DNA from: Brachyspira hyodysenteriae ATCC 27164
GTDB lineage: Bacteria; Spirochaetota; Brachyspiria; Brachyspirales; Brachyspiraceae
Reading direction: 5' to 3'
Assembly (NCBI RefSeq): GCF_001676785.2
Contig: NZ_CP015910.2
Coordinates: 2,666,001 to 2,730,000, forward strand
Length of the DNA stretch: 64,000 nt
Under the pieces are notes generated by a model. The model saw only the letters and a list, made by a program, of their open reading frames with translations. It did not search any database and was not told where the DNA came from. Below are positions 1 to 64,000 of this stretch, one piece after another. How positions within the stretch are numbered: position 1 is the stretch's first letter; each line of letters opens with the position of its first letter. A program made the translations under genes and the position numbers.

Positions 1-279
1 ATATGCGGAAGAAGTCATTTAATTTTTAACAGCGATTTAAAACATGAAAAAGTTGGAGATTTCGATACTGAACTTGTTAAAGAATTTTTTACAGCATTTA
101 CTAATTCTATGAATATTACTTTGCATATAAACACTTTATATGGAGAGAATACTCATCATATAATAGAATCTATTTTTAAAGGTGTTGCCAGAGCTTTAGC
201 GCAGGCTTGTGAAATAGATGAAAAATATAAAGATGAAGTATTATCTACAAAGGGAATGCTTGAAAATAATAAAAATTAA
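1..279 (+). CDS. hisB: Imidazoleglycerol-phosphate dehydratase, C-terminal part
   Basis: The window opens inside this gene, so only the last 92 codons are seen and the reading frame is open from base 1. HisB removes water from imidazole glycerol phosphate in histidine biosynthesis, in the cytoplasm. The visible part carries the metal-binding signature region: a CGRSH-like start, a GENTHHIIES stretch with paired His, and FKGVARALAQA just after it, all typical of the HisB C-terminal half. The stop at 277-279 is followed by 137 bases and then hisH in the same direction, which fits a his operon. Identification rests on these motifs and the neighbour. Confidence 0.9.
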   Translation: MCGRSHLIFNSDLKHEKVGDFDTELVKEFFTAFTNSMNITLHINTLYGENTHHIIESIFKGVARALAQACEIDEKYKDEVLSTKGMLENNKN

Positions 280-337
280 AAAATTGATTTTTTGTTTTTA
301 TAAAAAAGCACTTATATAATTTTTTTAATTTATTAAG

Positions 338-353
338 CCCGCCCACCCGCCCC
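338..353 (-). other. Four C tracts with 1-base spacers (G-quadruplex motif on minus strand)
   Basis: The plus strand reads CCCGCCCACCCGCCCC, so the minus strand has four runs of three or more G separated by single bases. This matches the shortest-loop class of G-quadruplex motif. It lies in the hisB-hisH gap, in a genome where such GC runs are rare. For the rightward his genes the G-rich strand is the template. The motif is seen; folding or any effect on transcription is inference. It resembles the C-rich and G-rich arms of the intergenic repeats described further on, so it may be a remnant of one. Confidence 0.6.
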
Positions 354-416
354 TATACTTTGACTTTTATATTTTATTTTAGTATAATAACTTAATAAAA
401 TTAATAGGATTTTTTT

Positions 417-1049
417 ATGATAGCTATAATAGATTATGAAGTAGGAAATTTATTCTCTCTTATGTCATCATTAAAGTATGTAGGAATAGATGCCAAACTT
501 ACAGATGATGAAAAAACTATAAAAGAAGCTGATGCTTTGATACTTCCAGGAGTAGGAGCTTTCAGAGATGCATTAGCAAAACTTGAAATAAGAAAAGAAG
601 GAACACTTAAAAATACTATTATAGAAGAAGCCAAAAAAGGAAAATTAATTTTGGGTATATGCTTAGGTATGCAAATGCTTTTTGATAAAAGCTATGAATA
701 CGGAGAGCATAACGGACTTGGACTAATAAAAGGAAATATATGTCCTATAGAAAAAGATTTAAAAAATAAAGATTTGAAAGTTCCTCATATGGGATGGAAT
801 AATCTAAATATAAAAAAAGAAGATAAGCTATTTAAATATATAAAAAATATGGAATATGTTTATTTTGTACATTCATATTATGGAAAAGACTGCGAAGAAA
901 GCATAATAGCCGACAGTGAATATGATGTACGAATACCAGCCATTGTAAAAAATGATAATGTATACGGAATACAGTTTCACCCTGAAAAAAGCGGAGATAC
1001 AGGACTTAATATATTAAGAGGCTTCAAAGATTTAGTACAAAAAGGTTAA
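417..1049 (+). CDS. hisH: Imidazole glycerol phosphate synthase, glutaminase subunit
   Basis: HisH releases ammonia from glutamine and passes it to HisF, which makes imidazole glycerol phosphate and AICAR. At 210 residues it is the usual length. The class I amidotransferase triad is complete: Cys82 in GICLGMQML, His188 and Glu190 in FHPEKS. The oxyanion region LPGVGAF is near residue 43. A short AT-rich leader with an AGGA-like site precedes the ATG. It follows hisB in the same direction; hisA and hisF are not found downstream, where the next gene converges with only one base between the stops. Confidence 0.96.
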   Translation: MIAIIDYEVGNLFSLMSSLKYVGIDAKLTDDEKTIKEADALILPGVGAFRDALAKLEIRKEGTLKNTIIEEAKKGKLILGICLGMQMLFDKSYEYGEHNGLGLIKGNICPIEKDLKNKDLKVPHMGWNNLNIKKEDKLFKYIKNMEYVYFVHSYYGKDCEESIIADSEYDVRIPAIVKNDNVYGIQFHPEKSGDTGLNILRGFKDLVQKG

Positions 1050-1050
1050 A

Positions 1051-2604
1051 TTAGAATAAACCTACTCTAGTTCTTTTAATCTCTGTTCTGTATCTTTTTA
1101 TCTCCCATTCAGTTCTGCTTTTATCCCATTTAAGTATATTAGCCATTTCCTCTGCTATATGCTCTGATATTAAAGTACCGCAGTCATTCTCTGTTAATAT
1201 GAATCTTAATCTTCTCATCATAATATCATCTAAATGCATAGCATGTTCAACTTCTACAAAATACTTTATGAGTCCTCTGTTAATTCTATAATCGAGTCCT
1301 ACTTCTACTAAAAGAGATGAATCATTTTTACAAAGCTCATTCAATTTTAGAATTAGATTAACAGAGCCAAAATAATCTATAAGGAATTTAACTAAATCTT
1401 CATTCAAAACTAATTCAACATTTTTCTCAAATTTATTATTAACAACCTTCTGATTACTGAACCATTTATAAGGCTTGCCGTACATTTTTACTAATGTCTT
1501 CATAGTAACAGAAGAAGAAGTTGTAAAGTTTCCGCCTTCAACCAAGAATAATCTATACTGAGGATGAGAATGTATCTTAACCTGTGAAGGATTAAGAGGC
1601 ATCATTCCAGACTGAGTAGTAATTATATGGTTTTTATTAACAATAGAGCTGAAATAAGTATTATATATATCAAGCAAATATTCAGCCTCATCGCTTGTAG
1701 TGTATATACAGTCTAAATCATGAGTATTTTTTTTGATTGTAGGACCTATAATAGTATTGTTCTTCCAACGCATCAAAAATACATTAGGTCTTGATTTTAT
1801 TTTAGGCAGAATAACAGATTTATTTATATGAATTAAATCGCTGTCTATGATTAAATGACTTCCCTTAACATAAACTAGCTTATCTTCAAAATTTCCATTA
1901 GGAAGAAGAGAACTTATACTATGTCCCCAAGCTCCGGCAGCTATTAATACAGTTTTAGCACTTGCCGTATGAACTCTGCCTGTAATATGATCTGTAAAAA
2001 CTACATTTTCTATCTCTTTCTGATTATATTCAAAAGCCTTAACTTCACAGTAGTTTAATATATCCGCTCCGAACTCTTCAGCTTTCAAAAGAAGTTCTAT
2101 AACATATCTTGAGTCATCTAATAAGCCTTCATAATATTCTACAGATGCTATGACATCATTATTTATCAAATCCGGCAAAGAATCCAATGTTTCATTTCTG
2201 CTAAGTGATTTATGTCTTTTAGTTTTTCCAAACAGAGAGAACATATCATATAACATGATCTTTATTTCTTCTCTTAAAAGCCCTGTACTGCTATGCTCAT
2301 ATATAGGATTGATAATGCCAAAATGCGGAGCTGAAGCCTTATACATAAGGTTATTTCTTTCTCTTACCCTATGAATTGTATACATTAAATTCTTACTATT
2401 CATATCATTAAATCCGCCTGAAAGCATTTTAGAAGTTCTGGAAGAAGAACCGAAAGCAAAATCATGCTTATCAAGCAAAAGTACGGAAAGTCCTACTCTG
2501 GAAGCCTTTAAAGCTATAGTAGCTCCAATAACTCCCCCGCCTATAATAATGATATCATATTTTTTATTACTATTTTGGAGTATCTCAGCTCTTGTTTTTG
2601 CCAT
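1051..2604 (-). CDS. glpD: FAD-dependent glycerol-3-phosphate dehydrogenase
   Basis: This family oxidises glycerol 3-phosphate to dihydroxyacetone phosphate at the membrane surface and feeds electrons to a quinone or other acceptor. The 517-residue protein begins with a Rossmann FAD site (IIIGGGVIGATIA, about residues 20-32) followed by an acidic end of strand 2 (LLLDKHD) and the GSSSRTSKMLSGG segment typical of GlpD, where the FAD is anchored. The C-terminal third matches the GlpD helical domain in layout. The start is set by AGGAGAG seven bases before ATG. The 5' flank holds two and a part copies of a 76-bp hairpin repeat that ends close to the ribosome binding site, so the leader RNA is probably highly structured. 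GlpA/GlpO-type enzymes are the alternative naming. Confidence 0.85.
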   Translation of the reverse strand: MAKTRAEILQNSNKKYDIIIIGGGVIGATIALKASRVGLSVLLLDKHDFAFGSSSRTSKMLSGGFNDMNSKNLMYTIHRVRERNNLMYKASAPHFGIINPIYEHSSTGLLREEIKIMLYDMFSLFGKTKRHKSLSRNETLDSLPDLINNDVIASVEYYEGLLDDSRYVIELLLKAEEFGADILNYCEVKAFEYNQKEIENVVFTDHITGRVHTASAKTVLIAAGAWGHSISSLLPNGNFEDKLVYVKGSHLIIDSDLIHINKSVILPKIKSRPNVFLMRWKNNTIIGPTIKKNTHDLDCIYTTSDEAEYLLDIYNTYFSSIVNKNHIITTQSGMMPLNPSQVKIHSHPQYRLFLVEGGNFTTSSSVTMKTLVKMYGKPYKWFSNQKVVNNKFEKNVELVLNEDLVKFLIDYFGSVNLILKLNELCKNDSSLLVEVGLDYRINRGLIKYFVEVEHAMHLDDIMMRRLRFILTENDCGTLISEHIAEEMANILKWDKSRTEWEIKRYRTEIKRTRVGLF

Positions 2605-2620
2605 AAATATCTCTCCTTTA

Positions 2621-2795
2621 TTGCTATCGATAAACTCGCTTTATACTAGCTGACAACTTCCTTCGTCAGTTATCAGCTGCTCGTTTATCGTTTTTATTGC
2701 TATCGATAAACTCGCTTTATACTAGCTGACAACTTCCTTCGTCAGTTATCAGCTGCTCGTTTATCGTTTTTATCGCTACCAATAAACTCGCTTTA
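2621..2795 (-). repeat. Tandem 76-bp hairpin repeat in the glpD leader
   Basis: Copy 1 covers 2621-2696 and copy 2 covers 2697-2772, near identical; a 23-base piece of a third follows at 2773-2795 with small changes. Each unit folds on itself: outer arms CGATAAAC and GTTTATCG, inner arms AGCTGACAACT and AGTTATCAGCT (one wobble), with a 9-base loop. It lies between the NuoG-like stop and glpD and ends about 16 bases upstream of the glpD start, so it would be in the glpD transcript. No reading frame is evident. Confidence 0.85.
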
Positions 2796-2877
2796 AAAGT
2801 TAATAATACAATTAATATTAGCAATAATAAAAAAATAATATATAAGCTCCGTATATATTCTAGTATATACAAAATCA

Positions 2878-4272
2878 TTATAAATACAAATATTTTAACA
2901 ATTCTCTTAAACTCATATGATTTTTATTCTTTTCTAAGAAGGACGGCATTTCTTTAACTTTACCATGATTATCTATATAATGCCCCTCAAACTCGCCAAG
3001 ATATGATATAGGAAAACTTAAATAAGCATTATAAGCCAAAACAGAAAAATTCGGACTAAATACTATATAATTACCTTTATTCTTCTTAGCAAAATCAATC
3101 ATATTGTCATTATCATCTAATGAGTCGCCTACTATAATAAATTTTTTAAATTTCTCATTATACATAATATTATCGTCAAATATAGAATGTTTTAAATCTT
3201 TCATATCTCTTATAGAAAAATCATTAATATTCGTATAATTATCTCTTATATTTTTTGAATTTGTAGCCATTCTATTTTTTTTGAATATTAAATTTTCTAT
3301 TCCCAAAGAATCAATAAATTCATTAAAAGCTTTAATATCTTCAGTGGGATACATACTAGAGTTTAAAGCTAATGTAGATTCTGCCTCAATATCATTGATA
3401 AATTTATGATATAACTCTTTAGCCTCATCAAATTCATACTGCATTCCATTATAAAAAGGCTTTTCTAAAGTATTATTTGAATAATAGTCTAATTTCCTTC
3501 CATAATCGCATATTCCGTATTTTTTGCCTTTTGGAGACGATATATCCTTTATACTATGACTGATATAACTATATTTAGCATCGCATAAATGATTGCATCC
3601 TATACAAAAACTGTCTATAGTTTTTACTTCACTTATATCATCATTAATTTTATTATCTATATCTCTTTGAACCTCAAATACATGAGTAGGACATAAATCT
3701 GTTATCATAGAATTATATCCGTCTACAACTTTATAATCCTCGCATATTCCGCAATTAATACATCTTTCAAAATTTGTTTTTATGAAATCAGGCAGATTCA
3801 TTTTTTCTACAATGCTTTTTAATTCTATCAAGTTAATATCATTTTCATTGAAAGCATTAGGAGATGCCTCTATAGAAATTTTATAAATATCTAAATACTT
3901 TTTCAATCTGCATAAATAATCAGCTTTACAGCTTTCGCATATAGGTTCATGCATATAAAGCATAGCCTTTAATAGAGAAGTTCTATACTTTATAATATCC
4001 TCATCTTTTTCATTTAAAACGCTCATTCCATTTTCTACTATCTCATTGCAGGCATATTTATAAGAATAATCATTTTCATTTTTTTTCTTTACTTTAACCA
4101 AGCATAATTTGCATCTTAGAATATTATTTTTATCTTCAAAAGTATTTGTACTATTTATTTTATATGAGCATAAATGAGGTATATCTATATTGATGTATGA
4201 CAGTGCCTGAAGTATAGTATATCCTTTCTGAGATGATACAGTCTTTCCATCAACATTAAATTTTACTATCAT
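2878..4272 (-). CDS. NuoG-like iron-sulfur protein, short form
   Basis: This is a 464-residue relative of the electron-wiring half of NuoG and of hydrogenase or formate dehydrogenase G-like subunits. In order: a plant-type [2Fe-2S] domain with Cys35, 54, 57 and 75; the His-Cys cluster motif with His108, Cys112, 115 and 121; a further cluster motif with Cys171, 174, 177 and Cys194 (DLCPTH); and a molybdopterin-oxidoreductase-type N-terminal cluster with Cys223, 226, 230 and 255 (GICDYG). After that comes only about 200 residues of a reduced, unconserved domain, whereas NuoG has 400 or more. Cluster ligands are retained, so an electron-transfer role is likely. It is the last of three genes (E-like, F-like, G-like), starting 30 bases after the F-like stop. 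No membrane arm or catalytic subunit is in the window. Confidence 0.8.
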   Translation of the reverse strand: MIVKFNVDGKTVSSQKGYTILQALSYINIDIPHLCSYKINSTNTFEDKNNILRCKLCLVKVKKKNENDYSYKYACNEIVENGMSVLNEKDEDIIKYRTSLLKAMLYMHEPICESCKADYLCRLKKYLDIYKISIEASPNAFNENDINLIELKSIVEKMNLPDFIKTNFERCINCGICEDYKVVDGYNSMITDLCPTHVFEVQRDIDNKINDDISEVKTIDSFCIGCNHLCDAKYSYISHSIKDISSPKGKKYGICDYGRKLDYYSNNTLEKPFYNGMQYEFDEAKELYHKFINDIEAESTLALNSSMYPTEDIKAFNEFIDSLGIENLIFKKNRMATNSKNIRDNYTNINDFSIRDMKDLKHSIFDDNIMYNEKFKKFIIVGDSLDDNDNMIDFAKKNKGNYIVFSPNFSVLAYNAYLSFPISYLGEFEGHYIDNHGKVKEMPSFLEKNKNHMSLRELLKYLYL

Positions 4273-4302
4273 TAAATAAAACCTCTAATATAAAAAAGAT
4301 TT

Positions 4303-5466
4303 TTAATTTTTTACAAAACTATACAATGTTATCTTATTTTCTATCAAATATACAAATTCATCTCTAAACATTTCCATAGTAGATAATATACAGTTAGCCA
4401 GACTTCTTATATATAAACATGAAGCCCCTATTTTAATCATTTCAACAGCTTCTTTCAAATTAGAATAATCATCAAAATTTGAATACCCCAAAAGCATTCT
4501 ATTAATATAATATTCGCATAAATCAAATCCGTAATGGCATGGAGAACATCTTCCGCATGATATACTTTTACCAAATTGAATTATTTTAAGTACAACCCTT
4601 ATTATACATCTGTCCTCTTGTATAAAACATATTCCTCCATTTCCAATCTTCATATTAAGACTGTCAAAACATTCATAATCTAAAGTCATTTTCTGGAAAG
4701 TTTCAAAATCAATAGGAGGGTTTAAAAAACCATTAGTAAATACGCATTTTATAGTATATTCTTTTACCGTTCCGCCAGCAGCTTTGACAATATTTCTTAA
4801 TGGAGTATGCATTTCAAATTCATATAGATTAGGATTAATAATATCCCCTGTAATAGAAAGTATATTACTTCCTTTATACTCTCCATTTCCATAATCTTTG
4901 AAAGTAAATCCTCCTATATGAGCCAAATATGCAATTTGTGATATAGTTTCTAAATCAAATATGTATTTTTTATTTTCTAAAAAAGAAGGTGTGATTCTGA
5001 TATTATATTTATTATAATAGGCATATTCATCATATATATTAATTTCTATATCATATACAAAATTAGCATCTTCTGCTTCAACTATAGATTTTAATATAAT
5101 ATCTCTTTCTTCCAAATAATAATCTTTCAATACTATATCTATTCTTTTAATATTTAAAATCTTTGCTATGAATACAGATCCGTCTAATATGAGATGAGGA
5201 TTATTTCTTAATAGAAATTTATCTTTGAAAACTAAATAATCAAATGAAGCGGCATTGATTAGTATAAAATCTTCTTTTATATTTCCGTCAATTAATAATT
5301 GATATATAGAATTTTGAGTAATATCTCTTTTAAATATAGTATATTCTTTTAAATCATCAAAAAAAGAATTACCTATTTTTTGAACTGCTAAATATTCTCC
5401 GAAATGATCTTTATACAGCTGAATATTTTCTATATTGTTTTCACTATGCAGTACAAATCTTTTCAT
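4303..5466 (-). CDS. Degenerate NuoF-like subunit without flavin/NADH motifs
   Basis: The C-terminal third matches NuoF: a SLBB-like stretch (ILSITGDIINPNLYEF, about residues 202-217) and the 4Fe-4S motif SCGRCSPC (Cys304, 307, 310) with a later Cys350. The middle keeps the spacing of NuoF (KDKFLLRNNPHLILDG, near residue 81), which corresponds to the KDRYLLEKDPHLLIEG region. However, the glycine-rich GRGGAGFPTG loop is absent, the NADEGEP loop is replaced by NAASFDY, and the GAGAYICGEETAL stretch is not recognisable. So the FMN and NADH sites appear lost while the cluster is kept. The length of 387 is short for the family. The start overlaps the stop of the E-like gene by four bases (ATGA), which supports one operon and coupled translation. 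Confidence 0.75.
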   Translation of the reverse strand: MKRFVLHSENNIENIQLYKDHFGEYLAVQKIGNSFFDDLKEYTIFKRDITQNSIYQLLIDGNIKEDFILINAASFDYLVFKDKFLLRNNPHLILDGSVFIAKILNIKRIDIVLKDYYLEERDIILKSIVEAEDANFVYDIEINIYDEYAYYNKYNIRITPSFLENKKYIFDLETISQIAYLAHIGGFTFKDYGNGEYKGSNILSITGDIINPNLYEFEMHTPLRNIVKAAGGTVKEYTIKCVFTNGFLNPPIDFETFQKMTLDYECFDSLNMKIGNGGICFIQEDRCIIRVVLKIIQFGKSISCGRCSPCHYGFDLCEYYINRMLLGYSNFDDYSNLKEAVEMIKIGASCLYIRSLANCILSTMEMFRDEFVYLIENKITLYSFVKN

Positions 5467-5732
5467 CTTTTTCTTACATGTATAGCTTCTATATACTTAA
5501 TAATACTTTTAAAAGACGATTTTGTACATTCCATACCATTAATAAGGACAGGTACAGCATTATGGCAATTATGCATACACTCCATCTCTTTAAGGAGCAT
5601 ACCATCGGATGACGGCACTCCTATTTCTAAATCATAATGAGAACGAATAGACTCTAAAAGAGAATAAGCTCCTTTCATAGAGCAATGAAGTCCTACGCAT
5701 ACCTCTATGACAGTTTTTATATTACTTGCCAT
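5463..5732 (-). CDS. NuoE-like thioredoxin-fold [2Fe-2S] protein
   Basis: This 89-residue protein is the thioredoxin-like [2Fe-2S] domain of NuoE/HndA. The four ligands are Cys12 and Cys17 (CVGLHC) and Cys52 and Cys56 (CMHNC), with the usual following hydrophobic VPVLING strand. The N-terminal helical domain of full NuoE (about 70 residues) is missing, so it is a minimal form. A GGGAAAG site stands before the ATG. It is the first gene of the leftward E-F-G-like operon. A free-standing 2Fe-2S ferredoxin of the Shethna type is the alternative, but the neighbours favour a NuoE role. Confidence 0.82.
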   Translation of the reverse strand: MASNIKTVIEVCVGLHCSMKGAYSLLESIRSHYDLEIGVPSSDGMLLKEMECMHNCHNAVPVLINGMECTKSSFKSIIKYIEAIHVRKR

Positions 5733-5802
5733 ATTACTTTCCCATTAAAAATATAAAATTCCAAGAGATGAAAAACATTAATATGAATAATGTTATTTTA
5801 TA

Positions 5803-5892
5803 TTACTTTTTCTTATGCCTATTTTTGCGTAAACGTTTTTTACGTTTATGCGTAGCCATCTTTTGACGAAGTCTTTTTCTTCCTGAAGGCAT
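5803..5892 (-). CDS. 29-residue basic protein, AURKAIP1/COX24-type
   Basis: A short frame starts MPSGRKRLRQKMATHKRKKR and ends RHKKK, almost half Arg and Lys. A clear GGGAG site lies eight bases before the ATG. The pattern MPSGRKR...KMATHKRKKRLRKNRHKK matches the short AURKAIP1/COX24-domain proteins that associate with the bacterial small ribosomal subunit (bS22-like). It sits alone between the NuoE-like gene and pepA. The frame and ribosome site are seen; the ribosomal role is from the family. Confidence 0.8.
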   Translation of the reverse strand: MPSGRKRLRQKMATHKRKKRLRKNRHKKK

Positions 5893-6016
5893 ATACACTC
5901 CCATTTTATCTAATTTGAACGTTCATTATAACATTTTACACAAATAATTTCAAGTTTAAACTAAAAACTAATTTGATTTTTTTATATTTATTAATAAGTT
6001 TTAGCATAAATAAAAA

Positions 6017-6054
6017 AATAATCATAGCATTTTATAAAAAACACTATGATTATT
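6017..6054 (-). terminator. Intrinsic terminator after pepA
   Basis: Perfect 11-base arms AATAATCATAG and CTATGATTATT enclose a 16-base loop. On the minus strand the hairpin is followed by a T run. It begins 32 bases after the pepA stop. Confidence 0.85.
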
Positions 6055-6085
6055 CTTATAACTATTAAAAATTAATGTCTATTCA

Positions 6086-7561
6086 TCAAAATTTATCTAT
6101 ATCAACAAGTTTTTCTACTGTTTTAGCAAGCAAATAAACACCTACTCCTGTAGCTCCTTTAGATATATATTTTACATTTACATCACTCATATCAGTACCT
6201 GCTATATCCAAATGAGCCCATCTTGCTCCTTCTGTAAAATATGATAAGAATTGTGCTGCTGTTATAACTCCTGCGTATCTTCCGCCTGAATTTTTTATAT
6301 CAGCTATATCAGATTTTATATCTTCTTTATATTCATCAAACATAGGAAGTTCCCATACTCTTTCATAAGTATCATTGCCTGCATCTTTTAAAGCACAAGA
6401 TAAAGCTTCATCATTTGAAAGAAGTCCTGAAGCATGTCTTCCTAAAGCTATTGAACAAGCCCCTGTTAAAGTAGCAATATCTATTACAAAATCAGGATTA
6501 TATTTTTTTATTCCATAAGCCAAAGCATCAGCAAGTATTAATCTTCCTTCAGCATCTGTATTAACTACCTCTACAGTAACACCATTATACATTTTTAATA
6601 TATCGCCAGGATTTATAGCAGCACTTCCTGTTTTATTATCAGTTAAAGGACATATTACTGTAACATTAGCTTCTAAATTCATATCAGATATTAAGAATAA
6701 AGCTCCGCAAACAGCAGCAGCTCCTGCCATATCGTCTTTCATACCAAGCATACTTGTACCAGGCTTTAAAACCATTCCGCCTGTATCGAAAGTAATACCT
6801 TTTCCTACCAATAAAATATGTTTTTTAGCCTTAGCTTTCTTATATTGAGCAATAAATACTCTAGGAGGATTCTTACTTCCGGCATTAACACCTAATATTC
6901 CATTCATACCAAGAGTCTTTAATTCTTTTTCTGTAAGAACTGTAGTAGTTATTTTTCTGCTTTCAGCCTGTTTTTTAGCTCTATCAACAAATGTCAAAGA
7001 ATTTATAACATTACTTGGCTCATTAACCATATCTCTAGCCCAAAATATGCTGCTTGCTATCTGATTAGCTTTAGATATGGCATTTTCAGTATCTTTTTTA
7101 TGCTCAGAAACTAAAAGTATATTCTTAATATTAGACTGCTCTTTTAATCTTTTATTACCTAAATAATTATCAAAGCTGTAAGAAGAAAGCATTATACCTA
7201 AACAAAACTGAATATATGATTCTTCAGAAGCTATTTCAGCAAATAATTCTGCCATATCTACTTCTATATCATCTATATGCAAATCTTTCATTATTTTTAC
7301 CAATGAAGCACCGGCATTCTTCCAAGTTTCATACATATAATTTTTTACTTCCTTATATGTAATATAAATTACCCTTGTATTGCTAGCAAATGCGAAAGCA
7401 AATGGAGTAGAAGTAGTATAATATTTATCTTTTACCAAACTATTAAATAACTTTATATACTCTTCATTAAATGAGCATACTTTAAGCTGCTCTTTCTCTA
7501 CTTTTACAAATACGGCCACAGTATGTTTTTTAATGAAATTGATTGTATGTTTTAATTTCAT
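6086..7561 (-). CDS. pepA: Leucyl aminopeptidase, M17 family
   Basis: M17 enzymes remove N-terminal residues from peptides with two metal ions, in the cytoplasm as hexamers. The 491-residue protein has the N-terminal macro-like domain and a complete catalytic half: GKGITFDTGGMVLKP with the metal-binding and catalytic Lys/Asp, a KDDMAGAAAV segment, and the NTDAEGRLILADAL signature. The start is set by AAGGAA seven bases before ATG. It is a single gene with its own terminator. The leftward orientation makes it divergent from the lipoprotein pair that follows. Confidence 0.95.
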   Translation of the reverse strand: MKLKHTINFIKKHTVAVFVKVEKEQLKVCSFNEEYIKLFNSLVKDKYYTTSTPFAFAFASNTRVIYITYKEVKNYMYETWKNAGASLVKIMKDLHIDDIEVDMAELFAEIASEESYIQFCLGIMLSSYSFDNYLGNKRLKEQSNIKNILLVSEHKKDTENAISKANQIASSIFWARDMVNEPSNVINSLTFVDRAKKQAESRKITTTVLTEKELKTLGMNGILGVNAGSKNPPRVFIAQYKKAKAKKHILLVGKGITFDTGGMVLKPGTSMLGMKDDMAGAAAVCGALFLISDMNLEANVTVICPLTDNKTGSAAINPGDILKMYNGVTVEVVNTDAEGRLILADALAYGIKKYNPDFVIDIATLTGACSIALGRHASGLLSNDEALSCALKDAGNDTYERVWELPMFDEYKEDIKSDIADIKNSGGRYAGVITAAQFLSYFTEGARWAHLDIAGTDMSDVNVKYISKGATGVGVYLLAKTVEKLVDIDKF

Positions 7562-7660
7562 TTTTTGTTCCTTTATGATTTTAAAATAACTTTTGATTAA
7601 TAATTATATATAATGTTTATTTTATGTCAATTATAATATAAAAAAATATTATAAACGATA

Positions 7661-7688
7661 TTGCAATATACTACTAAAGGTATATAAT
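7661..7688 (+). promoter_or_regulatory. Promoter of first lipoprotein gene
   Basis: TTGCAA and TATAAT are separated by 16 bases, 45 bases before the ATG. The second lipoprotein gene has the same -35 and -10 hexamers and the same spacing, which supports both. Confidence 0.65.
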
Positions 7689-7732
7689 CGCATATAAATT
7701 AGCATATTATTTCATCAGGAGGTTGAAAATAT

Positions 7733-8230
7733 ATGATAAGAAAAATATTTAATGTAGTAATTTCTATTTCTGTGCTATTATTTGTATTATCATGCGGAAC
7801 AGGAATAAGCAAAAGCAGACCCGAAGGCTGGATTAATGATGATACATTCAGAGTAATGGGAATGGGCTCCCCATCAGATGATATAGATGATAAGTTCAGA
7901 AGAGAAGTAGTGTCAAAACAAGCAGCTGAATTAGATGCTAAAAACAAAATCGCAGCAAAAATAGTAGGTTCTTATATAGAATCTCTAAGCTCCACTGAAA
8001 AAGGCATGATTGATGAATATGTTATACAGGAAAGAGTTGCCGGAAGAATAAGAGGTACTTCTGTTGTAGAAACTAAATGGGATTCTAAACAAAATTGTAC
8101 TGTAGTAATGGAACTTTATTCTAAAAATCTAAAAAAACAAATGGATAACCTAGTAGTTCAATATCTTAATGAAGTAGGAATGCAATATACTGCTCAGGAT
8201 GTTGCCGGAATGGTAAGAACTTATGAATAA
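7733..8230 (+). CDS. LPP20-like lipoprotein, copy 1
   Basis: 165 residues with a lipoprotein signal: a short basic start, a hydrophobic stretch and lipobox FVLSC with Cys21. The mature part starts GTGISKSRPEGW and reads through a compact domain with DAKNKIAAKIVGSYIES and a C-terminal YTAQDVAGMVRTYE. The organisation resembles LPP20-type surface lipoproteins, which share an N-terminal Trp-containing strand and a central helix; that link is a layout judgement. An AGGAGG site precedes the ATG. The next gene is a close paralogue (8449-8952). It is followed by its own terminator, so the two are probably separate transcripts. Confidence 0.75.
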   Translation: MIRKIFNVVISISVLLFVLSCGTGISKSRPEGWINDDTFRVMGMGSPSDDIDDKFRREVVSKQAAELDAKNKIAAKIVGSYIESLSSTEKGMIDEYVIQERVAGRIRGTSVVETKWDSKQNCTVVMELYSKNLKKQMDNLVVQYLNEVGMQYTAQDVAGMVRTYE

Positions 8231-8250
8231 TCATTAAAAATATGTAATTA

Positions 8251-8280
8251 AAGGGCTTCTTAATGGAAGCCCTTTTTATT
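8251..8280 (+). terminator. Intrinsic terminator after lipoprotein copy 1
   Basis: Arms GGGCTTC and GAAGCCC with a 6-base loop are followed by TTTTT ATT TTT. It lies 20 bases after the stop and separates the two lipoprotein units. Confidence 0.85.
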
Positions 8281-8392
8281 TTTTAAAATTAAAAAAAATA
8301 ATAATAATAATCGATAATTATAAAAGCAGAAAAAATTGTAATATTTTTTATATTTTAAAATATACCAGTTAAAATTATTTTTTATTATGGTA

Positions 8393-8420
8393 TTGCAATA
8401 TAGTATTCAAAATATATAAT
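8393..8420 (+). promoter_or_regulatory. Promoter of second lipoprotein gene
   Basis: TTGCAA, 16 bases, TATAAT, 29 bases before the ATG. Same hexamers and spacing as the promoter at 7661, so the promoter was duplicated with the gene. Confidence 0.65.
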
Positions 8421-8448
8421 ACTACAATCAAATTAGAAAGGATTAAAT

Positions 8449-8952
8449 ATGAATAAATTTATAAAATTATTTCTTACAGCATCAATGTTTTGGCTATTTC
8501 TTATCTCATGCGGAACTGGAGTAAGCAAAAGCAGACCCGAAGGCTGGATTAATGATGATACTTTCAGAGTAATGGGAATGGGAATTCCTGCAGAAGATAT
8601 AGATATAGATGATAAGTTTAGAAGAGAATTAACCTCAAAACAAGCAGCTGAATTGGATGCTAAAAATAAAATAGTAGCAAAAATAGTAGGTTCTTATATA
8701 GAATCTCTAAGTTCTACTGAAAAAGGTATGATTGATGAATATGTTATACAGGAAAGAGTTGCTGGAAGAATAAGAGGAGCTTCTGTTGTAGAAACAAAAT
8801 GGGATTCTAAGCAAAATTGTACTGTAGTAATGGAACTTTATTCAAAAGGTTTGAAAAAACAAGTAGATTCATTAATTACTAAATATCTTAATGAAGTAGG
8901 AATGCAATATACTGCTCAGGATGTTGCCGGAATGGTAAGAACTTATGAATAA
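8449..8952 (+). CDS. LPP20-like lipoprotein, copy 2
   Basis: 167 residues, very close to the gene at 7733 except in the signal peptide and a two-residue insert (an extra ID) after the start of the mature part. Lipobox FLISC with Cys21. From GTGVSKSRPEGW to the end YTAQDVAGMVRTYE nearly every residue matches copy 1, while the signal peptide is unrelated in sequence. That pattern suggests selection or gene conversion on the mature part. An AAAGGA site precedes the ATG. Confidence 0.75.
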   Translation: MNKFIKLFLTASMFWLFLISCGTGVSKSRPEGWINDDTFRVMGMGIPAEDIDIDDKFRRELTSKQAAELDAKNKIVAKIVGSYIESLSSTEKGMIDEYVIQERVAGRIRGASVVETKWDSKQNCTVVMELYSKGLKKQVDSLITKYLNEVGMQYTAQDVAGMVRTYE

Positions 8953-9110
8953 TAATAATTTTTATATGTAAATTCATTAGACTCAATATATGAATATTTT
9001 TATTAGAAATAATAAAAATAATAGTTTAAAAATATTAAAAAGCTAATTATAAAAATTATTTTGTTATACTTTAGCAAAATAATTTTATTAGCAACAATAA
9101 GGAATTAATT

Positions 9111-9890
9111 ATGTATATAGAAAATATTAAAGGAAGAACTGCATTCGTATCTGGAGCAAGTGCAGGTATCGGCGAAGCTGTAGCTAAAATGCTTGCTTCT
9201 AATGGAGTTAACCTTATTTTGGCTGCAAGAAGAATAGAAAAACTTGAAGCTTTAAAAAATGAATTAGAAAAGAATCATAATGTAAAAGTAAAAGTAATAC
9301 AATTAGATTTTTCTAAATCTGAAGATATAGTAAAAGCTATAGATTCTCTTAAAGATGAAGATAAAAAAATAGATATACTTATAAATAATGCCGGCTTAGC
9401 TTTAGGTAAAGATTTATACTATAATAATCCTATAGAAGATTCTCTGCAAATGATTAGAGTTAATTGCGAAGGATTAATAGTATTAACAAGACTTCTTCTT
9501 CCTTATATATTAGAAAGCAAACATGGTCATATAGTAAATCTATCTTCTACTGCTGCTGATGAAGCCTACAGCGGAGGAGCAATATACTGTGCCACTAAAT
9601 CCTTTGTAGAAATGTTTGGAGACAGTTTAAGAGTAGAATTAATCGATAAACCTGTAAAAATAACAAATATAAAACCAGGAGCCGTTAATACAGAGTTTTC
9701 TACTGTAAGATTCAAGGGAGATAAAGAAAAAGCTGACAATGTATACAAAGGATTTAATCCTTTATATGCTGAAGATATAGCCGATAATATAGAGTATGCA
9801 TTAACTAGAAAAAGTCATGTACAAATATCAAGTATGACTATTATGGCAGAAAATCAAGGTAGTGCTACTATAATACACAAAAACAAATAA
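9111..9890 (+). CDS. Short-chain dehydrogenase/reductase (YdfG-like)
   Basis: A classical SDR of 259 residues. It has the nucleotide-binding GASAGIG (residues 15-21) followed by basic AARRIEK, which favours NADP; LINNAGLALG near residue 90; a catalytic Ser in VNLSSTA; and YCATK as the active-site Tyr and Lys. PGAVNTEF follows, as in the 3-hydroxy-acid (serine or malonic semialdehyde) dehydrogenase subgroup. The substrate is not fixed by sequence. It may be co-transcribed with the next gene, 20 bases downstream. Confidence 0.9.
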   Translation: MYIENIKGRTAFVSGASAGIGEAVAKMLASNGVNLILAARRIEKLEALKNELEKNHNVKVKVIQLDFSKSEDIVKAIDSLKDEDKKIDILINNAGLALGKDLYYNNPIEDSLQMIRVNCEGLIVLTRLLLPYILESKHGHIVNLSSTAADEAYSGGAIYCATKSFVEMFGDSLRVELIDKPVKITNIKPGAVNTEFSTVRFKGDKEKADNVYKGFNPLYAEDIADNIEYALTRKSHVQISSMTIMAENQGSATIIHKNK

Positions 9891-9910
9891 ATATTTAGGG
9901 AGCTTTATTT

Positions 9911-11941
9911 ATGGGAGATATAGATAACACTAGAGATAGATTAAAGTTAGATGAACTTAATAAAGATGCAAGAAAAGATTTATTTAATAAATTTGTAGAT
10001 GCAGGCGGAGAAGTAGTAGCCGATAAAAAAAGAGATAATGGCAATACTCTTGTAGGATCATCAAAAAAAGGTCAAAACGTAGTAGGAGGAGGAAATAGCG
10101 GCAGAAGTTCCAAAGGTTCAAGTTTTGCCAATTCAAAAAGCGATGCTAAAGATAAAAATAATAAATCTTCTTCTACTATAACTATTCCAAATAAAAAAAA
10201 TAACGGGTTATTTTTTAATGTTAAATTATGGTTCAATGCTTTAAGTTCTGGTGTAATAACTTTGATGGGTGGGAATGTTAATCCTAAATTCTTAAACTTC
10301 ATAGATAAAAATGTTATAGCTGCGCTTTTGGAAATGGATACTTTAATATTCAATGCATTAAACCCAAGTGAAGCTTCTGATATAGATGCTAAAGCTAAAC
10401 ATCAAAAAGTAATTTCTCAATTTTCTAAAACTTTAGATGATCTAGAGCTTTTAGAAAGAATAAAAGATCAATATAATGAAGGCGTATATAAAGACTTTTT
10501 AAGACCATATAAAGAATTAAACAGTACTGTTATGGCTGAAAGTTATATAAAAGAAATCAAAGCTATGTTCAGACCGCTTTATGTACTTCATGCTTATTCT
10601 TCAAGAATAAAATTAGCCGGAGAAAAAGCTATGTTTGCATATGCTATGGTTGATAATATAAGCAAAGGTATCGTAAACTCAAGAATATCTGCTTTTAAAA
10701 GAGCTGTAGATTTAATATATGGAAAATATTATCCAAAACTATTTACACTTTTACAATATGCCTCAAAAGAACCATTAGAAACTATAAATGATTTTAACCG
10801 TTATCTTAATATCACTGATGAAGATATACTAGGATATTACACAAAATTAAGAAAAGAAAAAGAAAAATTACAAGAAACTAAAATAGAACAGGCAAAAGAA
10901 AATATAGGTAAACAAAAAGATAATGAAGAAGAAAAATTAAGTAAAGTAGAATCTATAGGTATAAAACTTATAGATAAATGCGTATCATTCAAAAAATCTG
11001 ATAATAATATAGAATATGAAGCAGATCCATTCTTTATAGTTCCTATAAAAGATAAAATATATAGAATAAAAGTATTGATAGACTTTTTAGATAGAGAATA
11101 TTCTGCTGTATTTGTTTCTAATAAAGTAAGATATAATTTAGTTTATGATAATCAGGTAAGAACAGATTATAAAAATGATTTTAACAATATATTTTTATCA
11201 TTATCAGATACTAACTCAAGATTAAATGAATACAGTGAACTTTGCAAAACAATAAACAAAGTTGAAGAAGATAAAACTATGCGTTTTGAACAGAGAGTTT
11301 CTATGCTCTCAGATAAAAACGGACAGCGTTCTTATTTAGCTAAAAATTTAAGAAACACTTTCGTATCAATAATAACACCTTTTAAAAGAAAATTGGATAA
11401 ATTGTTATTAGATAAAGAAGAGAGAGAAAGAATAATTGAAAATCCTAATGATATATTAACTTTTTCTGCTGAAGTAGGAAAAACTAAAAAAAGAATACAG
11501 GGTTATAATGTAATGAAAGCATTAACTGAAGCTTATTATTTCATATCAGGATTTAATTACTTAATCACTCAGGGAGAATTATCAGGTGCTGGTATTCTAA
11601 TAGAGGGTGATGATAATGATGAGGCATATACAAATGTTGCTGAAAAACAGGAATCTATTGAATCGGTAGTAACAACTGATAATGCAGCAGAAAATGCTAA
11701 TCAAAAAGATAATGCTGAAAACAATAATGAAAATCAAACAAATGAAAATGAAGAATCAAATTATAATGCAGAAAACGCTAATGATAATGCATCAAATTCA
11801 GATGAAATTGTATTAGGAAATGACGGATTTAATGAATCTTTAAAAGATGAAGATTTATTTGTAAATCCAGAAGAAGAAAATGATGAGGAAAATTTATCTG
11901 AAGATACAGAAAAAAAAGATGAAGAAGATATAAAACAGTAA
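9911..11941 (+). CDS. Unrecognised 676-residue protein with acidic Asn-rich tail
   Basis: I do not recognise a family. Residues 1-95 are polar and low in complexity (GGGNSG, SSTITIP); residues 100-540 look like a mostly helical domain with several charged helices (for example EKEKLQETKIEQAKENIGKQ), and the last 110 residues are a disordered tail rich in Asn and Glu repeats (AENANQK, AENNNENQTN, ENANDN). There is no signal peptide or clear membrane span. It lies between an SDR gene and a lipid-A-type acyltransferase, with an AGGGAG-like site before the ATG. It may be a spirochaete-specific protein. The tail is the least conserved-looking part. Confidence 0.6.
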   Translation: MGDIDNTRDRLKLDELNKDARKDLFNKFVDAGGEVVADKKRDNGNTLVGSSKKGQNVVGGGNSGRSSKGSSFANSKSDAKDKNNKSSSTITIPNKKNNGLFFNVKLWFNALSSGVITLMGGNVNPKFLNFIDKNVIAALLEMDTLIFNALNPSEASDIDAKAKHQKVISQFSKTLDDLELLERIKDQYNEGVYKDFLRPYKELNSTVMAESYIKEIKAMFRPLYVLHAYSSRIKLAGEKAMFAYAMVDNISKGIVNSRISAFKRAVDLIYGKYYPKLFTLLQYASKEPLETINDFNRYLNITDEDILGYYTKLRKEKEKLQETKIEQAKENIGKQKDNEEEKLSKVESIGIKLIDKCVSFKKSDNNIEYEADPFFIVPIKDKIYRIKVLIDFLDREYSAVFVSNKVRYNLVYDNQVRTDYKNDFNNIFLSLSDTNSRLNEYSELCKTINKVEEDKTMRFEQRVSMLSDKNGQRSYLAKNLRNTFVSIITPFKRKLDKLLLDKEERERIIENPNDILTFSAEVGKTKKRIQGYNVMKALTEAYYFISGFNYLITQGELSGAGILIEGDDNDEAYTNVAEKQESIESVVTTDNAAENANQKDNAENNNENQTNENEESNYNAENANDNASNSDEIVLGNDGFNESLKDEDLFVNPEEENDEENLSEDTEKKDEEDIKQ

Positions 11942-11958
11942 GTATAAGAGAGGTTGTT

Positions 11959-12891
11959 TTGGCTTATAAATCACCAAAGGTAATAATGCTTGAATATGTT
12001 CCGCTTCGCATATTGATGGAAATTATGGCATTTATGCCTTATATTTTTGTTATCTTGTTTGCAAAACTAATTGGAGCATTAATGTATTATCTTGTACCAA
12101 GTGCAAGAAAGGTTGCTTTGATTAATTTAAAACAGGCTTTTCCGGAAAAAAGTTTTCATGAAAGAAAAAGAATAGCAAAACGTTCTATGAAATCTATGAT
12201 GATGACTTTTGCCGAATTCATTAAATCATCTAGAATGTCAGATGAGCAGATATTGAAAAGAATAAAAATAGAAGGTCAGGATAAATTTGATGAAGCTATG
12301 AATAAGAAAAAAAGAGGTATGATAGCTATCACAGGGCATATAGGAAATTGGGAATATATAGCTTTTTATTTTGCTATTAAAAAATATAATCCTGGAGTAA
12401 TATTCAGACCGCTTGATAATCCAAAATTGGATGCTTATATGCGTTCTTGGAGAGAAAAAAGAGGTATGAAATGTATTCCGAAAAAAGGCGATTTAAGAGA
12501 AATATTCTATGTTTTAAATAATAATGCTCCTGTTGCATTCTTATGCGATCAAAATTATTTAGACGGTGTATTTGTTGATTTCTTTGGATACCCTGCCGCA
12601 ACAGCAGTAGGTCCTGTGGCAATAGCTATGAAAACAGGTTCACCGATGGCTATAGTTTATAGTCTGCCTGACAGATACGGACATCATAAAATCATAGTTC
12701 ATGACATAATGTATATAGAAGAAAAAGAAACTAAAGAAGAAACTATAAAACATAATGTTCAGAGATATACAAAAAAATTAGAAGAAATAATATCAAAATA
12801 TCCTGAAAATTGGCTTTGGGTTCACCCTAGATGGAATACAAGGCCTAATGGAGAACCTGAAATTTTTTACAAACATAATAATTATAAATAG
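11959..12891 (+). CDS. LpxL/HtrB-type lysophospholipid or lipid A acyltransferase
   Basis: 310 residues of the LPLAT family that adds acyl chains to lipid A precursors or related lipids at the inner membrane. The HxxxxE catalytic motif is GHIGNWE (His127, Glu132). A hydrophobic N-terminal segment (about residues 23-46) would anchor it, and the later VFVDFFGYPAATAVGP and WVHPRW stretches match LpxL. The first in-frame start is TTG, placed five bases after GAGAGG, only 17 bases after the previous stop, so the TTG is likely real and the genes coupled. Whether this organism uses it on a lipo-oligosaccharide is inferred. Confidence 0.88.
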   Translation: MAYKSPKVIMLEYVPLRILMEIMAFMPYIFVILFAKLIGALMYYLVPSARKVALINLKQAFPEKSFHERKRIAKRSMKSMMMTFAEFIKSSRMSDEQILKRIKIEGQDKFDEAMNKKKRGMIAITGHIGNWEYIAFYFAIKKYNPGVIFRPLDNPKLDAYMRSWREKRGMKCIPKKGDLREIFYVLNNNAPVAFLCDQNYLDGVFVDFFGYPAATAVGPVAIAMKTGSPMAIVYSLPDRYGHHKIIVHDIMYIEEKETKEETIKHNVQRYTKKLEEIISKYPENWLWVHPRWNTRPNGEPEIFYKHNNYK

Positions 12892-13156
12892 TTTTTTACT
12901 TTGTTTTTTTTTCATAGGTTTATATTATATATTAAATATACTAAAACGATAATAATTGTCAGAATAACATTATATAAATAATATAAATTTCTTGATTTTA
13001 TGAAATGATGGGGTAATAATCTTCATATAATATATTCGATTTTATTTTTATTATAATTTTTTATTTAAAAATTAATATTTTTTTACTATAATAAAGTTGT
13101 GGCAAATTATTAAAATTTTAGTCTGAAAAATACATTAAACTGGAGGTTATGAGTAT

Positions 13157-14668
13157 ATGGAGCAAAAAAAACGTTCATTTATGTTCTTTTTAAATCTTGG
13201 GCTTACATTTACTTTGGTTGGTATAATTATTTCTTTTTTCATTTTTTCATATGAAAAAAATTATAAAAAAGATGAGTTCTTGGTTCATGCCCAGGCAGCA
13301 CCTGAAAAAACATCTTTTACAGGTTCATTAGATGGTGCCTTAGCTGTAGAAAATGCTATAAGAGATGTTGTGGATAAAAATATGCCTGCTGTAGTTAATA
13401 TATCTACAGAAATAGAAGCAGGACAAACTGAAGAAGATAGATATGCCGATGAATTCTTTAGATTTTTCTTCGGAGATCAAATGCCTAGACAAAAAAGAAG
13501 TCAGAAATCATTAGGAAGCGGTTTCATAATCAATGAAGAAGGATATGTGCTTTCTAATTACCATGTTGTAAAAGGCGCTACTAAAATAATGATTACGCTT
13601 TATGGAGAAGACGGAGAGCTTCCTGCAAAATTAATAGGTTATGATGAGGCTTATGACTTAGCATTACTAAAAATAGAGGATGAAAATAGAACTTTCCCTT
13701 ATGTTGCTTTAGGAGACAGTGATGCTATAGAGCCTGGTGAATTTGCTATTGCTATAGGAAACCCTTACGGACTTAATAATACAGTTACTTTCGGTATTGT
13801 AAGTGCTAAAGGAAGAAGCGATGTTGGTGCTAATAAATATCAAAGATATATACAAACTGATGTTGCTATAAACCCTGGTAACTCAGGAGGACCTTTATTC
13901 AATATACATGGACAGGTTATAGGAATAAACACATTGATATATTCTACTTCTGGCGGAAGTATAGGTATAGGATTTGCTACTCCTATTAATCTTGCTACTT
14001 CAGTAATGACTGATTTAAAAGAAAATGGAAGAGTTACAAGAGGATATTTAGGTATATATTTACAAGATATCGATGGAAATCTTTCAAGAGGTTTAAATGT
14101 TAAGCAAAACAGCGGAGTATATGTAAGTGAGGTTGTACCTGATTCACCTGCTGCAAAAGGCGGATTACAGGACGGAGATATTATAATAGAGTATGATGGT
14201 GAAAAAATGACTAAATCAGGTGATTTATTCAATAAAGTAGCCACTACTAAAGTAGGAAAAGAAGTTACTGTTAAATATTTAAGAAATGGAAGAGAAAGAA
14301 GCACTAAAATCACTATAGAAGCTAGAGTTGAAGATGAAGAGGTTGTACCTACAAGACAATCTCAGAATAACTCACAAGGAAGTACTCGTTCTTGGATGGG
14401 ATTAGATGTTTCTAATATCACTCCTGAAATATCTCAAAGACTTCAGATAAGAAGCAATGAGCGAGGTGTTGTAGTACTTAATATGACTCAAAACTCAAAG
14501 GCATATCAAAATGGACTTAGACCAGGAGATGTTATAAAAGCTATTAATGGTATAACAATATCAAATACTGATGATTATGATAATTTTGTAAAATCTTATG
14601 GTAATGATAAGTCCTTTACAATAACTATAAAACGAGCAAGAATGACTTATGTTATAATTATAGAATAG
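13157..14668 (+). CDS. htrA: HtrA/DegP-type periplasmic serine protease
   Basis: A 503-residue S1C protease for quality control in the periplasm. In order: an N-terminal membrane anchor (about residues 9-31); a trypsin-like domain with triad His136 (SNYHVV), Asp168 (YDLALLKI) and Ser243 (NPGNSGGPL); then two PDZ domains (about 290-390 and 410-500). The anchor is uncleaved in appearance, as in DegS, while the two PDZ domains resemble DegP. GGAGG lies ten bases before the ATG. A terminator follows, so it is a single-gene unit. Confidence 0.95.
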   Translation: MEQKKRSFMFFLNLGLTFTLVGIIISFFIFSYEKNYKKDEFLVHAQAAPEKTSFTGSLDGALAVENAIRDVVDKNMPAVVNISTEIEAGQTEEDRYADEFFRFFFGDQMPRQKRSQKSLGSGFIINEEGYVLSNYHVVKGATKIMITLYGEDGELPAKLIGYDEAYDLALLKIEDENRTFPYVALGDSDAIEPGEFAIAIGNPYGLNNTVTFGIVSAKGRSDVGANKYQRYIQTDVAINPGNSGGPLFNIHGQVIGINTLIYSTSGGSIGIGFATPINLATSVMTDLKENGRVTRGYLGIYLQDIDGNLSRGLNVKQNSGVYVSEVVPDSPAAKGGLQDGDIIIEYDGEKMTKSGDLFNKVATTKVGKEVTVKYLRNGRERSTKITIEARVEDEEVVPTRQSQNNSQGSTRSWMGLDVSNITPEISQRLQIRSNERGVVVLNMTQNSKAYQNGLRPGDVIKAINGITISNTDDYDNFVKSYGNDKSFTITIKRARMTYVIIIE

Positions 14669-14692
14669 TGCTTTAATAAAAGTTAATAAAAA

Positions 14693-14727
14693 GGAATTGC
14701 AGGTAAATGCTTGCAATTCTTTTTTTA
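14693..14727 (+). terminator. Intrinsic terminator after htrA
   Basis: Arms GAATTGCA and TGCAATTC enclose a 10-base loop and are followed by a run of seven T. It lies 25 bases after the stop. Confidence 0.88.
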
Positions 14728-14876
14728 TGTTCAATACTTTGTGTTAATTATGTTAACTATTTTTATATTTTGTACTTGCATTCATAATTGATTTAATATA
14801 TTATTAATGAAATATATTATTTGGCAATTTAAGTTTTCATATATATAAATGTTCTTAAAAATAGGAGTAGTTAATC

Positions 14877-17480
14877 ATGACACATTTAGAATTGAGAGAA
14901 AAATTCAAAGAGTTTTTTAAAAGCAAAAAACATGCTATAGAGAAATCATCATCTCTTATACCAATAGATGACCCTAGCCTACTATTTACTACAGCGGGAA
15001 TGCTGCAATTCAAACCTTATTATGCAGGTATAAAAAAAGCACCTTATTCAAGAGTGGCAACTATACAGAAATGTTTCAGACTTTCTGACTTAGAAAATAT
15101 AGGAAAAACTGCAAGACACCATACATTTTTTGAGATGTTTGGTAACTTCTGCTTTATGGGTGATTATTTCAAAAAAGAGGCTATAGAATTTGCTTGGGAA
15201 TTTTCTACTCAAGTTATTAAACTTCCTATTGAAAGAATATATGTTTCTATTTATGAAAAAGACGATGATGCTTTTAAAATTTGGAATGAGCATATAGGTG
15301 TACCAAAAGAGAAGATTGTAAGACTTGGAAAGAAAGATAATTTCTGGGGACCTGCTGGAGATTCAGGAGCTTGCGGACCTTGCAGTGAGCTTTATATTGA
15401 TATGGGCGAAGAGAAAGGATGCGGAAAGCCTGATTGTTTTGTTGGATGTGATTGCGAAAGATATTTAGAGTTTTGGAATTTAGTATTCAATGAATTTTTC
15501 CAAGATACTGAAGGAAATTTATCTCCTCTTCCTAATGTTGGTATAGATACAGGAATGGGACTTGAAAGATTATGCTATATTACTCAAGGTGTAGAGAGCA
15601 ATTATCAAACTGATGTAATGAAGCCTATAGTTGATGCTATAGCTAAAAAATTGAATGTTAAATATGATGATAAAAATAAAACTAAAATCAATTTAATAGC
15701 AGATCACTTAAGAGCATTAGTATTTGTAATATCTGAAGGCTGTACTCCTTCTAATGAGGGAAGAGGATATGTACTTAGAAGACTTTTAAGAAGAGCTTTG
15801 AAAACTGCAAGCGATTTAGGACATAAAGGTTCTTTCTTAAATGAGATTACATCTTCTGTAGTTAATGTATATAAAGAAATATATGACTATCTTCCTAAAG
15901 AAGAAGAGAATGTAAAAAGAATATTAAAAGATGAAGAAAATAAATTCATAAATACAATATCTGCCGGTATGAATAAACTTTATGCTGTAATGGAAGAAAA
16001 CAAAGACAGTAAAGTAATATCTGGTAAAGATGCTTTCATGCTATTTGATACTTATGGACTTCCTATAGACATAACAGAAGAGGAAGCTTCAGATCATGGA
16101 TTTACAGTTGATAAGGCTGGATTTGAAGAAGCTATGGAAGAGCAAAAGAAAAGAAGCAGAGGAGCTGGAGAAGATAAAAGATCTAAATTTGGATATGTTG
16201 AAAATTATGAAACTAAATATGTAGGTGAAGAAACTGATAATCTTATAAACGGAGTTAATGCAAAAATTATTGCTGTATATGAAGATAATGCTAAAAAAGA
16301 TAAAACTTCATCTTCAAATGCTGTTATTATCACAGATGTTTCACCTTTCTATGGAGAAATGGGAGGACAGATTGGAGATAATGGATATATAGAAAACAGC
16401 AAAAAAGAAATAATAAAAATAATAGATACTCAAAAGAAAGAAAATACTATTATACATATAGCAGATTGCAGCAGTCATTCTTTAAGCGTTGGAGAAGAAA
16501 TAAAATTATTCGTTAATTTTGACAGAAGAAGTGCTATAAGAAAAAATCATACTGCTACACATATACTTCAGAAAGTTTTGGAGCTTACATTAGGAAATCA
16601 TGTCAATCAGGCAGGAAGTTTTGTAAGCGATGAATATTTGAGATTCGACTTTACTCATCCTGATTCAATTTCTGAAGATACATTAATAAGTATAGAAAAT
16701 CAGGTTAATGAAGTAGTATTCAAATCAATGCCTGCTGTAATAAAATATATGCCTAAAGAAGAGGCTATTGCCTGCGGTGCTAAGGCTTTATTTGGAGAAA
16801 AATATCCCGATACTGTAAGAATACTAGATATAGGAAATGGTTTTTCAGTAGAGCTTTGCGGCGGCAGCCATTTGACAAATACATCAGAAGTTGGTTATTT
16901 CCATATAGTGAGTGAAGGTTCTGTGGCTAGCGGAGTAAGAAGAATAGAAGCTATCACAGGATTAAAAGCTGCTAATGAAGCTAGTAAATTATTTAGTAAA
17001 GTTAAAAATTTAGCTCATATACTTAATGCTTCAAAAACAGATGAACTTACTGTAAGAGCTGAAAGTCTTCAAAATGAAGTAAAAAAACTGCAGAAAGAAA
17101 TCAAACAGCTTAAAACTTCAGGTGCTTCTGCTGTTTCATTTATGGATAATTATGAAGATTTGAAAGGAATTAAATTCTATAATTTAGAGTTTAATGAGGA
17201 TATTAAAGAAGTTAGACTTTATGCTGATACAATAAAAGAGAGAGTAAAAGACAGTATTTCTGTAATGATAAGCAAAACTGATTCTTCCAACTCTATACTT
17301 GTACAGATAACAGGAAATGCGTTAAAAGAAAAGAAATTATCTGCTAATAATATAATAAAAGATATTATTGCTGCTGCAGGCGGACGCGGAGGCGGAAAAG
17401 ATACTTTTGCTCAGGGTTCTATTGAAAATATAGAAAAAGCAAAAGAAGAAATTAATAAATTAAAGAGTAAGTGGCTATAA
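14877..17480 (+). CDS. alaS: Alanyl-tRNA synthetase
   Basis: Charges tRNA-Ala. At 867 residues it is full length. Class II motifs are in the N-terminal domain (TFFEMFGNFCFMGDYF, GIDTGMGLERL); the editing domain has NHTATH and CGGSH with the zinc-binding His and Cys; the C-terminal oligomerisation domain ends with the GGRGGGKDTFAQG motif. An AGGAG site precedes the ATG. A lipoprotein gene starts nine bases after the stop, so the two are probably transcribed together. Confidence 0.98.
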   Translation: MTHLELREKFKEFFKSKKHAIEKSSSLIPIDDPSLLFTTAGMLQFKPYYAGIKKAPYSRVATIQKCFRLSDLENIGKTARHHTFFEMFGNFCFMGDYFKKEAIEFAWEFSTQVIKLPIERIYVSIYEKDDDAFKIWNEHIGVPKEKIVRLGKKDNFWGPAGDSGACGPCSELYIDMGEEKGCGKPDCFVGCDCERYLEFWNLVFNEFFQDTEGNLSPLPNVGIDTGMGLERLCYITQGVESNYQTDVMKPIVDAIAKKLNVKYDDKNKTKINLIADHLRALVFVISEGCTPSNEGRGYVLRRLLRRALKTASDLGHKGSFLNEITSSVVNVYKEIYDYLPKEEENVKRILKDEENKFINTISAGMNKLYAVMEENKDSKVISGKDAFMLFDTYGLPIDITEEEASDHGFTVDKAGFEEAMEEQKKRSRGAGEDKRSKFGYVENYETKYVGEETDNLINGVNAKIIAVYEDNAKKDKTSSSNAVIITDVSPFYGEMGGQIGDNGYIENSKKEIIKIIDTQKKENTIIHIADCSSHSLSVGEEIKLFVNFDRRSAIRKNHTATHILQKVLELTLGNHVNQAGSFVSDEYLRFDFTHPDSISEDTLISIENQVNEVVFKSMPAVIKYMPKEEAIACGAKALFGEKYPDTVRILDIGNGFSVELCGGSHLTNTSEVGYFHIVSEGSVASGVRRIEAITGLKAANEASKLFSKVKNLAHILNASKTDELTVRAESLQNEVKKLQKEIKQLKTSGASAVSFMDNYEDLKGIKFYNLEFNEDIKEVRLYADTIKERVKDSISVMISKTDSSNSILVQITGNALKEKKLSANNIIKDIIAAAGGRGGGKDTFAQGSIENIEKAKEEINKLKSKWL

Positions 17481-17489
17481 GATTTTTAT

Positions 17490-18161
17490 ATGAAGAAAAA
17501 TATTATACTTTTTATATTTGCAGTAAGCTCTTTGCTTATTATTTCATGCTCTGCAAAAGATGTTACATTAAGAAGAATAGAAGATGTTCATAAAGCAGAG
17601 CAGAAACTTGCAAAAAATCCTGATGATGAAGAGACTATATTAGAAGTACTTAATGCTGCACAAAACGGAGGAAGAGAAGTACGTGCTGAAGCTATATGGG
17701 TTCTTGGGAAAATAGAAGCGGATATAGCTTACAGCGATTTCCTACGTGCTAGCGTTGAAGATCCTGACTTTAATGTACGATGTTTGGCAGTTTTAGGATT
17801 AGGAAAATTAGAAGCAAATAATCCTGAAGCTATTGATAGAATAAAAAGAGCTATATCTGATACAGATTTGCAGGTTCAGATAGAAGGACTTAAAGTAGCT
17901 GGAAGAATAAATGCTAAAGAGCTTTTAAACTCTATACTTGATAGTTTATCAAGTAAAAATAAATGGGTGAGAATGGCTGCTGTTGAGGCTTTAAAAGATT
18001 ATGATGATGCTAGAGTTGATAGATCTTTGAATTTACTCGCTTCTACTGATAAAGATTATGCGGTAAGATCTACTATTAATCAGGTAATAGAGTATAGAAA
18101 AAATAAGAAAAATACTCCGGCAGCAGAAGAGGAAGTAAAAGAAACAGCATCAGCAGAATAA
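17490..18161 (+). CDS. HEAT-repeat lipoprotein
   Basis: 223 residues. Lipobox LIISC with Cys20 after a hydrophobic stretch. The mature part is a run of about four HEAT or PBS-lyase-type helical pairs, seen as repeated DPDFNVRCLAVLGLGKL, DTDLQVQIEGLKVAGRI and NKWVRMAAVEALKDY. Such repeats usually bind protein partners; no enzyme motif is present. It follows alaS by nine bases and precedes another lipoprotein by 26, so it is the middle of a four-gene unit (alaS to 19266). Confidence 0.85.
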   Translation: MKKNIILFIFAVSSLLIISCSAKDVTLRRIEDVHKAEQKLAKNPDDEETILEVLNAAQNGGREVRAEAIWVLGKIEADIAYSDFLRASVEDPDFNVRCLAVLGLGKLEANNPEAIDRIKRAISDTDLQVQIEGLKVAGRINAKELLNSILDSLSSKNKWVRMAAVEALKDYDDARVDRSLNLLASTDKDYAVRSTINQVIEYRKNKKNTPAAEEEVKETASAE

Positions 18162-18187
18162 TAACATAGCAGAGGAAAATATATTAA

Positions 18188-18976
18188 ATGAATAATAAAA
18201 TTAATTTTCTTTTTATATCTACAATAATACTATTTTTATTTATTACTGTGTCATGTGCATCAAAGTATTCTTATGTAAGAGTAGATGATATAATAGAAAA
18301 AAATAGAACTATTGCTGTTGCTTCTTTCACCTTTCCAAAAAGTATGACTAATCAGTATTGGGATAGATTAAAATATTTAAACACTGAAATATATACAGAT
18401 TTTGTATTGAACAGCTTCATCAGTAATTTTAATTCTCAAAATGAAATGGTTAAGCTTATCACTTTGGAGGAAGCTATAGGAAATAAAGAATTTGCTAATT
18501 TACCTAATCATTCTATATTGGGTGCTGACTATGTTGCGGCTACAGGCACACTTGCAACTAACAGATTAAGCGAAGAAACTTTGGCTTTACTTGCTGATAA
18601 AGTAGATGGAGTAATGTATGCTGAATCTGCTATGTCTTTTTGGTCTCAAAAGGTTACTATAGATTTTGAAATTTATGATATAGATGGAAATTACTTATGG
18701 ATAGATACTTTGAATGGAGCTTCCTATTATATAATAGGAGATACAGGAGCGCCTACCAGACAAACTGCTTATGAAATAGTTATAGCTGATGTTATGAAAT
18801 ATCAAAAAAAGCATGCTGAAGAATTATATATAGTCATAGATCAGGCTATATCAAATGGGGTAAGCAGTTTAAAAGGAAAAGTTCCTTATGCATTCAATAC
18901 CAATGATATTATATTCACACAAAAAACATTTAGTTTAACTAATGAAGATTATGCAAAAAAGGCGGGTATATATTAA
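18188..18976 (+). CDS. Lipoprotein of unknown function
   Basis: 262 residues with a lipobox ITVSC (Cys23). The mature part contains an IAVASFTFP strand near residue 40 and repeated YVAATGTLATN and DGVMYAESAM segments, a layout reminiscent of lipoproteins with a beta-rich CsgG-like or TolB-like fold, but I cannot name the family. An AGAGGAAA site precedes the ATG by ten bases. The stop overlaps the next start (TAATG), which supports coupled translation with the 96-residue gene. Confidence 0.7.
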   Translation: MNNKINFLFISTIILFLFITVSCASKYSYVRVDDIIEKNRTIAVASFTFPKSMTNQYWDRLKYLNTEIYTDFVLNSFISNFNSQNEMVKLITLEEAIGNKEFANLPNHSILGADYVAATGTLATNRLSEETLALLADKVDGVMYAESAMSFWSQKVTIDFEIYDIDGNYLWIDTLNGASYYIIGDTGAPTRQTAYEIVIADVMKYQKKHAEELYIVIDQAISNGVSSLKGKVPYAFNTNDIIFTQKTFSLTNEDYAKKAGIY

Positions 18977-19266
18977 TGGCACAGAAACAAAAAATAGAAT
19001 TAAATTTTAATGATGTAGATGATTTTCATTTTAAAAAAAGTCTGAAAGGTTATATGCTAAAAATAGCAGAAGATCATTATGTTATAGGCAATGAAGATTT
19101 AGCTATAAAAGCCACAGGAAAAACTCCTAAAGAAGCTGCTGAGATGCTCAAAGAACAATTTATAGTACTTGCTAATGATATAATGTATAAATCTAAGTAT
19201 GCACCTTTAAGTGAAAGAGAAAGAAAGAAAGTAAATATTATCAATTCTATATGTGATATTATTTAA
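18976..19266 (+). CDS. Small cytoplasmic protein, unknown
   Basis: 96 residues, no signal peptide. Reading: charged N-terminal strands, then a helix (KTPKEAAEMLKEQFIVLANDIM), then basic KYAPLSERERKKV. I do not recognise it. The start overlaps the stop of the lipoprotein gene in TAATG, so it is probably translated from the same message. A strong hairpin follows. The pattern of two short strands and a helix resembles a HicB-like fold, but no HicA partner is present, so I do not use that name. Confidence 0.65.
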   Translation: MAQKQKIELNFNDVDDFHFKKSLKGYMLKIAEDHYVIGNEDLAIKATGKTPKEAAEMLKEQFIVLANDIMYKSKYAPLSERERKKVNIINSICDII

Positions 19267-19280
19267 AAGTATTTACATAA

Positions 19281-19324
19281 AGTTTTAAAAAGCGAGTATT
19301 TTAACACTCTATCTTTTTAAAACT
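19281..19324. terminator. Two-way terminator between convergent genes
   Basis: Perfect 12-base arms AGTTTTAAAAAG and CTTTTTAAAACT, with an inner GAGT/ACTC pair. It serves the rightward alaS unit and the leftward fabH unit. Confidence 0.85.
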
Positions 19325-19331
19325 TCATAAA

Positions 19332-19751
19332 TTAATTTTTTCTATAATCTTTATATTTTTCCATTAATTCATCAAATATTTTGGCAGCTTCAAATATAAG
19401 ATAATCGCATCCTTTTTCTTCATCTCTATAATGTTCTACCAAATAATCGCAATTAATACTATTCATTTTATCATTAAATTTATTTATATATTCTGCTTCT
19501 ATTTCTTTTAACAGAGTACCTTCATGTCCTCTGTCTTCTATAAAAGCCTTAGCAAAAGCCATTATTCCGCCTGTTAATATACCGCAAGTTATACCAACAG
19601 CCATACCTCCTCCGAAACCTGCTGCTAATTTTAAATCATCTCTATTTATTCCAAGTTCATAAACTTTATTAGCTCCGTAAAGCATTTTCTCAGCACAATT
19701 CAAATCTTCTGCTTTACCGAATCCTGAATATAAATACTCATATAATGTCAT
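19332..19751 (-). CDS. C_GCAxxG_C_C family redox-type protein
   Basis: 139 residues fitting the C_GCAxxG_C_C family: an early Cys (NCAEKM), the Gly-rich GFGGGMAVGITCGILTGG core, and two later Cys (NCDYL and GCDYLIFEAAKI). These Cys suggest a redox or metal role; the family's reaction is not settled. AGAGG lies before the ATG. It starts 17 bases after the fabH stop in the same direction, so it is likely co-transcribed with fabH. Confidence 0.82.
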   Translation of the reverse strand: MTLYEYLYSGFGKAEDLNCAEKMLYGANKVYELGINRDDLKLAAGFGGGMAVGITCGILTGGIMAFAKAFIEDRGHEGTLLKEIEAEYINKFNDKMNSINCDYLVEHYRDEEKGCDYLIFEAAKIFDELMEKYKDYRKN

Positions 19752-19768
19752 ATAAAATACCTCTTATA

Positions 19769-20746
19769 TCAAAATTTAATTAAAGTAGAACCCCAAGTAA
19801 GACCAGCTCCAAAAGCAGTAAGAAGAACATAATCATCCTCTTTTATTGTTCCGGATTCAAATGCTTCTGTAAATGCTATACCTACACTTGCAGCAGATGT
19901 ATTGCCGTACTTTTGTATATTAATATAAAATTTATTGTCATTTAAACCTAAAGTCTTTGCAACTGCATTCATTATTCTAGTATTAGCCTGATGAGTTATT
20001 ATTAGTGACAAATCTTTTAAATCTAAATCAGCATTTTTTACTGTTTTATTGATAGTTTCATCGAAAGTCTTAACAGCCTTTTTGAAAACTTCAGTACCTG
20101 CCATAGTTATAGTGTTTGTATTATCTTCAACATTCTCCTCTGTAATAGGATTAACACTTCCGCCGCCTTTTACTATAAGTATTTCATCATTAGGCTCAGA
20201 ACCTATATCTGTTGAAATAATGCCTTTAGAATCATCTGAAGAAGCCTCTAATAAAGCACTGCTTACACCATCTCCAAATAATATAGCAGTAGTTCTATCC
20301 TCCCAATTAAGTATATCAGAACATTTTTCAGCAGCAATTATTAAAACCTTTTTACATTCTCCGCTTTCTATAAGAGAAGCAGCTGTATTTAAAGCATATA
20401 TATATCCTGAACAAGCAGCAGATATATCGAATGCAAGACATGAATTCTTTATATTAAATGCCTTTTGAATAAGCCCAGCTGTAGAAGGAAATGTATATGA
20501 TTTTGTAGAAGTAGCAACTATTACAGCATCAGCATCTTCTATTACGGCACCTTTATCTTTTAATTTTGATACAGCCTTAACTGCCATATCTCCTGTGCTT
20601 TCTTTTTTATCTGCTATTCTTCTCTCTTCTATTCCTGTTCTTGAAACTATCCAATCATTATTAGTATCCAATTTCTTTTCTAAATCATAATTAGTCATTA
20701 CATTTTCCGGCAAATATGATGACAAATATTTAATACTAGCTTTCAT
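19769..20746 (-). CDS. fabH: Beta-ketoacyl-ACP synthase III
   Basis: Starts fatty acid synthesis by joining acetyl-CoA to malonyl-ACP. 325 residues, the usual size. The catalytic triad is complete: Cys112 in ISAACSGYIYAL, His in LIITHQANTRIM and Asn in YGNTSAAS. The N-terminal NDWIVSRTGIEERR motif is present. It lies apart from other fab genes in this window and leads a two-gene leftward unit with the C_GCAxxG gene. I cannot tell whether it serves lipid synthesis alone or a special acyl product. Confidence 0.95.
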   Translation of the reverse strand: MKASIKYLSSYLPENVMTNYDLEKKLDTNNDWIVSRTGIEERRIADKKESTGDMAVKAVSKLKDKGAVIEDADAVIVATSTKSYTFPSTAGLIQKAFNIKNSCLAFDISAACSGYIYALNTAASLIESGECKKVLIIAAEKCSDILNWEDRTTAILFGDGVSSALLEASSDDSKGIISTDIGSEPNDEILIVKGGGSVNPITEENVEDNTNTITMAGTEVFKKAVKTFDETINKTVKNADLDLKDLSLIITHQANTRIMNAVAKTLGLNDNKFYINIQKYGNTSAASVGIAFTEAFESGTIKEDDYVLLTAFGAGLTWGSTLIKF

Positions 20747-20849
20747 ATTAATTAAACTCTCTTTTTATATTATTTTATTAATTTTCTTATAATCAATTTT
20801 TATTTGGAAAAAGATAACAATCATAGTATTTTATGTCAATAGTATTATT

Positions 20850-21479
20850 TTATATATTTTTATCTTTTACCAAATAAATCATAGGAACGCTTATCACTGT
20901 AACAGCATATTTTACTATAAAATTAAATATGAATATTCCTACTAAAGCATCGAAAGGCAAAGTTCCCCAAAATGCTATAGCAACAAATACTAAATTATCC
21001 ACAGGTATACTGAAAGCATTACTTATTAATACTCTAAGCCATTGATGTTTCTTTGTTATCTTAGTTACGAAAAGATGATATATTTCTGTATCAACAAGCT
21101 CTGATAATGTAGAACCTAATATAGATGCTATTGCTATTCTCAAAACAGGACTTAAAGTTAATTGAAAAGCTTTATTAAATTCCCAACTAGCATCTGCAGG
21201 TATTTGAGATACTATATAAAAATAAATAGGAGAAAAAATATTAATAATTGCTGACACTATTATAAGTTTTTGAGTATTTTTCTTACCTATAGTTTTATGT
21301 GCCATATCTCTGATTGTAAAAGCTAGAGGATACAAGAATGTACCTCCATCAACAGCAAGATTTAAAACATTCGCTATCTTTACGCTTGCTATATTTGATA
21401 TCATTTGGCAAGCTATATAAGAACAAATAATTAATATAGTAATAAATGATATACTAAAATCTTCTTCTATTTTTTCCAT
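20850..21479 (-). CDS. Queuosine-precursor transporter (YhhQ/VUT family)
   Basis: A 209-residue integral membrane protein with about six spans. The family signature is seen in the SNIASVKI stretch near the N-terminus, FLYPLAFTIRDMAHKTIG, and the later SELVDTEIYHLFVTKITKKHQWLRVLISNAFSIPVDN. YhhQ members bring preQ0 or preQ1 into the cell for queuosine in tRNA. No preQ1 riboswitch could be made out in the 190-base leader. It stands alone. Confidence 0.9.
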   Translation of the reverse strand: MEKIEEDFSISFITILIICSYIACQMISNIASVKIANVLNLAVDGGTFLYPLAFTIRDMAHKTIGKKNTQKLIIVSAIINIFSPIYFYIVSQIPADASWEFNKAFQLTLSPVLRIAIASILGSTLSELVDTEIYHLFVTKITKKHQWLRVLISNAFSIPVDNLVFVAIAFWGTLPFDALVGIFIFNFIVKYAVTVISVPMIYLVKDKNI

Positions 21480-21671
21480 AATTAAAAACCCATTAATTTT
21501 ATATTAAGTGGATATATAATATACTAAAAAAATATTTTAGTCTATAGTTTTTTTCATAATAAAAAAATCTTGTTTTATGTAAAAAAATTATATATTATTA
21601 TATAATTTTTATTATATTATTATATAATTATTATTATATAAGTATTAAGTTAAGTAAAAAAGGTTATAAAA

Positions 21672-23312
21672 ATGGTGTATATCATATTATCAACAATAGT
21701 ATTATTAATTTTAATTATTATAATAATAATAAGGAAAATTTTTAATAATAAAAAAACTCCTTCACTTAAATATATAAAAAAACAAATAGAAGAATTAACT
21801 AATAAAATTAATGAAGATGAAAAAGATTATGTATCTCTTTATCAATTAGCAAAACTTAAAGAGCAAATAGAAGAAACTGAAGAAGCTTTAAAGATATATG
21901 AAAAATTAATGCAGGTTTCTTTCTTCAAAGAAAAAGAGGAATTAGAAATAAGTAAAAAATTTGAAAGTTTCTATGAAAATCTTGAAAAAAAAGATGATGC
22001 TTTCAAATACACTTTAAAAATTGCTAAATTAGATCCTAATAATATGTTTTACAATATCAAAACAGGAACTATTCTCTGTAATGAAGGATATTATATACTT
22101 GCATCTGATTACTTCAATAAAGCTATTTTAAATAAAAATGAATTTGATATAGATAATCTTAAAGCGGCTGCATTTACTTTCTTTAAGATAAAAGATTATA
22201 AAAAATCTATTGTATTTTTAGAAGAACTGCAAAAAAGATTAGCAAAAGAAAATGATAAAGATATAGATACTATTAATAGTACTTTAATATCAATGTATAT
22301 GATTTCAGATGAATTAAATATAGCAAGAAGTTTTATAGAACAAATCATAGTTAATAAACATATTAATAATCAATTCTATATTGATAGAATTTATCTGCAT
22401 ATATTATATAAAGTTCTTGATAATGAAAAGTTTAAAGAATTATATACTAACTTATATAAAAAATATAATATATCAAATCCTAATAAAAAAATATCCGATT
22501 TAGTATTAGATTATTCTTTCTATTCATATTTTTTAAGAGATATATCTTTATCTCAAAAATTATTTGAAAATATAAAAGATCTAAATTTACCTGAATTAAA
22601 TACTTATAATTTTGAACTTATAATAAAATATTTGTCAGATATAAATAAAGCTACAGAACAGCTCAATAAATTAAGAAATATGATGAAATTGGATAATTCA
22701 AAAAATGATAATTATGAAAAATATGTAGAAAAAGAAGATATTGAAAATTGGGAAAGAGCTGTTGATTTATGGGAGGGATCTTTTATAGATATAAATTACT
22801 TATCTTCTCTTATAACAATACAAAATAATATAAATGTTAAGAAAATTTTAGATGAATTAAAAATAGATGACAATAACAATAATAATAATGAGATGAGCTT
22901 AAAAATTGTTCAGAAAGTAGATAAAATTTATAATATGAACATTATAGATTTCAAAAAATTATGTCAAAATTTAATAAGAACAAAATTATCCCATTCCATA
23001 ATACAAGAATATACTGACAATAATACAAAAAGTGATTATGGAGATGAGGTTAATTATATAACATATAATACTAAAGGAAATAAGAGAGATACTACTTTAA
23101 TATCTTTTAAGAGATGGAAAAAAATTGAAATTGGCGAATTAATAATAAGAGACTTTTTAATGATGATCAATGAATCAGGAGCTAAAAACGGTATTTTAAT
23201 AGTGCCTGTAACATTAAGTAATAGTGCTAAAAGTTATGTTTCATATAATAATAAAGTAACTGTTTATTCAAGAAATCAATTTAATAATCTTCTTAAAGAA
23301 GAAAAACTATAA
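21672..23312 (+). CDS. Membrane-anchored TPR protein with Mrr-like C-terminal domain
   Basis: 546 residues. An N-terminal span (about residues 3-22) is followed by a long run of TPR-like helices (residues 40-400; for example EAYKTLKIAKLDPNN-type repeats). The last 120 residues differ: FKKLCQNLI, then YGDEVNYITY, TLISFKRWKK, GAKNGILIVPVTLSNSAKSYV and a final VTVYSRNQFNNLL. This order matches the Mrr-type PD-(D/E)xK nuclease fold (helix, D, QxK-like strand, TTG-like strand). The usual Asp looks replaced and the Gln of QxK is Ser, so activity is doubtful. The domain assignment is inference from pattern. Confidence 0.65.
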   Translation: MVYIILSTIVLLILIIIIIIRKIFNNKKTPSLKYIKKQIEELTNKINEDEKDYVSLYQLAKLKEQIEETEEALKIYEKLMQVSFFKEKEELEISKKFESFYENLEKKDDAFKYTLKIAKLDPNNMFYNIKTGTILCNEGYYILASDYFNKAILNKNEFDIDNLKAAAFTFFKIKDYKKSIVFLEELQKRLAKENDKDIDTINSTLISMYMISDELNIARSFIEQIIVNKHINNQFYIDRIYLHILYKVLDNEKFKELYTNLYKKYNISNPNKKISDLVLDYSFYSYFLRDISLSQKLFENIKDLNLPELNTYNFELIIKYLSDINKATEQLNKLRNMMKLDNSKNDNYEKYVEKEDIENWERAVDLWEGSFIDINYLSSLITIQNNINVKKILDELKIDDNNNNNNEMSLKIVQKVDKIYNMNIIDFKKLCQNLIRTKLSHSIIQEYTDNNTKSDYGDEVNYITYNTKGNKRDTTLISFKRWKKIEIGELIIRDFLMMINESGAKNGILIVPVTLSNSAKSYVSYNNKVTVYSRNQFNNLLKEEKL

Positions 23313-23326
23313 TAAAATAAATATAA

Positions 23327-23363
23327 AAAAGTGATAGTTTATTTTTTATAAACCATCACTTTT
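23327..23363. terminator. Two-way terminator
   Basis: Arms AAAAGTGAT and ATCACTTTT with inner GTTTAT and ATAAAC pairs. It lies between the stops of the TPR protein and the TPR lipoprotein, which converge. Confidence 0.85.
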
Positions 23364-23385
23364 GAAAATTAAAATAAGCGAAAAT

Positions 23386-24315
23386 TTATTTCAACATTTC
23401 TCTGTCTACTAAATCATTTGCAGGAACATAATCATTTATTACCTGTGAGAATACTAAAGTATCAACAAAACCTCCTCTTTTTATAGATAAGAAAAGATCA
23501 TTATATTCATTTTCAGGCATTCCTAATTTTTTCATAGTTACAGCTTTATAGAATACAGCATCATTAGCAAATCTAGTTCTAGGATATTCTGTAATTACTC
23601 TATCAAATAGAGCAATAGCTTCCTGAAGTTCAGTTTTATCATTAGAATAAGTTTGATAAAGCATACCATTCCATAATAATGAAAGAGGCTTAAATTTTTC
23701 TATAGTAGTTAATCCCTCTACTTTCTTAAAGCATTCATTAGCTGAAGTAATATGATTTTTTGCTAAAGCATTATTTGATTTTAATTCTTTAGCAAGGAAA
23801 TAATGAACTATACCTTTAAATTGATATAAATGTCCCACGTCAACATCTTCAGGCAAATTATTAAAATCTAATTTATTTATATAGTTTAGAGCCTGACTAT
23901 ATTCTTTATTTGCTATCATAACTCTTATTTCTCTAATCATCAAAGGATCATCTTGAGAAGTCCAAGGACTATAAAAATTGTATATAGTAGCTTTTAAAGG
24001 TCTTTTCTTAACAGGTGCTGCAGATACTGCTGTATTATCTGTATTATCCATAGGAGGAATATTTTGAGCAGGTTTATTATTTACTGCCTGATTATTATTA
24101 TTTGCTGCAGATGACATATTATTTGATGTATTTCCCATATTATCTGTCATACCATTATTAGTTTCCACAACAACATCATTACTTGATGAATTTTGATATT
24201 CCTTTTCTATTTCATTGATATAATCATCTTCTATATTGCCTTCTGCCGGTTTTTTACATGATATAGTAAAAACTAACAATAAAGCTATTAATATTGCTAA
24301 AGACTTCTTTATCAT
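23386..24315 (-). CDS. TPR lipoprotein (BamD-like layout)
   Basis: 309 residues from the ATG at 24315. A TTG four codons upstream lies inside the GGAG ribosome site, so I chose the ATG. Lipobox FTISC with Cys20. Residues 30-100 are a flexible stretch rich in Asn, Met and Ser (NTSNNMSSAANNNN). After it come TPR-like pairs, including ITEYPRTRFANDAVFYKAVTMKKLG, which resembles the BamD/YfgL TPR pattern. A role in outer membrane assembly is possible. It lies 80 bases after the EFR1 gene and may be co-transcribed with it. Confidence 0.75.
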   Translation of the reverse strand: MIKKSLAILIALLLVFTISCKKPAEGNIEDDYINEIEKEYQNSSSNDVVVETNNGMTDNMGNTSNNMSSAANNNNQAVNNKPAQNIPPMDNTDNTAVSAAPVKKRPLKATIYNFYSPWTSQDDPLMIREIRVMIANKEYSQALNYINKLDFNNLPEDVDVGHLYQFKGIVHYFLAKELKSNNALAKNHITSANECFKKVEGLTTIEKFKPLSLLWNGMLYQTYSNDKTELQEAIALFDRVITEYPRTRFANDAVFYKAVTMKKLGMPENEYNDLFLSIKRGGFVDTLVFSQVINDYVPANDLVDREMLK

Positions 24316-24394
24316 TTTCCGCTCCAAACTTATTTTAATATTGTTTTTTTCATTTTCGGAAATTATAAAAAAAGCGTTAGAATAATATTTATTG

Positions 24395-25345
24395 TTATGA
24401 TATGTAATTTTCTATATTTTTATAATATAATTTTTGTTTGTATTCTTCTTCTGAATTATCAGCATAAGAATGTATTTTTTTATCGGCATCTGCAAAATAT
24501 CTGTCATAAGCCTTTTTGCAGTAATTATCATGCTTGCCTTTTATCCCTGTAGGAGGATTTTCAAACTTATAAACACCATTAACCCTCCAAAAGTTTAATA
24601 TTCCTATACTTATGGCATCAACAGGACATCTAAAAGCACAGCTTGTACACATTACGCATTTATTTTTGAATTTGATATTTCCTTTTTCATCATTATAAAT
24701 ATTATTAACAGGACATTTTTTAACGCATAAATTACAATGAGTGCAAATCTTTTTCACTCTGAATAAATTACCATTAACCTTCATGGCTGGATGCTCTATT
24801 CTAAATAAAAATGCTATTAATCTGCCGAATGGAAATTTCTTTAAAAAACACTCTTTACCTTGTAAAACTTCATTAGCCTCTATAACACATAAAGCCTTAG
24901 CAGTTTTCCACATCTTGGCAGCAAACTCATCAGTATGTCTAAATATTATATTATAAGGCATTATATAATGATATTCATTTGTAAGTATATAACCCTTTGG
25001 CTTAAGTCTTGCCATTAAAGGCTCTGAAGAAATATTATTAATAGTTAAAGGCTCTCCGGAAGTTTTTATAATAAATATTTTCTTCTTATCATTCTTATCA
25101 AATTTAGGAAATAATTTTATCAAATCAAAAATAGGATAAGGGGCATTGAATCCATGTATAGGATAAGCAAGCCCTACATAATCATAATCTTTAGGACTAG
25201 GCATATTATCAAAATTATCACCTACATTATAGAGTAAAGTTTCAACGCCGTTTTCTTCAAATATTTTTTTATATTCTTTAGCTGCTTTCTCTGTATTACC
25301 TGTTCCAGAAAAACAATATATTACAGCCTTTTTATTTTCTGACAT
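24395..25345 (-). CDS. EFR1-type flavodoxin-ferredoxin protein
   Basis: 316 residues. The N-terminal half is a flavodoxin fold with FMN phosphate loop SGTGNTEK (about residues 13-20); the C-terminal half has two 4Fe-4S motifs, CTHCNLCVKKCP and CVMCTSCAFRCP. This is the EFR1 architecture, a small electron carrier that couples flavin and iron-sulfur centres. Its partner is unknown. The gene starts 24 bases after the epimerase stop in the same direction, so the two probably share a message. Confidence 0.9.
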   Translation of the reverse strand: MSENKKAVIYCFSGTGNTEKAAKEYKKIFEENGVETLLYNVGDNFDNMPSPKDYDYVGLAYPIHGFNAPYPIFDLIKLFPKFDKNDKKKIFIIKTSGEPLTINNISSEPLMARLKPKGYILTNEYHYIMPYNIIFRHTDEFAAKMWKTAKALCVIEANEVLQGKECFLKKFPFGRLIAFLFRIEHPAMKVNGNLFRVKKICTHCNLCVKKCPVNNIYNDEKGNIKFKNKCVMCTSCAFRCPVDAISIGILNFWRVNGVYKFENPPTGIKGKHDNYCKKAYDRYFADADKKIHSYADNSEEEYKQKLYYKNIENYIS

Positions 25346-25369
25346 ATTATTATCCTATTAGTTTTATAA

Positions 25370-26929
25370 TCAATTAACTTTTTTATAATGTGCCTTAAAA
25401 TCCTCATCAAAATAATAAAGCATATTCTCATCTTCCTTATGAGAGTCATACCAAACTTGGGCAAAATAAGGATTTTTCTTAGCAAGCATATCAAAGTTCC
25501 AAGTATAATCAGGCATACATTTTTCGCACCAATGTCCAGCTTTTATAACTGTAAATGGTGAAGCCTCAAATTCATGACCTTCAGCACAAGCCCATTTTAA
25601 TTTTGTATGCAAATCTCCTTTAGTCATACTAGTGCTTAAAAGTTTACCTCCTCTGAACTCTGCAGCTTTTTTAAGATCTTCTATATCAATCTCACTGTCT
25701 TTTTTACTTTCATCATAACCATGATTAAGAAGCTTAGCATTCTTTATATCAAGTAAAGCTTTATAATCTATATAATTTCCTTCTGAATCTTTATTTTCAA
25801 AAAGTAAATTAAAATTCTCCCATTTCTTAGGCAAATTATCAAAATTTTCTAAACTTCCGAATGTAGCTATAACTTTACCGTCCTCGCCATTTCTTCTCCA
25901 ATATGTAGGCGAATTAGGATGAGGCAAAAGCCTTTGTATAGCAAAAAATGAGATTAAAGAAGGAGGAACTATTTTGCCAAATGAATAATACCAATGAGTT
26001 TTTCCTATTTCATTCCAATAATCTGTAACTGACTCTTTCTGATAAGAGAATAATTCTTCAAGTTTGTATCCATCATAATACCAAAGTCCATGGAAATTTC
26101 TTGTAGCATTCCAATTAGGCTTCATATATGTTTTAGTTGATCCTCCTATAAGTTTGAATCCGTCATTAAATGTATCATAACCTAAAAGTCTATTTTCTGC
26201 TTTGCTTCCCAAATTGAAACAGCCTTTCCAGAAATAATCATCTAAATTGCCTTTTATATCCTCTTCAATTATTCTTTTCATCAATAGTCCGCTGTCTCTT
26301 GCAGTTGCCCATTCAAGCGGTGCATTATAACAAGTATGGAACATTAGTCCGTCGCTCATATTATCAGTAAGCATTCTATTATGAAGCATTGCAGTTTGTC
26401 TTATTATAGCTCTATTTTCCAATGATGAATCAAGTACATATCTTTCGCCTTTTAATTTTGAAAAAGAATATGCATCATAAGGACTTATCAATAAAGGATC
26501 GCCTACCCTGCCCCAAGGGTGTTTTTCATTTCTGTTACCGTAAAGTGCTACTGTTGATATATGCACAAGTTTAGGGCGTTTATCTTTGTCCATCGCTTCC
26601 AATATATCTACTATATGCTTAACTCCTACAAAATTTGTAAGATGTGCTAATTTAGGGTATCTGTCAGATTTCGGAGGTATCACTGCTGCAAGATTAAGTA
26701 CATAATGACAGTCTTTCAATAATTTTTCGCAGTCATCTCTTTCATATAAATAACCTATTATTATCTCTACTCTTTTGCCGTATTGTTTTTTGAATTTTTC
26801 AGCTGCCTTTTTACTTTCTTTTCTTATAAGCAATTTTACAAGTTCAATATCTTCTATTTCCATTAATTGTCTTAATGTTTCAAGTCCCATATTTCCAGTG
26901 GCACCTGTTAAAGCTATTGTATATTTCAT
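25370..26929 (-). CDS. NAD-dependent epimerase/dehydratase with C-terminal zinc-finger-like tail
   Basis: 519 residues. Residues 1-300 are an extended SDR: TGATGNMG dinucleotide loop (residues 8-15), Tyr and Lys in YSFSKLKGERY. The last 110 residues are different: WACAEGHEF, then GHWCEKC, i.e. Cys-x3-His and Cys-x2-Cys, like treble-clef zinc ribbons (DUF4379 type). Such fusion is unusual for a sugar-nucleotide-type SDR. The substrate is not known. An AAAGGA site precedes the ATG; the EFR1 gene follows 24 bases downstream. Confidence 0.8.
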   Translation of the reverse strand: MKYTIALTGATGNMGLETLRQLMEIEDIELVKLLIRKESKKAAEKFKKQYGKRVEIIIGYLYERDDCEKLLKDCHYVLNLAAVIPPKSDRYPKLAHLTNFVGVKHIVDILEAMDKDKRPKLVHISTVALYGNRNEKHPWGRVGDPLLISPYDAYSFSKLKGERYVLDSSLENRAIIRQTAMLHNRMLTDNMSDGLMFHTCYNAPLEWATARDSGLLMKRIIEEDIKGNLDDYFWKGCFNLGSKAENRLLGYDTFNDGFKLIGGSTKTYMKPNWNATRNFHGLWYYDGYKLEELFSYQKESVTDYWNEIGKTHWYYSFGKIVPPSLISFFAIQRLLPHPNSPTYWRRNGEDGKVIATFGSLENFDNLPKKWENFNLLFENKDSEGNYIDYKALLDIKNAKLLNHGYDESKKDSEIDIEDLKKAAEFRGGKLLSTSMTKGDLHTKLKWACAEGHEFEASPFTVIKAGHWCEKCMPDYTWNFDMLAKKNPYFAQVWYDSHKEDENMLYYFDEDFKAHYKKVN

Positions 26930-27082
26930 ATAATAATCCTTTATTATTAATAAACCAACTTAAAAAATTTACTATTATTTTACATACTTTCAAAACAAAC
27001 AGTTTTTATATTATGTAGTATTATATAAGAAATATAATTTTTGTAAATAATATAATTAAAATGTATTTAATAAGGAATAAAA

Positions 27083-27910
27083 ATGAAATATTATAAAGCA
27101 GCATATTTAATATTATTAAGTTTGATAATTTTTACTCAAATATCTTTTGCACAAAACAACAATGAAGCATCTCAATTATTTAAATTAATAAATGATGAAA
27201 GAAAAAAATCAGGTATGAATGAATATAAAACAGAAACTCAATTACAAAATGCTGCTGATCAAAGAGCAAAAGAAATAGCAGGCGGAATAAGAAAATCTAC
27301 TGCCTTACAGGATAATAATATACAATTTGCTTCATACTCTGAAGGCTCAATCATAGCAGATATGACTGTAGAAGAAGTATTTGCTCAAATGCTTAAATCT
27401 CAAAGAAATTTAATACTAAATAATAAATTCACTCATGCTGCTGCTTCTGTATATGAAAGTAATGGCAAAAAATATTGGGTGATGATTTATGTAGTATCAA
27501 GGAATGACAGCATAGTAAAACAGGAATTGAACATACAAAAAGAGAGAGAAAGAGTTGTTCAACTATGCAATGAAGCTAGAAATCAAAATAATGTATCTGT
27601 TAGTTTAGTTTTAGATGCTAAATTAAGCGAAGCTGCACAGAAAAGAGCTGAAGAGTTAATAAAATTATTCTCACATACAAGACCAAACCGCACAGACTTT
27701 TCTACTGTATTAAAAGAATATAATATAACTTATAAAACAGCTGGTGAAAATATAGCTAACGGACAATTTGATGCTGATGATGTTATGAAGTCTTGGCTTA
27801 AATCACCTGGACATAGAGCTAACATACTTCAGAAAAATTTTGGAAAAATAGGTGTTGGTGTATTTGAATATAATGGCAGATTATATTGGGTTCAGGTATT
27901 TACTAACTAA
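27083..27910 (+). CDS. Secreted protein with two CAP (SCP) domains
   Basis: 275 residues. A signal peptide ends near residue 23 (TQISFAQNN). Two CAP-like halves follow. The second (about residues 150-275) has the conserved FSHTRP, GENIANG and SPGHRANIL with the His and Glu of the CAP cavity, and ends in YWVQVFTN. The first (about 30-145) keeps the helix and NNKFTHAAASVYE and YWVMIYVV strands but lacks the GEN and PGHR motifs, so its cavity is probably lost. CAP proteins are secreted; in bacteria their role is mostly unknown. An AAGGAA site precedes the ATG. Confidence 0.87.
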   Translation: MKYYKAAYLILLSLIIFTQISFAQNNNEASQLFKLINDERKKSGMNEYKTETQLQNAADQRAKEIAGGIRKSTALQDNNIQFASYSEGSIIADMTVEEVFAQMLKSQRNLILNNKFTHAAASVYESNGKKYWVMIYVVSRNDSIVKQELNIQKERERVVQLCNEARNQNNVSVSLVLDAKLSEAAQKRAEELIKLFSHTRPNRTDFSTVLKEYNITYKTAGENIANGQFDADDVMKSWLKSPGHRANILQKNFGKIGVGVFEYNGRLYWVQVFTN

Positions 27911-27959
27911 TATCCTTATAACTTATAGAAAATAAATTTTATATAATCTTTTTAATAAA

Positions 27960-28195
27960 ATACAAAAGTTTAATTATAGTATAGTATTTTCAATTATAAC
28001 ATTTGTCTTTTTGCAAATTATCGAATCCAAAAAATTTATATCTAATTATAGATTAAATAAAATTTTACTTTTTTATTTATTTTGAAGTCCCCCCTTTTAA
28101 ATTTATAGTTTTAATTTTAATTAAAAATTTTATTTATATCAAAAGCTTAATTAGAAAAATCACATCCGCCCAAGATTTATTTATATTTATAATGA
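27960..28195. repeat. Degenerate direct repeat, copy 1 (matches 28803-29045)
   Basis: This AT-rich stretch recurs 840 bases downstream with the same order of landmarks: AAAGTTTAATTAT, TGTCTTTTTGCAA, a CCCC-rich run before TTTTAAATTTATAG, ATTTTATTTATATCAAAAGC and CCCAAGATTTATTT. Identity is high in parts and poor in others. It contains the left half of the nested-palindrome family (28088-28176). No gene is seen. Confidence 0.6.
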
Positions 28196-28334
28196 ATAGT
28201 GCTGTTGAATGTATTTATATACATTCAACTTGTTTTTACAAGTAATTTACAAAATTACATATAAAATTATTTTAATTATAAAATATAATATATTATATAT
28301 AAACGAATTATAACTTTAATATATAAAATTGCAG

Positions 28335-28526
28335 TCTTTTTGATTCCGCAGGCGGGCTTCGCCTGTGCCAACACCGAGTAGGTGCCTTGCCTACGGCACG
28401 TAGAGCGTCGGCAAAAGAAGTGGGGTTTTACCCTACGGGTACGCTTCGCGGTGGGCAAAGCCCCAAATATAAAAATAAAACATAAATTTATTTTTGACAA
28501 AATATAATTGTTTAGGTATGTACTAA
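28335..28526 (+). repeat. Right part of intergenic element, family A
   Basis: A GC-rich island in an AT-rich gap. Shared with the copies at 45706 and 46770: AAAAGAAGTGGGG, a GC-rich variable loop, CCCC, then TTTTTGACAAAATATA and the terminal GTTTAGGTATGTACTAA. The usual stem loop is replaced here by several small GC hairpins. Its end abuts or overlaps the left terminus of another copy at 28521. A possible minus-strand frame over it (28276-28545) is dismissed as chance. Confidence 0.65.
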
Positions 28527-28613
28527 AAATTTTTAAATTTGTCAATTTTTTTATTCAACTTTTTCCCGCCGCAAAAAGTTGCAAAAAGTGCAAATTGAAA
28601 AATTAGTATATAC
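28521..28613 (+). repeat. Left part of intergenic element, family A
   Basis: Starts TACTAAAAATTTTTAAATTT then TGTCAATTTTTTTATT, followed by the signature hairpin with arms CAACTTTTT and AAAAAGTTG (28556-28581) around loop CCCGCCGC, then GTGCAAATT. The right part is missing. The terminal A/T stretch is shared with the element ending at 28526. Confidence 0.7.
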
Positions 28614-28651
28614 AATTTATAAAGTATATTACAATCCGCTATAAATTATTT

Positions 28652-28804
28652 TTAACTTTTATACCAAGAAAGAGGATTACTTTCTATAGGCGAATTTGAA
28701 AAAGCATATTTCATATTGACATTTTCTCCTAATTTTCAAGATTCTAAATCCTGATTAAAAGAATAAGCACTTTCAAACATATAAATTTTATATCAATTTT
28801 TCAA
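28652..28804 (-). pseudogene. Remnant of a DUF285/BspA-type surface protein
   Basis: The minus strand reads in one frame through a DUF285-like repeat: MFESAYSFNQDLES, stop, KLGENVNMKYAFSNSP, SNPLSWYKS, stop. Repeats of the form MF..A.SFNQDL..W....V.NM..MF are typical of this family. Two in-frame TGA codons stand where Trp would be expected (after DLES, and in the LKN-stop-YKIY stretch before the Met), while a third Trp is TGG. There is no upstream coding region, so it is a dead C-terminal fragment. Which intact gene it came from is not visible here. Confidence 0.6.
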
Positions 28805-29045
28805 TACCAAAGTTTAATTATTACATAGCATTTCATTATAATATATGTCTTTTTGCAACTTTTTTGGCAAAAAAAGTTGATATAATTTTTTAATTTATCT
28901 AAAATAATAATTTTACTTTTTTGTTTTATTTTGAATCCCCGCCCTTTAAAATTTATAGTATTAATTTCAATTAAAAATTTTATTTATATCAAAAGCTTAA
29001 ATTATAAAAAGCACCCACCCCCAAGATTTATTTAACTTTATAATT
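28803..29045. repeat. Degenerate direct repeat, copy 2 (matches 27960-28195)
   Basis: Partner of the stretch at 27960-28195, sharing the same landmark order, with the difference that this copy keeps a hairpin of arms CAACTTTTTT and AAAAAAAGTTG near 28855. It runs into the nested-palindrome copy at 28937. Confidence 0.6.
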
Positions 29046-29136
29046 AAATATACTGCACGATAAATGCATTTTTATATATGGTTTAAATGAATTGATAACA
29101 AAATTTATATTTTCAGATTCGTTTACCGTGCGTTAA
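28937..29136. repeat. Nested-palindrome element, family B, left half and centre
   Basis: Landmarks in order: CCCCGCCC (28937), CCCACCCCCAAG, TGCACG, and ACCGTGCGTTAA near 29125. The right half (CTTGGGCGGG, AAAGGGCGGGG) is missing. It lies downstream of the argH terminator, in a gene-free stretch of 1.3 kb (27911-29230). Confidence 0.65.
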
Positions 29137-29162
29137 AAATAATTTGGTAAAAATGCAATAAA

Positions 29163-29200
29163 AAAACAAGAGCACCATTTTTTAATAGTACCCTTGTTTT
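29163..29200 (-). terminator. Terminator after argH
   Basis: Arms AAAACAAG and CTTGTTTT extend to 13 pairs with two wobble pairs; a T run follows on the minus strand. It lies 30 bases after the argH stop. Confidence 0.88.
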
Positions 29201-29230
29201 ATATTTTTTATTTACTTAAAAATAATAAAT

Positions 29231-30619
29231 TTACTTTCCGTTTGATTTAAGCCACTCTTTGTTTATTTTTATCACTTCCATAACAGCACTCTCGCTAGGA
29301 CTTCCAATCATTGTCTTATTAGCAACCTGAGCTTCAGGAGTTATACAAGCATAAATATCATCTTCAAAAAGATCTGACTCTTTTTTGTATTCTTCTATAG
29401 AAAGAGTAGAAAGATTTTTGTTATTATTAATTGAGTACACTACAAGACGTCCTGAAACAGCATGTGCATCTCTAAAAGGCATACCCTTTCTTACAAGATA
29501 ATCAGCAACCTCAGTAGCATTCAAAAATCCTTCATTAACAGAATTAAGCATATTATCTTTATTAACTTTCATTGTCTTTAATACATTAGGAAGTATTGAT
29601 AAACAATTCTTAACATTCTCTAAAGAATCAAATATACCCTCTTTGTCTTCCTGCATATCTTTGTTGTATGCTAAAGGCAAAGACTTCATCACTGTCAATA
29701 TAGAAAATAAATTTCCGTAAACCCTTCCAGTCTTTCCGCGAATAAGTTCAAGTATGTCCGGATTCTTCTTTTGAGGCATTAAACTTGAACCTGTTGTAAA
29801 CTCATCATCAAATTCTACAAATTTGAATTCTGAAGTAGAATATAATATCAGCTCCTCAGAAAAACGGCTTAAATGCATCATTATTATTGATAAAGCAGAT
29901 TCCACCTCAATAACAAAATCCCTGTCAGATACTGCATCCAATGAGTTAAGCATAACATTTTTGAAATTGAGAGTTTCAGCAGTTTTTTTGTTGTCTATTT
30001 TGTAAGTAGAACAAGCCAAAGCACCAGCACCTAAAGGCATAACATCTATTCTTTTGTAAGCATCAGTTAATCTGTCAAAATCTCTTTTGAACATCTCAAC
30101 ATAAGCACCTAAATAATGTGCAAATGTTATAACCTGTGCCCTTTGAAGATGTGTGTATCCGCTCATATAGGTTTTTGTATGCTCTTTTTGAATGCTTACC
30201 AATGTAGAAATTAAATCTAATATTAAAGATTTCATATTTTCTACTTTGTTTTTTAAATGCATTCTCAAATCAAGTGCCACCTGATCATTTCTGCTTCTTC
30301 CAGTATGAACTTTTTTTCCTACTTCACCTACTCTGTCAATAAGCCATCTTTCAACTTGAGTATGTATATCTTCTAATTCAAAATCAAATTGAAGTTTATT
30401 ATTTTCAATATCATCTAAAATCTGTTTTAGACCATTTATTATAGTTACGCTTTCATCGAGAGGTATAATAGAGCATTCTCCAAGCATTTTTGCATGTGCT
30501 ATGCTTCCTAATATATCCTCTCTATACATCTTACAATCGAAAGATAATGAAGAATTAAAATCATTAGCTTCCTTGTTAAGCTCTTTAGAAAAGCGTCCCC
30601 CCCATAATTTTTCTTTCAT
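29231..30619 (-). CDS. argH: Argininosuccinate lyase
   Basis: Last step of arginine biosynthesis, splitting argininosuccinate to arginine and fumarate. 462 residues, the usual size. The family signature GSSLMPQKKNPD is near residue 277, with the N-terminal GRSRNDQVALDLR and TYMSGYTHLQRAQ catalytic regions. It starts only six bases after argG, so they form one message. A terminator ends the unit. Confidence 0.98.
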   Translation of the reverse strand: MKEKLWGGRFSKELNKEANDFNSSLSFDCKMYREDILGSIAHAKMLGECSIIPLDESVTIINGLKQILDDIENNKLQFDFELEDIHTQVERWLIDRVGEVGKKVHTGRSRNDQVALDLRMHLKNKVENMKSLILDLISTLVSIQKEHTKTYMSGYTHLQRAQVITFAHYLGAYVEMFKRDFDRLTDAYKRIDVMPLGAGALACSTYKIDNKKTAETLNFKNVMLNSLDAVSDRDFVIEVESALSIIMMHLSRFSEELILYSTSEFKFVEFDDEFTTGSSLMPQKKNPDILELIRGKTGRVYGNLFSILTVMKSLPLAYNKDMQEDKEGIFDSLENVKNCLSILPNVLKTMKVNKDNMLNSVNEGFLNATEVADYLVRKGMPFRDAHAVSGRLVVYSINNNKNLSTLSIEEYKKESDLFEDDIYACITPEAQVANKTMIGSPSESAVMEVIKINKEWLKSNGK

Positions 30620-30625
30620 AATTAA

Positions 30626-31846
30626 TTATTTTAACCCCATTTTTTTAGCTTGCTCTTTCATTAAAGCATTAACTTTTAAAGGTAAACCGAATAATGTTAT
30701 GAAGCCTTGAGCATCATGGTGATCGTATAATTCGCCTGTAGTAAAGCTAGCCAAACTCTGATTATAAAGTGAATAAGGAGAAGTAACACCAGCAGGTATA
30801 ATATTACCTTTGTATAATTTTAATTTTACTTTTCCTGTTACAGTTTGCTGAGTGCTGTCAATGAATGCACATAAAGCCTCTCTTAAAGGAGTAAACCATC
30901 TTCCGCTATATACTAAATCAGTTAATTTATGAGAAACTACATGTTTGAAATATAATGTTTCTCTGTCTAAGCATAAATGTTCGATTTCTCTATGAGCAGC
31001 ATAAAGAATAGTGCCTCCTGGAGTTTCATATACACCGCGGCATTTTATTCCTACTACTCTGTTTTCTAATAAATCAACTATACCAACTGCATGCTTTCCG
31101 CCTATCTCATTTAAGTATTTAACTAAATCAGAAGGAGAGAAAGTTTTTCCATCTACTTTAGTTGGTATGCCTTTTTCAAATTCTAATTCAACAAACTGAC
31201 CTTCATTAGGAGCGTTCTCTATAGTGTTTGATAATTTAAGAAGTCTTTCATAATTAGGCATATTAGCAGGATCTTCAAGTTCTAATCCCTCATGTGATAA
31301 ATGCCAAAGGTTCTTATCTCTTGAATAAGAATCATCTTTCTTCATAGGAACTTCTATATTTCTGTCTTCCAAGTATTTGATTTCTTCTTCTCTTGAAGAT
31401 ATATTCCATTCTCTCCAAGGAGCAATGATTTCAAAGTTAGGGGCTAATGCTTTAACAGTTAATTCAAATCTTACTTGGTCATTACCTTTTCCTGTAGCAC
31501 CATGGGCTATAGCAGTAGCACCTTCTTCTAAAGCAACCTCAACAAGTTTTTTTGCTATTAAAGGTCTTGCTGCAGAAGTACCAAGTAAATATTTATCTTC
31601 GTAAGTAGCTTCAGCTTTAACTATAGGATAAATATAATCTGTAACAAACTCATCTTCGCATTTAACTAATCTGTATTTTACAGCACCAGTTTTTAAAGCT
31701 TTTTCCTCTAAACCGTCAGTTTCTGTACCTTGACCAACATCCACACATACAGCGATTACATCATAATCATAATTCTCTTTAAGCCATGGTATAATAACTG
31801 TAGTGTCCAAACCGCCTGAATAGGCTAATACTAATTTTTTTTTCAT
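30626..31846 (-). CDS. argG: Argininosuccinate synthase
   Basis: Joins citrulline and aspartate with ATP. 406 residues. The N-terminal ATP pyrophosphatase loop AYSGGLDTT (residues 9-17) and the [13 protein letters not shown] motif (near residue 118) are present, as is the C-terminal KLYKGN stretch. The ATG follows an AAGGGA site. It lies between argF and argH, with a family A element in the 356-base gap to argF. Confidence 0.98.
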
Positions 31847-31884
31847 GATAAATCCCTTGTTATATAAGATATTTTTTATTTATA

Positions 31885-32160
31885 TTAAAAATCTTAAGTT
31901 TATTAATTTTTTATCGTTCTTTTTCCCGCCGCAAAAAGAACCAAAAAGTGCAAGTATAAAATAATATAAAAGTATACTAAATATATCTTATATGCAAGAT
32001 AAATTATTTAATTTAGATACACAAAAAATAGACTTATACAATATAGCCTTTTTGCTTCTTTGTGGCAACAAAAGAAGTGGGGTGCGGGGCAAAGCCCTGC
32101 AAATATTATAGTTTTAGAAAATTAATTTTTTTATAAACTTAAAAATTTTCAGTATATATA
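31885..32160 (+). repeat. Intergenic element, family A, between argG and argF
   Basis: Full copy: left terminus AAAATCTTAAGTTTATTAA; hairpin with arms GTTCTTTTT and AAAAAGAAC (31916-31941) around CCCGCCGC; AAAAAGTGCAAGTATAAA; a second hairpin with arms CTTCTTTG and AAAAGAAG; a GC-rich GGGG...CCC hairpin; right terminus ending CTTAAAAATTTTCAGTATAT. The termini are inverted with respect to each other. The arms differ from other copies (GTTC/GAAC versus CAAC/GTTG) but still pair. Confidence 0.75.
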
Positions 32161-32202
32161 CTCCACGAATCACAAAGATTTAAAATCAATTTAATATAAA
32201 TA

Positions 32203-33144
32203 TTATTCTTTTACTATACTGCTCATTATAGCCATTTGAGCATGCATTCTGTTTTCTGCCTCTTCATAAATATATTGAGAATTCATATTGAATACTTCTT
32301 CGCTTATCTCCTCGCCTTTATGTGCAGGCAAACAGTGAAGTGCTATAGCTCCTTTATTAGCAAGAGCAAATAACTCTTTAGTAAGAGTAAAGCCCTTAAA
32401 TACATTAAGTCTTTCTTCTTTCTCTTTCTCCTGTCCCATAGAAGCCCATACATCTGTATAAACTACATCGGCTCCGCTTACTGCCTCTTTTACATCATTA
32501 ACAATATCAACGGTACATCCTGTATTTTTTGCTATGTTCTTAGCTACTTCTATAGTTTTTGCATCAGGTTCATAACCTTTAGGAACTCCTACTTTGATAT
32601 TAACTCCTAAAGATGTACAGCCTGTTAAAAGACTGTTGCATACATTATTACCATCGCCTATATATGTTAATGTTAAGCCTTTCAATTTACCGAAATGCTC
32701 TTTCATAGTAAATAAATCCGCCATAATCTGACAAGGATGTGAAAGGTCTGTCAAAGCATTTATAACAGGTACTTTTGAATATTTAGCAAAATCCTCAACA
32801 TCGCTATGAGCAAAAGTTCTAATCATAATCAAATCGCAGTATCTTGAAATAACATTAGAACTGTCTTCAATACTTTCTCTTTGTCCTAATATAATCTCAT
32901 CTTGCTTTAATACAAAAGCATCTCCGCCTAATTTCTTCATTCCTATTTCAAAACTTAAACGAGTCCTCAAACTAGGCTTTGAAAAATACATCACCATAGT
33001 TCTATTTTTCATTATATCTATTTCTTCTCTATTTCTTACCTTTGATTTTAACTCGAAGGTATAATCAATCAATGCTGATAACTCTTCGCTTGTAAAATCT
33101 TCCAAATTAATAAAATGTCTTCCTGATAAATTCACTTTTTTCAT
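32203..33144 (-). CDS. argF: Ornithine carbamoyltransferase
   Basis: Makes citrulline from ornithine and carbamoyl phosphate. 313 residues. Carbamoyl-phosphate site SLRTRLSFE near residue 55; HPCQIMADL near 133; the ornithine loop HCLPAHKGEEI near 275. AT-rich leader with a GGGAAA site. The order argF, argG, argH on one strand is a classical biosynthetic cluster. Confidence 0.98.
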   Translation of the reverse strand: MKKVNLSGRHFINLEDFTSEELSALIDYTFELKSKVRNREEIDIMKNRTMVMYFSKPSLRTRLSFEIGMKKLGGDAFVLKQDEIILGQRESIEDSSNVISRYCDLIMIRTFAHSDVEDFAKYSKVPVINALTDLSHPCQIMADLFTMKEHFGKLKGLTLTYIGDGNNVCNSLLTGCTSLGVNIKVGVPKGYEPDAKTIEVAKNIAKNTGCTVDIVNDVKEAVSGADVVYTDVWASMGQEKEKEERLNVFKGFTLTKELFALANKGAIALHCLPAHKGEEISEEVFNMNSQYIYEEAENRMHAQMAIMSSIVKE

Positions 33145-33264
33145 AATTTTTTCCCATTTAAGTTTTTAATATTATTTTTTTGAGTAATACTATATATCGT
33201 TTTTATAATTTTGCAATATTATGTTTCTATAATTTTAGAAATTTGAAAATAAAATATATAAAAA

Positions 33265-33296
33265 AAACGTATAACATAACAATATGCCATACGTTT
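33265..33296 (-). terminator. Terminator after the FlgN-like gene
   Basis: Arms AAACGTAT and ATACGTTT, extended by inner wobble pairs. T run on the minus strand. 24 bases after the stop. Confidence 0.8.
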
Positions 33297-33319
33297 AATT
33301 AAGATATAAATATTCTATA

Positions 33320-33829
33320 TTAAACTTGCTTATTTACTAATACTGATAATTTCCTATTAACAACATGCTCTTTACCTTTGTTGTTATATCCTACTTTTTT
33401 GCTTTCATTTAAAACTTCTTTCATATTTGCAAATAAATCTAAAGCTTCATCAAAAAGTTTAGGAGCTAATTTATTTAAATGTTTTAATCTAGCCATTAAA
33501 GTAACTAATTCAAGACGTAATGCTGATATTCTAGCTGTTTTATTCAATGGTATTCTTCTAATAATATCAGATAATGTTGCTGTTTCTGATAAATGAGGGA
33601 ATTTATTTAATACTATCAAATCAATAACATTTTCTCTCATTTTTCTAAGCTCATTAGCTTCAGTCATTTTTTCATTTTGATGATCACAATATAAATGTAT
33701 ATCCTGTAATCTTGTATTGATTATAGAATTAACTTTTTTTTCTTCATCTTCCAATATTATTTTGTAAACTTCTATTTCTTTGGATAAAAGAATCTCTATT
33801 TTTGTAAGTTCTTCATATAAGTTAAACAT
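33320..33829 (-). CDS. FlgN-like flagellar export chaperone (probable)
   Basis: 169 residues from the ATG at 33829; a GTG three codons upstream lies within the AGGTGG ribosome site, so I chose the ATG. The protein is almost all helix, starting MFNLYEELTKIEILLSKEIEVYK with later helical blocks and a basic, loose C-terminus (KEHVVNRKLSV). Two long N-terminal helices and a length near 165 fit FlgN, which escorts hook-junction proteins FlgK and FlgL. No enzyme motif is present. The assignment is from fold pattern, not a conserved signature. Confidence 0.5.
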   Translation of the reverse strand: MFNLYEELTKIEILLSKEIEVYKIILEDEEKKVNSIINTRLQDIHLYCDHQNEKMTEANELRKMRENVIDLIVLNKFPHLSETATLSDIIRRIPLNKTARISALRLELVTLMARLKHLNKLAPKLFDEALDLFANMKEVLNESKKVGYNNKGKEHVVNRKLSVLVNKQV

Positions 33830-33933
33830 AAATACCACCTTTAAGTTAAAGCCGATTAAAATTATTAATCAGCTATGTGATAATTTATCGGCAGTTATTA
33901 TGATTACTTAACATATTTTTTAAAAATATTATG

Positions 33934-35232
33934 TTAATTTTCTACATCTATGGATTTTATGGCTTCTATGCACATATCTCTATATTCAGGCTCAGAATAA
34001 GTAAACCAAGCAAGTAATGCGAGCTTTTTAGCTGCACAAGCTACTGTAATAATATGATCATTATCTTCTAATTCTTTTTCATATACTATACTTTCTATTT
34101 TACCGCTTTGAGATTTTACCTCAAGTTTTTCACCTTTATCTTCTCCGGCAATATCTATCTGTTTTAGTACATATTCCATTATTACATCGATCTCTTCATT
34201 AGCAAAAGAGTAAACCTGCATAGCTATATATACATTAATATCTTTGAATTCTATTAAAGATTTATCATTTTTGAATACATTCATACGCATAGGCAGAATA
34301 ATAGTAAATCCTGCTGCTATAGGATAACGAGCCTTTTCAAGTCTGAATCCTATTTGAAGAGTATCCTGCTGATGATGAAAAGTTTTTTTACTTTCTATAA
34401 ATTTGGCTAAATTTTCATCATCTAAATAATGGGCAATATCAATAAGAATGTCCCAAGGATATTTTAATGAAGCATCTTTTTTATATGATTCCTGAAAAGC
34501 ATACATAATTTTTTTATACATAGTCTTTTCTTTGTTGTCTATAGCCTCTCTGAACGGAAAATAGAGCCAAATCATACTAACAAAGCTTTTAAACCAAAAT
34601 TTGGCATTCATCTCTTCAGTATCCCATAAAAAGAAATCTGCTGCTAAAGTCAATCTATCATCTTCATCAGCATCTATAAAGTCAGTAAACCAATTTTTAC
34701 CCCAATATCCTAAGGAAGACAAAGCAAAATACTCTTTTTCTATTACAGGATAATTATAAGGCATAGATATCATGAAATTACTGAAACCATTATCATGATG
34801 TGTTATAAGCATTTTAGCATAATCTGCTAATGAATTAACAAAAAATTTTTTTAAAGCTTCAAAATCTCTGCTTTTAAAATAGCCGCTCGGATCTTTATGA
34901 ACAGAATCCTCTATAAACTCTATATCAAGCCTTCTAGCTATTCTATCTAGAACACCTACTATAAATCTATGATATCCTGCCCCAAAAGAACCTGTAGTTA
35001 TAGTTATGAATAAAGTATCTGTTTTAAACTCAAAATATATAGGATCAGCAGAAGGGTGAAACGAATATATAAGAGTGCTGCCGTCTTCTATTATAGAAAA
35101 CTCTGAAATCATTACAAGCGGATTAATATTAACTTCGTTTAAAGAAGAAACTATCGCTTTAAATAATCTGTCTTGGTTAGGAATAACCCTTCTATTATCA
35201 AATGTCGCTGACAGCAAAAACTCTACATTCAT
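33934..35232 (-). CDS. Unrecognised 432-residue protein
   Basis: I do not recognise the family. No signal peptide or membrane span is evident. Features seen: Trp/Phe-rich stretches (YWGKNWFTDFID, KFWFKSFVSMIWLYFPF), an N-terminal beta-rich part ending in GSFGAGYHRFIVGVLDRIAR, and a C-terminal stretch with an EDKGEKLEVKSQSG loop. It starts 105 bases upstream of the FlgN-like gene and may share its transcript. Confidence 0.5.
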   Translation of the reverse strand: MNVEFLLSATFDNRRVIPNQDRLFKAIVSSLNEVNINPLVMISEFSIIEDGSTLIYSFHPSADPIYFEFKTDTLFITITTGSFGAGYHRFIVGVLDRIARRLDIEFIEDSVHKDPSGYFKSRDFEALKKFFVNSLADYAKMLITHHDNGFSNFMISMPYNYPVIEKEYFALSSLGYWGKNWFTDFIDADEDDRLTLAADFFLWDTEEMNAKFWFKSFVSMIWLYFPFREAIDNKEKTMYKKIMYAFQESYKKDASLKYPWDILIDIAHYLDDENLAKFIESKKTFHHQQDTLQIGFRLEKARYPIAAGFTIILPMRMNVFKNDKSLIEFKDINVYIAMQVYSFANEEIDVIMEYVLKQIDIAGEDKGEKLEVKSQSGKIESIVYEKELEDNDHIITVACAAKKLALLAWFTYSEPEYRDMCIEAIKSIDVEN

Positions 35233-35375
35233 TTTAATAAAATTCTACTTATTTTTATAATATTTACATTATACTATAATAACATTTTTTATTATTTTAG
35301 CAATATATATTTAATAAAGTTTTATATATAAATAGTAAAAATATAAAATTTCATACACTTTAACAATATAAATGC

Positions 35376-35404
35376 TTGACTTTTTTTTAATGATATGCTA
35401 TTAT
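35376..35404 (+). promoter_or_regulatory. Promoter of tRNA-Val
   Basis: TTGACT, 17 bases, TATTAT, 21 bases before the tRNA. A T-rich spacer fits strong stable-RNA promoters of this organism. Confidence 0.6.
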
Positions 35405-35425
35405 AAATTAACATTTCAAAAGAAA

Positions 35426-35498
35426 GGGCGATTAGCTCAGCTGGGAGAGCGGGTGCCTTACAAGCACTAGGTCGGCGGTTCGAGCCCGTCATCGCCCA
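35426..35498 (+). tRNA. tRNA-Val (anticodon UAC)
   Basis: A 73-base cloverleaf: acceptor GGGCGAT pairs with ATCGCCC; D arm GCTC/GAGC; anticodon arm GGTGC/GCACT with loop CTTACAA, so the anticodon is TAC; T arm GGCGG/CCGTC with TTCGAGC. Discriminator A is followed by ATTTT, so CCA is not encoded. No other tRNA is in the window. Confidence 0.97.
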
Positions 35499-35663
35499 AT
35501 TTTTCCCCCTCATAAATAAATCTTTTTTGATAAAACTTCCTATTAAATATGATTTTTTTAACGATAATAAATTTGAATTTAATGTTAATATATGTTAATA
35601 TTATGTAAACAAAATATTTTTTTAATAGAGTAAAAATAAAATAAAGAGTAAAAATAAAATAAT

Positions 35664-36752
35664 ATGACTGTTTTACAATATGTTTTAGTAATAACGACTA
35701 TACTAGTGGTATTGGCCTTAATAAGCTTTATAATAAAGGCCGGATCTAAATATAAAATATTTACAATAGCTCTTATGACTATAATTGTATCATCTATATC
35801 AGCAGTAGGAATAATATATATAAATAATACTAGGGATATAATGTCTAGTTCTGATATAAAGCAGATTCAGCTTGAAGAAGAGAAAAAAAGAATTAGAAAA
35901 GATATGATTATAAGACCAGGAGCAATAGAGACTATAGCTCTTCATTTGGCATATTCAAATAGAATATCTCCTCCTACTATAAAAAATAGAGAATTAGGAT
36001 TCTATTTAGACGGAATATGGTTTAATTGGGCTAATGGAAAATTATTAACTGATGAGGATATGACTAATCAAGATAATTATATACCTTTCGGTTTTTATAG
36101 CTATACTATAGACGGACTTCCTGAAGTGCAGCAGGAAACTCCTGAAAGAACTAAAGAACTTCAGGAATATTATAAGAGAAGAGTTAATAACACAAAATAT
36201 ATCAATAATAAATTCCTAGATACTCTTTATGACGGAACAAGTGAAAGAAGTATGGTAAAACATATAAGCACAAAAAGTATTTTGGGATATAAAGTAAGAG
36301 TTCATGATTATGTATATGAACCTCTTTCCAATGTAAGCGTAGAGGTAAAACTTATAGCACAGACTAATCAGGAAGTAGAAAATTTCTTAGATTCTCTAAA
36401 AATAGTCAGCGGATATGTTTGGAAAATAATTTCAAAAAGTGCAAGCAGAAGTTATCATAGCTATGGTGTGGCATTCGATACTTTGCCTAAAAAAAATAAT
36501 GGTAAGCAGATATATTGGGCTTGGACTAGAGTTAATAATAAAGCATGGTATGCTGTTCCTTATGATAAAAGATGGCATCCTCCTAAAGAAGTTATAAAAG
36601 TATTTGAAAAGTATGGATTTATATGGGGCGGTAAATGGCATAATTATGATACTATACATTTTGAATATAGACCTGAACTGATAATATATAATAAAATTAA
36701 AAATGATGAAGATGCTACATACGAACTTATAGAGAAATACGGCATATTCTAA
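35664..36752 (+). CDS. M15-type D-Ala-D-Ala carboxypeptidase-like membrane protein
   Basis: 362 residues. Two membrane spans at the N-terminus (about residues 5-25 and 32-53) are followed by a long spacer and a C-terminal peptidase_M15-type domain: SYHSYGVAFDTLP supplies metal His and Asp, and WGGKWHNYDTIHFEY supplies the later Asp and His. Such enzymes trim peptidoglycan cross-links outside the membrane. The anchor is unusual. It starts 165 bases after tRNA-Val and precedes the Maf-like gene by 23 bases. Confidence 0.85.
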   Translation: MTVLQYVLVITTILVVLALISFIIKAGSKYKIFTIALMTIIVSSISAVGIIYINNTRDIMSSSDIKQIQLEEEKKRIRKDMIIRPGAIETIALHLAYSNRISPPTIKNRELGFYLDGIWFNWANGKLLTDEDMTNQDNYIPFGFYSYTIDGLPEVQQETPERTKELQEYYKRRVNNTKYINNKFLDTLYDGTSERSMVKHISTKSILGYKVRVHDYVYEPLSNVSVEVKLIAQTNQEVENFLDSLKIVSGYVWKIISKSASRSYHSYGVAFDTLPKKNNGKQIYWAWTRVNNKAWYAVPYDKRWHPPKEVIKVFEKYGFIWGGKWHNYDTIHFEYRPELIIYNKIKNDEDATYELIEKYGIF

Positions 36753-36775
36753 AAATAATCTGCAGAGAAAATGAA

Positions 36776-38473
36776 ATGGATAATACTATATTCACTAAAA
36801 ATATAGAGCTTTTAAATAAAAATAAATATAATTTCAGGGCTGTAAAAAAATTAATAGAATATAATGCAGCTAATAATAAATATCAATTAAAGCAGGCTAA
36901 AAATGATTTGTTTGCTGTTATGTATAATAATAAGCCTTTAACTTCCCTATATAATCCTATGGAAGAAGCTAAAAGATTAATATCTCAATTCATAACAAAT
37001 GACAATGAACATATAGGAATATTTTTATCTATTGCATCATTCTTTCATATAGAATATTTTTTATCATTAAATGAAAATAACAAAGCAATCATAATAGAAA
37101 AAGATATAGAAATAGTTAAACTTATTTTAGATAATTTAAAGCTATCAAATGAAAATATATTAAAAAATATAATACTAATTTTGAATGAAGATTTAGAAAA
37201 TATATTGGCATTCTTTAATTTTTATATGAATGATAATGATTCAAAAAAAATAGTTTATATAAGACATATAAGAGCTTCAAATATAGATGATGAAACAAAA
37301 CGATACTATGATAATGTTAATATATCACTTGCAAACAGCATAAAAGAAAAACTAATGTCTTTAACATCTAATTATTATTTTGCTCCTATATGGGCTAGAA
37401 ATACATTATATAATATGCATTTCAATGAAGGCTATTCTATAAAAACATTCTGCAATATATTAAAAAAAGAAACACCGGTTTTACTAGTATCTGCCGGAGC
37501 TTCTGCCGATGATTATATAGAAAATATTAGAGAATTATCAAAAACACATTTTGTTATAGTATTATCTCATGCTTTTAATAGTTTAATAAAAAATGATATA
37601 AAGCCTGATGCTGTTGTATCTACTGATGGCGGTTTTTATTCATCAATACATTTAAAAGAACTTCTAAAAAAAGAAAATGAAAATATAAATATATTTACTA
37701 CGCATACGGCATATCCTTTTCCTCTTACTCATATAGAAAATAAAAGAATATTCTATTTCTCACATGATGAAAGTTTTGAGAAGATATTATATCCTATAAA
37801 TGATGATGATAATAACAATATATATTTCTATATGGAAGGAAGCGTTATAATGCCTGCTTTAAGAATAGCATATATGCTTAATCCTAAATATATATTGCTT
37901 GCAGGATGTGATTTTTGTCATATTGATGATAAAACACATTCTAAATATTCAAATGCATCTGCTCATGATTATATTAACAGCAGTAAATTAAAAACTTTTG
38001 AATCTGCTAAATATAAGAGGCTTAATGATAATCAAAAAATAAAATGCTATGATAATGTTTATAGAAATACTTCTTCATCACTTTTAAGTTATAAAAATCA
38101 TTTTGAATCTTTAATTCAGGAGATTTCTGAAACTACTGATATTTTTACTTTAACAGTTCAATCTGCAAGCATAAAAAATGTGAAAATATACAATACTAAC
38201 AATTTCAATTCTAATAATAAAAATATAGAAATTAAAAACTATTTAAAAGAGAATATAGATAAAGAAAAATTAATAAAAGAAATAGACAATTTTATAAATA
38301 ACATCAACAAAGAAAATATAAATAAAGAGAATTTTAATAACAATATGAAAAATATTGCTGATATAATATCGCCTTGGCATGTTGAAAAATTTGAAAAGTC
38401 TGTTATAAGCTATGAAGAGTTAAAAAACTATATGAATAAATGGTATAATGATATAAAATTACTCCTTTATTAA
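36776..38473 (+). CDS. Maf/MptE-like (DUF115) protein, possible flagellin glycosyltransferase
   Basis: 565 residues. The middle carries the DUF115 signature: VLLVSAGASADDYIENIREL, then LIKNDIKPDAVVSTDGG, and later YILLAGCDFCH. In flagellated bacteria this family (Maf) puts nonulosonic acids on flagellin; in archaea MptE makes a pterin precursor. The presence of a flagellin gene 2 kb away makes the Maf role more likely. No signal peptide. The C-terminal 120 residues are Asn/Lys rich and helical. The gene follows the M15 gene by 23 bases. Confidence 0.78.
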   Translation: MDNTIFTKNIELLNKNKYNFRAVKKLIEYNAANNKYQLKQAKNDLFAVMYNNKPLTSLYNPMEEAKRLISQFITNDNEHIGIFLSIASFFHIEYFLSLNENNKAIIIEKDIEIVKLILDNLKLSNENILKNIILILNEDLENILAFFNFYMNDNDSKKIVYIRHIRASNIDDETKRYYDNVNISLANSIKEKLMSLTSNYYFAPIWARNTLYNMHFNEGYSIKTFCNILKKETPVLLVSAGASADDYIENIRELSKTHFVIVLSHAFNSLIKNDIKPDAVVSTDGGFYSSIHLKELLKKENENINIFTTHTAYPFPLTHIENKRIFYFSHDESFEKILYPINDDDNNNIYFYMEGSVIMPALRIAYMLNPKYILLAGCDFCHIDDKTHSKYSNASAHDYINSSKLKTFESAKYKRLNDNQKIKCYDNVYRNTSSSLLSYKNHFESLIQEISETTDIFTLTVQSASIKNVKIYNTNNFNSNNKNIEIKNYLKENIDKEKLIKEIDNFINNINKENINKENFNNNMKNIADIISPWHVEKFEKSVISYEELKNYMNKWYNDIKLLLY

Positions 38474-38588
38474 AAAAATTGAATTTTTTTATTTCTAACA
38501 CTTTACAAAAAATTAACGAGAATTATAATTAGTAAACATAATATATAGATAAATAAAATTATTAAAATACAGGAGAACTAAAAAATAT

Positions 38589-39128
38589 ATGAAAAAAATT
38601 GTATTTGTGTTTATAACATTATTAATAATATCAATACAGGCATTCTCAGCAGCTGTAACTACACATTATAATAATTGGAAAATAAGAAGAATAAGCTATA
38701 ACAATACTGATACAAAAACTGTTACAATGACTATAAAAAATAATAATAATTTAGAAGTATATATTGCCGCTAGAAACAATCAGCTAAGCATAAGTATAAA
38801 TTGGTATAAAGATAAAGTAGATGAAAATACTCCTGTAGTAGAATATAGTTTCAATAATTCACCTTATAAATCTGTAGAGCCTTTTATGAGATCTTCAAAT
38901 GATAATTTTGATATATTATTTACTATATCACCTTCTTTCGGTATCATACAGGAAAAAGAAGTTATTGATTTTTTAAATAAATTAATAAACAGCAAAACTT
39001 TATCACTGAAAGCCAATAGCAATGGTCAGGCATATACTATTGATGTTACTGGGTTAAAAGAAGCAATGCAGAAAACCGATTTCTCTGGAACTCTATTAGA
39101 AAAATATAAAAGTCAGATATTAAAATAA
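38589..39128 (+). CDS. Secreted protein of unknown function
   Basis: 179 residues with a signal peptide (hydrophobic to residue 18, cleavage after AFSA). The rest is beta-rich and hydrophilic (WKIRRISYNNTDTKTV, NSPYKSVEPFMRSSNDN), with no Cys and no recognised domain. A clear AGGAG site is seen, with the ATG ten bases downstream. It follows the Maf-like gene by 115 bases; whether it is co-transcribed is not clear. Confidence 0.65.
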   Translation: MKKIVFVFITLLIISIQAFSAAVTTHYNNWKIRRISYNNTDTKTVTMTIKNNNNLEVYIAARNNQLSISINWYKDKVDENTPVVEYSFNNSPYKSVEPFMRSSNDNFDILFTISPSFGIIQEKEVIDFLNKLINSKTLSLKANSNGQAYTIDVTGLKEAMQKTDFSGTLLEKYKSQILK

Positions 39129-39152
39129 TAAAACTAAAAATTTCGGATTTAT

Positions 39153-39351
39153 CACCGCACGCAGAGCAAAACTAAAAATATAATTTTAATAATAATTCAA
39201 ATATTATTATATTATAAATTTAGTTCATCGTGCGTTAAATAGATTATGAATCTAAGAAAAACTTGGACAGGTGCTAAAATTTCTAATGAAGCTGTAAAAA
39301 TAATTAATATAAAAACTAAAAATAAATCAGAAAATTTTAAAGGGCGGGGAA
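39153..39351. repeat. Nested-palindrome element, family B, centre and right half
   Basis: Landmarks: ACCGCACGCAGAGCAAAACT (39153), CGTGCGTTAAATAG, CTTGGACAGGTGC, then AAAGGGCGGGGAATGA at 39340. The left C-rich arms are missing. It fills most of the 335-base gap between the secreted protein and the LUD gene. Confidence 0.7.
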
Positions 39352-39463
39352 TGAAAATAAGTTTTTAAACTTATTTTCATTAATTTTTATTATAAGAATT
39401 AAATTAAACTATACTAAAGTTATACAGTACATAATAAGCACAGTATAACTTTTCAATCAAAAA

Positions 39464-40096
39464 TTAGAATCCTAATTCTTCATCTATAAATATAATGTGT
39501 ATTCTCTCTTTTATATGACATTTATTAACTATAATTGTATAAGCACATAATCTTTTTTCTATATCGCATTTTTCCTCATCGCAGATCATATCTCCTGTAC
39601 AGCAAGGATTATCAACTTTAAATCTCACAGAATTTTCACCGGCAGCAATACTTCTTACTCTTTTTACAGCATCTTCAACAGTATTACAAACTTTATTTCT
39701 TCCAACAATCAAAAATACTTTTTTAGGTCCGTAAATGGTAGCAGCAACTCTGTTTCCGCCTCCATCTGTTGATACTATATCACCATTCTTTGTTATGGCA
39801 TTAGCTGAACATAAATAAACATCACTTGTAAATGCTTTTATTTCTGCTTCTGATTTTAAATCTTTATTATTTCTATCTATAAAATTCTTATTATTCTTCA
39901 AATCCTCTAATATCCCCATTTGATTAACAGATGTGCTTCCGCCAAAAGTAATAGTATCATTCTCTTTAATAAGCGACAATATAAATTTCTTTGCATCTTC
40001 TTTATTTGCAAAACTATCAAATGCAAATCCTTTTTTACTAAATTTATCTTTTAAAACTAAAGATAATTTTTGAAAATATTCTTCCTGAACTGTCAT
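39464..40096 (-). CDS. LUD-domain (LutC-like) protein
   Basis: 210 residues of the LUD family, related to lactate utilisation protein C. The pattern ITFGGSTSVNQMGILEDLK, DVYLCSANAITKNGDIVSTDGGGNR and GRNKVCNTVEDAVKR is typical. An added CCTGDMICDEEKCDIEKRLC stretch near the C-terminus holds five Cys in about 20 residues, perhaps a metal site. Role is uncertain; no LutA or LutB is near. Stand-alone gene. Confidence 0.85.
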   Translation of the reverse strand: MTVQEEYFQKLSLVLKDKFSKKGFAFDSFANKEDAKKFILSLIKENDTITFGGSTSVNQMGILEDLKNNKNFIDRNNKDLKSEAEIKAFTSDVYLCSANAITKNGDIVSTDGGGNRVAATIYGPKKVFLIVGRNKVCNTVEDAVKRVRSIAAGENSVRFKVDNPCCTGDMICDEEKCDIEKRLCAYTIIVNKCHIKERIHIIFIDEELGF

Positions 40097-40181
40097 AAAA
40101 ATCCCTCATTTCTTTTTTAAACTTTAATTTAGTATAGTACAAGTAATATTTTTTTCAAGCAAATAAAATTTTATTCTAAAA

Positions 40182-40491
40182 CCCCGCCCTTTATATTTTA
40201 TTATTTAATTCAGCCATTTTTACTTTATTATATTTAGTAATTCAATTAGAAATTTTAACGCCCACCCAAGATTTTTTTAAATTTCTTACTCTATTACCGC
40301 ACGCAGAATAAAACTAAAAATATAGATTTACTTATAATTCAAATTTTATCATTCTTTAAATTGCATTAACCGTGCGTTAAATAGATTATTAATCTAATCA
40401 AAACTTGGGTGGGTTCTAAAATTTATAATTTAAGCTTAAAAAATAATTAATATTATAATTCAAAATAAATCAGAAAATTTTGAAGGGAGGG
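40182..40491. repeat. Nested-palindrome element, family B, full copy (310 bp)
   Basis: The most complete copy. Arms nest about a common centre: CCCCGCCC (40182) with GGGAGGG (40485), CCCACCCAAG (40261-40270) with CTTGGGTGGG (40404-40413, perfect), and CGCACG (40298) with CGTGCG (40371). The spacers are AT-rich and the centre shares AGAATAAAACTAAAAATAT with other copies. It sits in the gap between flagellin and the LUD gene. Confidence 0.75.
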
Positions 40492-40514
40492 ATTTAGAAA
40501 AAACTATAAAATAA

Positions 40515-40555
40515 AAAATAGCCAGTCCCATTATAAAAATGAGACCAGCTATTTT
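40515..40555 (-). terminator. Strong terminator after flagellin
   Basis: The minus strand forms 17 pairs: AAAATAGCTGGTCTCAT with ATGGGACTGGCTATTTT (three wobble pairs) and a 7-base loop, followed by TTT ATT TT. 28 bases after the flagellin stop. Confidence 0.93.
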
Positions 40556-40582
40556 TAATTAGTTTGCTATAAACGTACTAAA

Positions 40583-41440
40583 TTACTGAATTAAACGTAA
40601 AGCACCTTGGTTCATAGTATTAGCTTGAGCCAACATAGCCAAATTAGCCTGACTTAAGATTTGGTCTTTAGCGAATTTAACAGAAGTCTCAGCCATATCA
40701 GTATCTCTTATTCTGCTTTCAGAAGCTGCAGTGTTCTCATAAGCGATCATCAAGCCTTGAGCAGTAAGCTCTAATCTGTTTTGGTAAGCACCAAGATTAG
40801 ATCTTTGTTTAGAAACTTTAGTTAAAGCTTCATCAACTATACCTATAGCACTGTTAGCTTTGTCTATAGAAGAAATAGAAATACCAGTACCTTCAGCAGT
40901 TTGTAAACCTAAAGCAGCAGCTGTCATAGTTCCTATATAAACTCTTCTTCTTTCATCCATGTTGGCACCAATATGAAACCACATAGAAGCAACAGGAGCA
41001 CCACCCTCATTAGGATTAGAGAATCTACCAGTTAACATGTTAAGAGTATTGAACTGAGCATGGCTAGCAATACGGTTAACTTCGTCTACTAACTGAGAAA
41101 CTTCTACTTGAATAAGCATTCTGTCAGCATCAGTATAGATACCGTTAGCAGATTGTACAGCTAATTCACGAATTCTTTGTAAGATGTCTTGGCTCTCTTG
41201 AAGGTATCCTTCAGTAGTTTGAATGAAAGATATACCGTCTTGAGTATTTCTTTCAGCCTGACGTAAACCGCGAATTTGTGTTCTCATTTTTTCAGATACT
41301 GCTAATCCAGAAGCATCGTCGCCAGCTCTGTTAATTCTCATTCCAGAAGAAAGAGCAGCCATATCTTTAGAAAGGTCTACGTTTCTAAATTTTAAAGTAC
41401 GTTGTGCATTTATAGCACTAATGTTATTATTGATGATCAT
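40583..41440 (-). CDS. flaB: Flagellin core protein, FlaB type
   Basis: 285 residues starting [16 protein letters not shown], the universal flagellin N-terminus. An ATG two codons earlier lies right after GGAGG, too close for initiation, so I used the ATG at 41440. D0/D1 helices are at both ends ([40 protein letters not shown]); the middle variable domain is very short, as in spirochaete periplasmic filament core proteins. It forms the filament core within the periplasm. A candidate sigma-28 promoter lies about 250 bases upstream, with a structured leader. Confidence 0.96.
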
Positions 41441-41628
41441 CGTCATCCTCCATGATATTTATTCAAAAAGGCATCCGTGCCTAATTGGCAAAAAATATTA
41501 AAGAGAATTTAAGGTATTCCGACAATCTAACTGACTATATGAAGTTGCCAAAATACCATTAAATCCTATATAAAGAATATATTATAACGCCAATAAATAT
41601 ATTCTTATAAATTATATGGTATCAACTA

Positions 41629-41677
41629 AGCAAATAGGGAGTTCGAGACCGCCAAATACTTGAACTCTCATTTTGCT
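41629..41677 (-). promoter_or_regulatory. Hairpin in the flagellin leader RNA
   Basis: Arms AGCAAA/TTTGCT outside and GAGTTC/GAACTC inside, with further pairing, lie between the candidate promoter and the flagellin gene. It would be about 190 bases before the start codon in the transcript. A regulatory role is inferred. Confidence 0.55.
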
Positions 41678-41695
41678 ATACAATAATTTTCGACC

Positions 41696-41723
41696 CTGTC
41701 GGCATAAAGTTTAATTTGGTTTA
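41696..41723 (-). promoter_or_regulatory. Candidate sigma-28 promoter of flagellin
   Basis: Minus strand: TAAA, 16 bases, GCCGACAG. The usual FliA pattern is TAAA-N15-GCCGATAA, so it matches closely. It predicts a leader of about 250 bases. Confidence 0.6.
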
Positions 41724-42070
41724 GCATTTTTTTCTCTTTTTTTCTAAAAAAATTCTAAAATCAATACTATATAATACATTTCATACGATAAAATAAAGAA
41801 ATTGATAAAAACATCATTTATTCATACATAAAACAATTAAATATAATCAGTTAAACTATAAAAAATTATATGAAATCTGTTAATTCTTTAATTTTTTAAA
41901 CATTATATTTTTAATCTTTAATAATTTTATTAATTTTTTTATAATTTTTTCCCTAATTCCTCTCCTTATAATTTTTTTAACTATTTATAATACATTAATT
42001 ACATTTTATTTTTAATTATTATTGTTATTTTGTATTCCAACCATAGTATCTCTTTAATTTTTTATTCTAA
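41724..42070. other. AT-rich gap between flagellin promoter and repeat
   Basis: Runs of A and T with no gene, hairpin or repeat that I can support. Part of the 1.03-kb gap between flagellin and the DUF554 gene. Confidence 0.5.
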
Positions 42071-42268
42071 TAACGCACGCTAAGTAAAGCTAAAAATATA
42101 AATATATTTTAATTCTAATATTGTTAATATTAAAAAATCTACTAACCGTGCGTAGAGAACATTTTTAATATAATAGAACCTGGGCGGGTGTTAATATTTC
42201 TATATTGGTATTTAAAAAAATTAAAATAAAAATTTTATAGTTATACATTGAAAATAAAGGGCTGGATT
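42071..42268. repeat. Nested-palindrome element, family B, centre and right half
   Basis: Landmarks: ACGCACGCTAAGTAAAGCT, ACCGTGCGTAGAG, CCTGGGCGGGTGTT (about 42179), AAAGGGCTGGATTT. Left arms are missing. No reading frame. Confidence 0.65.
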
Positions 42269-42469
42269 TCTTAATAATTTTTAAAATCAATTTTTATTAA
42301 TTATTTAATAATTTATAAATATATATAATAATATGCATTCAATGAAATATAATACTATTAACAACTCAAGACTTTTTATTAAAATTATACGAACAAATTT
42401 ATATAATTTTATACAAAAGCTATATAAAAATTAAAAAAATAATAAAAAATATAATTTTAAATTTATATT

Positions 42470-43177
42470 CTATCCTATAAATAAGCTAAATAAATAAGAA
42501 CTAGGCCATATTAAAAGTAATGCAGGAAGTAAGTTAACAGCACTTATCTGTTTTATCTGAGCTATACTCAAACCAAGTACAAAAGTTAAAAGTCCTCCTA
42601 TAGCTACAAAATCATTAAGCATTGCAGCAGATATAAAAGGCATTAACAATTTGGCTATATAAAAACATATGCTAAGTATTACAAATTGAGGAATGACAAT
42701 CAAATTCATTGCTGTACCTAAAATAGTAGCAAATATAGTTGCAGCAAATATATCCATAATAGCTTTAGATAGAAGTATGCTGTAATCACCAGTTATAGAT
42801 TCATTAATAGCCCCGAAAATATTAGTTCCGCTTGTACAAAATGTAACTGCCACTATTAAATAAAAAGCCATATAATCATCTTTATTACCATGAATTTTAA
42901 AATTGAGTTTTTCAATGGCTCTATGAAATATATTTTTAACTTTTGAATCTAAATCAATAATTTCTCCAATCAAAGCACCTAAAATTAAAGCTAATATTAT
43001 AGCAGGCAATGAATGAAATTTTATAACTGAAGTAATACCAATAGCCATAGCAGAAAGTCCAAATACCACATTCATAGGATTTTTTATTCTGTGAGGTATT
43101 CTATTTTTAATTATACTTCCAAAATTTGTTCCAATAAGAACGCATATACAATCTATTATTATTCCTTTAGGTATCAT
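42470..43177 (-). CDS. DUF554 membrane protein
   Basis: 235 residues with about seven hydrophobic spans. The start GIIIDCICVLIGTNFGSII, then NVVFGLSAMAIGITSVIKF and ALILGALIGEIIDLDSK, is the DUF554 (YdfK) signature. The family is a small transporter-like group with no assigned substrate. The gene is alone. Confidence 0.88.
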   Translation of the reverse strand: MIPKGIIIDCICVLIGTNFGSIIKNRIPHRIKNPMNVVFGLSAMAIGITSVIKFHSLPAIILALILGALIGEIIDLDSKVKNIFHRAIEKLNFKIHGNKDDYMAFYLIVAVTFCTSGTNIFGAINESITGDYSILLSKAIMDIFAATIFATILGTAMNLIVIPQFVILSICFYIAKLLMPFISAAMLNDFVAIGGLLTFVLGLSIAQIKQISAVNLLPALLLIWPSSYLFSLFIG

Positions 43178-43296
43178 ATTAAATCCCCCATTTTTGAACG
43201 GACTACATTAACATGAAAAAACAAAATGTCAAATTTAATAATATAATATAATATAATATAATTTAATCAAAAAATAAAATAAAGGTATATAGGGTA

Positions 43297-43324
43297 TTGA
43301 CAAAAAACTATTATATAATAAAAT
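43297..43324 (+). promoter_or_regulatory. Consensus promoter for an orphan mini-transcript
   Basis: TTGACA, 16 bases, TAAAAT. The same GTATTGACAAAAAA core and spacing recur at 45056, 46147 and 47212. It sits 20 bases before the mini-ORF. Confidence 0.65.
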
Positions 43325-43344
43325 AATAAAAACTAAGAGGATAT

Positions 43345-43386
43345 ATGAAAAAAAATAAAAAATGCAATTACTTAAATTCTAAGTGA
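43345..43386 (+). CDS. 13-codon mini-ORF inside a terminator hairpin
   Basis: ATG at 43345 with AAGAGG five bases before it; reads MKKNKKCNYLNSK and stops. The message ends in a strong hairpin (43357-43397) in which most of the ORF sits. The frame and ribosome site are seen; translation is inferred. No gene lies downstream on this strand, so it is not an ordinary leader peptide. Confidence 0.4.
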   Translation: MKKNKKCNYLNSK

Positions 43387-43397
43387 TTGCATTTTTT
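43357..43397 (+). terminator. Terminator hairpin covering the mini-ORF
   Basis: Arms AAAAAATGCAAT and ATTGCATTTTTT, with inner ACTTA and TAAGT, followed by T-rich sequence. With the promoter at 43297 it defines a transcript of only about 70 bases. Confidence 0.8.
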
Positions 43398-43541
43398 ATT
43401 TATTTTATATACATAAAATAAATTATTAATTAAATAAAAATGAATTTACTATAAATTAAAAATTTTTTTAATATAATTACAAATTAATAAATAAATTTAA
43501 ATGATATTTTAACAATAAAGTTTTAAAACTTAATTACATAT

Positions 43542-43740
43542 GCCCACCCTCTAGGCTTTTTAAACTCACTGTTATTTTTGTATTGTATTTCTTTTTTGTT
43601 TTTTCTTGTTGTTTTAACCACACCCTAGATTTATTTAAATTTAAAAATACATTCACCGCACGAAATAATGAAGCTATAAATATTTGTTTATTTTAAATTA
43701 CAACTTCAATTATATGCAAAAAATCTGCAAACCGTGCGTA
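43542..43740. repeat. Nested-palindrome element, family B, left half and centre
   Basis: Landmarks: GCCCACCCTCTAGGCTTTTT, AACTCACTGTTATTTTTGTAT, ACCACACCCTAGATTTATTT, ACCGCACGAAATAAT and ACCGTGCGTAAAT. It abuts the stop of the quinone-oxidoreductase-like gene. Confidence 0.65.
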
Positions 43741-43757
43741 AATCAATATAAAGTTAA

Positions 43758-44759
43758 TTACATAGATATTATTATTTTTCCGTCTGTATGTTTTTTTATA
43801 ACACTTTTTAAAGCTTCTGATGCATTATCTATATTAAATACAGTAGAATATATTTTAGGCTTTATATTTTTATCTTCTACAATTTTTGTAATTTTACGAA
43901 GCTGTTCGCCGTTAGCACGCACAAACATAAAACGATATTCTTTTTGCTCCTTCATTGCTTTTTTATCATATTTAGAACCAGCAAGAGAAAATAATAATTT
44001 TTTAATGAAAGGAAATTTATTGTCTTCAGCAAACTTTTTATTAGGGCTGGTTCTCAAACTCAAAAGACGTCCTCCCTTTTTTAATACGGATAATTCTTTG
44101 TCAAATTCATTTGCTCCAAGTGTATCTATAACATGATCAATATTAGAAACTAATTCTGCATAATTTTCTTTATTATAACTAATATATTTATCAGCACCTA
44201 AATTAATAAAATGTTCTTTTAATCTTTCACTTCCAGAAACTATAACATTTAAACCTAAATATTTAGCAATTGGAACAGCAAGCTCTCCAAAACTTCCAGA
44301 ACCTCCAGTTATTAAAATAGTTTGTCCTGATTTTGCCTCCAATTCTTCTGTAAATGCTTGATATGCTGTAAGAGCAGTTAAAGGTATTGCAGCAGATGTA
44401 ATGAAATCATAATCATTAGGCATAAGAGATATAAACTTACTGTCCACTGCTACATACTCAGCAAAAGCCCCTATTTTTGATATAGGCAAGCGAGTATAAA
44501 CTTTATCCCCTACTTTGAAATCGGTTACATTTTTGCCTACACTTTCAATTATTCCAGAACATTCATTACCTAATGTTAAAGGCATTTTATAATCCTGTAT
44601 AAGTCTTACGGCACCTGTTAATATTAATATTTCAAGAGGATTTACTGCCGCAGCCTTTACTTTAATTAATACATCGTTATCAAAAATTTCAGGCATCGGA
44701 ATATCTGCAATATTGGTATCTATTTCTTTTGAATATTTTTTTATTTGTATAGCTTTCAT
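43758..44759 (-). CDS. MDR-family quinone-oxidoreductase-like protein
   Basis: 333 residues of the medium-chain reductase family. GroES-like N-terminal half with LGNECSGIIESVGKNV; NADPH-binding half with ITGGSGSFGELAVPIA. It lacks the structural-zinc Cys run, fitting the zinc-free quinone oxidoreductase or enoyl reductase-like subgroup. Stand-alone gene, with a typical AGATATT leader. Substrate not known. Confidence 0.88.
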   Translation of the reverse strand: MKAIQIKKYSKEIDTNIADIPMPEIFDNDVLIKVKAAAVNPLEILILTGAVRLIQDYKMPLTLGNECSGIIESVGKNVTDFKVGDKVYTRLPISKIGAFAEYVAVDSKFISLMPNDYDFITSAAIPLTALTAYQAFTEELEAKSGQTILITGGSGSFGELAVPIAKYLGLNVIVSGSERLKEHFINLGADKYISYNKENYAELVSNIDHVIDTLGANEFDKELSVLKKGGRLLSLRTSPNKKFAEDNKFPFIKKLLFSLAGSKYDKKAMKEQKEYRFMFVRANGEQLRKITKIVEDKNIKPKIYSTVFNIDNASEALKSVIKKHTDGKIIISM

Positions 44760-45055
44760 AATATCTCCATTTTTTATTTTTTATAAAAATATATTTATGT
44801 GAGATATAAATCAATATAAAAATGTTGCTCATTTGCAATTTTTGTTGTAATAACGATAGTATTTCTATATATAGAAATGTAATGATGATACATACAACAC
44901 ATATATTGCCTATATTAGAGATTAATAAAAAATTAATGAATAAGTTTTATTTTAGAATTAAAGTTATTTTGCTATGTTATTTTAAAGCTATTATATATTT
45001 ATTAAATTAAAAAAATCTGCACACCATAGTTAATTTAATAAACATATATACCGTA

Positions 45056-45083
45056 TTGACAAAAAAACTATATACATTAGAAT
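45056..45083 (+). promoter_or_regulatory. Promoter of membrane-protein cassette 1
   Basis: TTGACA, 16 bases, TAGAAT, 41 bases before the ATG. The rest of the 365-base gap (44760-45124) is AT-rich, and I see nothing else in it. A 62-codon frame at 44822 has no ribosome site and is not called. Confidence 0.65.
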
Positions 45084-45124
45084 TGAAAAACTATATATGA
45101 TAATTAAAGAGTAGTTAAATAAAA

Positions 45125-45700
45125 ATGAAAATTAAAAAGAAAAAAAATGAAAGCAATCATAATGTAATAGGTTTAATAATATATCTCTTCTTATCTTTAA
45201 TTATACCGTCTACTGCAATATCATTTTTTGCTATGGCTGATAAAAATATAAAAGAAAAAAAAGAAATAATATATAATGATAAAGAAATAATATATAATAA
45301 TAAACAAACTAATGCAGCAAATTTTGACAAAGAAGAAATACTTCAAAAAATAATAACATCATTATTATTAAAAGGAAGTTCATCATCTAAATATAGCAGC
45401 TCAAAAGTGGATTTGAAAATTCTTGGTATAAGAGTATTAATTGTATATGGACTGACTTATATATTATCGCTTGCAATTACCGCAATAATAGCCCAAAAAT
45501 ATTATCATGAAGATATAAAAATAAAAGAAGATATTAAAGAGACTATAGAAACAATATTAGTAGGGTTAGCTACTCTGGCATTAATGGCATTCGTTTTAAT
45601 AGTAACAGTAATAAATATGGAAAGTAATAGAGAATATTTAGCTTTCAGCGGAGTGATTTTTGGTTTTATAGCCTGTATTATCATTAGAAAAATAACATAA
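45125..45700 (+). CDS. Lineage-specific membrane protein, cassette copy 1
   Basis: 191 residues. One N-terminal span (about 17-37), a hydrophilic part with tandem heptads KEIIYND/KEIIYNN and SSSSKYSSSK, then three spans (about 98-122, 140-160, 170-190). No known domain. Its ATG lies 14 bases after AAAGAG because the codon that is ATG in copy 2 (46210) reads ATA here, with a new ATG six bases later; translation may be weaker. Very close to copy 2 throughout, with flanks included in the same duplication. Confidence 0.7.
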   Translation: MKIKKKKNESNHNVIGLIIYLFLSLIIPSTAISFFAMADKNIKEKKEIIYNDKEIIYNNKQTNAANFDKEEILQKIITSLLLKGSSSSKYSSSKVDLKILGIRVLIVYGLTYILSLAITAIIAQKYYHEDIKIKEDIKETIETILVGLATLALMAFVLIVTVINMESNREYLAFSGVIFGFIACIIIRKIT

Positions 45701-45705
45701 ATTTA

Positions 45706-46010
45706 TTAGTATTCTAAAAATTTTTAAGTTTGTCAATTTTTTATTCAACTTTTTCCCGCCGCAAAAAGTTGCTGCCGCAGGCACGCTTCGCGAAAGTGCA
45801 AGTATAAAACTAGTACTAAATCATACTAAAATCATCTTAAATGTAATGTAATTCATAAAATTAAAGCCAAAATGTAGCCTTTTTGCTTCTTTGTGGCAAC
45901 AAAAGAAGTGGGGGTGTTACGAAGTACGCAGAGCGGTAGGGCTAGTCCCCACAAATAATAAAAATAATAAAATAATTTTGACAAAATATAGTTGTTTAGG
46001 TATATACTAA
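45706..46010 (+). repeat. Intergenic element, family A, full copy (305 bp)
   Basis: Left end TTAGTATTCTAAAAATTTTT, right end GGTATATACTAA; TTGTCAA near the left matches TTGACAA near the right, so the ends are inverted repeats. Inside: hairpin arms CAACTTTTT/AAAAAGTTG around CCCGCCGC (45746-45771), GC insert, GTGCAAGTATAAA, hairpin arms CTTCTTT/AAAGAAG (45886-45908), then a variable GC stem. No gene. Confidence 0.8.
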
Positions 46011-46146
46011 ATTTTTTATTTTAACAATTATAGTTTTTTATATATCAAATTAATTCTATTGCTTTTTTATATTTACTGCAATTTTTTGTTTAATACTTTT
46101 ATTTTAGGCTTACAATAAACTAACTCCAATAAACATCTATACCGTA

Positions 46147-46174
46147 TTGACAAAAAAACTATATACATTAAAAT
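46147..46174 (+). promoter_or_regulatory. Promoter of membrane-protein cassette 2
   Basis: TTGACA, 16 bases, TAAAAT. Same layout as at 45056; 1,091 bases further on. Confidence 0.65.
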
Positions 46175-46209
46175 TGAAAAACTTTATATGATAATTAAAG
46201 AGTAGTTAA

Positions 46210-46764
46210 ATGAAAATTAAGAAGAAGAAAAAAAATGACAGCAAAGTTAATGTAATAGCTTTAATAATATATGTCTTCTTATCTATGATTATACCGCCTA
46301 CTTCAATATCATTTTTTGCTAAGGCTGATAAAAATATACAAGAAAAAAAAGAAATAATAGATAATAATAAACAAACTAATGCATCAAATTTTGACAAAGA
46401 AGAAGTACTTCAAGGAATAATAACAATATTATTAAAAGGAACTTTATCATCTAAATATAGCAGCTCAAAAGTGGATTTGAAAATTATTGGTGTGAGAGTA
46501 TTAATTGTATATACACTGACTTATGTATTATCGCTTGCGGCTACCGCAATTATAGCCCAAAAATATTATCATGAAGATATAAAAATAAAAGAAGATATTA
46601 AAGAGACTATAGGAACAATATTAGTAGTGTTTATTACTCTGGCATTAATAGCATTCGTTTTAATAGTAATAGCAATATATATGGAAAGTAATAGAGAATA
46701 TTTAGCTTTCAGCGGAGTGATTTTCGGTTTTATAGCCTGTATTATCATTAGAAAAATAACATAA
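46210..46764 (+). CDS. Lineage-specific membrane protein, cassette copy 2
   Basis: 184 residues, closely matching the gene at 45125. The seven-residue shortfall is a single KEIIYND heptad, present twice in copy 1 and once (KEIIDNN) here. AAAGAG stands seven bases before the ATG. Same four-span layout. The copy also carries its own family A element (46770-47076), so the unit was duplicated as a block. Function unknown. Confidence 0.7.
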   Translation: MKIKKKKKNDSKVNVIALIIYVFLSMIIPPTSISFFAKADKNIQEKKEIIDNNKQTNASNFDKEEVLQGIITILLKGTLSSKYSSSKVDLKIIGVRVLIVYTLTYVLSLAATAIIAQKYYHEDIKIKEDIKETIGTILVVFITLALIAFVLIVIAIYMESNREYLAFSGVIFGFIACIIIRKIT

Positions 46765-46769
46765 ATTTA

Positions 46770-47076
46770 TTAGTATTCTAAAAATTTTTAAGTTTGTCAA
46801 TTTTTTTATTCAACTTTTTCCCGCCGCAAAAAGTTGCTGCCGCAGGCACGCTTCGCGAAAGTGCAAGTATAAAATTAATACTAAATCATACTAAAATTAT
46901 CTTAAATGTAATGTAATTCATAAAATTAAAGCCAAAATGTAGCCTTTTTACTTCTTTGTGGCAACAAAAGAAATGTGGGTGTTACGAAGTACGCAGAGCG
47001 GTGGGGCTAGTCCCCACAAATAATAAAAATAATAAAATAATTTTTGACAAAATATAGTTGTTTAGGTATATACTAA
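46770..47076 (+). repeat. Intergenic element, family A, full copy in cassette 2
   Basis: Near-identical to the copy at 45706, with the same termini and hairpins. Its presence in both repeat units shows the element was in place before the duplication, or was copied with it. Confidence 0.8.
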
Positions 47077-47211
47077 ATTTTTTATTTTAACAATTATAGT
47101 TTTTTATATATCAAATTAATTCTATTGCTTTTTATATTTACTGCAATTTTTTCTTTAATACTTTAATTTTACGCTTACAGTAAACTAATTCCAATAAACA
47201 TCTATACCGTA

Positions 47212-47239
47212 TTGACAAAAAAAGCATATATAATAAAAT
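47212..47239 (+). promoter_or_regulatory. Third copy of the cassette promoter
   Basis: TTGACA, 16 bases, TAAAAT, preceded by the same AACATCTATACCGTA as at 46147. The matching membrane-protein gene does not follow. Downstream are only an 8-codon frame (MKNKMLFN), AT-rich sequence and the frames at 47425 and 47586. Confidence 0.6.
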
Positions 47240-47424
47240 ATATTTAGGATTATGAAAAATAAAATGCTATTTAATTAGACATTTATTAATTTACACAATA
47301 CAGTTTTATTTTCTATATAAAAGTCTATATTACAATAAAAAGTATTGTCTTCATATTTTTCTAATCATAATATATATATATTGGTATTTTAGCCATTCAT
47401 AAAAATAAAAAAAAGGAGTAAATA

Positions 47425-47568
47425 ATTAATTTTCTTCCATTACTATGGATTGCAATTACTATATTTGCTTTCATTATGTTAAAAGATAATATTATAACCG
47501 CCAAAGAATATTTTAGTATAGCAGCAGGAATTACCGTAGGTTTACTACTCTCAAAATTTAAGTATTAA
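47425..47568 (+). CDS. Possible 47-residue membrane protein with ATT start
   Basis: An open frame encoding INFLPLLWIAITIFAFIM...AGITVGLLLSKFKY, two likely spans. AAAAGGAG lies six bases before an ATT in frame (an ATA is one codon upstream), so it would use a rare start. No ATG is available. It precedes the 210-residue gene by 17 bases. It could be a broken remnant of a longer membrane protein. Confidence 0.3.
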   Translation: MNFLPLLWIAITIFAFIMLKDNIITAKEYFSIAAGITVGLLLSKFKY

Positions 47569-47585
47569 GGATATATAAAATATTT

Positions 47586-48218
47586 ATGAAAGATTTTATT
47601 TTTAATTTAATATACAAAATCAATATACCAGAAAATGATTTATTTAGAATGTCGGCATTATTTTTATGCTCTTTTATAATAGTGTTTTTAATATTAGTAC
47701 TGATTAAAGGAGATTTTAGATTTGATGAGTTCATTGGGGATAGTAATGGTATAGGTTTGGGTATAATTATAATATTAGTAATAGCATTTTTTGGAGTATC
47801 AGGATTTTTTATAATAAAATACATTGAAAATACTTATGAATATATATTTATAGCCATTGGTATTATAACGGCATTATTCAATATAAATGAAAATAATATA
47901 AAAAAGACATTAATTGTTGCTTTGATATTTTTTCTTATACTTTTATATGCAGCATTTTTTAATACCTCATCAACTATAAATGATACAGCTATCAATAATC
48001 AAAACATTACAAATAATTATACTAATGATTTGAAATCAACTTTATCTACTCAAAGAAATATTTCTGACTTATTACTAGGATATAACAATCTTTTTCCTTC
48101 AGTTTTATTCGGTGATATTACATTAAAAGATTATATCATTATAGGATTAATTTTCATTTTATCTGCAACTGTAATTATTTATATAATTAAAAGAATTGAA
48201 AAGAAAAAATCAAAATAA
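47586..48218 (+). CDS. Membrane protein, unknown
   Basis: 210 residues with about five spans and a polar part rich in Asn and Thr (SSTINDTAINNQNITNNYTND, about residues 127-147), ending in a basic tail KRIEKKKSK. No family recognised. It shares with its neighbours (45125, 46210, 48354, 49445) the plan of spans plus one Asn-rich polar loop. It may be read with the small frame just upstream. Confidence 0.6.
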   Translation: MKDFIFNLIYKINIPENDLFRMSALFLCSFIIVFLILVLIKGDFRFDEFIGDSNGIGLGIIIILVIAFFGVSGFFIIKYIENTYEYIFIAIGIITALFNINENNIKKTLIVALIFFLILLYAAFFNTSSTINDTAINNQNITNNYTNDLKSTLSTQRNISDLLLGYNNLFPSVLFGDITLKDYIIIGLIFILSATVIIYIIKRIEKKKSK

Positions 48219-48353
48219 ATATCAGTACAAAAAAATATAATTTATTAATTTTGTATAGCTAATCAATTTTATTAACTTCTATATTTTTATAATTTTTATG
48301 CACACACAAAAATAAATCTCATAAAAGTTTATGATTTAGTAATACAAGCATAA

Positions 48354-48938
48354 TTATTCATTATTTTTTTTATTATCCTTATCCCTAAGATATTTACTAA
48401 TTAACAATCCTATAAATGATATTATACCACCGCAAAAGAAAGCTGATAATTCTAATATGCTTTCTGTACTTCCAGGCATATTAAAAATAGCTAAGTTTTC
48501 ATGTATTTTATAAATAATAACTGCACTTATTACAAGAATTATTGCAAGTAGAATAATATAAAATTTATAAGAGGTGTTTTTAAAAAATAGTATCTCCATC
48601 AAAATGCCTATAATAGCACATCCCATCATAAATATTATTATTAATCTCACACATAAATCTTTTGAATCCTCTTCAAAATCTACGTTAGGATGCTCTTTAT
48701 CTCTCCATCTGAGGTAGTTACGGCGAATTTCTTTAATTTCTATATTATTATTAAAATCATAACTATTTTCTAAAATAATATTATTATCACTTACTATATA
48801 GTTACCATTATAAATGTTGTTTTCTTCAATTTCTTCTATTATATTTACATTATATACATTATAATTATGTTTTGTCATTTCAGTATAAAATATAAAAGAA
48901 ACAATAATCACTACAACCGCTAATATACTAATCTTCAT
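48354..48938 (-). CDS. Membrane protein of the Asn-rich-loop group
   Basis: 194 residues. N-terminal span (about 4-20), polar loop with repeated NIYNGNYIVSDNNIILENSY and IKEIRRNYLRWRD, then about four spans and a charged tail. It is a relative of the protein at 49445: both carry an N-terminal span, then NIYN.NYIV.DN.II..N, then EIRR or NIRR. Function unknown. Confidence 0.6.
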   Translation of the reverse strand: MKISILAVVVIIVSFIFYTEMTKHNYNVYNVNIIEEIEENNIYNGNYIVSDNNIILENSYDFNNNIEIKEIRRNYLRWRDKEHPNVDFEEDSKDLCVRLIIIFMMGCAIIGILMEILFFKNTSYKFYIILLAIILVISAVIIYKIHENLAIFNMPGSTESILELSAFFCGGIISFIGLLISKYLRDKDNKKNNE

Positions 48939-49101
48939 ATAAACCTCTTTTAAAAATGCTTACTGCAAATTAATAAATATTTATCATAAATTGATTTTTA
49001 TTTCAAGTTATTTGTTAGTACCTAGACAATGTATTAATAAAAAAATAATTAACGCACGGTAAATAAAGCCTTAAAATAAGTTTTAAATTTAATTACATTT
49101 G

Positions 49102-49413
49102 CCCACCCTTTAGGCTTTCTAAACTCACAGTCATTTTTATATTATCTTTCTTTTTAATATTACCTGTTATTTTAGCTGCCCACCCAAGATTTTTTTTAAT
49201 TTGTAGAGTATTTTTACGCACACAGAATAAAACTAAAAATATAAATTTAATTATAATTCAAATCTTATTAACTATAAAATTTTATTCACCGTGCGGTTAG
49301 TAAATCTATAATTTTAAATAAACCTTGGGCGGGTGCTAAAAAGATAATCTGAACTTTTAAATCTAAATAAAGTTTGATAGAAAAAGAGATTAACAATTCT
49401 AAAGGGCGGGGAA
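49102..49413. repeat. Nested-palindrome element, family B, full copy
   Basis: GCCCACCCTTTAGGC (49101), CCCACCCAAG (49179-49188), ACGCACACAGAATAAAACT, ACCGTGCGG, CCTTGGGCGGGTGC (49323), AAAGGGCGGGG (49401). All arms are present. It fills the gap between the two related membrane-protein genes. Confidence 0.75.
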
Positions 49414-49444
49414 TTAGAATAAAATTTAAACAAATATATTATTT

Positions 49445-49924
49445 TTATTTAAATAATAATCTTCCCAATACAAAGCCTATTATAAAGCCTATAGGTAAAG
49501 ATAAATACTCCAATATGTTTTTTATATTCTCATAATTTATAAAAATAATTAGCCCTGTAATTATAACAGATACAATGAGTATTATTTTTGCAGCGATTAA
49601 TTCTTTTTTAGGTAAGCTATTTTTTAATAATAATATAAAACTAAGTAAAAGACCTATAATAAGAGAGCCTGTGAACATAATAAACACTCTGTCTTCTTCA
49701 AGGTCAAGATCAACATCTCTGTATCTTCTTATGTTTTGATATTCAATATCAGAGTCTGTATTATAATTATCTTCTATTATGTAGTTATCTTCTACTATAT
49801 AATTTAAATTATAAATGTTAATTTCTTTATTGGTATTATTTTTTATCAAATCATTATAAAATATGTAAGAAATTATAATGAATATTAATATAATGGTTAA
49901 TCTATTTGTTTTTAAGAATTTCAT
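49445..49924 (-). CDS. Membrane protein related to the 48354 gene
   Basis: 159 residues. N-terminal span (about 10-26), a polar loop NIYNLNYIVEDNYIIEDNY and EYQNIRRYRDVDLDL, then three spans. Shorter than its relative by one C-terminal span region. The two are separated by a full family B element. No known domain. Confidence 0.6.
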   Translation of the reverse strand: MKFLKTNRLTIILIFIIISYIFYNDLIKNNTNKEINIYNLNYIVEDNYIIEDNYNTDSDIEYQNIRRYRDVDLDLEEDRVFIMFTGSLIIGLLLSFILLLKNSLPKKELIAAKIILIVSVIITGLIIFINYENIKNILEYLSLPIGFIIGFVLGRLLFK

Positions 49925-50121
49925 TTTATTTCCTGAATATAACAGCTAAATATAATTTTACTATAATTTGAAACAATTATTATTTCAATACTAAAATATA
50001 ATTGACATAAAAATATATATTTTACATCCTTGAATAATAAGCGATTTTATTATATAATATTTGATTATACTTGTAATATTGAAGAATTTCAAATATTATG
50101 TAAAGTTGTTCAATGTGGTAT

Positions 50122-50187
50122 AAGTATTTACACTTTTTGGTACTTGACAAAGTCCGCCTCGTAAGGCGTGCAGCGGAAAAAAGTACA
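50122..50187 (-). repeat. Partial family A element
   Basis: Read on the minus strand: GTACTTTTTTCCGCTGC, a GC stem, then GTACCAAAAAGTG. It matches the hairpin-1 part of the family, with different arm bases that still pair (GTACTT/AAGTAC). No termini are visible. The rest of the 347-base gap (49925-50271) is AT-rich. Confidence 0.55.
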
Positions 50188-50271
50188 ATTTTAAATAAAT
50201 TCTATGCCGCATATAATCCAAAATATAATAAATAATGTAAAACTATTTATAATAAAAGAGGAAATAACTAA

Positions 50272-53200
50272 ATGGCAAAACTTTCGCATCTGGAAAAAGA
50301 GTACATCAAAGCTAATTATAAAAATAAAAGCATTGATGAGCTTACGAAAAAATTAGAAAAAGACAGAGAGTTAATAGAAGAATATATTAATAATCTGCAA
50401 AATAGTCAAAAAAATAATACAAAAACTAATAAGAAAGAAAAAGTAAATAAAGAAAACGGCGGAAATATAATTTCTAAATTATTCTCTAAGAAAGAAAATC
50501 AGGAACCTATTTATAAAAGATATGAAATAAAGCCTTATCATCTTTCAAAAATAGATGCTATATTTGCTGCTGTAGCTTTTCTTTTCACATTCTTTTTGTA
50601 TTTATTTACTCTAACTCCTTCACTTTCAGCAGGTGATAATGGAGAGCTTACAACAGCTGCTTACTTCTTGGGTGTAGGGCATGCTCCGGGATATCCTTTC
50701 TATACTTTGATGTCCAAATTATTTACTTATATACCTTTTGGAAATATTGCTTGGAGAACAAATTTATTCTCAGGAACTTGTGCAGCAATAGCAATGATTT
50801 TCTTCTATCTTATTATGGTAAAAGTATTAGGACAAAATAGAGTTGAAAGAGGATTCTCTCCTATAGTACAGATACCTGCACTTTTTGCAAGCATTGCTTT
50901 TGCTATATCTGATAATATGTGGGCACAGGCTACAATGGCTGAGGTTTACAGCTTGAATATACTTCAAATAGCTTCTATGCTTTTAATACTTGTTTACTGG
51001 TTTGAAAATGTATGGAAGCATGCCAATGATGAAGTACCTTATTATGGAAATAAATATTTAATGGCTTTCGGATTTTTGTATGGTGTGGCACTTGCAAATC
51101 ACCATGTAACTTTGCCTTTCGCTTTTGCTCCTCTTTTGTTTATAGCCGTTGTATTATTCTTAGTTCATAAAGATAGATATATCAATCATATAGAAACTTC
51201 ATTTATATCAATATTTGTATTTTTAGTGTTATTATTTATAGGCGGTTTCGGATACTATAGATTTATTATGAATTATGAGGCTTATTTATATTTTCCTCCG
51301 GGAGTAGCTTCAAATGATTCTATATTCTCTATAATATTCAAGCCTTTCGCTGATATGAATATAATGAGCGATATATTTACAGCATTAGCTAACGGTTCTT
51401 ATTTAAGACCTGATATGATACAGAATCTAAAATCGCCATTCTACCCTACTTTATATAAAGGTATGTTCTTAGTATTTTGGCCTTTATTTTTAGTATTAGT
51501 TTGGTGCTTAGTATATAGATATTTCTTATGTAAAATAGATAAATTCAATAATGATAATGACTTTATCACAGGAATATCAATATCATATTATAAAATGCTT
51601 TTAATGCTTGCAGTAGGCGTTATGATATATGCTTACATGCCTATAAGAGCTAGAGCTTTACCTCCTCTAAACTGGGGACAATTAAATGAACCTTCAGGCT
51701 GGGAAAATTTAAGCTATTTATTTAGTATGATACATAGAAAACAGTATGGAGCTTCAGGAAATGATATTGCTGCAGCCTTCATACTTCACCCAGAACAGGT
51801 ATCTGCTTTGATAAATATATTCAAAACTCAATTAACAGTATTAGGTTTATTATTCTTAATACCTGGATTATTCCAAATATTCAAGAAAAATAAGTTTATA
51901 GGTATATTCTCAGTATTCGGACTTTTGAGTTTTGCCGTATCTTTAATGGCATATACTAATCCGCCTCCAAGTGTAAGAACTCTATCATTTGTAGAAGTAT
52001 TCTTCTTGCCAGCAACTTTATATATGATTGTAATAATAGGATTCGGTATTCAATGGTATATGGAATATTTCAATACTAATATAAAAAATGTATTAAAGCC
52101 GGCATCAGAAGAAACAGCAGATACAGTATTAAAGCCTTATCATGCTATATCACTTGCTGCAATACTTTTGATAATGATACCTATATTCGCTATGAATTTA
52201 AGCCGTAACAATAACTCAAAAGATTACAGCAACCATGACTATTCATACAATATGATGAACTCACTTCCTGACAATGCTATATTTGCCACAGAGGGAGGAG
52301 ATAACCAAGTATTCGGACTTGTATATTATACTATGGTAGAGAGAAGAAGACCGGATTTGAAAATATATGACCAGAAAGGTAATGTATTTGAAAGAATATA
52401 CGGTAACCTTATGAAAACAGACGGCAGATGGCTTGGAGATATTAGTGATGCTGTAGATAAAGACTTCATAGAATCAGGCAGACCTTATTATATGGCTTGG
52501 AGACGTGACGGACTTTACAGACTTGGAGATTATTATTTCAAGGCTTATGGTTTGGTGTTCAAAGTTCAGCCTATAAAATATGCTTTAGTAGATGAATTAG
52601 AGTTCTTTAAAATACTTACAGTTAATGACTATAAAGATATTGCTAAAGAGCATTTAAAAAGAGATTATGAGAATGACAAATTAGCAGCTGACTTAAATGC
52701 ATTATTAGATGAGGGTTTAATTTCGGTTGCAAGAAAAAATATATATGACGGAAATGAAGAGATAACTTTCGTAAAAATGTATGAACTTCCTTTCCCTCAA
52801 TTCAAAACAGAAGAAGATTATTGGAACAGCTATACTATGCAGGGAACTGCTGAAGAAATATCACATTATGACTTCCTAACAAGAGAGATATTCGTTAGTT
52901 CTTATTCTTTAGCTAAAATAGATTTATATAATAGAAGAATAAAAACTTATCAGAAATTACTCGGCTTTATGGGTAATGGCGATGTTGCTAAAAATGGTAT
53001 AACAAGAGCAGAAGCTAATCAAAAAATAGCAGAGTTTCAGGATTTAAAGAAACAAGAAGAAGACAGAATGCTTACTATAGGCTTTGATATGTCTAATGTA
53101 TATTTTGCAGTAGGAAATCAGGCTATTATGGACGGCAATTATGAAAGAGCTGCTATGATGTTTGAAGAGCTTATAAAGTTAGAAAAACTTATTTATCCTG

Positions 53201-54000
53201 CTTATTTCAATTTGACCGCTTCTTATGAATATTTAGCACGTTCAAAAGATACTCCTTATGATAAAGAGGCTCAATATTTAAATAAAGCTAAAGAAACTCT
53301 TGAAAGAGCAGAAAAAACTTTCCATAGAGGAAAAGATATGGGGGATGCTGCAAGAGAGCAGAATCAAACTTATCAGCAAATAAAACAATTTATGGCTAGA
53401 ATAGATGCTCAGCTTAAAACTACAAGACAGCAGGCTGATAATCTTAAAGCTCAGGCTATGAAAGAAGATACTTTTGAAAGCTATTCTTCTTATGCTAATT
53501 ATATATATCAAAACAGACAAGATATAGAAGAAACTTTATGGGCTAAATTGGAAGCTAAGAAGAGAGCAAGAAGCAAAGATCATATAATAGGTGTTAATAA
53601 AGATATATCAATACTTTATGCTAATTTAGGCGACACAGCAAGTTCTATAAGCATATTGAACGATACTTTAAAAATGCCTGATTTGACTAGAGATGAAAGA
53701 AGAGGACTAGAGTTCGATTTAGCTAATATTTATCTAAACAATAAAATGTATGATCAAGCTATAAGCACATATTCAAAATATACTAATGAGCTTACTCAAG
53801 ACGGTGCATTTGCTTTATATGCTATAGGACATATATACATAGAGCAAAATAAAATTGTAGAGGCGTTAAATATTTATAATGACTTCAGAAGAATAATGTC
53901 GCCTTTAGCTGCAAGTAATGATGTTATAGCTAATTTAGATAAAGATGTTGAAAGCAGAAGACTTCAGATAATGCAGTATTTAGGTACTATGGGACAATAA
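50272..54000 (+). CDS. DUF2723 (GT117-type) membrane glycosyltransferase-like protein with TPR tail
   Basis: 1,242 residues. Residues 1-95 are charged and soluble (Lys-rich). From about 100 the DUF2723 signature appears: TLTPSLSAGDNGELTTAAYFLGVGHAPGYPFYTLMSKLF, with about eleven spans to residue 650. This family adds sugars to proteins at the extracytoplasmic side (protein O-mannosyltransferase-like). Residues 900-1230 are TPR-like (ERAAMMFEELIKLEKLIYPAYF, MYDQAISTYSKYTNEL). The TPR tail suggests a binding surface for protein clients. AGAGGAAAT lies before the ATG. Confidence 0.85.
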   Translation: MAKLSHLEKEYIKANYKNKSIDELTKKLEKDRELIEEYINNLQNSQKNNTKTNKKEKVNKENGGNIISKLFSKKENQEPIYKRYEIKPYHLSKIDAIFAAVAFLFTFFLYLFTLTPSLSAGDNGELTTAAYFLGVGHAPGYPFYTLMSKLFTYIPFGNIAWRTNLFSGTCAAIAMIFFYLIMVKVLGQNRVERGFSPIVQIPALFASIAFAISDNMWAQATMAEVYSLNILQIASMLLILVYWFENVWKHANDEVPYYGNKYLMAFGFLYGVALANHHVTLPFAFAPLLFIAVVLFLVHKDRYINHIETSFISIFVFLVLLFIGGFGYYRFIMNYEAYLYFPPGVASNDSIFSIIFKPFADMNIMSDIFTALANGSYLRPDMIQNLKSPFYPTLYKGMFLVFWPLFLVLVWCLVYRYFLCKIDKFNNDNDFITGISISYYKMLLMLAVGVMIYAYMPIRARALPPLNWGQLNEPSGWENLSYLFSMIHRKQYGASGNDIAAAFILHPEQVSALINIFKTQLTVLGLLFLIPGLFQIFKKNKFIGIFSVFGLLSFAVSLMAYTNPPPSVRTLSFVEVFFLPATLYMIVIIGFGIQWYMEYFNTNIKNVLKPASEETADTVLKPYHAISLAAILLIMIPIFAMNLSRNNNSKDYSNHDYSYNMMNSLPDNAIFATEGGDNQVFGLVYYTMVERRRPDLKIYDQKGNVFERIYGNLMKTDGRWLGDISDAVDKDFIESGRPYYMAWRRDGLYRLGDYYFKAYGLVFKVQPIKYALVDELEFFKILTVNDYKDIAKEHLKRDYENDKLAADLNALLDEGLISVARKNIYDGNEEITFVKMYELPFPQFKTEEDYWNSYTMQGTAEEISHYDFLTREIFVSSYSLAKIDLYNRRIKTYQKLLGFMGNGDVAKNGITRAEANQKIAEFQDLKKQEEDRMLTIGFDMSNVYFAVGNQAIMDGNYERAAMMFEELIKLEKLIYPAYFNLTASYEYLARSKDTPYDKEAQYLNKAKETLERAEKTFHRGKDMGDAAREQNQTYQQIKQFMARIDAQLKTTRQQADNLKAQAMKEDTFESYSSYANYIYQNRQDIEETLWAKLEAKKRARSKDHIIGVNKDISILYANLGDTASSISILNDTLKMPDLTRDERRGLEFDLANIYLNNKMYDQAISTYSKYTNELTQDGAFALYAIGHIYIEQNKIVEALNIYNDFRRIMSPLAASNDVIANLDKDVESRRLQIMQYLGTMGQ

Positions 54001-54023
54001 TTTATTATTAATAATAATTAAAA

Positions 54024-54061
54024 AATTAAAAGGCTTGCTTATAATAGCGAGCCTTTTAATT
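54024..54061. terminator. Two-way terminator
   Basis: Sixteen-base arms AATTAAAAGGCTTGCT and AGCGAGCCTTTTAATT (one wobble) with loop TATAAT, between the DUF2723 and metX stops. Confidence 0.9.
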
Positions 54062-54068
54062 TTATATA

Positions 54069-55169
54069 TTAATTATTTAAAAAATTTTTTATATATTTAG
54101 TTTGTTCAGTATTTTTAAGTAAAAAAGCATCATGTCCGTAATTAGATTCTATTTCATGAAATGTTGTATCTATATTAGAATGCTGATAAGCGGCAACTAT
54201 CTCTGCGGATTGTGTACTTGGATAAAGCCAATCTGATATAAAAGATATTATAAGTGTTTTTTTCAAATTAATATTCTTTTTATGTTTTATTTTTTTTATT
54301 TCATCTTTAACATCAAAAAAATCCATAGCTTTAGTAAGATATAAAAAACTATTTGCATCGAATCTTGCTGTAAATTTTTCTCCGTTATAATGAAGATAAT
54401 TTTCTACTTCAAAAGAAGGAGTAAAATATTTAACAGCTGTTTTTCTCTTTCTTCCGAATTTCTTTCTCATATATTCTTCACTCATGTATGTGATATGTCC
54501 AAGCATTCTAGCTAAAGCAAGTCCTCTGTCAGGAGATGACATACCATAATATTTCCCACCATACCATTCAGTATCTTCTGTTATTGCCTGTCTGGCTATT
54601 TCATTCAAAGCTATCTGCATAGGAGAATGGCTCATAGAACTAGCTATTACTATTGCTTTTTCCATCATTTGAGGATAAGAAGCAGTCCATTGTAATACCT
54701 GCATGCCTCCCATAGAACCGCCTGCTACACAATAAAGTTTGTTTATTCCTAAACTGTCAATTAATATCTTCTGAACTTTTACTATATCTTTAATAGTGAA
54801 AGTTGGGAAATCTGTACCATAATATGAATTGCTATTTGGCTTTTTAGAGGAAGGTCCTGTAGTTCCGCTGCATCCTCCTAACACATTCGAGCATATTACA
54901 AAATATTTATCTGTATCTATTGCCTTTTTCTTTCCTACAAAATTATCCCACCAAGCAATAACATCAGCATCTCCTGTAAAAGCATGACATACTAAAATGG
55001 CATTATCTTTATTTACATTCAAATGTCCATTTACAGTATATGCTATAGTTAACTCATTTATTGAAGCTCCATTTTCAAATTTGAAAGGTTTTTCATAATT
55101 AAAATACTTCAATTCTGTTTTTTCTTGTTCATTATTCTTTTGTTCTTTTTTATTTTTTATATTCTTCAT
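54069..55169 (-). CDS. metX: Homoserine O-acetyltransferase
   Basis: Activates homoserine for sulfhydrylation in methionine biosynthesis. 366 residues of the alpha/beta hydrolase MetX family. Nucleophile Ser152 in GGSMGGMQ; acid and His in the C-terminal SDWLYP and YGHDAFL stretches. The first 20 residues are Lys-rich and not typical of the family. It lies downstream of metY on the same strand, with a hairpin between. Confidence 0.95.
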   Translation of the reverse strand: MKNIKNKKEQKNNEQEKTELKYFNYEKPFKFENGASINELTIAYTVNGHLNVNKDNAILVCHAFTGDADVIAWWDNFVGKKKAIDTDKYFVICSNVLGGCSGTTGPSSKKPNSNSYYGTDFPTFTIKDIVKVQKILIDSLGINKLYCVAGGSMGGMQVLQWTASYPQMMEKAIVIASSMSHSPMQIALNEIARQAITEDTEWYGGKYYGMSSPDRGLALARMLGHITYMSEEYMRKKFGRKRKTAVKYFTPSFEVENYLHYNGEKFTARFDANSFLYLTKAMDFFDVKDEIKKIKHKKNINLKKTLIISFISDWLYPSTQSAEIVAAYQHSNIDTTFHEIESNYGHDAFLLKNTEQTKYIKNFLNN

Positions 55170-55186
55170 AAAATAAACCTCTTATT

Positions 55187-55220
55187 AAAACAGGAGTGAT
55201 TATTTAATACCTCCTGTTTT
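55187..55220 (-). terminator. Hairpin between metY and metX
   Basis: Arms AAAACAGGAG and CTCCTGTTTT with a 14-base loop. T-rich on both sides, so it may reduce metX expression relative to metY. It begins 12 bases after the metY stop. Confidence 0.7.
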
Positions 55221-55231
55221 TTATATTTAAA

Positions 55232-56527
55232 TTATTTATTTGCTATAGTTAAAGCCTCGTCTAAATAATAAAGTATATCATCAATATGTTCTATACCTAT
55301 TGAAAGCCTTATAAAGTTTTTACTTATTCCTCCCTTTTTCAACTCTTCTTCAGATAATTGAGAATGAGTAGTAGAAGCAGGATGTGCAACTAAACTCTTA
55401 ACATCTCCTACATTAACCAAATGAGAGAATAATTTTATATTGTCTATAAATTTAACTGCAGCTTCATACCCGCCTTTTATACCGAATACAACCATACCTC
55501 CGAATTTATCTTTCAAATATTTACTTGCTGTAGCATAAGACGGATCATTTTTAAGTCCCGGATATCTTACCCATTCAACTCTATCATCTTTTTCTAAGAA
55601 CTCAGCAACTTTTAAAGCATTAGAGCAATGTCTGTCCATTCTCACTGCCAAAGATTCTGTTCCCTGAATGAATATCCAAGAGTTATCAGGAGAAAGACAA
55701 GCACCCAAATTTCTAAGAGGTACAGTTCTTACTCTCAAAGCAAATGCTATATTTTTAAGTTCATCAGGCAAATCATAAGCCCATCTTAATCCATGATAAT
55801 TTGCATCTGGTTTTGAAAATAGTGGGAATTTATCGCTTTGCCAATTAAAGTTACCGCCGTCAGTGATTATTCCTCCAACAGCACTTCCATGTCCGCCTAT
55901 CCATTTTGTAAGAGAGTTTATTACAATATCGGCACCATGTTTAATAGTTTGCAAAAGATAAGGAGTTGTAAAAGTTCCGTCTATAACTAATGGTATTCCG
56001 GCATTATGTGCTATTTTAGCAACTGCTTCAATATCTGTAAAATCTAATGAAGGGTTTGAAATTGTTTCTATAAATATTAATTTAGTTTTATCTGTTATAG
56101 CCTTAGCAAAATTCTCTGGGTCTTTAGCATCTACAAATTTTGTGTTAATTCCTAGTTTAGGAAGTATTGCTCCAAATTGTGAATATGTTCCTCCATATAC
56201 ATTGAATGCAGAAACTATTTCATCTCCAGCCTCACATATAGTGATTATAGTATAAAAAATAGCATTTGTTCCTGAAGATACTGCAATAGATGCCTTACCG
56301 CATTCCATAGCTGTAATTCTTTTTTCTAATATATCTGCTGTAGGATCTCCTAGTCTTGTATAAATATAACCTAGTTCTTTTAAATCAAATAAGTCAGCAG
56401 CATGTTTTGAATCTCTAAATAAATATGAAGTAGTTTTATATACCGGAACTCCTCTGCTTCCGAATGTATCATTATAATCTTGTCCCGCATGTGCAGCTAA
56501 TGTTTCAAATTTCAATTCTCTTGACAT
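55232..56527 (-). CDS. metY: O-acetylhomoserine sulfhydrylase
   Basis: A PLP enzyme that makes homocysteine from O-acetylhomoserine and sulfide. 431 residues. PLP Lys208 lies in INSLTKWIGGHG; substrate region YIYTRLGDPT and FVDAKDPENF are typical of the MetY/Cys-Met metabolism family. AGGAG stands before the ATG. A consensus promoter, Met-rich leader ORF and terminator lie directly upstream and are likely to regulate it. Confidence 0.96.
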   Translation of the reverse strand: MSRELKFETLAAHAGQDYNDTFGSRGVPVYKTTSYLFRDSKHAADLFDLKELGYIYTRLGDPTADILEKRITAMECGKASIAVSSGTNAIFYTIITICEAGDEIVSAFNVYGGTYSQFGAILPKLGINTKFVDAKDPENFAKAITDKTKLIFIETISNPSLDFTDIEAVAKIAHNAGIPLVIDGTFTTPYLLQTIKHGADIVINSLTKWIGGHGSAVGGIITDGGNFNWQSDKFPLFSKPDANYHGLRWAYDLPDELKNIAFALRVRTVPLRNLGACLSPDNSWIFIQGTESLAVRMDRHCSNALKVAEFLEKDDRVEWVRYPGLKNDPSYATASKYLKDKFGGMVVFGIKGGYEAAVKFIDNIKLFSHLVNVGDVKSLVAHPASTTHSQLSEEELKKGGISKNFIRLSIGIEHIDDILYYLDEALTIANK

Positions 56528-56546
56528 CTTTAATACTCCTTTTATA

Positions 56547-56696
56547 TTAATAGATTAAAATAAAAAAAGCCGCCAAATAACTTTGACGGCTTTAAAGTAC
56601 AAAATAAAAAATAAATTATTATTTACAGCCATCATTATTAAACATACACATTTGCATGAGGCAAAACATTTTGTTCATAACGATGATTGTTTTCAT
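56547..56696 (-). CDS. Met-rich leader ORF upstream of metY
   Basis: ATG at 56696, stop at 56547, 49 codons. The first 22 codons hold eight Met and two Cys, including MFCLMQMCML and then IMM; the rest is hydrophobic. AGGAAA lies about eight bases before the ATG. The ORF reads through the terminator and stops 19 bases before the metY start. The Met density and position before a methionine-pathway gene suggest a leader peptide that senses Met (or Cys) tRNA supply; alternatively a small membrane protein. Translation is inferred. Confidence 0.6.
56561..56594 (-). terminator. Attenuator-type terminator before metY
   Basis: Minus strand arms AAAGCCGTCAAA and TTTGGCGGCTTT (one wobble), 5-base loop, followed by TTTTTATTT. 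It ends about 34 bases before the metY start. AGCCGTCA in its 5' arm could instead pair with TGATGGCT (minus strand of 56628-56635) inside the leader ORF, giving an alternative fold. Confidence 0.85.
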
Positions 56697-56738
56697 TTAC
56701 AATATTTCCTAATATATTTATTTAATAATTAACTATAG

Positions 56739-56767
56739 ATTATATATTAATATAAAATTATTGTCAA
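56739..56767 (-). promoter_or_regulatory. Consensus promoter of the metY leader
   Basis: Minus strand: TTGACA, exactly 17 bases, TATAAT. It predicts a start near 56732 and a leader of about 205 bases before metY, with the Met-rich ORF and the terminator inside. Confidence 0.8.
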
Positions 56768-57059
56768 TAGTAATTAATTTTATTTTTATTAGATAGTATT
56801 GTTACATTTTGAAGTATTTAATATTCTAATTTGCTTAAAAATAATTTAATAAGTATAAATGCTTGGTATGTGATTAAATTTTTTTTATAATAAAAAAGTT
56901 TAGTTTTAAGAAGTTAAACTATTTTTATTTATATAATATTTTTTGAAATTTCTTCAACTTTTTCCAGCACTTCGTCAAAGAATCTATATACTTTATAAAC
57001 TCGTATACGTTTCAAGAAGACAGCATTTTTATTAAAAAATAGAGCCATTATTTTTACAT

Positions 57060-57188
57060 TTTATAAAATCCATAAAATATAAAGTTAAAACATTTGCACT
57101 TTTTGGTTCTTTGATGCTGTCCGCCTTTGGCGTGCGGCGGGAAAAAGAACAACATAAAAATTAACAAAGTTAAAAATTCTTAGTATAT
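57060..57188 (-). repeat. Partial family A element
   Basis: On the minus strand: terminus ATATACTAAGAATTTTTAAC, then arms GTTCTTTTT/AAAGAAC with a GC insert, then CCAAAAAGTGCAAATG. The right part is not clear. The gap 56768-57252 also holds a weak hairpin at about 56892-56927 (AAAAAGTTTA/TAAACTATTTTT) that may be a terminator for the nuclease gene. Confidence 0.65.
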
Positions 57189-57252
57189 AAAAGGAGCTTA
57201 GCTTTTAATTTAAGTTAAACTACTTTTTTTTAATATATAATTATTATATATT

Positions 57253-58185
57253 TTATCTGTTCTCGCTTCTAAATTTGGTAGGATCTGTGAATGGGCGTCT
57301 GCCTTGAAATTTTGACAAATAAACTATATTGCTTGCTATAGTTACAAAGCCACTATCTCCGTATTTCATTATGGTTTCTTTGGCTTGCTTGTCTTTCATC
57401 ATAGGATATGCTAATGGTATACCATCTATAAATAAATGACATAGTATACGTCCGAAAGCATCATAAGAGCCTACAAGAATGCTGACATTTGAAGCATTTT
57501 TAATTTTGTTTTCAACATAGGCTTTAACATTAGTTCCATAGTTCTGCTTTAGTTCTGGGGCATCAAGTCCTATGAATCTGTAGTAATTGTCTTTATATTT
57601 TATAGTGTCGCCGTCTACCACTCTTATATGATCTTTGTCTAAATCTGATAAATATTTTGATAGCTCTTTATTATAGTTGGAATCTATATTATAAAAATCT
57701 TTATTTGTAAATGAGAGAAAAAGTTTTGTATTGTAAGAATCTTTTAAAGTTAAATATTCATCTCTGTTTATATCGTTAATATCCAAAACTACGCGGCTAT
57801 AATGAATTTTAAAAAATCTAAGTTTATCAATCAGTTTATCATCGCTAGCATAAAACATAATTTTGTCTTTAAAAAATAAAGTATAAAAAATTAGTTTGAA
57901 CCTGCCTATAAATTTTATGCTTGGAAAATGAGTTTTTATATATTTTTTGTCATCATCATTTTCAGCATACAATACATAAACTTTATCTCTGTTTTTTATA
58001 CAATCATATATAATACTTGCTTTATTATTTTCTATCATGCTTATTATTGATTTTGAGTCAATAATTAAATCTTTGCTTTCTTTAAGATTATAAGTTTTAA
58101 TTGCAAAAATAAAAACAAATATTATTATGATAGTATAAATACAAGTCTTTATAATTTTTTCATTTTTTTTATTAGAAGTTCGCAT
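57253..58185 (-). CDS. Membrane-anchored SNase-type nuclease
   Basis: 310 residues. A single N-terminal span (about residues 13-32) and then a spacer of 150 residues; the C-terminal 130 carry a staphylococcal-nuclease fold: VVDGDTIKY, RFIGLDAPELKQ and DAFGRILCHLFIDG, which supply the catalytic Arg, Glu and Arg and the Ca-binding Asp. Likely faces the periplasm and cuts nucleic acid there. The start lies within the thiE coding end, overlapping 37 bases, so the two share a message. The spacer has no recognised domain. Confidence 0.85.
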   Translation of the reverse strand: MRTSNKKNEKIIKTCIYTIIIIFVFIFAIKTYNLKESKDLIIDSKSIISMIENNKASIIYDCIKNRDKVYVLYAENDDDKKYIKTHFPSIKFIGRFKLIFYTLFFKDKIMFYASDDKLIDKLRFFKIHYSRVVLDINDINRDEYLTLKDSYNTKLFLSFTNKDFYNIDSNYNKELSKYLSDLDKDHIRVVDGDTIKYKDNYYRFIGLDAPELKQNYGTNVKAYVENKIKNASNVSILVGSYDAFGRILCHLFIDGIPLAYPMMKDKQAKETIMKYGDSGFVTIASNIVYLSKFQGRRPFTDPTKFRSENR

Positions 58186-58850
58186 TTAGATTTTATATCC
58201 TCAGAAGATACTATCTCTGTAAGCATGCATAAACTCATAGCTTTATGTTCTATAAGCAAATCCATATTATTTAATTTTATTCCGCCTATACAAACGAAAG
58301 GAACATCCAAATTTTTAACTACATAATCAAGATAATCAATTCCTGTAGCTTCATTAGCATCAGGTTTAGTATTAGTTGAAAATATAGGTCCTATTCCAAT
58401 ATAATCTGCACTAGTTTTTACAGCTTCCATTGCTTGTTTTTCATTAGTAGTAGAAAGCCCAACAATTTTATCATAGCCAACTATTTTTCTCACTGCTTCA
58501 ATAGGCATATCTTTTTGCCCTATATGAACTCCGTCAGCTTCAACTGCAATAGCCAAATCAGCATAATCATCTATTATAAATAAAGCATCATACTCTTTTG
58601 TAAGCTCTCTGATTTTTAAGCATTCCTCATACTTTTCACGCATATATTTATTAGGATTGTCTTTTTCTCTGTACTGTATTATTTTAATGCCCGCTTCAAG
58701 CATTGATTTTACAACTTCTATATTATTTCTTCCGTTAGAAAAATCTTCTGCTGTTACACAGTATATTGAATCTTTAAAATATTTCTCTTTTAAAATCTCT
58801 CTTCTTTTATTAATATCTTTTGTATTTATTATATCTTCTATACCTTTCAT
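58149..58850 (-). CDS. thiE: Thiamine phosphate synthase
   Basis: Couples the pyrimidine and thiazole parts of thiamine. 233 residues, with a 30-residue N-terminal extension. TIM-barrel motifs: IIQYREKDN, LFIIDDYADLAIAVEADGVHIGQKD, VGLSTTNEKQAMEA, DYIGIGPIFSTNTKPDA and VPFVCIGGIK. No TPP riboswitch could be seen upstream. It precedes the SNase gene with overlap. No other thi gene is in the window. Confidence 0.94.
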   Translation of the reverse strand: MKGIEDIINTKDINKRREILKEKYFKDSIYCVTAEDFSNGRNNIEVVKSMLEAGIKIIQYREKDNPNKYMREKYEECLKIRELTKEYDALFIIDDYADLAIAVEADGVHIGQKDMPIEAVRKIVGYDKIVGLSTTNEKQAMEAVKTSADYIGIGPIFSTNTKPDANEATGIDYLDYVVKNLDVPFVCIGGIKLNNMDLLIEHKAMSLCMLTEIVSSEDIKSKCELLIKKMKKL

Positions 58851-58990
58851 AAATAATTCCTAAAATTTATTTATTACATTTTATATTTTTTCAAATATTA
58901 AGTAAAGTATAAAGTTATTCGCATGCAGATAAAAATAATAAATATTAGTAGATTAACATTCATATTTTTATCCATAAATAAAATTCAATT

Positions 58991-59350
58991 AAACATGCGT
59001 TAAATAAATTTTCAATCTAATTAAAATTTGGGCGGGTGCTTTAAATTCTAATTTAAATAATAAAATAAATAAAAGTTAAAACATCAAAATAAAGCAATTA
59101 ATAATAAAGGGCGGGGTATGTAATTTAAGTTTTAAAATTTATCTTCACTTGCCCACCCTCTAGGCTTTTTAATTTTTTCTGATATTTTTGTATTACTTTT
59201 CTTTTTAATCTTATATGTTATTTTAGCTGCCCACCCAAGATTTTTTTAAATTTATTGTATATTCACCACACGCAGAATAAAGCTTATTAATATAAATAAA
59301 TTAATAATGGCATAATAATTATATAAATGATTTCGTTTACCGTGCGTTAT
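58991..59350. repeat. Rearranged family B element
   Basis: Right half first: ATGCGTTAAATAAATT, ATTTGGGCGGGTGC, AAAGGGCGGGG (about 59107); then left half and centre: GCCCACCCTCTAGGC (59151), CTGCCCACCCAAGATTTT (59229), CACACGCAGAATAAAG and ACCGTGCGTTA. So this is two partial copies in direct order. It fills most of the gap between thiE and lgt (58851-59417). Confidence 0.7.
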
Positions 59351-59354
59351 AAAA

Positions 59355-59393
59355 AATAAAAGCCTAATATGTTTTACCATACTAAGCTTTATT
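59355..59393 (-). terminator. Terminator after lgt
   Basis: Minus strand arms AATAAAGCTTAGTATG and CATATTAGGCTTTTATT with wobble pairs. T-rich after. 24 bases from the lgt stop. Confidence 0.75.
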
Positions 59394-59417
59394 ATTAATT
59401 AATTTTTATTAAATTAT

Positions 59418-60356
59418 TTATTTTTTATTCTTTTTAACTTCTTTTGTATTTGCTTCAAGTGCAGGATTATAATCTTTTCTCGTATAAATATAAACAAGCA
59501 TAACAATACCGATTAACATCATAGGCATAGAATAAATAGCACCAGCTGTGATTGGACCTACTGTCCATTCTGTAATGTCCCTTGCGAACTGTTCTATTAA
59601 AGTTCTGAAAAGTCCGTAAAGGAAAATCCAGACCCAAAGCCTTGTACCTGGTCTTATATTTTTATTTTTCTCGCTTAAATATCCTATTAAAAAAGATACA
59701 AAAGCAAGAACAATACCTTCAAGAAATGCTTCGTATAATTGTGAAGGGTGTCTTAATTCTGTATAAGGCCTTATTGCCGGAAACATTGCTGCCCATCTGT
59801 CATAACCGCCTACTGCATCATATAAAGGAAATTTCATTCCTAAAAAAGAATCTGTAACTCTTCCATAAAGTTCAGCATTCATGAAATTTCCAATCCTTCC
59901 AAAGAATAAACATAAACTAGCAGGAAGCGTGCCGTTATCTGTGATATTATAAAAATCATATTTATACTTTTTGCTGAATATAAATAATGCTATAAACATT
60001 CCTATAAATCCGCCATGAAATGACATTCCAGCGAAACCTGTGAAACTAAATCCATTATCAAGATTAATACCTATTATTTCCCAAGGTGTCAAAAAACTTT
60101 GCGGTGAGTAAAAAAGAAAATAACCAATTCTAGCTCCAGCTATAGCACCAACAGCAGCATAAAAAACCATATCATATATACCGCCGTTTTTTTCATTAAG
60201 ATTGAATTTTATCCAACCTCTTTTTTGAACAAAATATAATATTATGCAAGATACTAAAATACCTACAATATACATAAGCCCATACCATCTTATAGCACCT
60301 AGTATTGGTATGTTAGGCGGAAACACATAAGGAGTAAAAAATTCTGGATATATCAT
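59418..60356 (-). CDS. lgt: Prolipoprotein diacylglyceryl transferase
   Basis: Adds diacylglycerol to the lipobox Cys of prolipoproteins at the inner membrane; the client lipoproteins in this window depend on it. 312 residues with about seven spans. MSFHGGFIG and FGRIGNFMNAELYGR carry the conserved His and Arg of the Lgt signature; the later LRHPSQLYEAFLEGI matches. Stand-alone gene with a terminator. Confidence 0.97.
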   Translation of the reverse strand: MIYPEFFTPYVFPPNIPILGAIRWYGLMYIVGILVSCIILYFVQKRGWIKFNLNEKNGGIYDMVFYAAVGAIAGARIGYFLFYSPQSFLTPWEIIGINLDNGFSFTGFAGMSFHGGFIGMFIALFIFSKKYKYDFYNITDNGTLPASLCLFFGRIGNFMNAELYGRVTDSFLGMKFPLYDAVGGYDRWAAMFPAIRPYTELRHPSQLYEAFLEGIVLAFVSFLIGYLSEKNKNIRPGTRLWVWIFLYGLFRTLIEQFARDITEWTVGPITAGAIYSMPMMLIGIVMLVYIYTRKDYNPALEANTKEVKKNKK

Positions 60357-60483
60357 ATATTTTCCTTCAAAAATTTATTAATTATTTTTATATACTAATT
60401 ATTTTTTATAAAAGCAGATTTTTAATATAAGATAATACATTGAAATTATTAATCTATCAAGTGTTTATATGTTGGATAATTTT

Positions 60484-61215
60484 CTATTTAGTTTTTTTGT
60501 TTAGTATAGACAAAGACCTTTGAGCTTCTAAAGATAAAATATCTTCATTGTCTTTATTGATAAAAGTATTTAATATTTCTCTGCTTTTTTCAAGATTAAA
60601 AGCTGATAAACAAGTAAGACATTTCCATATAAGAAATTTATCATCTTTATATTTATTCATTAATTTTATTATGTATTCAAGATTTTTTTTGTTTTGTAAA
60701 TCTTTATTATAAAAACACATATATCCGAAAGCATCTAAAGCTTCATAAATTTTTATTAAATTACTGCTTTTTAAGATTTTTATTAATGCCGGTAAAATAC
60801 TTATATCCATTTTAGATAAAGTTCTTGCTATTATGTCTCTTGGCAAAGGATATGATTTTTTTGACGATATTTTTTTAGGTAATTTTTTGTACTGATTATT
60901 TCCTATGATACCAAGATATTCAGTCATTTTTTCAGCAGTATTAATATTTCCGCTTTGTAAAGTTTCGCAAATTGCAATCTTAGTATACAGACTTTTTTCT
61001 TTAGATAATTGCACCAATAATTCATCTTGTACATTATCATCATCTATATAATACTTCAAATTGATAGAAGCAGATGTTCTTATTACGGCATTATCATCAT
61101 TCAAACAATAAATAAGCTCTTCTAAAGACTTATTTTTCATTGTATTGATATCATCTTCTAATGCCATTCCTCTATTTTCCAATTTATATAAATCGGATTT
61201 TAAATTATGTTTCAT
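60484..61215 (-). CDS. HEAT-repeat protein
   Basis: 243 residues, no signal peptide. Helical pairs such as ALIKILKSSNLIKIYEALDAFGYM and FLIWKCLTCLSAFNLEKSREIL; NDDNAVIRTSASINLKYYIDDD near the start is a HEAT-type repeat. No catalytic motif. It faces away from the secreted-protein gene at 61341. Likely a binding scaffold. Confidence 0.7.
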   Translation of the reverse strand: MKHNLKSDLYKLENRGMALEDDINTMKNKSLEELIYCLNDDNAVIRTSASINLKYYIDDDNVQDELLVQLSKEKSLYTKIAICETLQSGNINTAEKMTEYLGIIGNNQYKKLPKKISSKKSYPLPRDIIARTLSKMDISILPALIKILKSSNLIKIYEALDAFGYMCFYNKDLQNKKNLEYIIKLMNKYKDDKFLIWKCLTCLSAFNLEKSREILNTFINKDNEDILSLEAQRSLSILNKKTK

Positions 61216-61340
61216 ACATTAATAATATTATTTTTTTATATTATGCAACAATTATATTTTATTATAAAAAATAAATGTATTGACAAATTAATTGATGACG
61301 ATAATAAATAAAACGAATTTATAATAATGGAATATATTTT

Positions 61341-61916
61341 ATGAAAAAAATTTATTTATTATTAGTTTTATTTAGTTTCATATCCATTAATGCCTATAGT
61401 CAGGATAATGCTGCATCTATGATAAAATCTATGGAAATAGAAGATGTTGCAGATATATCTATATCAGATGAAAACTCCACTATGACATTCCAACAATTGG
61501 CAGAAAATTATGCTGCTATCATTATGAATAAAAATGCTACACCAGAACAATTGGAAGCTTTAGGCAGTATAATTAAATTATGGATGGATACTTTATCAGC
61601 TAATTATACAAGAGATGAAATGTTCAATGAATACAGCAGAATTACATCTACTTTATCATGTATGTCTATACATCTCATATTAAGAATAGCAATAAAAGAT
61701 AATAATATTCCTACAGAATCAGCACAGAATAATATATACAATTCTATTAATAATAAATTTATACCATCATTTGCCGAATTTAAAAATGACGGTTGGAAGA
61801 CAGAATTTAATTTTTACGTTATTAATATGTCAGCAGCTGTATGCAAATGGTATGAAGATAAATCCAAAAAATTGGACTATCCAGACTTTAAAGTTTGGAG
61901 AGACGGCAGCTTCTAA
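61341..61916 (+). CDS. Secreted protein of unknown function
   Basis: 191 residues with a signal peptide (hydrophobic to residue 16, cleavage after AYS). The rest is helical and mildly acidic, ending FKVWRDGSF. No family recognised. A TTGACA box lies 56 bases before the ATG. The 33-residue frame at 61946 follows it by 29 bases. Confidence 0.65.
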   Translation: MKKIYLLLVLFSFISINAYSQDNAASMIKSMEIEDVADISISDENSTMTFQQLAENYAAIIMNKNATPEQLEALGSIIKLWMDTLSANYTRDEMFNEYSRITSTLSCMSIHLILRIAIKDNNIPTESAQNNIYNSINNKFIPSFAEFKNDGWKTEFNFYVINMSAAVCKWYEDKSKKLDYPDFKVWRDGSF

Positions 61917-61945
61917 AAAATCATTATTCAAGGAGGAATTAAATA

Positions 61946-62047
61946 ATGACACAAACAGAAGATAAGGTAAAAAAAGACCTTAAAAGCCTAATATCTAAAT
62001 ATAAGGAGCAGGCTACTGTAGTAATAAGAAAAAGCAAGGCTGTTTGA
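61946..62047 (+). CDS. 33-residue basic small protein
   Basis: ATG with AGGAGG ten bases upstream, a stronger ribosome site than most genes here. It reads MTQTEDKVKKDLKSLISKYK and ends EQATVVIRKSKAV, a charged helix. A perfect terminator follows 64 bases on. No family recognised. The ribosome site and position support a real gene. Confidence 0.6.
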   Translation: MTQTEDKVKKDLKSLISKYKEQATVVIRKSKAV

Positions 62048-62110
62048 TTTTATTATTTTAGTATTATATTTAGAAAATTATTTTATTTATTTTAATAAAT
62101 AAAATTTGAG

Positions 62111-62144
62111 AATCCCTCCTAAAAGTTTTAGGAGGGATTTTTTA
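62111..62144 (+). terminator. Intrinsic terminator
   Basis: Fourteen-base arms AATCCCTCCTAAAA and TTTTAGGAGGGATT, loop of one to three bases, then TTTTTT. Confidence 0.93.
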
Positions 62145-62196
62145 TATTATTAATACTGTATAAAAAATCATTTTGTAAAAAATGAATAATAGCACC

Positions 62197-62224
62197 TTGA
62201 CAAATAAAGTCTTTTAAGTAAAAT
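62197..62224 (+). promoter_or_regulatory. Promoter of cysS
   Basis: TTGACA, 16 bases, TAAAAT, 31 bases before the ATG. Same spacing as several other promoters here. Confidence 0.65.
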
Positions 62225-62255
62225 GTTAATTATATTTTAAGGAAGAAAATTTAAT

Positions 62256-63680
62256 ATGAAAGATATAGTATTTTATAATTCACTCACTAGAGAAAAAGAA
62301 GTATTCAAACCTATTAATGCTAATGAAGTTGGTATGTATTCATGCGGACCTACTGTATATAATTATGCTCATATAGGTAATTTCAGGGCATATATATTCA
62401 GCGACTTACTTAGAAGGGTATTAGAGGATTATGGATATAATGTTAAGCTTGTAATGAATTTGACAGATGTCGATGATAAAACTATAAAAAATTCTAAAGA
62501 AAATCATATATCTTTGAATGATTATACAAAGAAATATAAAGAAGCATTTTTTGAAGATATAAAAACATTGGGAATAAAAAAAGCTACTGTAAACCCAGCA
62601 GCCACTGATCATATAAAAGAGATGATTAATATTATAGAACTTCTTAAAAAGAATGGTCATACTTATGAATCAGACGGTTCAGTTTATTTTAAAATAAGTA
62701 CATTCCCTCAATACGGAGAATTGGCTAATTTGGATAAGCAGGAACTATTAGACGGTGCTTCCGGACGAGTTCTTAATGATGAATATGATAAAGAAAATGC
62801 AAGCGACTTTGTACTTTGGAAAGCATATACAGAAGATGACGGAGATGTTTATTGGGATTCTCCTTTCGGAAAAGGCAGACCTGGATGGCATATAGAATGT
62901 TCTGCTATGAGCTGCAAATATTTAGGAAAGCATTTCGATATACATACTGGAGGAGTTGATAATAAATTCCCTCATCATGAAAATGAAATAGCACAGAATG
63001 AAGCTGCTTTTAATGAAAAGTTCGTTAATTATTGGCTTCACTGCGAGCATTTGATAGTTGATGGCGAGAAAATGTCTAAATCTAAAGGTAATTTCTACAC
63101 TTTAAGAGATTTACTTGATAAAGGACTTTCTCCTGAGGCTATAAGATACTCACTTATTAATTCTCATTATAGAAAACAATTAAATTTCACTATTGAAGGA
63201 ATTAAACAGTCTCAAAGTGCTATTGACAGAGTTAATGATTTGATATTTAGATTAAAAGATATAAATAATACTGAATCTAATGAAATTAATGAAAATTTAT
63301 TAAAAGAGTTAGAAGTTTCTAATGAAAAGTTTTCTGACTCTATTTACAATGATTTAAATATTTCCGAAGCACTTGGAATATTATTTACTTTGGTAAAAAC
63401 TGTAAATACATCTTTTGATTCTATTAATGTAAATACAAGAGATGCTATATTAAAATTTATAGGGAGAGTAAATAATATTATAAACTGCTTTAATATGGGC
63501 GATACTGATAAAAAATCAAATAATGAAGACGAAGATAAAATAAATAAATTAATAGAAGAAAGAACTATTGCCAAAAAAGAGAAAAATTATCAAAAGGCAG
63601 ATGAGATAAGAAATCAGTTATTGTCTATGGGAATAGAGATAATGGATACACCTCAAGGTGTTAAGTGGAAAAGAAAATAA
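62256..63680 (+). CDS. cysS: Cysteinyl-tRNA synthetase
   Basis: Charges tRNA-Cys. 474 residues, full length. Zinc Cys30 with GPTVYNYAHIGN (HIGH motif variant, 39-42); later zinc ligands near GWHIECSAM and HHENEIAQNE; KMSKS motif in GEKMSKSKGN. C-terminal anticodon domain complete. AGGAAGAAAA lies before the ATG. The next gene starts 15 bases after its stop. Confidence 0.98.
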   Translation: MKDIVFYNSLTREKEVFKPINANEVGMYSCGPTVYNYAHIGNFRAYIFSDLLRRVLEDYGYNVKLVMNLTDVDDKTIKNSKENHISLNDYTKKYKEAFFEDIKTLGIKKATVNPAATDHIKEMINIIELLKKNGHTYESDGSVYFKISTFPQYGELANLDKQELLDGASGRVLNDEYDKENASDFVLWKAYTEDDGDVYWDSPFGKGRPGWHIECSAMSCKYLGKHFDIHTGGVDNKFPHHENEIAQNEAAFNEKFVNYWLHCEHLIVDGEKMSKSKGNFYTLRDLLDKGLSPEAIRYSLINSHYRKQLNFTIEGIKQSQSAIDRVNDLIFRLKDINNTESNEINENLLKELEVSNEKFSDSIYNDLNISEALGILFTLVKTVNTSFDSINVNTRDAILKFIGRVNNIINCFNMGDTDKKSNNEDEDKINKLIEERTIAKKEKNYQKADEIRNQLLSMGIEIMDTPQGVKWKRK

Positions 63681-63695
63681 ATATAAAGGAATTGT

Positions 63696-64000
63696 GTGGA
63701 TTTAATAAAAAAAACATTTCAGCATATAGAAGGTATAGGACCTAAAAAAGAAACACTTCTATGGGAAGAAGGTGCTGTTGATTGGGAAGATACTTTAAAG
63801 AATATAAATTATTATGCTATGCCAAGCAGCATGAGAGAAGCGTTAAAAAATGAACTTCCTAAATCTATATATAATTATAATTCAAAAAATTACAGCTATT
63901 TTTTGAAAAGGTTTCCGGATTCCATAATATATAGACTTTATCCTGTTCTTATGGATAAAACCGTTTTTCTAGATATAGAAACTACAGGCATAAAACCGTC
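63696..64000 (+). CDS. RNase H-like (YprB-type) exonuclease, N-terminal part
   Basis: The frame runs off the window. It starts at GTG (63696), six bases after AAAGGA; a GTG start is the best choice as no ATG lies nearby. Reads DLIKKTFQHIEGIGPKKETLLW, a small helix-hairpin-helix-like start, then VFLDIETTGI, the first acidic motif of DEDD exonucleases. YprB-type proteins of bacteria have this order. Likely co-transcribed with cysS. Confidence 0.78.
   Translation, partial: MDLIKKTFQHIEGIGPKKETLLWEEGAVDWEDTLKNINYYAMPSSMREALKNELPKSIYNYNSKNYSYFLKRFPDSIIYRLYPVLMDKTVFLDIETTGIKP

Follow-up and report, generated by a model that had tools for sequence, protein, structure and literature searches.

Length-constrained modular repeats of the Brachyspira chromosome as candidate sites for an origin-domain factor

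A repeat family built from two modules

Beside a flagellin gene (40583–41446) in a stretch of 64,000 nucleotides from the chromosome of Brachyspira hyodysenteriae ATCC 27164—“the window,” with 27% GC, whose features are given here on the forward (+) strand—lies an element of 310 bases (40182–40491) that is a member of a large repeat family. Short GC-rich boxes follow one another from 40183 to 40491 in the order CCCGCCC, CCCACCC, CGCACG / CGTGCG, GGGTGGG, and GGGAGGG, with spacings of 78-37-73-36-78, and a second full copy at 49102–49410 has CCCACCC, CCCACCC, CGCACA / CGTGCG, GGGCGGG, and GGGCGGG, spaced 77-38-73-37-77. A preliminary description of this DNA had placed full copies at 40182 and 49102 and had called their arms the only GC-rich parts; both copies are there, with all of their boxes, and the remark on composition is broadly right.

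Two modules, joined on a fixed lattice (30/36/84/80 bp), account for the copies. The core, which we call K, is about 80 bp long and runs from CGCACG to CGTGCG; the arm, of about 84 bp, is bounded by two GGGYGGG boxes and is an R arm where it follows K and an L arm where it stands before K, inverted, with CCCRCCC boxes. From box to box, the distances are 77 within L, 37 from L to K, 74 within K, 36 from K to R, 77 within R, and about 43 between an R arm and the L arm that follows it. In these terms, the first full copy is an L arm at 40183–40267 (CCCGCCC ... CCCACCC), a K core at 40298–40376 (CGCACG ... CGTGCG), and an R arm at 40407–40491 (GGGTGGG ... GGGAGGG). The second has its L arm at 49102–49185, its K core at 49217–49295 (CGCACA ... 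CGTGCG), and its R arm at 49327–49410 (GGGCGGG ... GGGCGGG); directly ahead of it, at 49053–49080, is a sequence (CGCACGGTAAATAAAGCCTT) that resembles, as judged by eye, the start of a K.

A mechanical module search found 16 modules in the window and none in each of 30 block-shuffled windows. Partial copies had been claimed at 28088, 28937, 39153, 42071, 43542, and 58991, and all are real. The first is a degenerate copy at 28056–28185 that ends in CCCAAGATTTATT and whose first part (28056–28159) is 78% like 28906–29009. The module search then gives an L arm at 28938–29020 with a K core at 29054–29132 (TGCACG ... CGTGCG); a K core at 39156–39234, followed at 39265–39348 by an R arm in which the inner box is mutated (GGACAGG) and the outer GGGCGGG intact; a K core at 42074–42152 with an R arm at 42182–42265 (outer box GGGCTGG); and an L arm at 43543–43625 (inner box CACACCC) with a K core at 43657–43738, for which a right arm was not found, making this a left-only half copy. 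The part at 58991 belongs to a larger element, K-R-L-K. It begins at 58920–58999 with a seventeenth module, a K core that lies outside the 16 of the mechanical search and has a symmetric change in both boxes (CGCATG ... CATGCG), and continues with an R arm at 59030–59115 (module search) and, 36 bp farther on across an R/L junction, an L arm at 59152–59236, to be closed by a K core at 59267–59346 (CACACG ... CGTGCG).

The same modules are chained together elsewhere. Stretches of four genomes yielded 35 LKR, 30 LK, 27 KR, 18 KRLK, 15 K, 14 KRL, 12 R, 8 RLK, 6 RL, 5 L, and 2 RLKR chains as well as six longer forms seen once each; the 12 R, 5 L, and 6 RL chains are arms without a detected K. K-R-L-K is the usual form with two cores (18 of the 22 chains with exactly two K), and neither outer arm is present in it. 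Tandem duplicates have units of about 345 bp, and in one genome (G007), half units repeat at a period of 233 bp.

The preliminary description saw the arms as nested about a common center, at which copies were broken and rejoined to give half copies and swapped halves. K is indeed a dyad center, and it has a companion of a second kind: the 36–37 bp junction of an R arm with the next L arm, which carries the R/L dyad of K-R-L-K (59116–59151, for instance). Half copies are common as well—among the 96 K sites analyzed in the window’s genome, oriented by polarity, 26 have a left arm alone, 30 a right arm alone, and 30 both arms—and arm types on the wrong side also occur. The breakpoint itself is not where it had been placed. 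In copies whose K retains the two boxes by which K sites were located (copies broken within K escape such detection), homology on the armless side ends at the outer edge of K, and the other type of end is the R/L junction.

These elements have a direction. K cores occur in two orientations, and the arm types go with the orientation of K: the left arm is mostly CCCGCCC (C type), and the right arm is mostly GGGTGGG (T type). Across the 30 two-armed elements, the inner box pair is G-T in 18, A-T in 7, A-C in 4, C-T in 1, and G-C in none, and the outer pair is G-T in 18, G-C in 7, A-T in 3, and something else in the other two. The inner halves are heterotypic, the opposite of what one would expect of a perfect palindrome.

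Spacing, paired boxes, and unpaired arms

What, in such elements, is being held constant? All 96 K spacers measure 64–70 nt (SD 0.95), and 99% of them lie within 2 nt of the median, compared with 31% expected at the neutral indel rate and at the divergence seen among K copies. That neutral rate, 2.9 substitutions per indel, comes from 26 alignments of element-free gaps between the window’s genome and four relatives (449 substitutions and 157 indels at 8% divergence). All 97 of the pattern places located in the DNA of the window’s genome are 76–82 bp long, where the pattern allowed 70–98, and box distances measured without limit agree with fixed spacing; both measures are free of the restriction to box distances of 68–80 that applied to one set of K sites. 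For R and L spacers, 98% and 93% lie within 2 nt, in a narrower search of about 5 nt either side. The constancy of K spacer length despite drift in sequence is the strongest evidence that we have of selection on geometry. Helical phasing of A-tracts in the spacers, looked for near 10.5 bp, is not found there (power at 10–10.5 bp is no higher than in the control).

The K boxes, for their part, change in coupled fashion. In all of the DNA sampled, copies with an arm box nearby had both boxes intact in 297 cases, a one-sided change in 27, a symmetric two-sided change in 6, and an asymmetric two-sided change in 1. The six symmetric changes stand at six loci with different spacers (four in the window’s genome, one of which is the window’s core at 58920, and one each in G012 and G003), and a seventh, in G004, has no arm box nearby. 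When the count is anchored on the arms, there are 224 sites with both boxes exact in 153, and five of the six two-sided pair changes are complementary. Coupling of this sort is equally expected of symmetric protein half-sites and of a hairpin stem.

Compensatory change across the proposed helices is seen for the K boxes and not for the outer and inner arms. In the pairing tests, which used the 30 of the 96 elements that carry both arms, an element’s own arms are 0.591 identical after inversion vs. 0.589 for arms re-dealt among elements, and 0.40 of permutations reach the own value; without normalization for polarity, own arms came out less complementary than re-dealt ones, and polarity explains the arm result. 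The interior halves of K are slightly less complementary than re-dealt halves (0.537 vs. 0.555). RNAalifold folds the 30 elements mainly into three nested helices, with −24.8 for the forward strand vs. −14.5 for the reverse, and gives re-dealt halves −25.7 ± 1.0. That the arms form a long hairpin or cruciform was tried as the main reading and rejected on these grounds, own and re-dealt arms being equally complementary and the folding gaining nothing from true pairing. The cruciform that the preliminary description drew from the nested arms fares no better in the inner boxes, where 30 elements hold no G-C combination.

Placement, range, and the replication origin

These are DNA elements, not genes. 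No K site of the 96 lies inside an open reading frame (ORF) of at least 80 codons, and 2 lie inside ORFs of at least 60 codons. In stretches mostly picked for holding elements, convergent gaps make up 38 of 85 occupied gaps vs. 27 of 178 unoccupied ones (Fisher p 6e-7), and divergent gaps make up 9 of 85 vs. 42 of 178 (p 0.01). The convergent bias is not visible in a small unbiased sample near the origin, where 1 of 16 convergent gaps and 7 of 77 tandem gaps are occupied; that sample, from which stretch L142 (almost entirely one giant ORF) is omitted, does have more cores close to the origin (7 over 184 kb) than far from it (1 over 260 kb).

Where, then, is the origin? In the window’s genome, dnaA lies at 1.17 Mb (G000:C1:1173560). 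Third-position GC skew there is positive in 12 of 12 samples between 0.06 and 1.40 Mb; between 1.55 and 3.04 Mb, it is negative in 9 of 11 samples and near zero in the other 2. A pair of parS-like sites, identified by the parS consensus, stands at 3.038 Mb (3037832–3038050) of the 3.041 Mb chromosome, adjoining position 0. The pair and the skew-defined origin are about 1.2 Mb from dnaA, and a separation of parS and dnaA recurs in G019, G016, and G012 and, less wide, in G007. From sequence, the replication origin appears to sit at the parS pair, far from dnaA, because the skew flips there and because published work (PMC3163572 and PMC3532143) places the Brachyspira origin by skew and unlinks it from dnaA. 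(An older placement at dnaA is found in PMC2897892.) The parS sequences add their own evidence to the published skew. A clustering of the elements at the terminus, as read from the positions of dnaA, is overturned by GC skew and by the position of parS.

Measured from parS, 80 of the 96 K sites of the window’s genome lie within 600 kb, a span of 39% of the chromosome, and the median distance is 254 kb vs. 760 kb if they were uniform. Within 0.2 of chromosome length from parS are 31 of 37 clusters in G016 and 53 of 67 in G019 (forward strand only); in G007, the clustering is not significant (15 of 32 clusters, KS p 0.075). With five poly-G artifact rows (G007) and one overlapping row (G019) excluded, as they are from these counts, element density is origin-centered in three of the four genomes examined.

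A genome-wide search, of the kind that the preliminary description proposed, finds CGCACN{60,88}GTGCG at 99 places in the window’s genome and the reversed pattern at none. Of these, 97 were located, and 95 are within the analyzed 96 (the ninety-sixth has a TGCACG box); two located places near parS, at 3.024 and 3.038 Mb, are outside the 96, an omission that works against the claim of clustering, and of the two pattern places that are not among the 97, one, 2491998, is clearly unrelated. BLAST with the element matches 25 of 41 genomes, made up of 23 of the 25 genus genomes (its own included) and, weakly, two others (best E 1e-5). Across 84,980 species genomes, one exact pattern turned up 64 stretches, all Brachyspira. 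Inside the genus, G006 and G009 have no BLAST match, G021 has two weak ones, and the pattern is absent in G009 and G021.

Several familiar identities were tried and set aside. The full copy has no match in plasmid and phage records, and one exact pattern occurs in 0 viral contigs, which speaks against a phage or plasmid origin. Rfam returns nothing at gathering score for the whole window except a tRNA at 35426, and its best E for the full copy, 0.69, is at chance level and far below gathering; a known RNA family was rejected on that account. Mobilization by a REP-type transposase was rejected too, the Y1 domain (PF01797) being found in 0 of 8 Brachyspira genomes where the control was positive in 5 of 14 known genomes. 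The family is unmentioned in the accessible parts of four Brachyspira papers (PMC2650404, PMC3163572, PMC2897892, and PMC3532143), which is weak evidence, the search having mostly left subscription journals outside.

At six element-bearing gaps of the window, 15 orthologous gaps could be resolved (the gap at 58991 has no resolved orthologue). Fourteen of the 15 contain one or more K or else a pair of arm boxes, the fifteenth (G004 at 42071) holds a single box, none is a clean empty site, and the control gap gave 0 of 2. The core at 39156, for example, has a K in its orthologous gap in 5 of 5 related genomes resolved, with the x or y box changed in some. The preliminary description had set against its own account the case of copies at fixed, shared places with no half copies: sites are indeed common to related species, and half copies, as noted, are common too. 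By eye, no target-site duplication is apparent at the flanks of the 18 K-R-L-K elements.

In orthologous alignments, identity is 0.890 in the boxes (near that of coding DNA), 0.818 in the spacers, and 0.789 in other intergenic DNA. Single copies do decay: the arm at 39265 has lost a box in the window, and in G004 and G013, there are deletions within the orthologue of the 40182 element. The architecture also varies between species, with arms gained or lost, half units duplicated, and genes standing between two copies. In G005 and G013, an ORF of 279 and 276 aa, respectively (stretch L111, 15028–15867; stretch L118, 16492–17322), lies between two copies, at a place with a single element in the window and in G012 and with only an ORF of 84 codons in G004; the 279 aa ORF of G005 has no Pfam match. 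G005 also has a 2.8 kb segment bracketed by copies of the window’s 49243–49360 stretch. Of 37 synteny breakpoints, 16 are no more than 100 bp from an element, a figure on which we place no weight, its null being all window positions and the related genomes being counted separately, and which is inflated as breakpoints fall intergenically.

In some genomes, the parS pair itself has a K. Of the 26 genus genomes searched, 21 contain an exact parS-like 16-mer. Ten of these have a K next to a parS site or in the interval between two, and in 6, the distance to one parS is exactly 6 bp; the K pattern at parS was not matched in the other 11, including G016, despite the strongly origin-centered elements of that genome. 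Nine homologous loci share one order: parS, 6 bp, K, about 9 bp, a compact cluster of G boxes, and a second parS. Across them, 19 of 19 K-box columns are invariant, a result to be read with the fact that the loci were picked by a K pattern that fixes most of both boxes, and only the flanking columns are free of that bias. Identity is 0.750 in the K spacer, 0.812 in the G cluster, 0.986 in the right parS, and 0.649 in the left parS, which has decayed. When the remaining loci, along with three known ones, were searched with a profile, a single further homologue came to light, in G004, its boxes altered; in G011, the tenth genome with K at parS, the arm boxes that go with K are of the ordinary kind. 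The parS-like sequences are distinct from K, which does not itself fit the parS consensus. DnaA boxes, looked for at the nine loci, came to one box-like site in one locus, 926 bp off. ParB_N is found in one protein in each of 7 genomes, among them G009 and G021, which are without the element by pattern.

What might read, or merely carry, the elements

It helps to ask what is already known that looks like this. REP and BIME sequences are stem-loops of 20–40 bp near the 3' ends of genes; BOX elements of Streptococcus pneumoniae are modular intergenic repeats with optional modules. The parS sites of ParB are dyad DNA sites concentrated about the origin, those of the nucleoid occlusion factors Noc and SlmA are short single palindromes, tens to a chromosome and depleted near the terminus, and phage attP, attL, and attR consist of a core to which a left and a right arm may be joined. 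REP/BIME reach over 100 copies of extragenic palindromic modules with regular spacing and alternating orientation, according to PMC2817692; for general background on partition sites and for the relation of ParB to Noc, we refer to PMC9712426 and PMC7383237.

The Brachyspira elements are like REP/BIME in being multicopy extragenic palindromic modules of alternating orientation (L, K, R; K is found at 99 places and, among the 96 analyzed, never inside an ORF of at least 80 codons) and unlike them in being dyads of about 80 bp with an AT-rich interior, centered on the origin and set on a fixed lattice, without a Y1 transposase being found; where REP/BIME have a short covarying stem-loop, here the arms lack covariation, and the covarying K boxes enclose about 68 nt. 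Optional modules in an intergenic repeat recall BOX (the two compared by description), which does not share the alternating inverted arms. Like parS, the elements are dyad sites around the origin, and 10 of 21 genomes have a variant of K at their parS pair; unlike parS, they have another sequence, some 100 copies over more than 1 Mb, and half-sites about 74 bp apart. They share with Noc and SlmA sites their number on the chromosome, their dyad form, and their scarcity near the terminus, and they differ in being modular and from about 80 to more than 400 bp long. Full, left-only, and right-only forms around a core are reminiscent of att sites, from which the 74 bp or so between core half-sites sets them apart, and we know of no att counterpart to K-R-L-K. 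A dispersed modular palindromic intergenic repeat is, in short, a known kind of thing; to our knowledge, and going by a literature search, what appears new is the fixed lattice, together with halves of unlike type, a gradient from the origin, and a K at the parS pair.

Our leading answer, offered tentatively and at somewhat less than even odds, is that the elements are DNA sites read by a putative origin-domain factor and that they mark the origin-proximal Brachyspira chromosome. We consider this the best explanation because of the locked geometry, the coupled K boxes, the polarity, and the origin-centered density. The GC-rich boxes would be half-sites for one or two dedicated, putative DNA-binding proteins, which would contact two CGCACG boxes about 74 bp from each other, as well as GGGYGGG boxes at a separation of about 77 bp, and would bridge or wrap the AT-rich DNA between them. 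Some 100 such complexes might organize or tag the origin domain together with ParB–parS, perhaps with a part in its segregation or folding, and recombination between copies, deleting or bracketing genes, would be a by-product. Several observations pull the other way: single copies decay, box conservation is only at the level of coding DNA, the family is missing or nearly missing in three genomes of the genus, the copies of G007 show no significant clustering at the origin, K is missing at parS, by the pattern, in 11 of 21 genomes, and the G-box cluster at parS is only 0.812 conserved. Rearrangement of the origin region, seen both among species and inside single species, could moreover concentrate repeats of any sort. 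A bolder proposal is a chromosome-organizing “code,” in which about 100 heterotypic, length-locked K/R/L elements form the Brachyspira origin domain and are read by a putative protein specific to the genus; at the parS pair, the centromere would incorporate a compact variant of K and G boxes, in which the K boxes are kept where one parS decays. We regard it as on the unlikely side.

The main rival to the protein-site explanation, and one that we think quite possible, is that the elements are passive or selfish intergenic repeats, partnerless and akin to REP/BIME or BOX, that multiply through duplication and gene conversion and accumulate in an origin region tolerant of rearrangement. It sits comfortably with high copy number, with tandem duplicates, half copies, and decayed copies, with restriction to one genus (one pattern, 64 stretches, all Brachyspira), with the closeness of breakpoints to elements (that inflated number), and with an origin region that varies between species and whose rearrangements are symmetrical about the origin (PMC3163572 and PMC3532143). 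Constant spacer length and symmetric K-box changes, however, would need selection or else length-exact copying, and sites common to several species and the failure to find a Y1 transposase domain in any of the 8 Brachyspira genomes searched also count against it.

Two other explanations take up parts of the same evidence. The three nested helices (outer, inner, and K stem), the lower forward-strand energy, and the symmetric double changes in the K stem would suit a transcribed structured RNA, made from the strand whose box centers are capable of G-U pairing; with G-U counted, the forward strand can pair at 25 of the 30 inner box centers and at 28 of the 30 outer ones. Yet re-dealt halves give an equal consensus energy, arms of the same element match no better than arms paired across elements, the inner box has four A-C mismatches and no G-C pair in 30, and Rfam offers no family at gathering score and nothing beyond chance for the full copy, and we consider such an RNA improbable. 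Selected recombination handles—gene-flanking elements that would allow cassette-like gain and loss, aided by the gene transfer agent of the genus—would suit the ORF bracketed by two copies in G005 and G013 where the window has one element as well as the 2.8 kb bracketed segment of G005. Ordinary homologous recombination between repeats yields the same pattern, however; the spacing constraint, the K at parS, and the symmetric K-box changes are all left unexplained by it; no recombinase is linked to the elements (Y1 being the one type searched); and this reading strikes us as very improbable.

Locked spacing in a drifting sequence, joined to a density that declines with distance from the origin, points strongly to a function. 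Should a protein read the elements, Brachyspira would gain a chromosome-domain system that has no counterpart known to us, in a genus whose origin lies apart from dnaA, and we would gain a direct handle on replication start and origin segregation. If they are passive, they still explain most of the intergenic GGGNGGG-type sequence in the window and some of the gene gain and loss near the origin, and they still merit annotation in comparative work.

Other structures of this DNA deserve a mention in their own right. A second repeat, a CTTTTTCCCGCCGCAAAAAG-like dyad, is intergenic in the window at 28523, 31883, 45713, 46778, and 57133, and relatives of it lie, as judged by eye, between or near the parS sites of G004, G010, G012, G016, G017, and G024. 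The window also holds a tandem array at 44973–47300, with units of about 1065 bp and repeated ORFs (45125–45700 and 46210–46764), and, at 2617–2768, a perfect 76 bp tandem duplication flanked by two ORFs. Far from both, near the skew-defined terminus, is a giant ORF of at least 5938 codons (stretch L142, 2185–19998; G000:C1 from about 1,402,184 onward).
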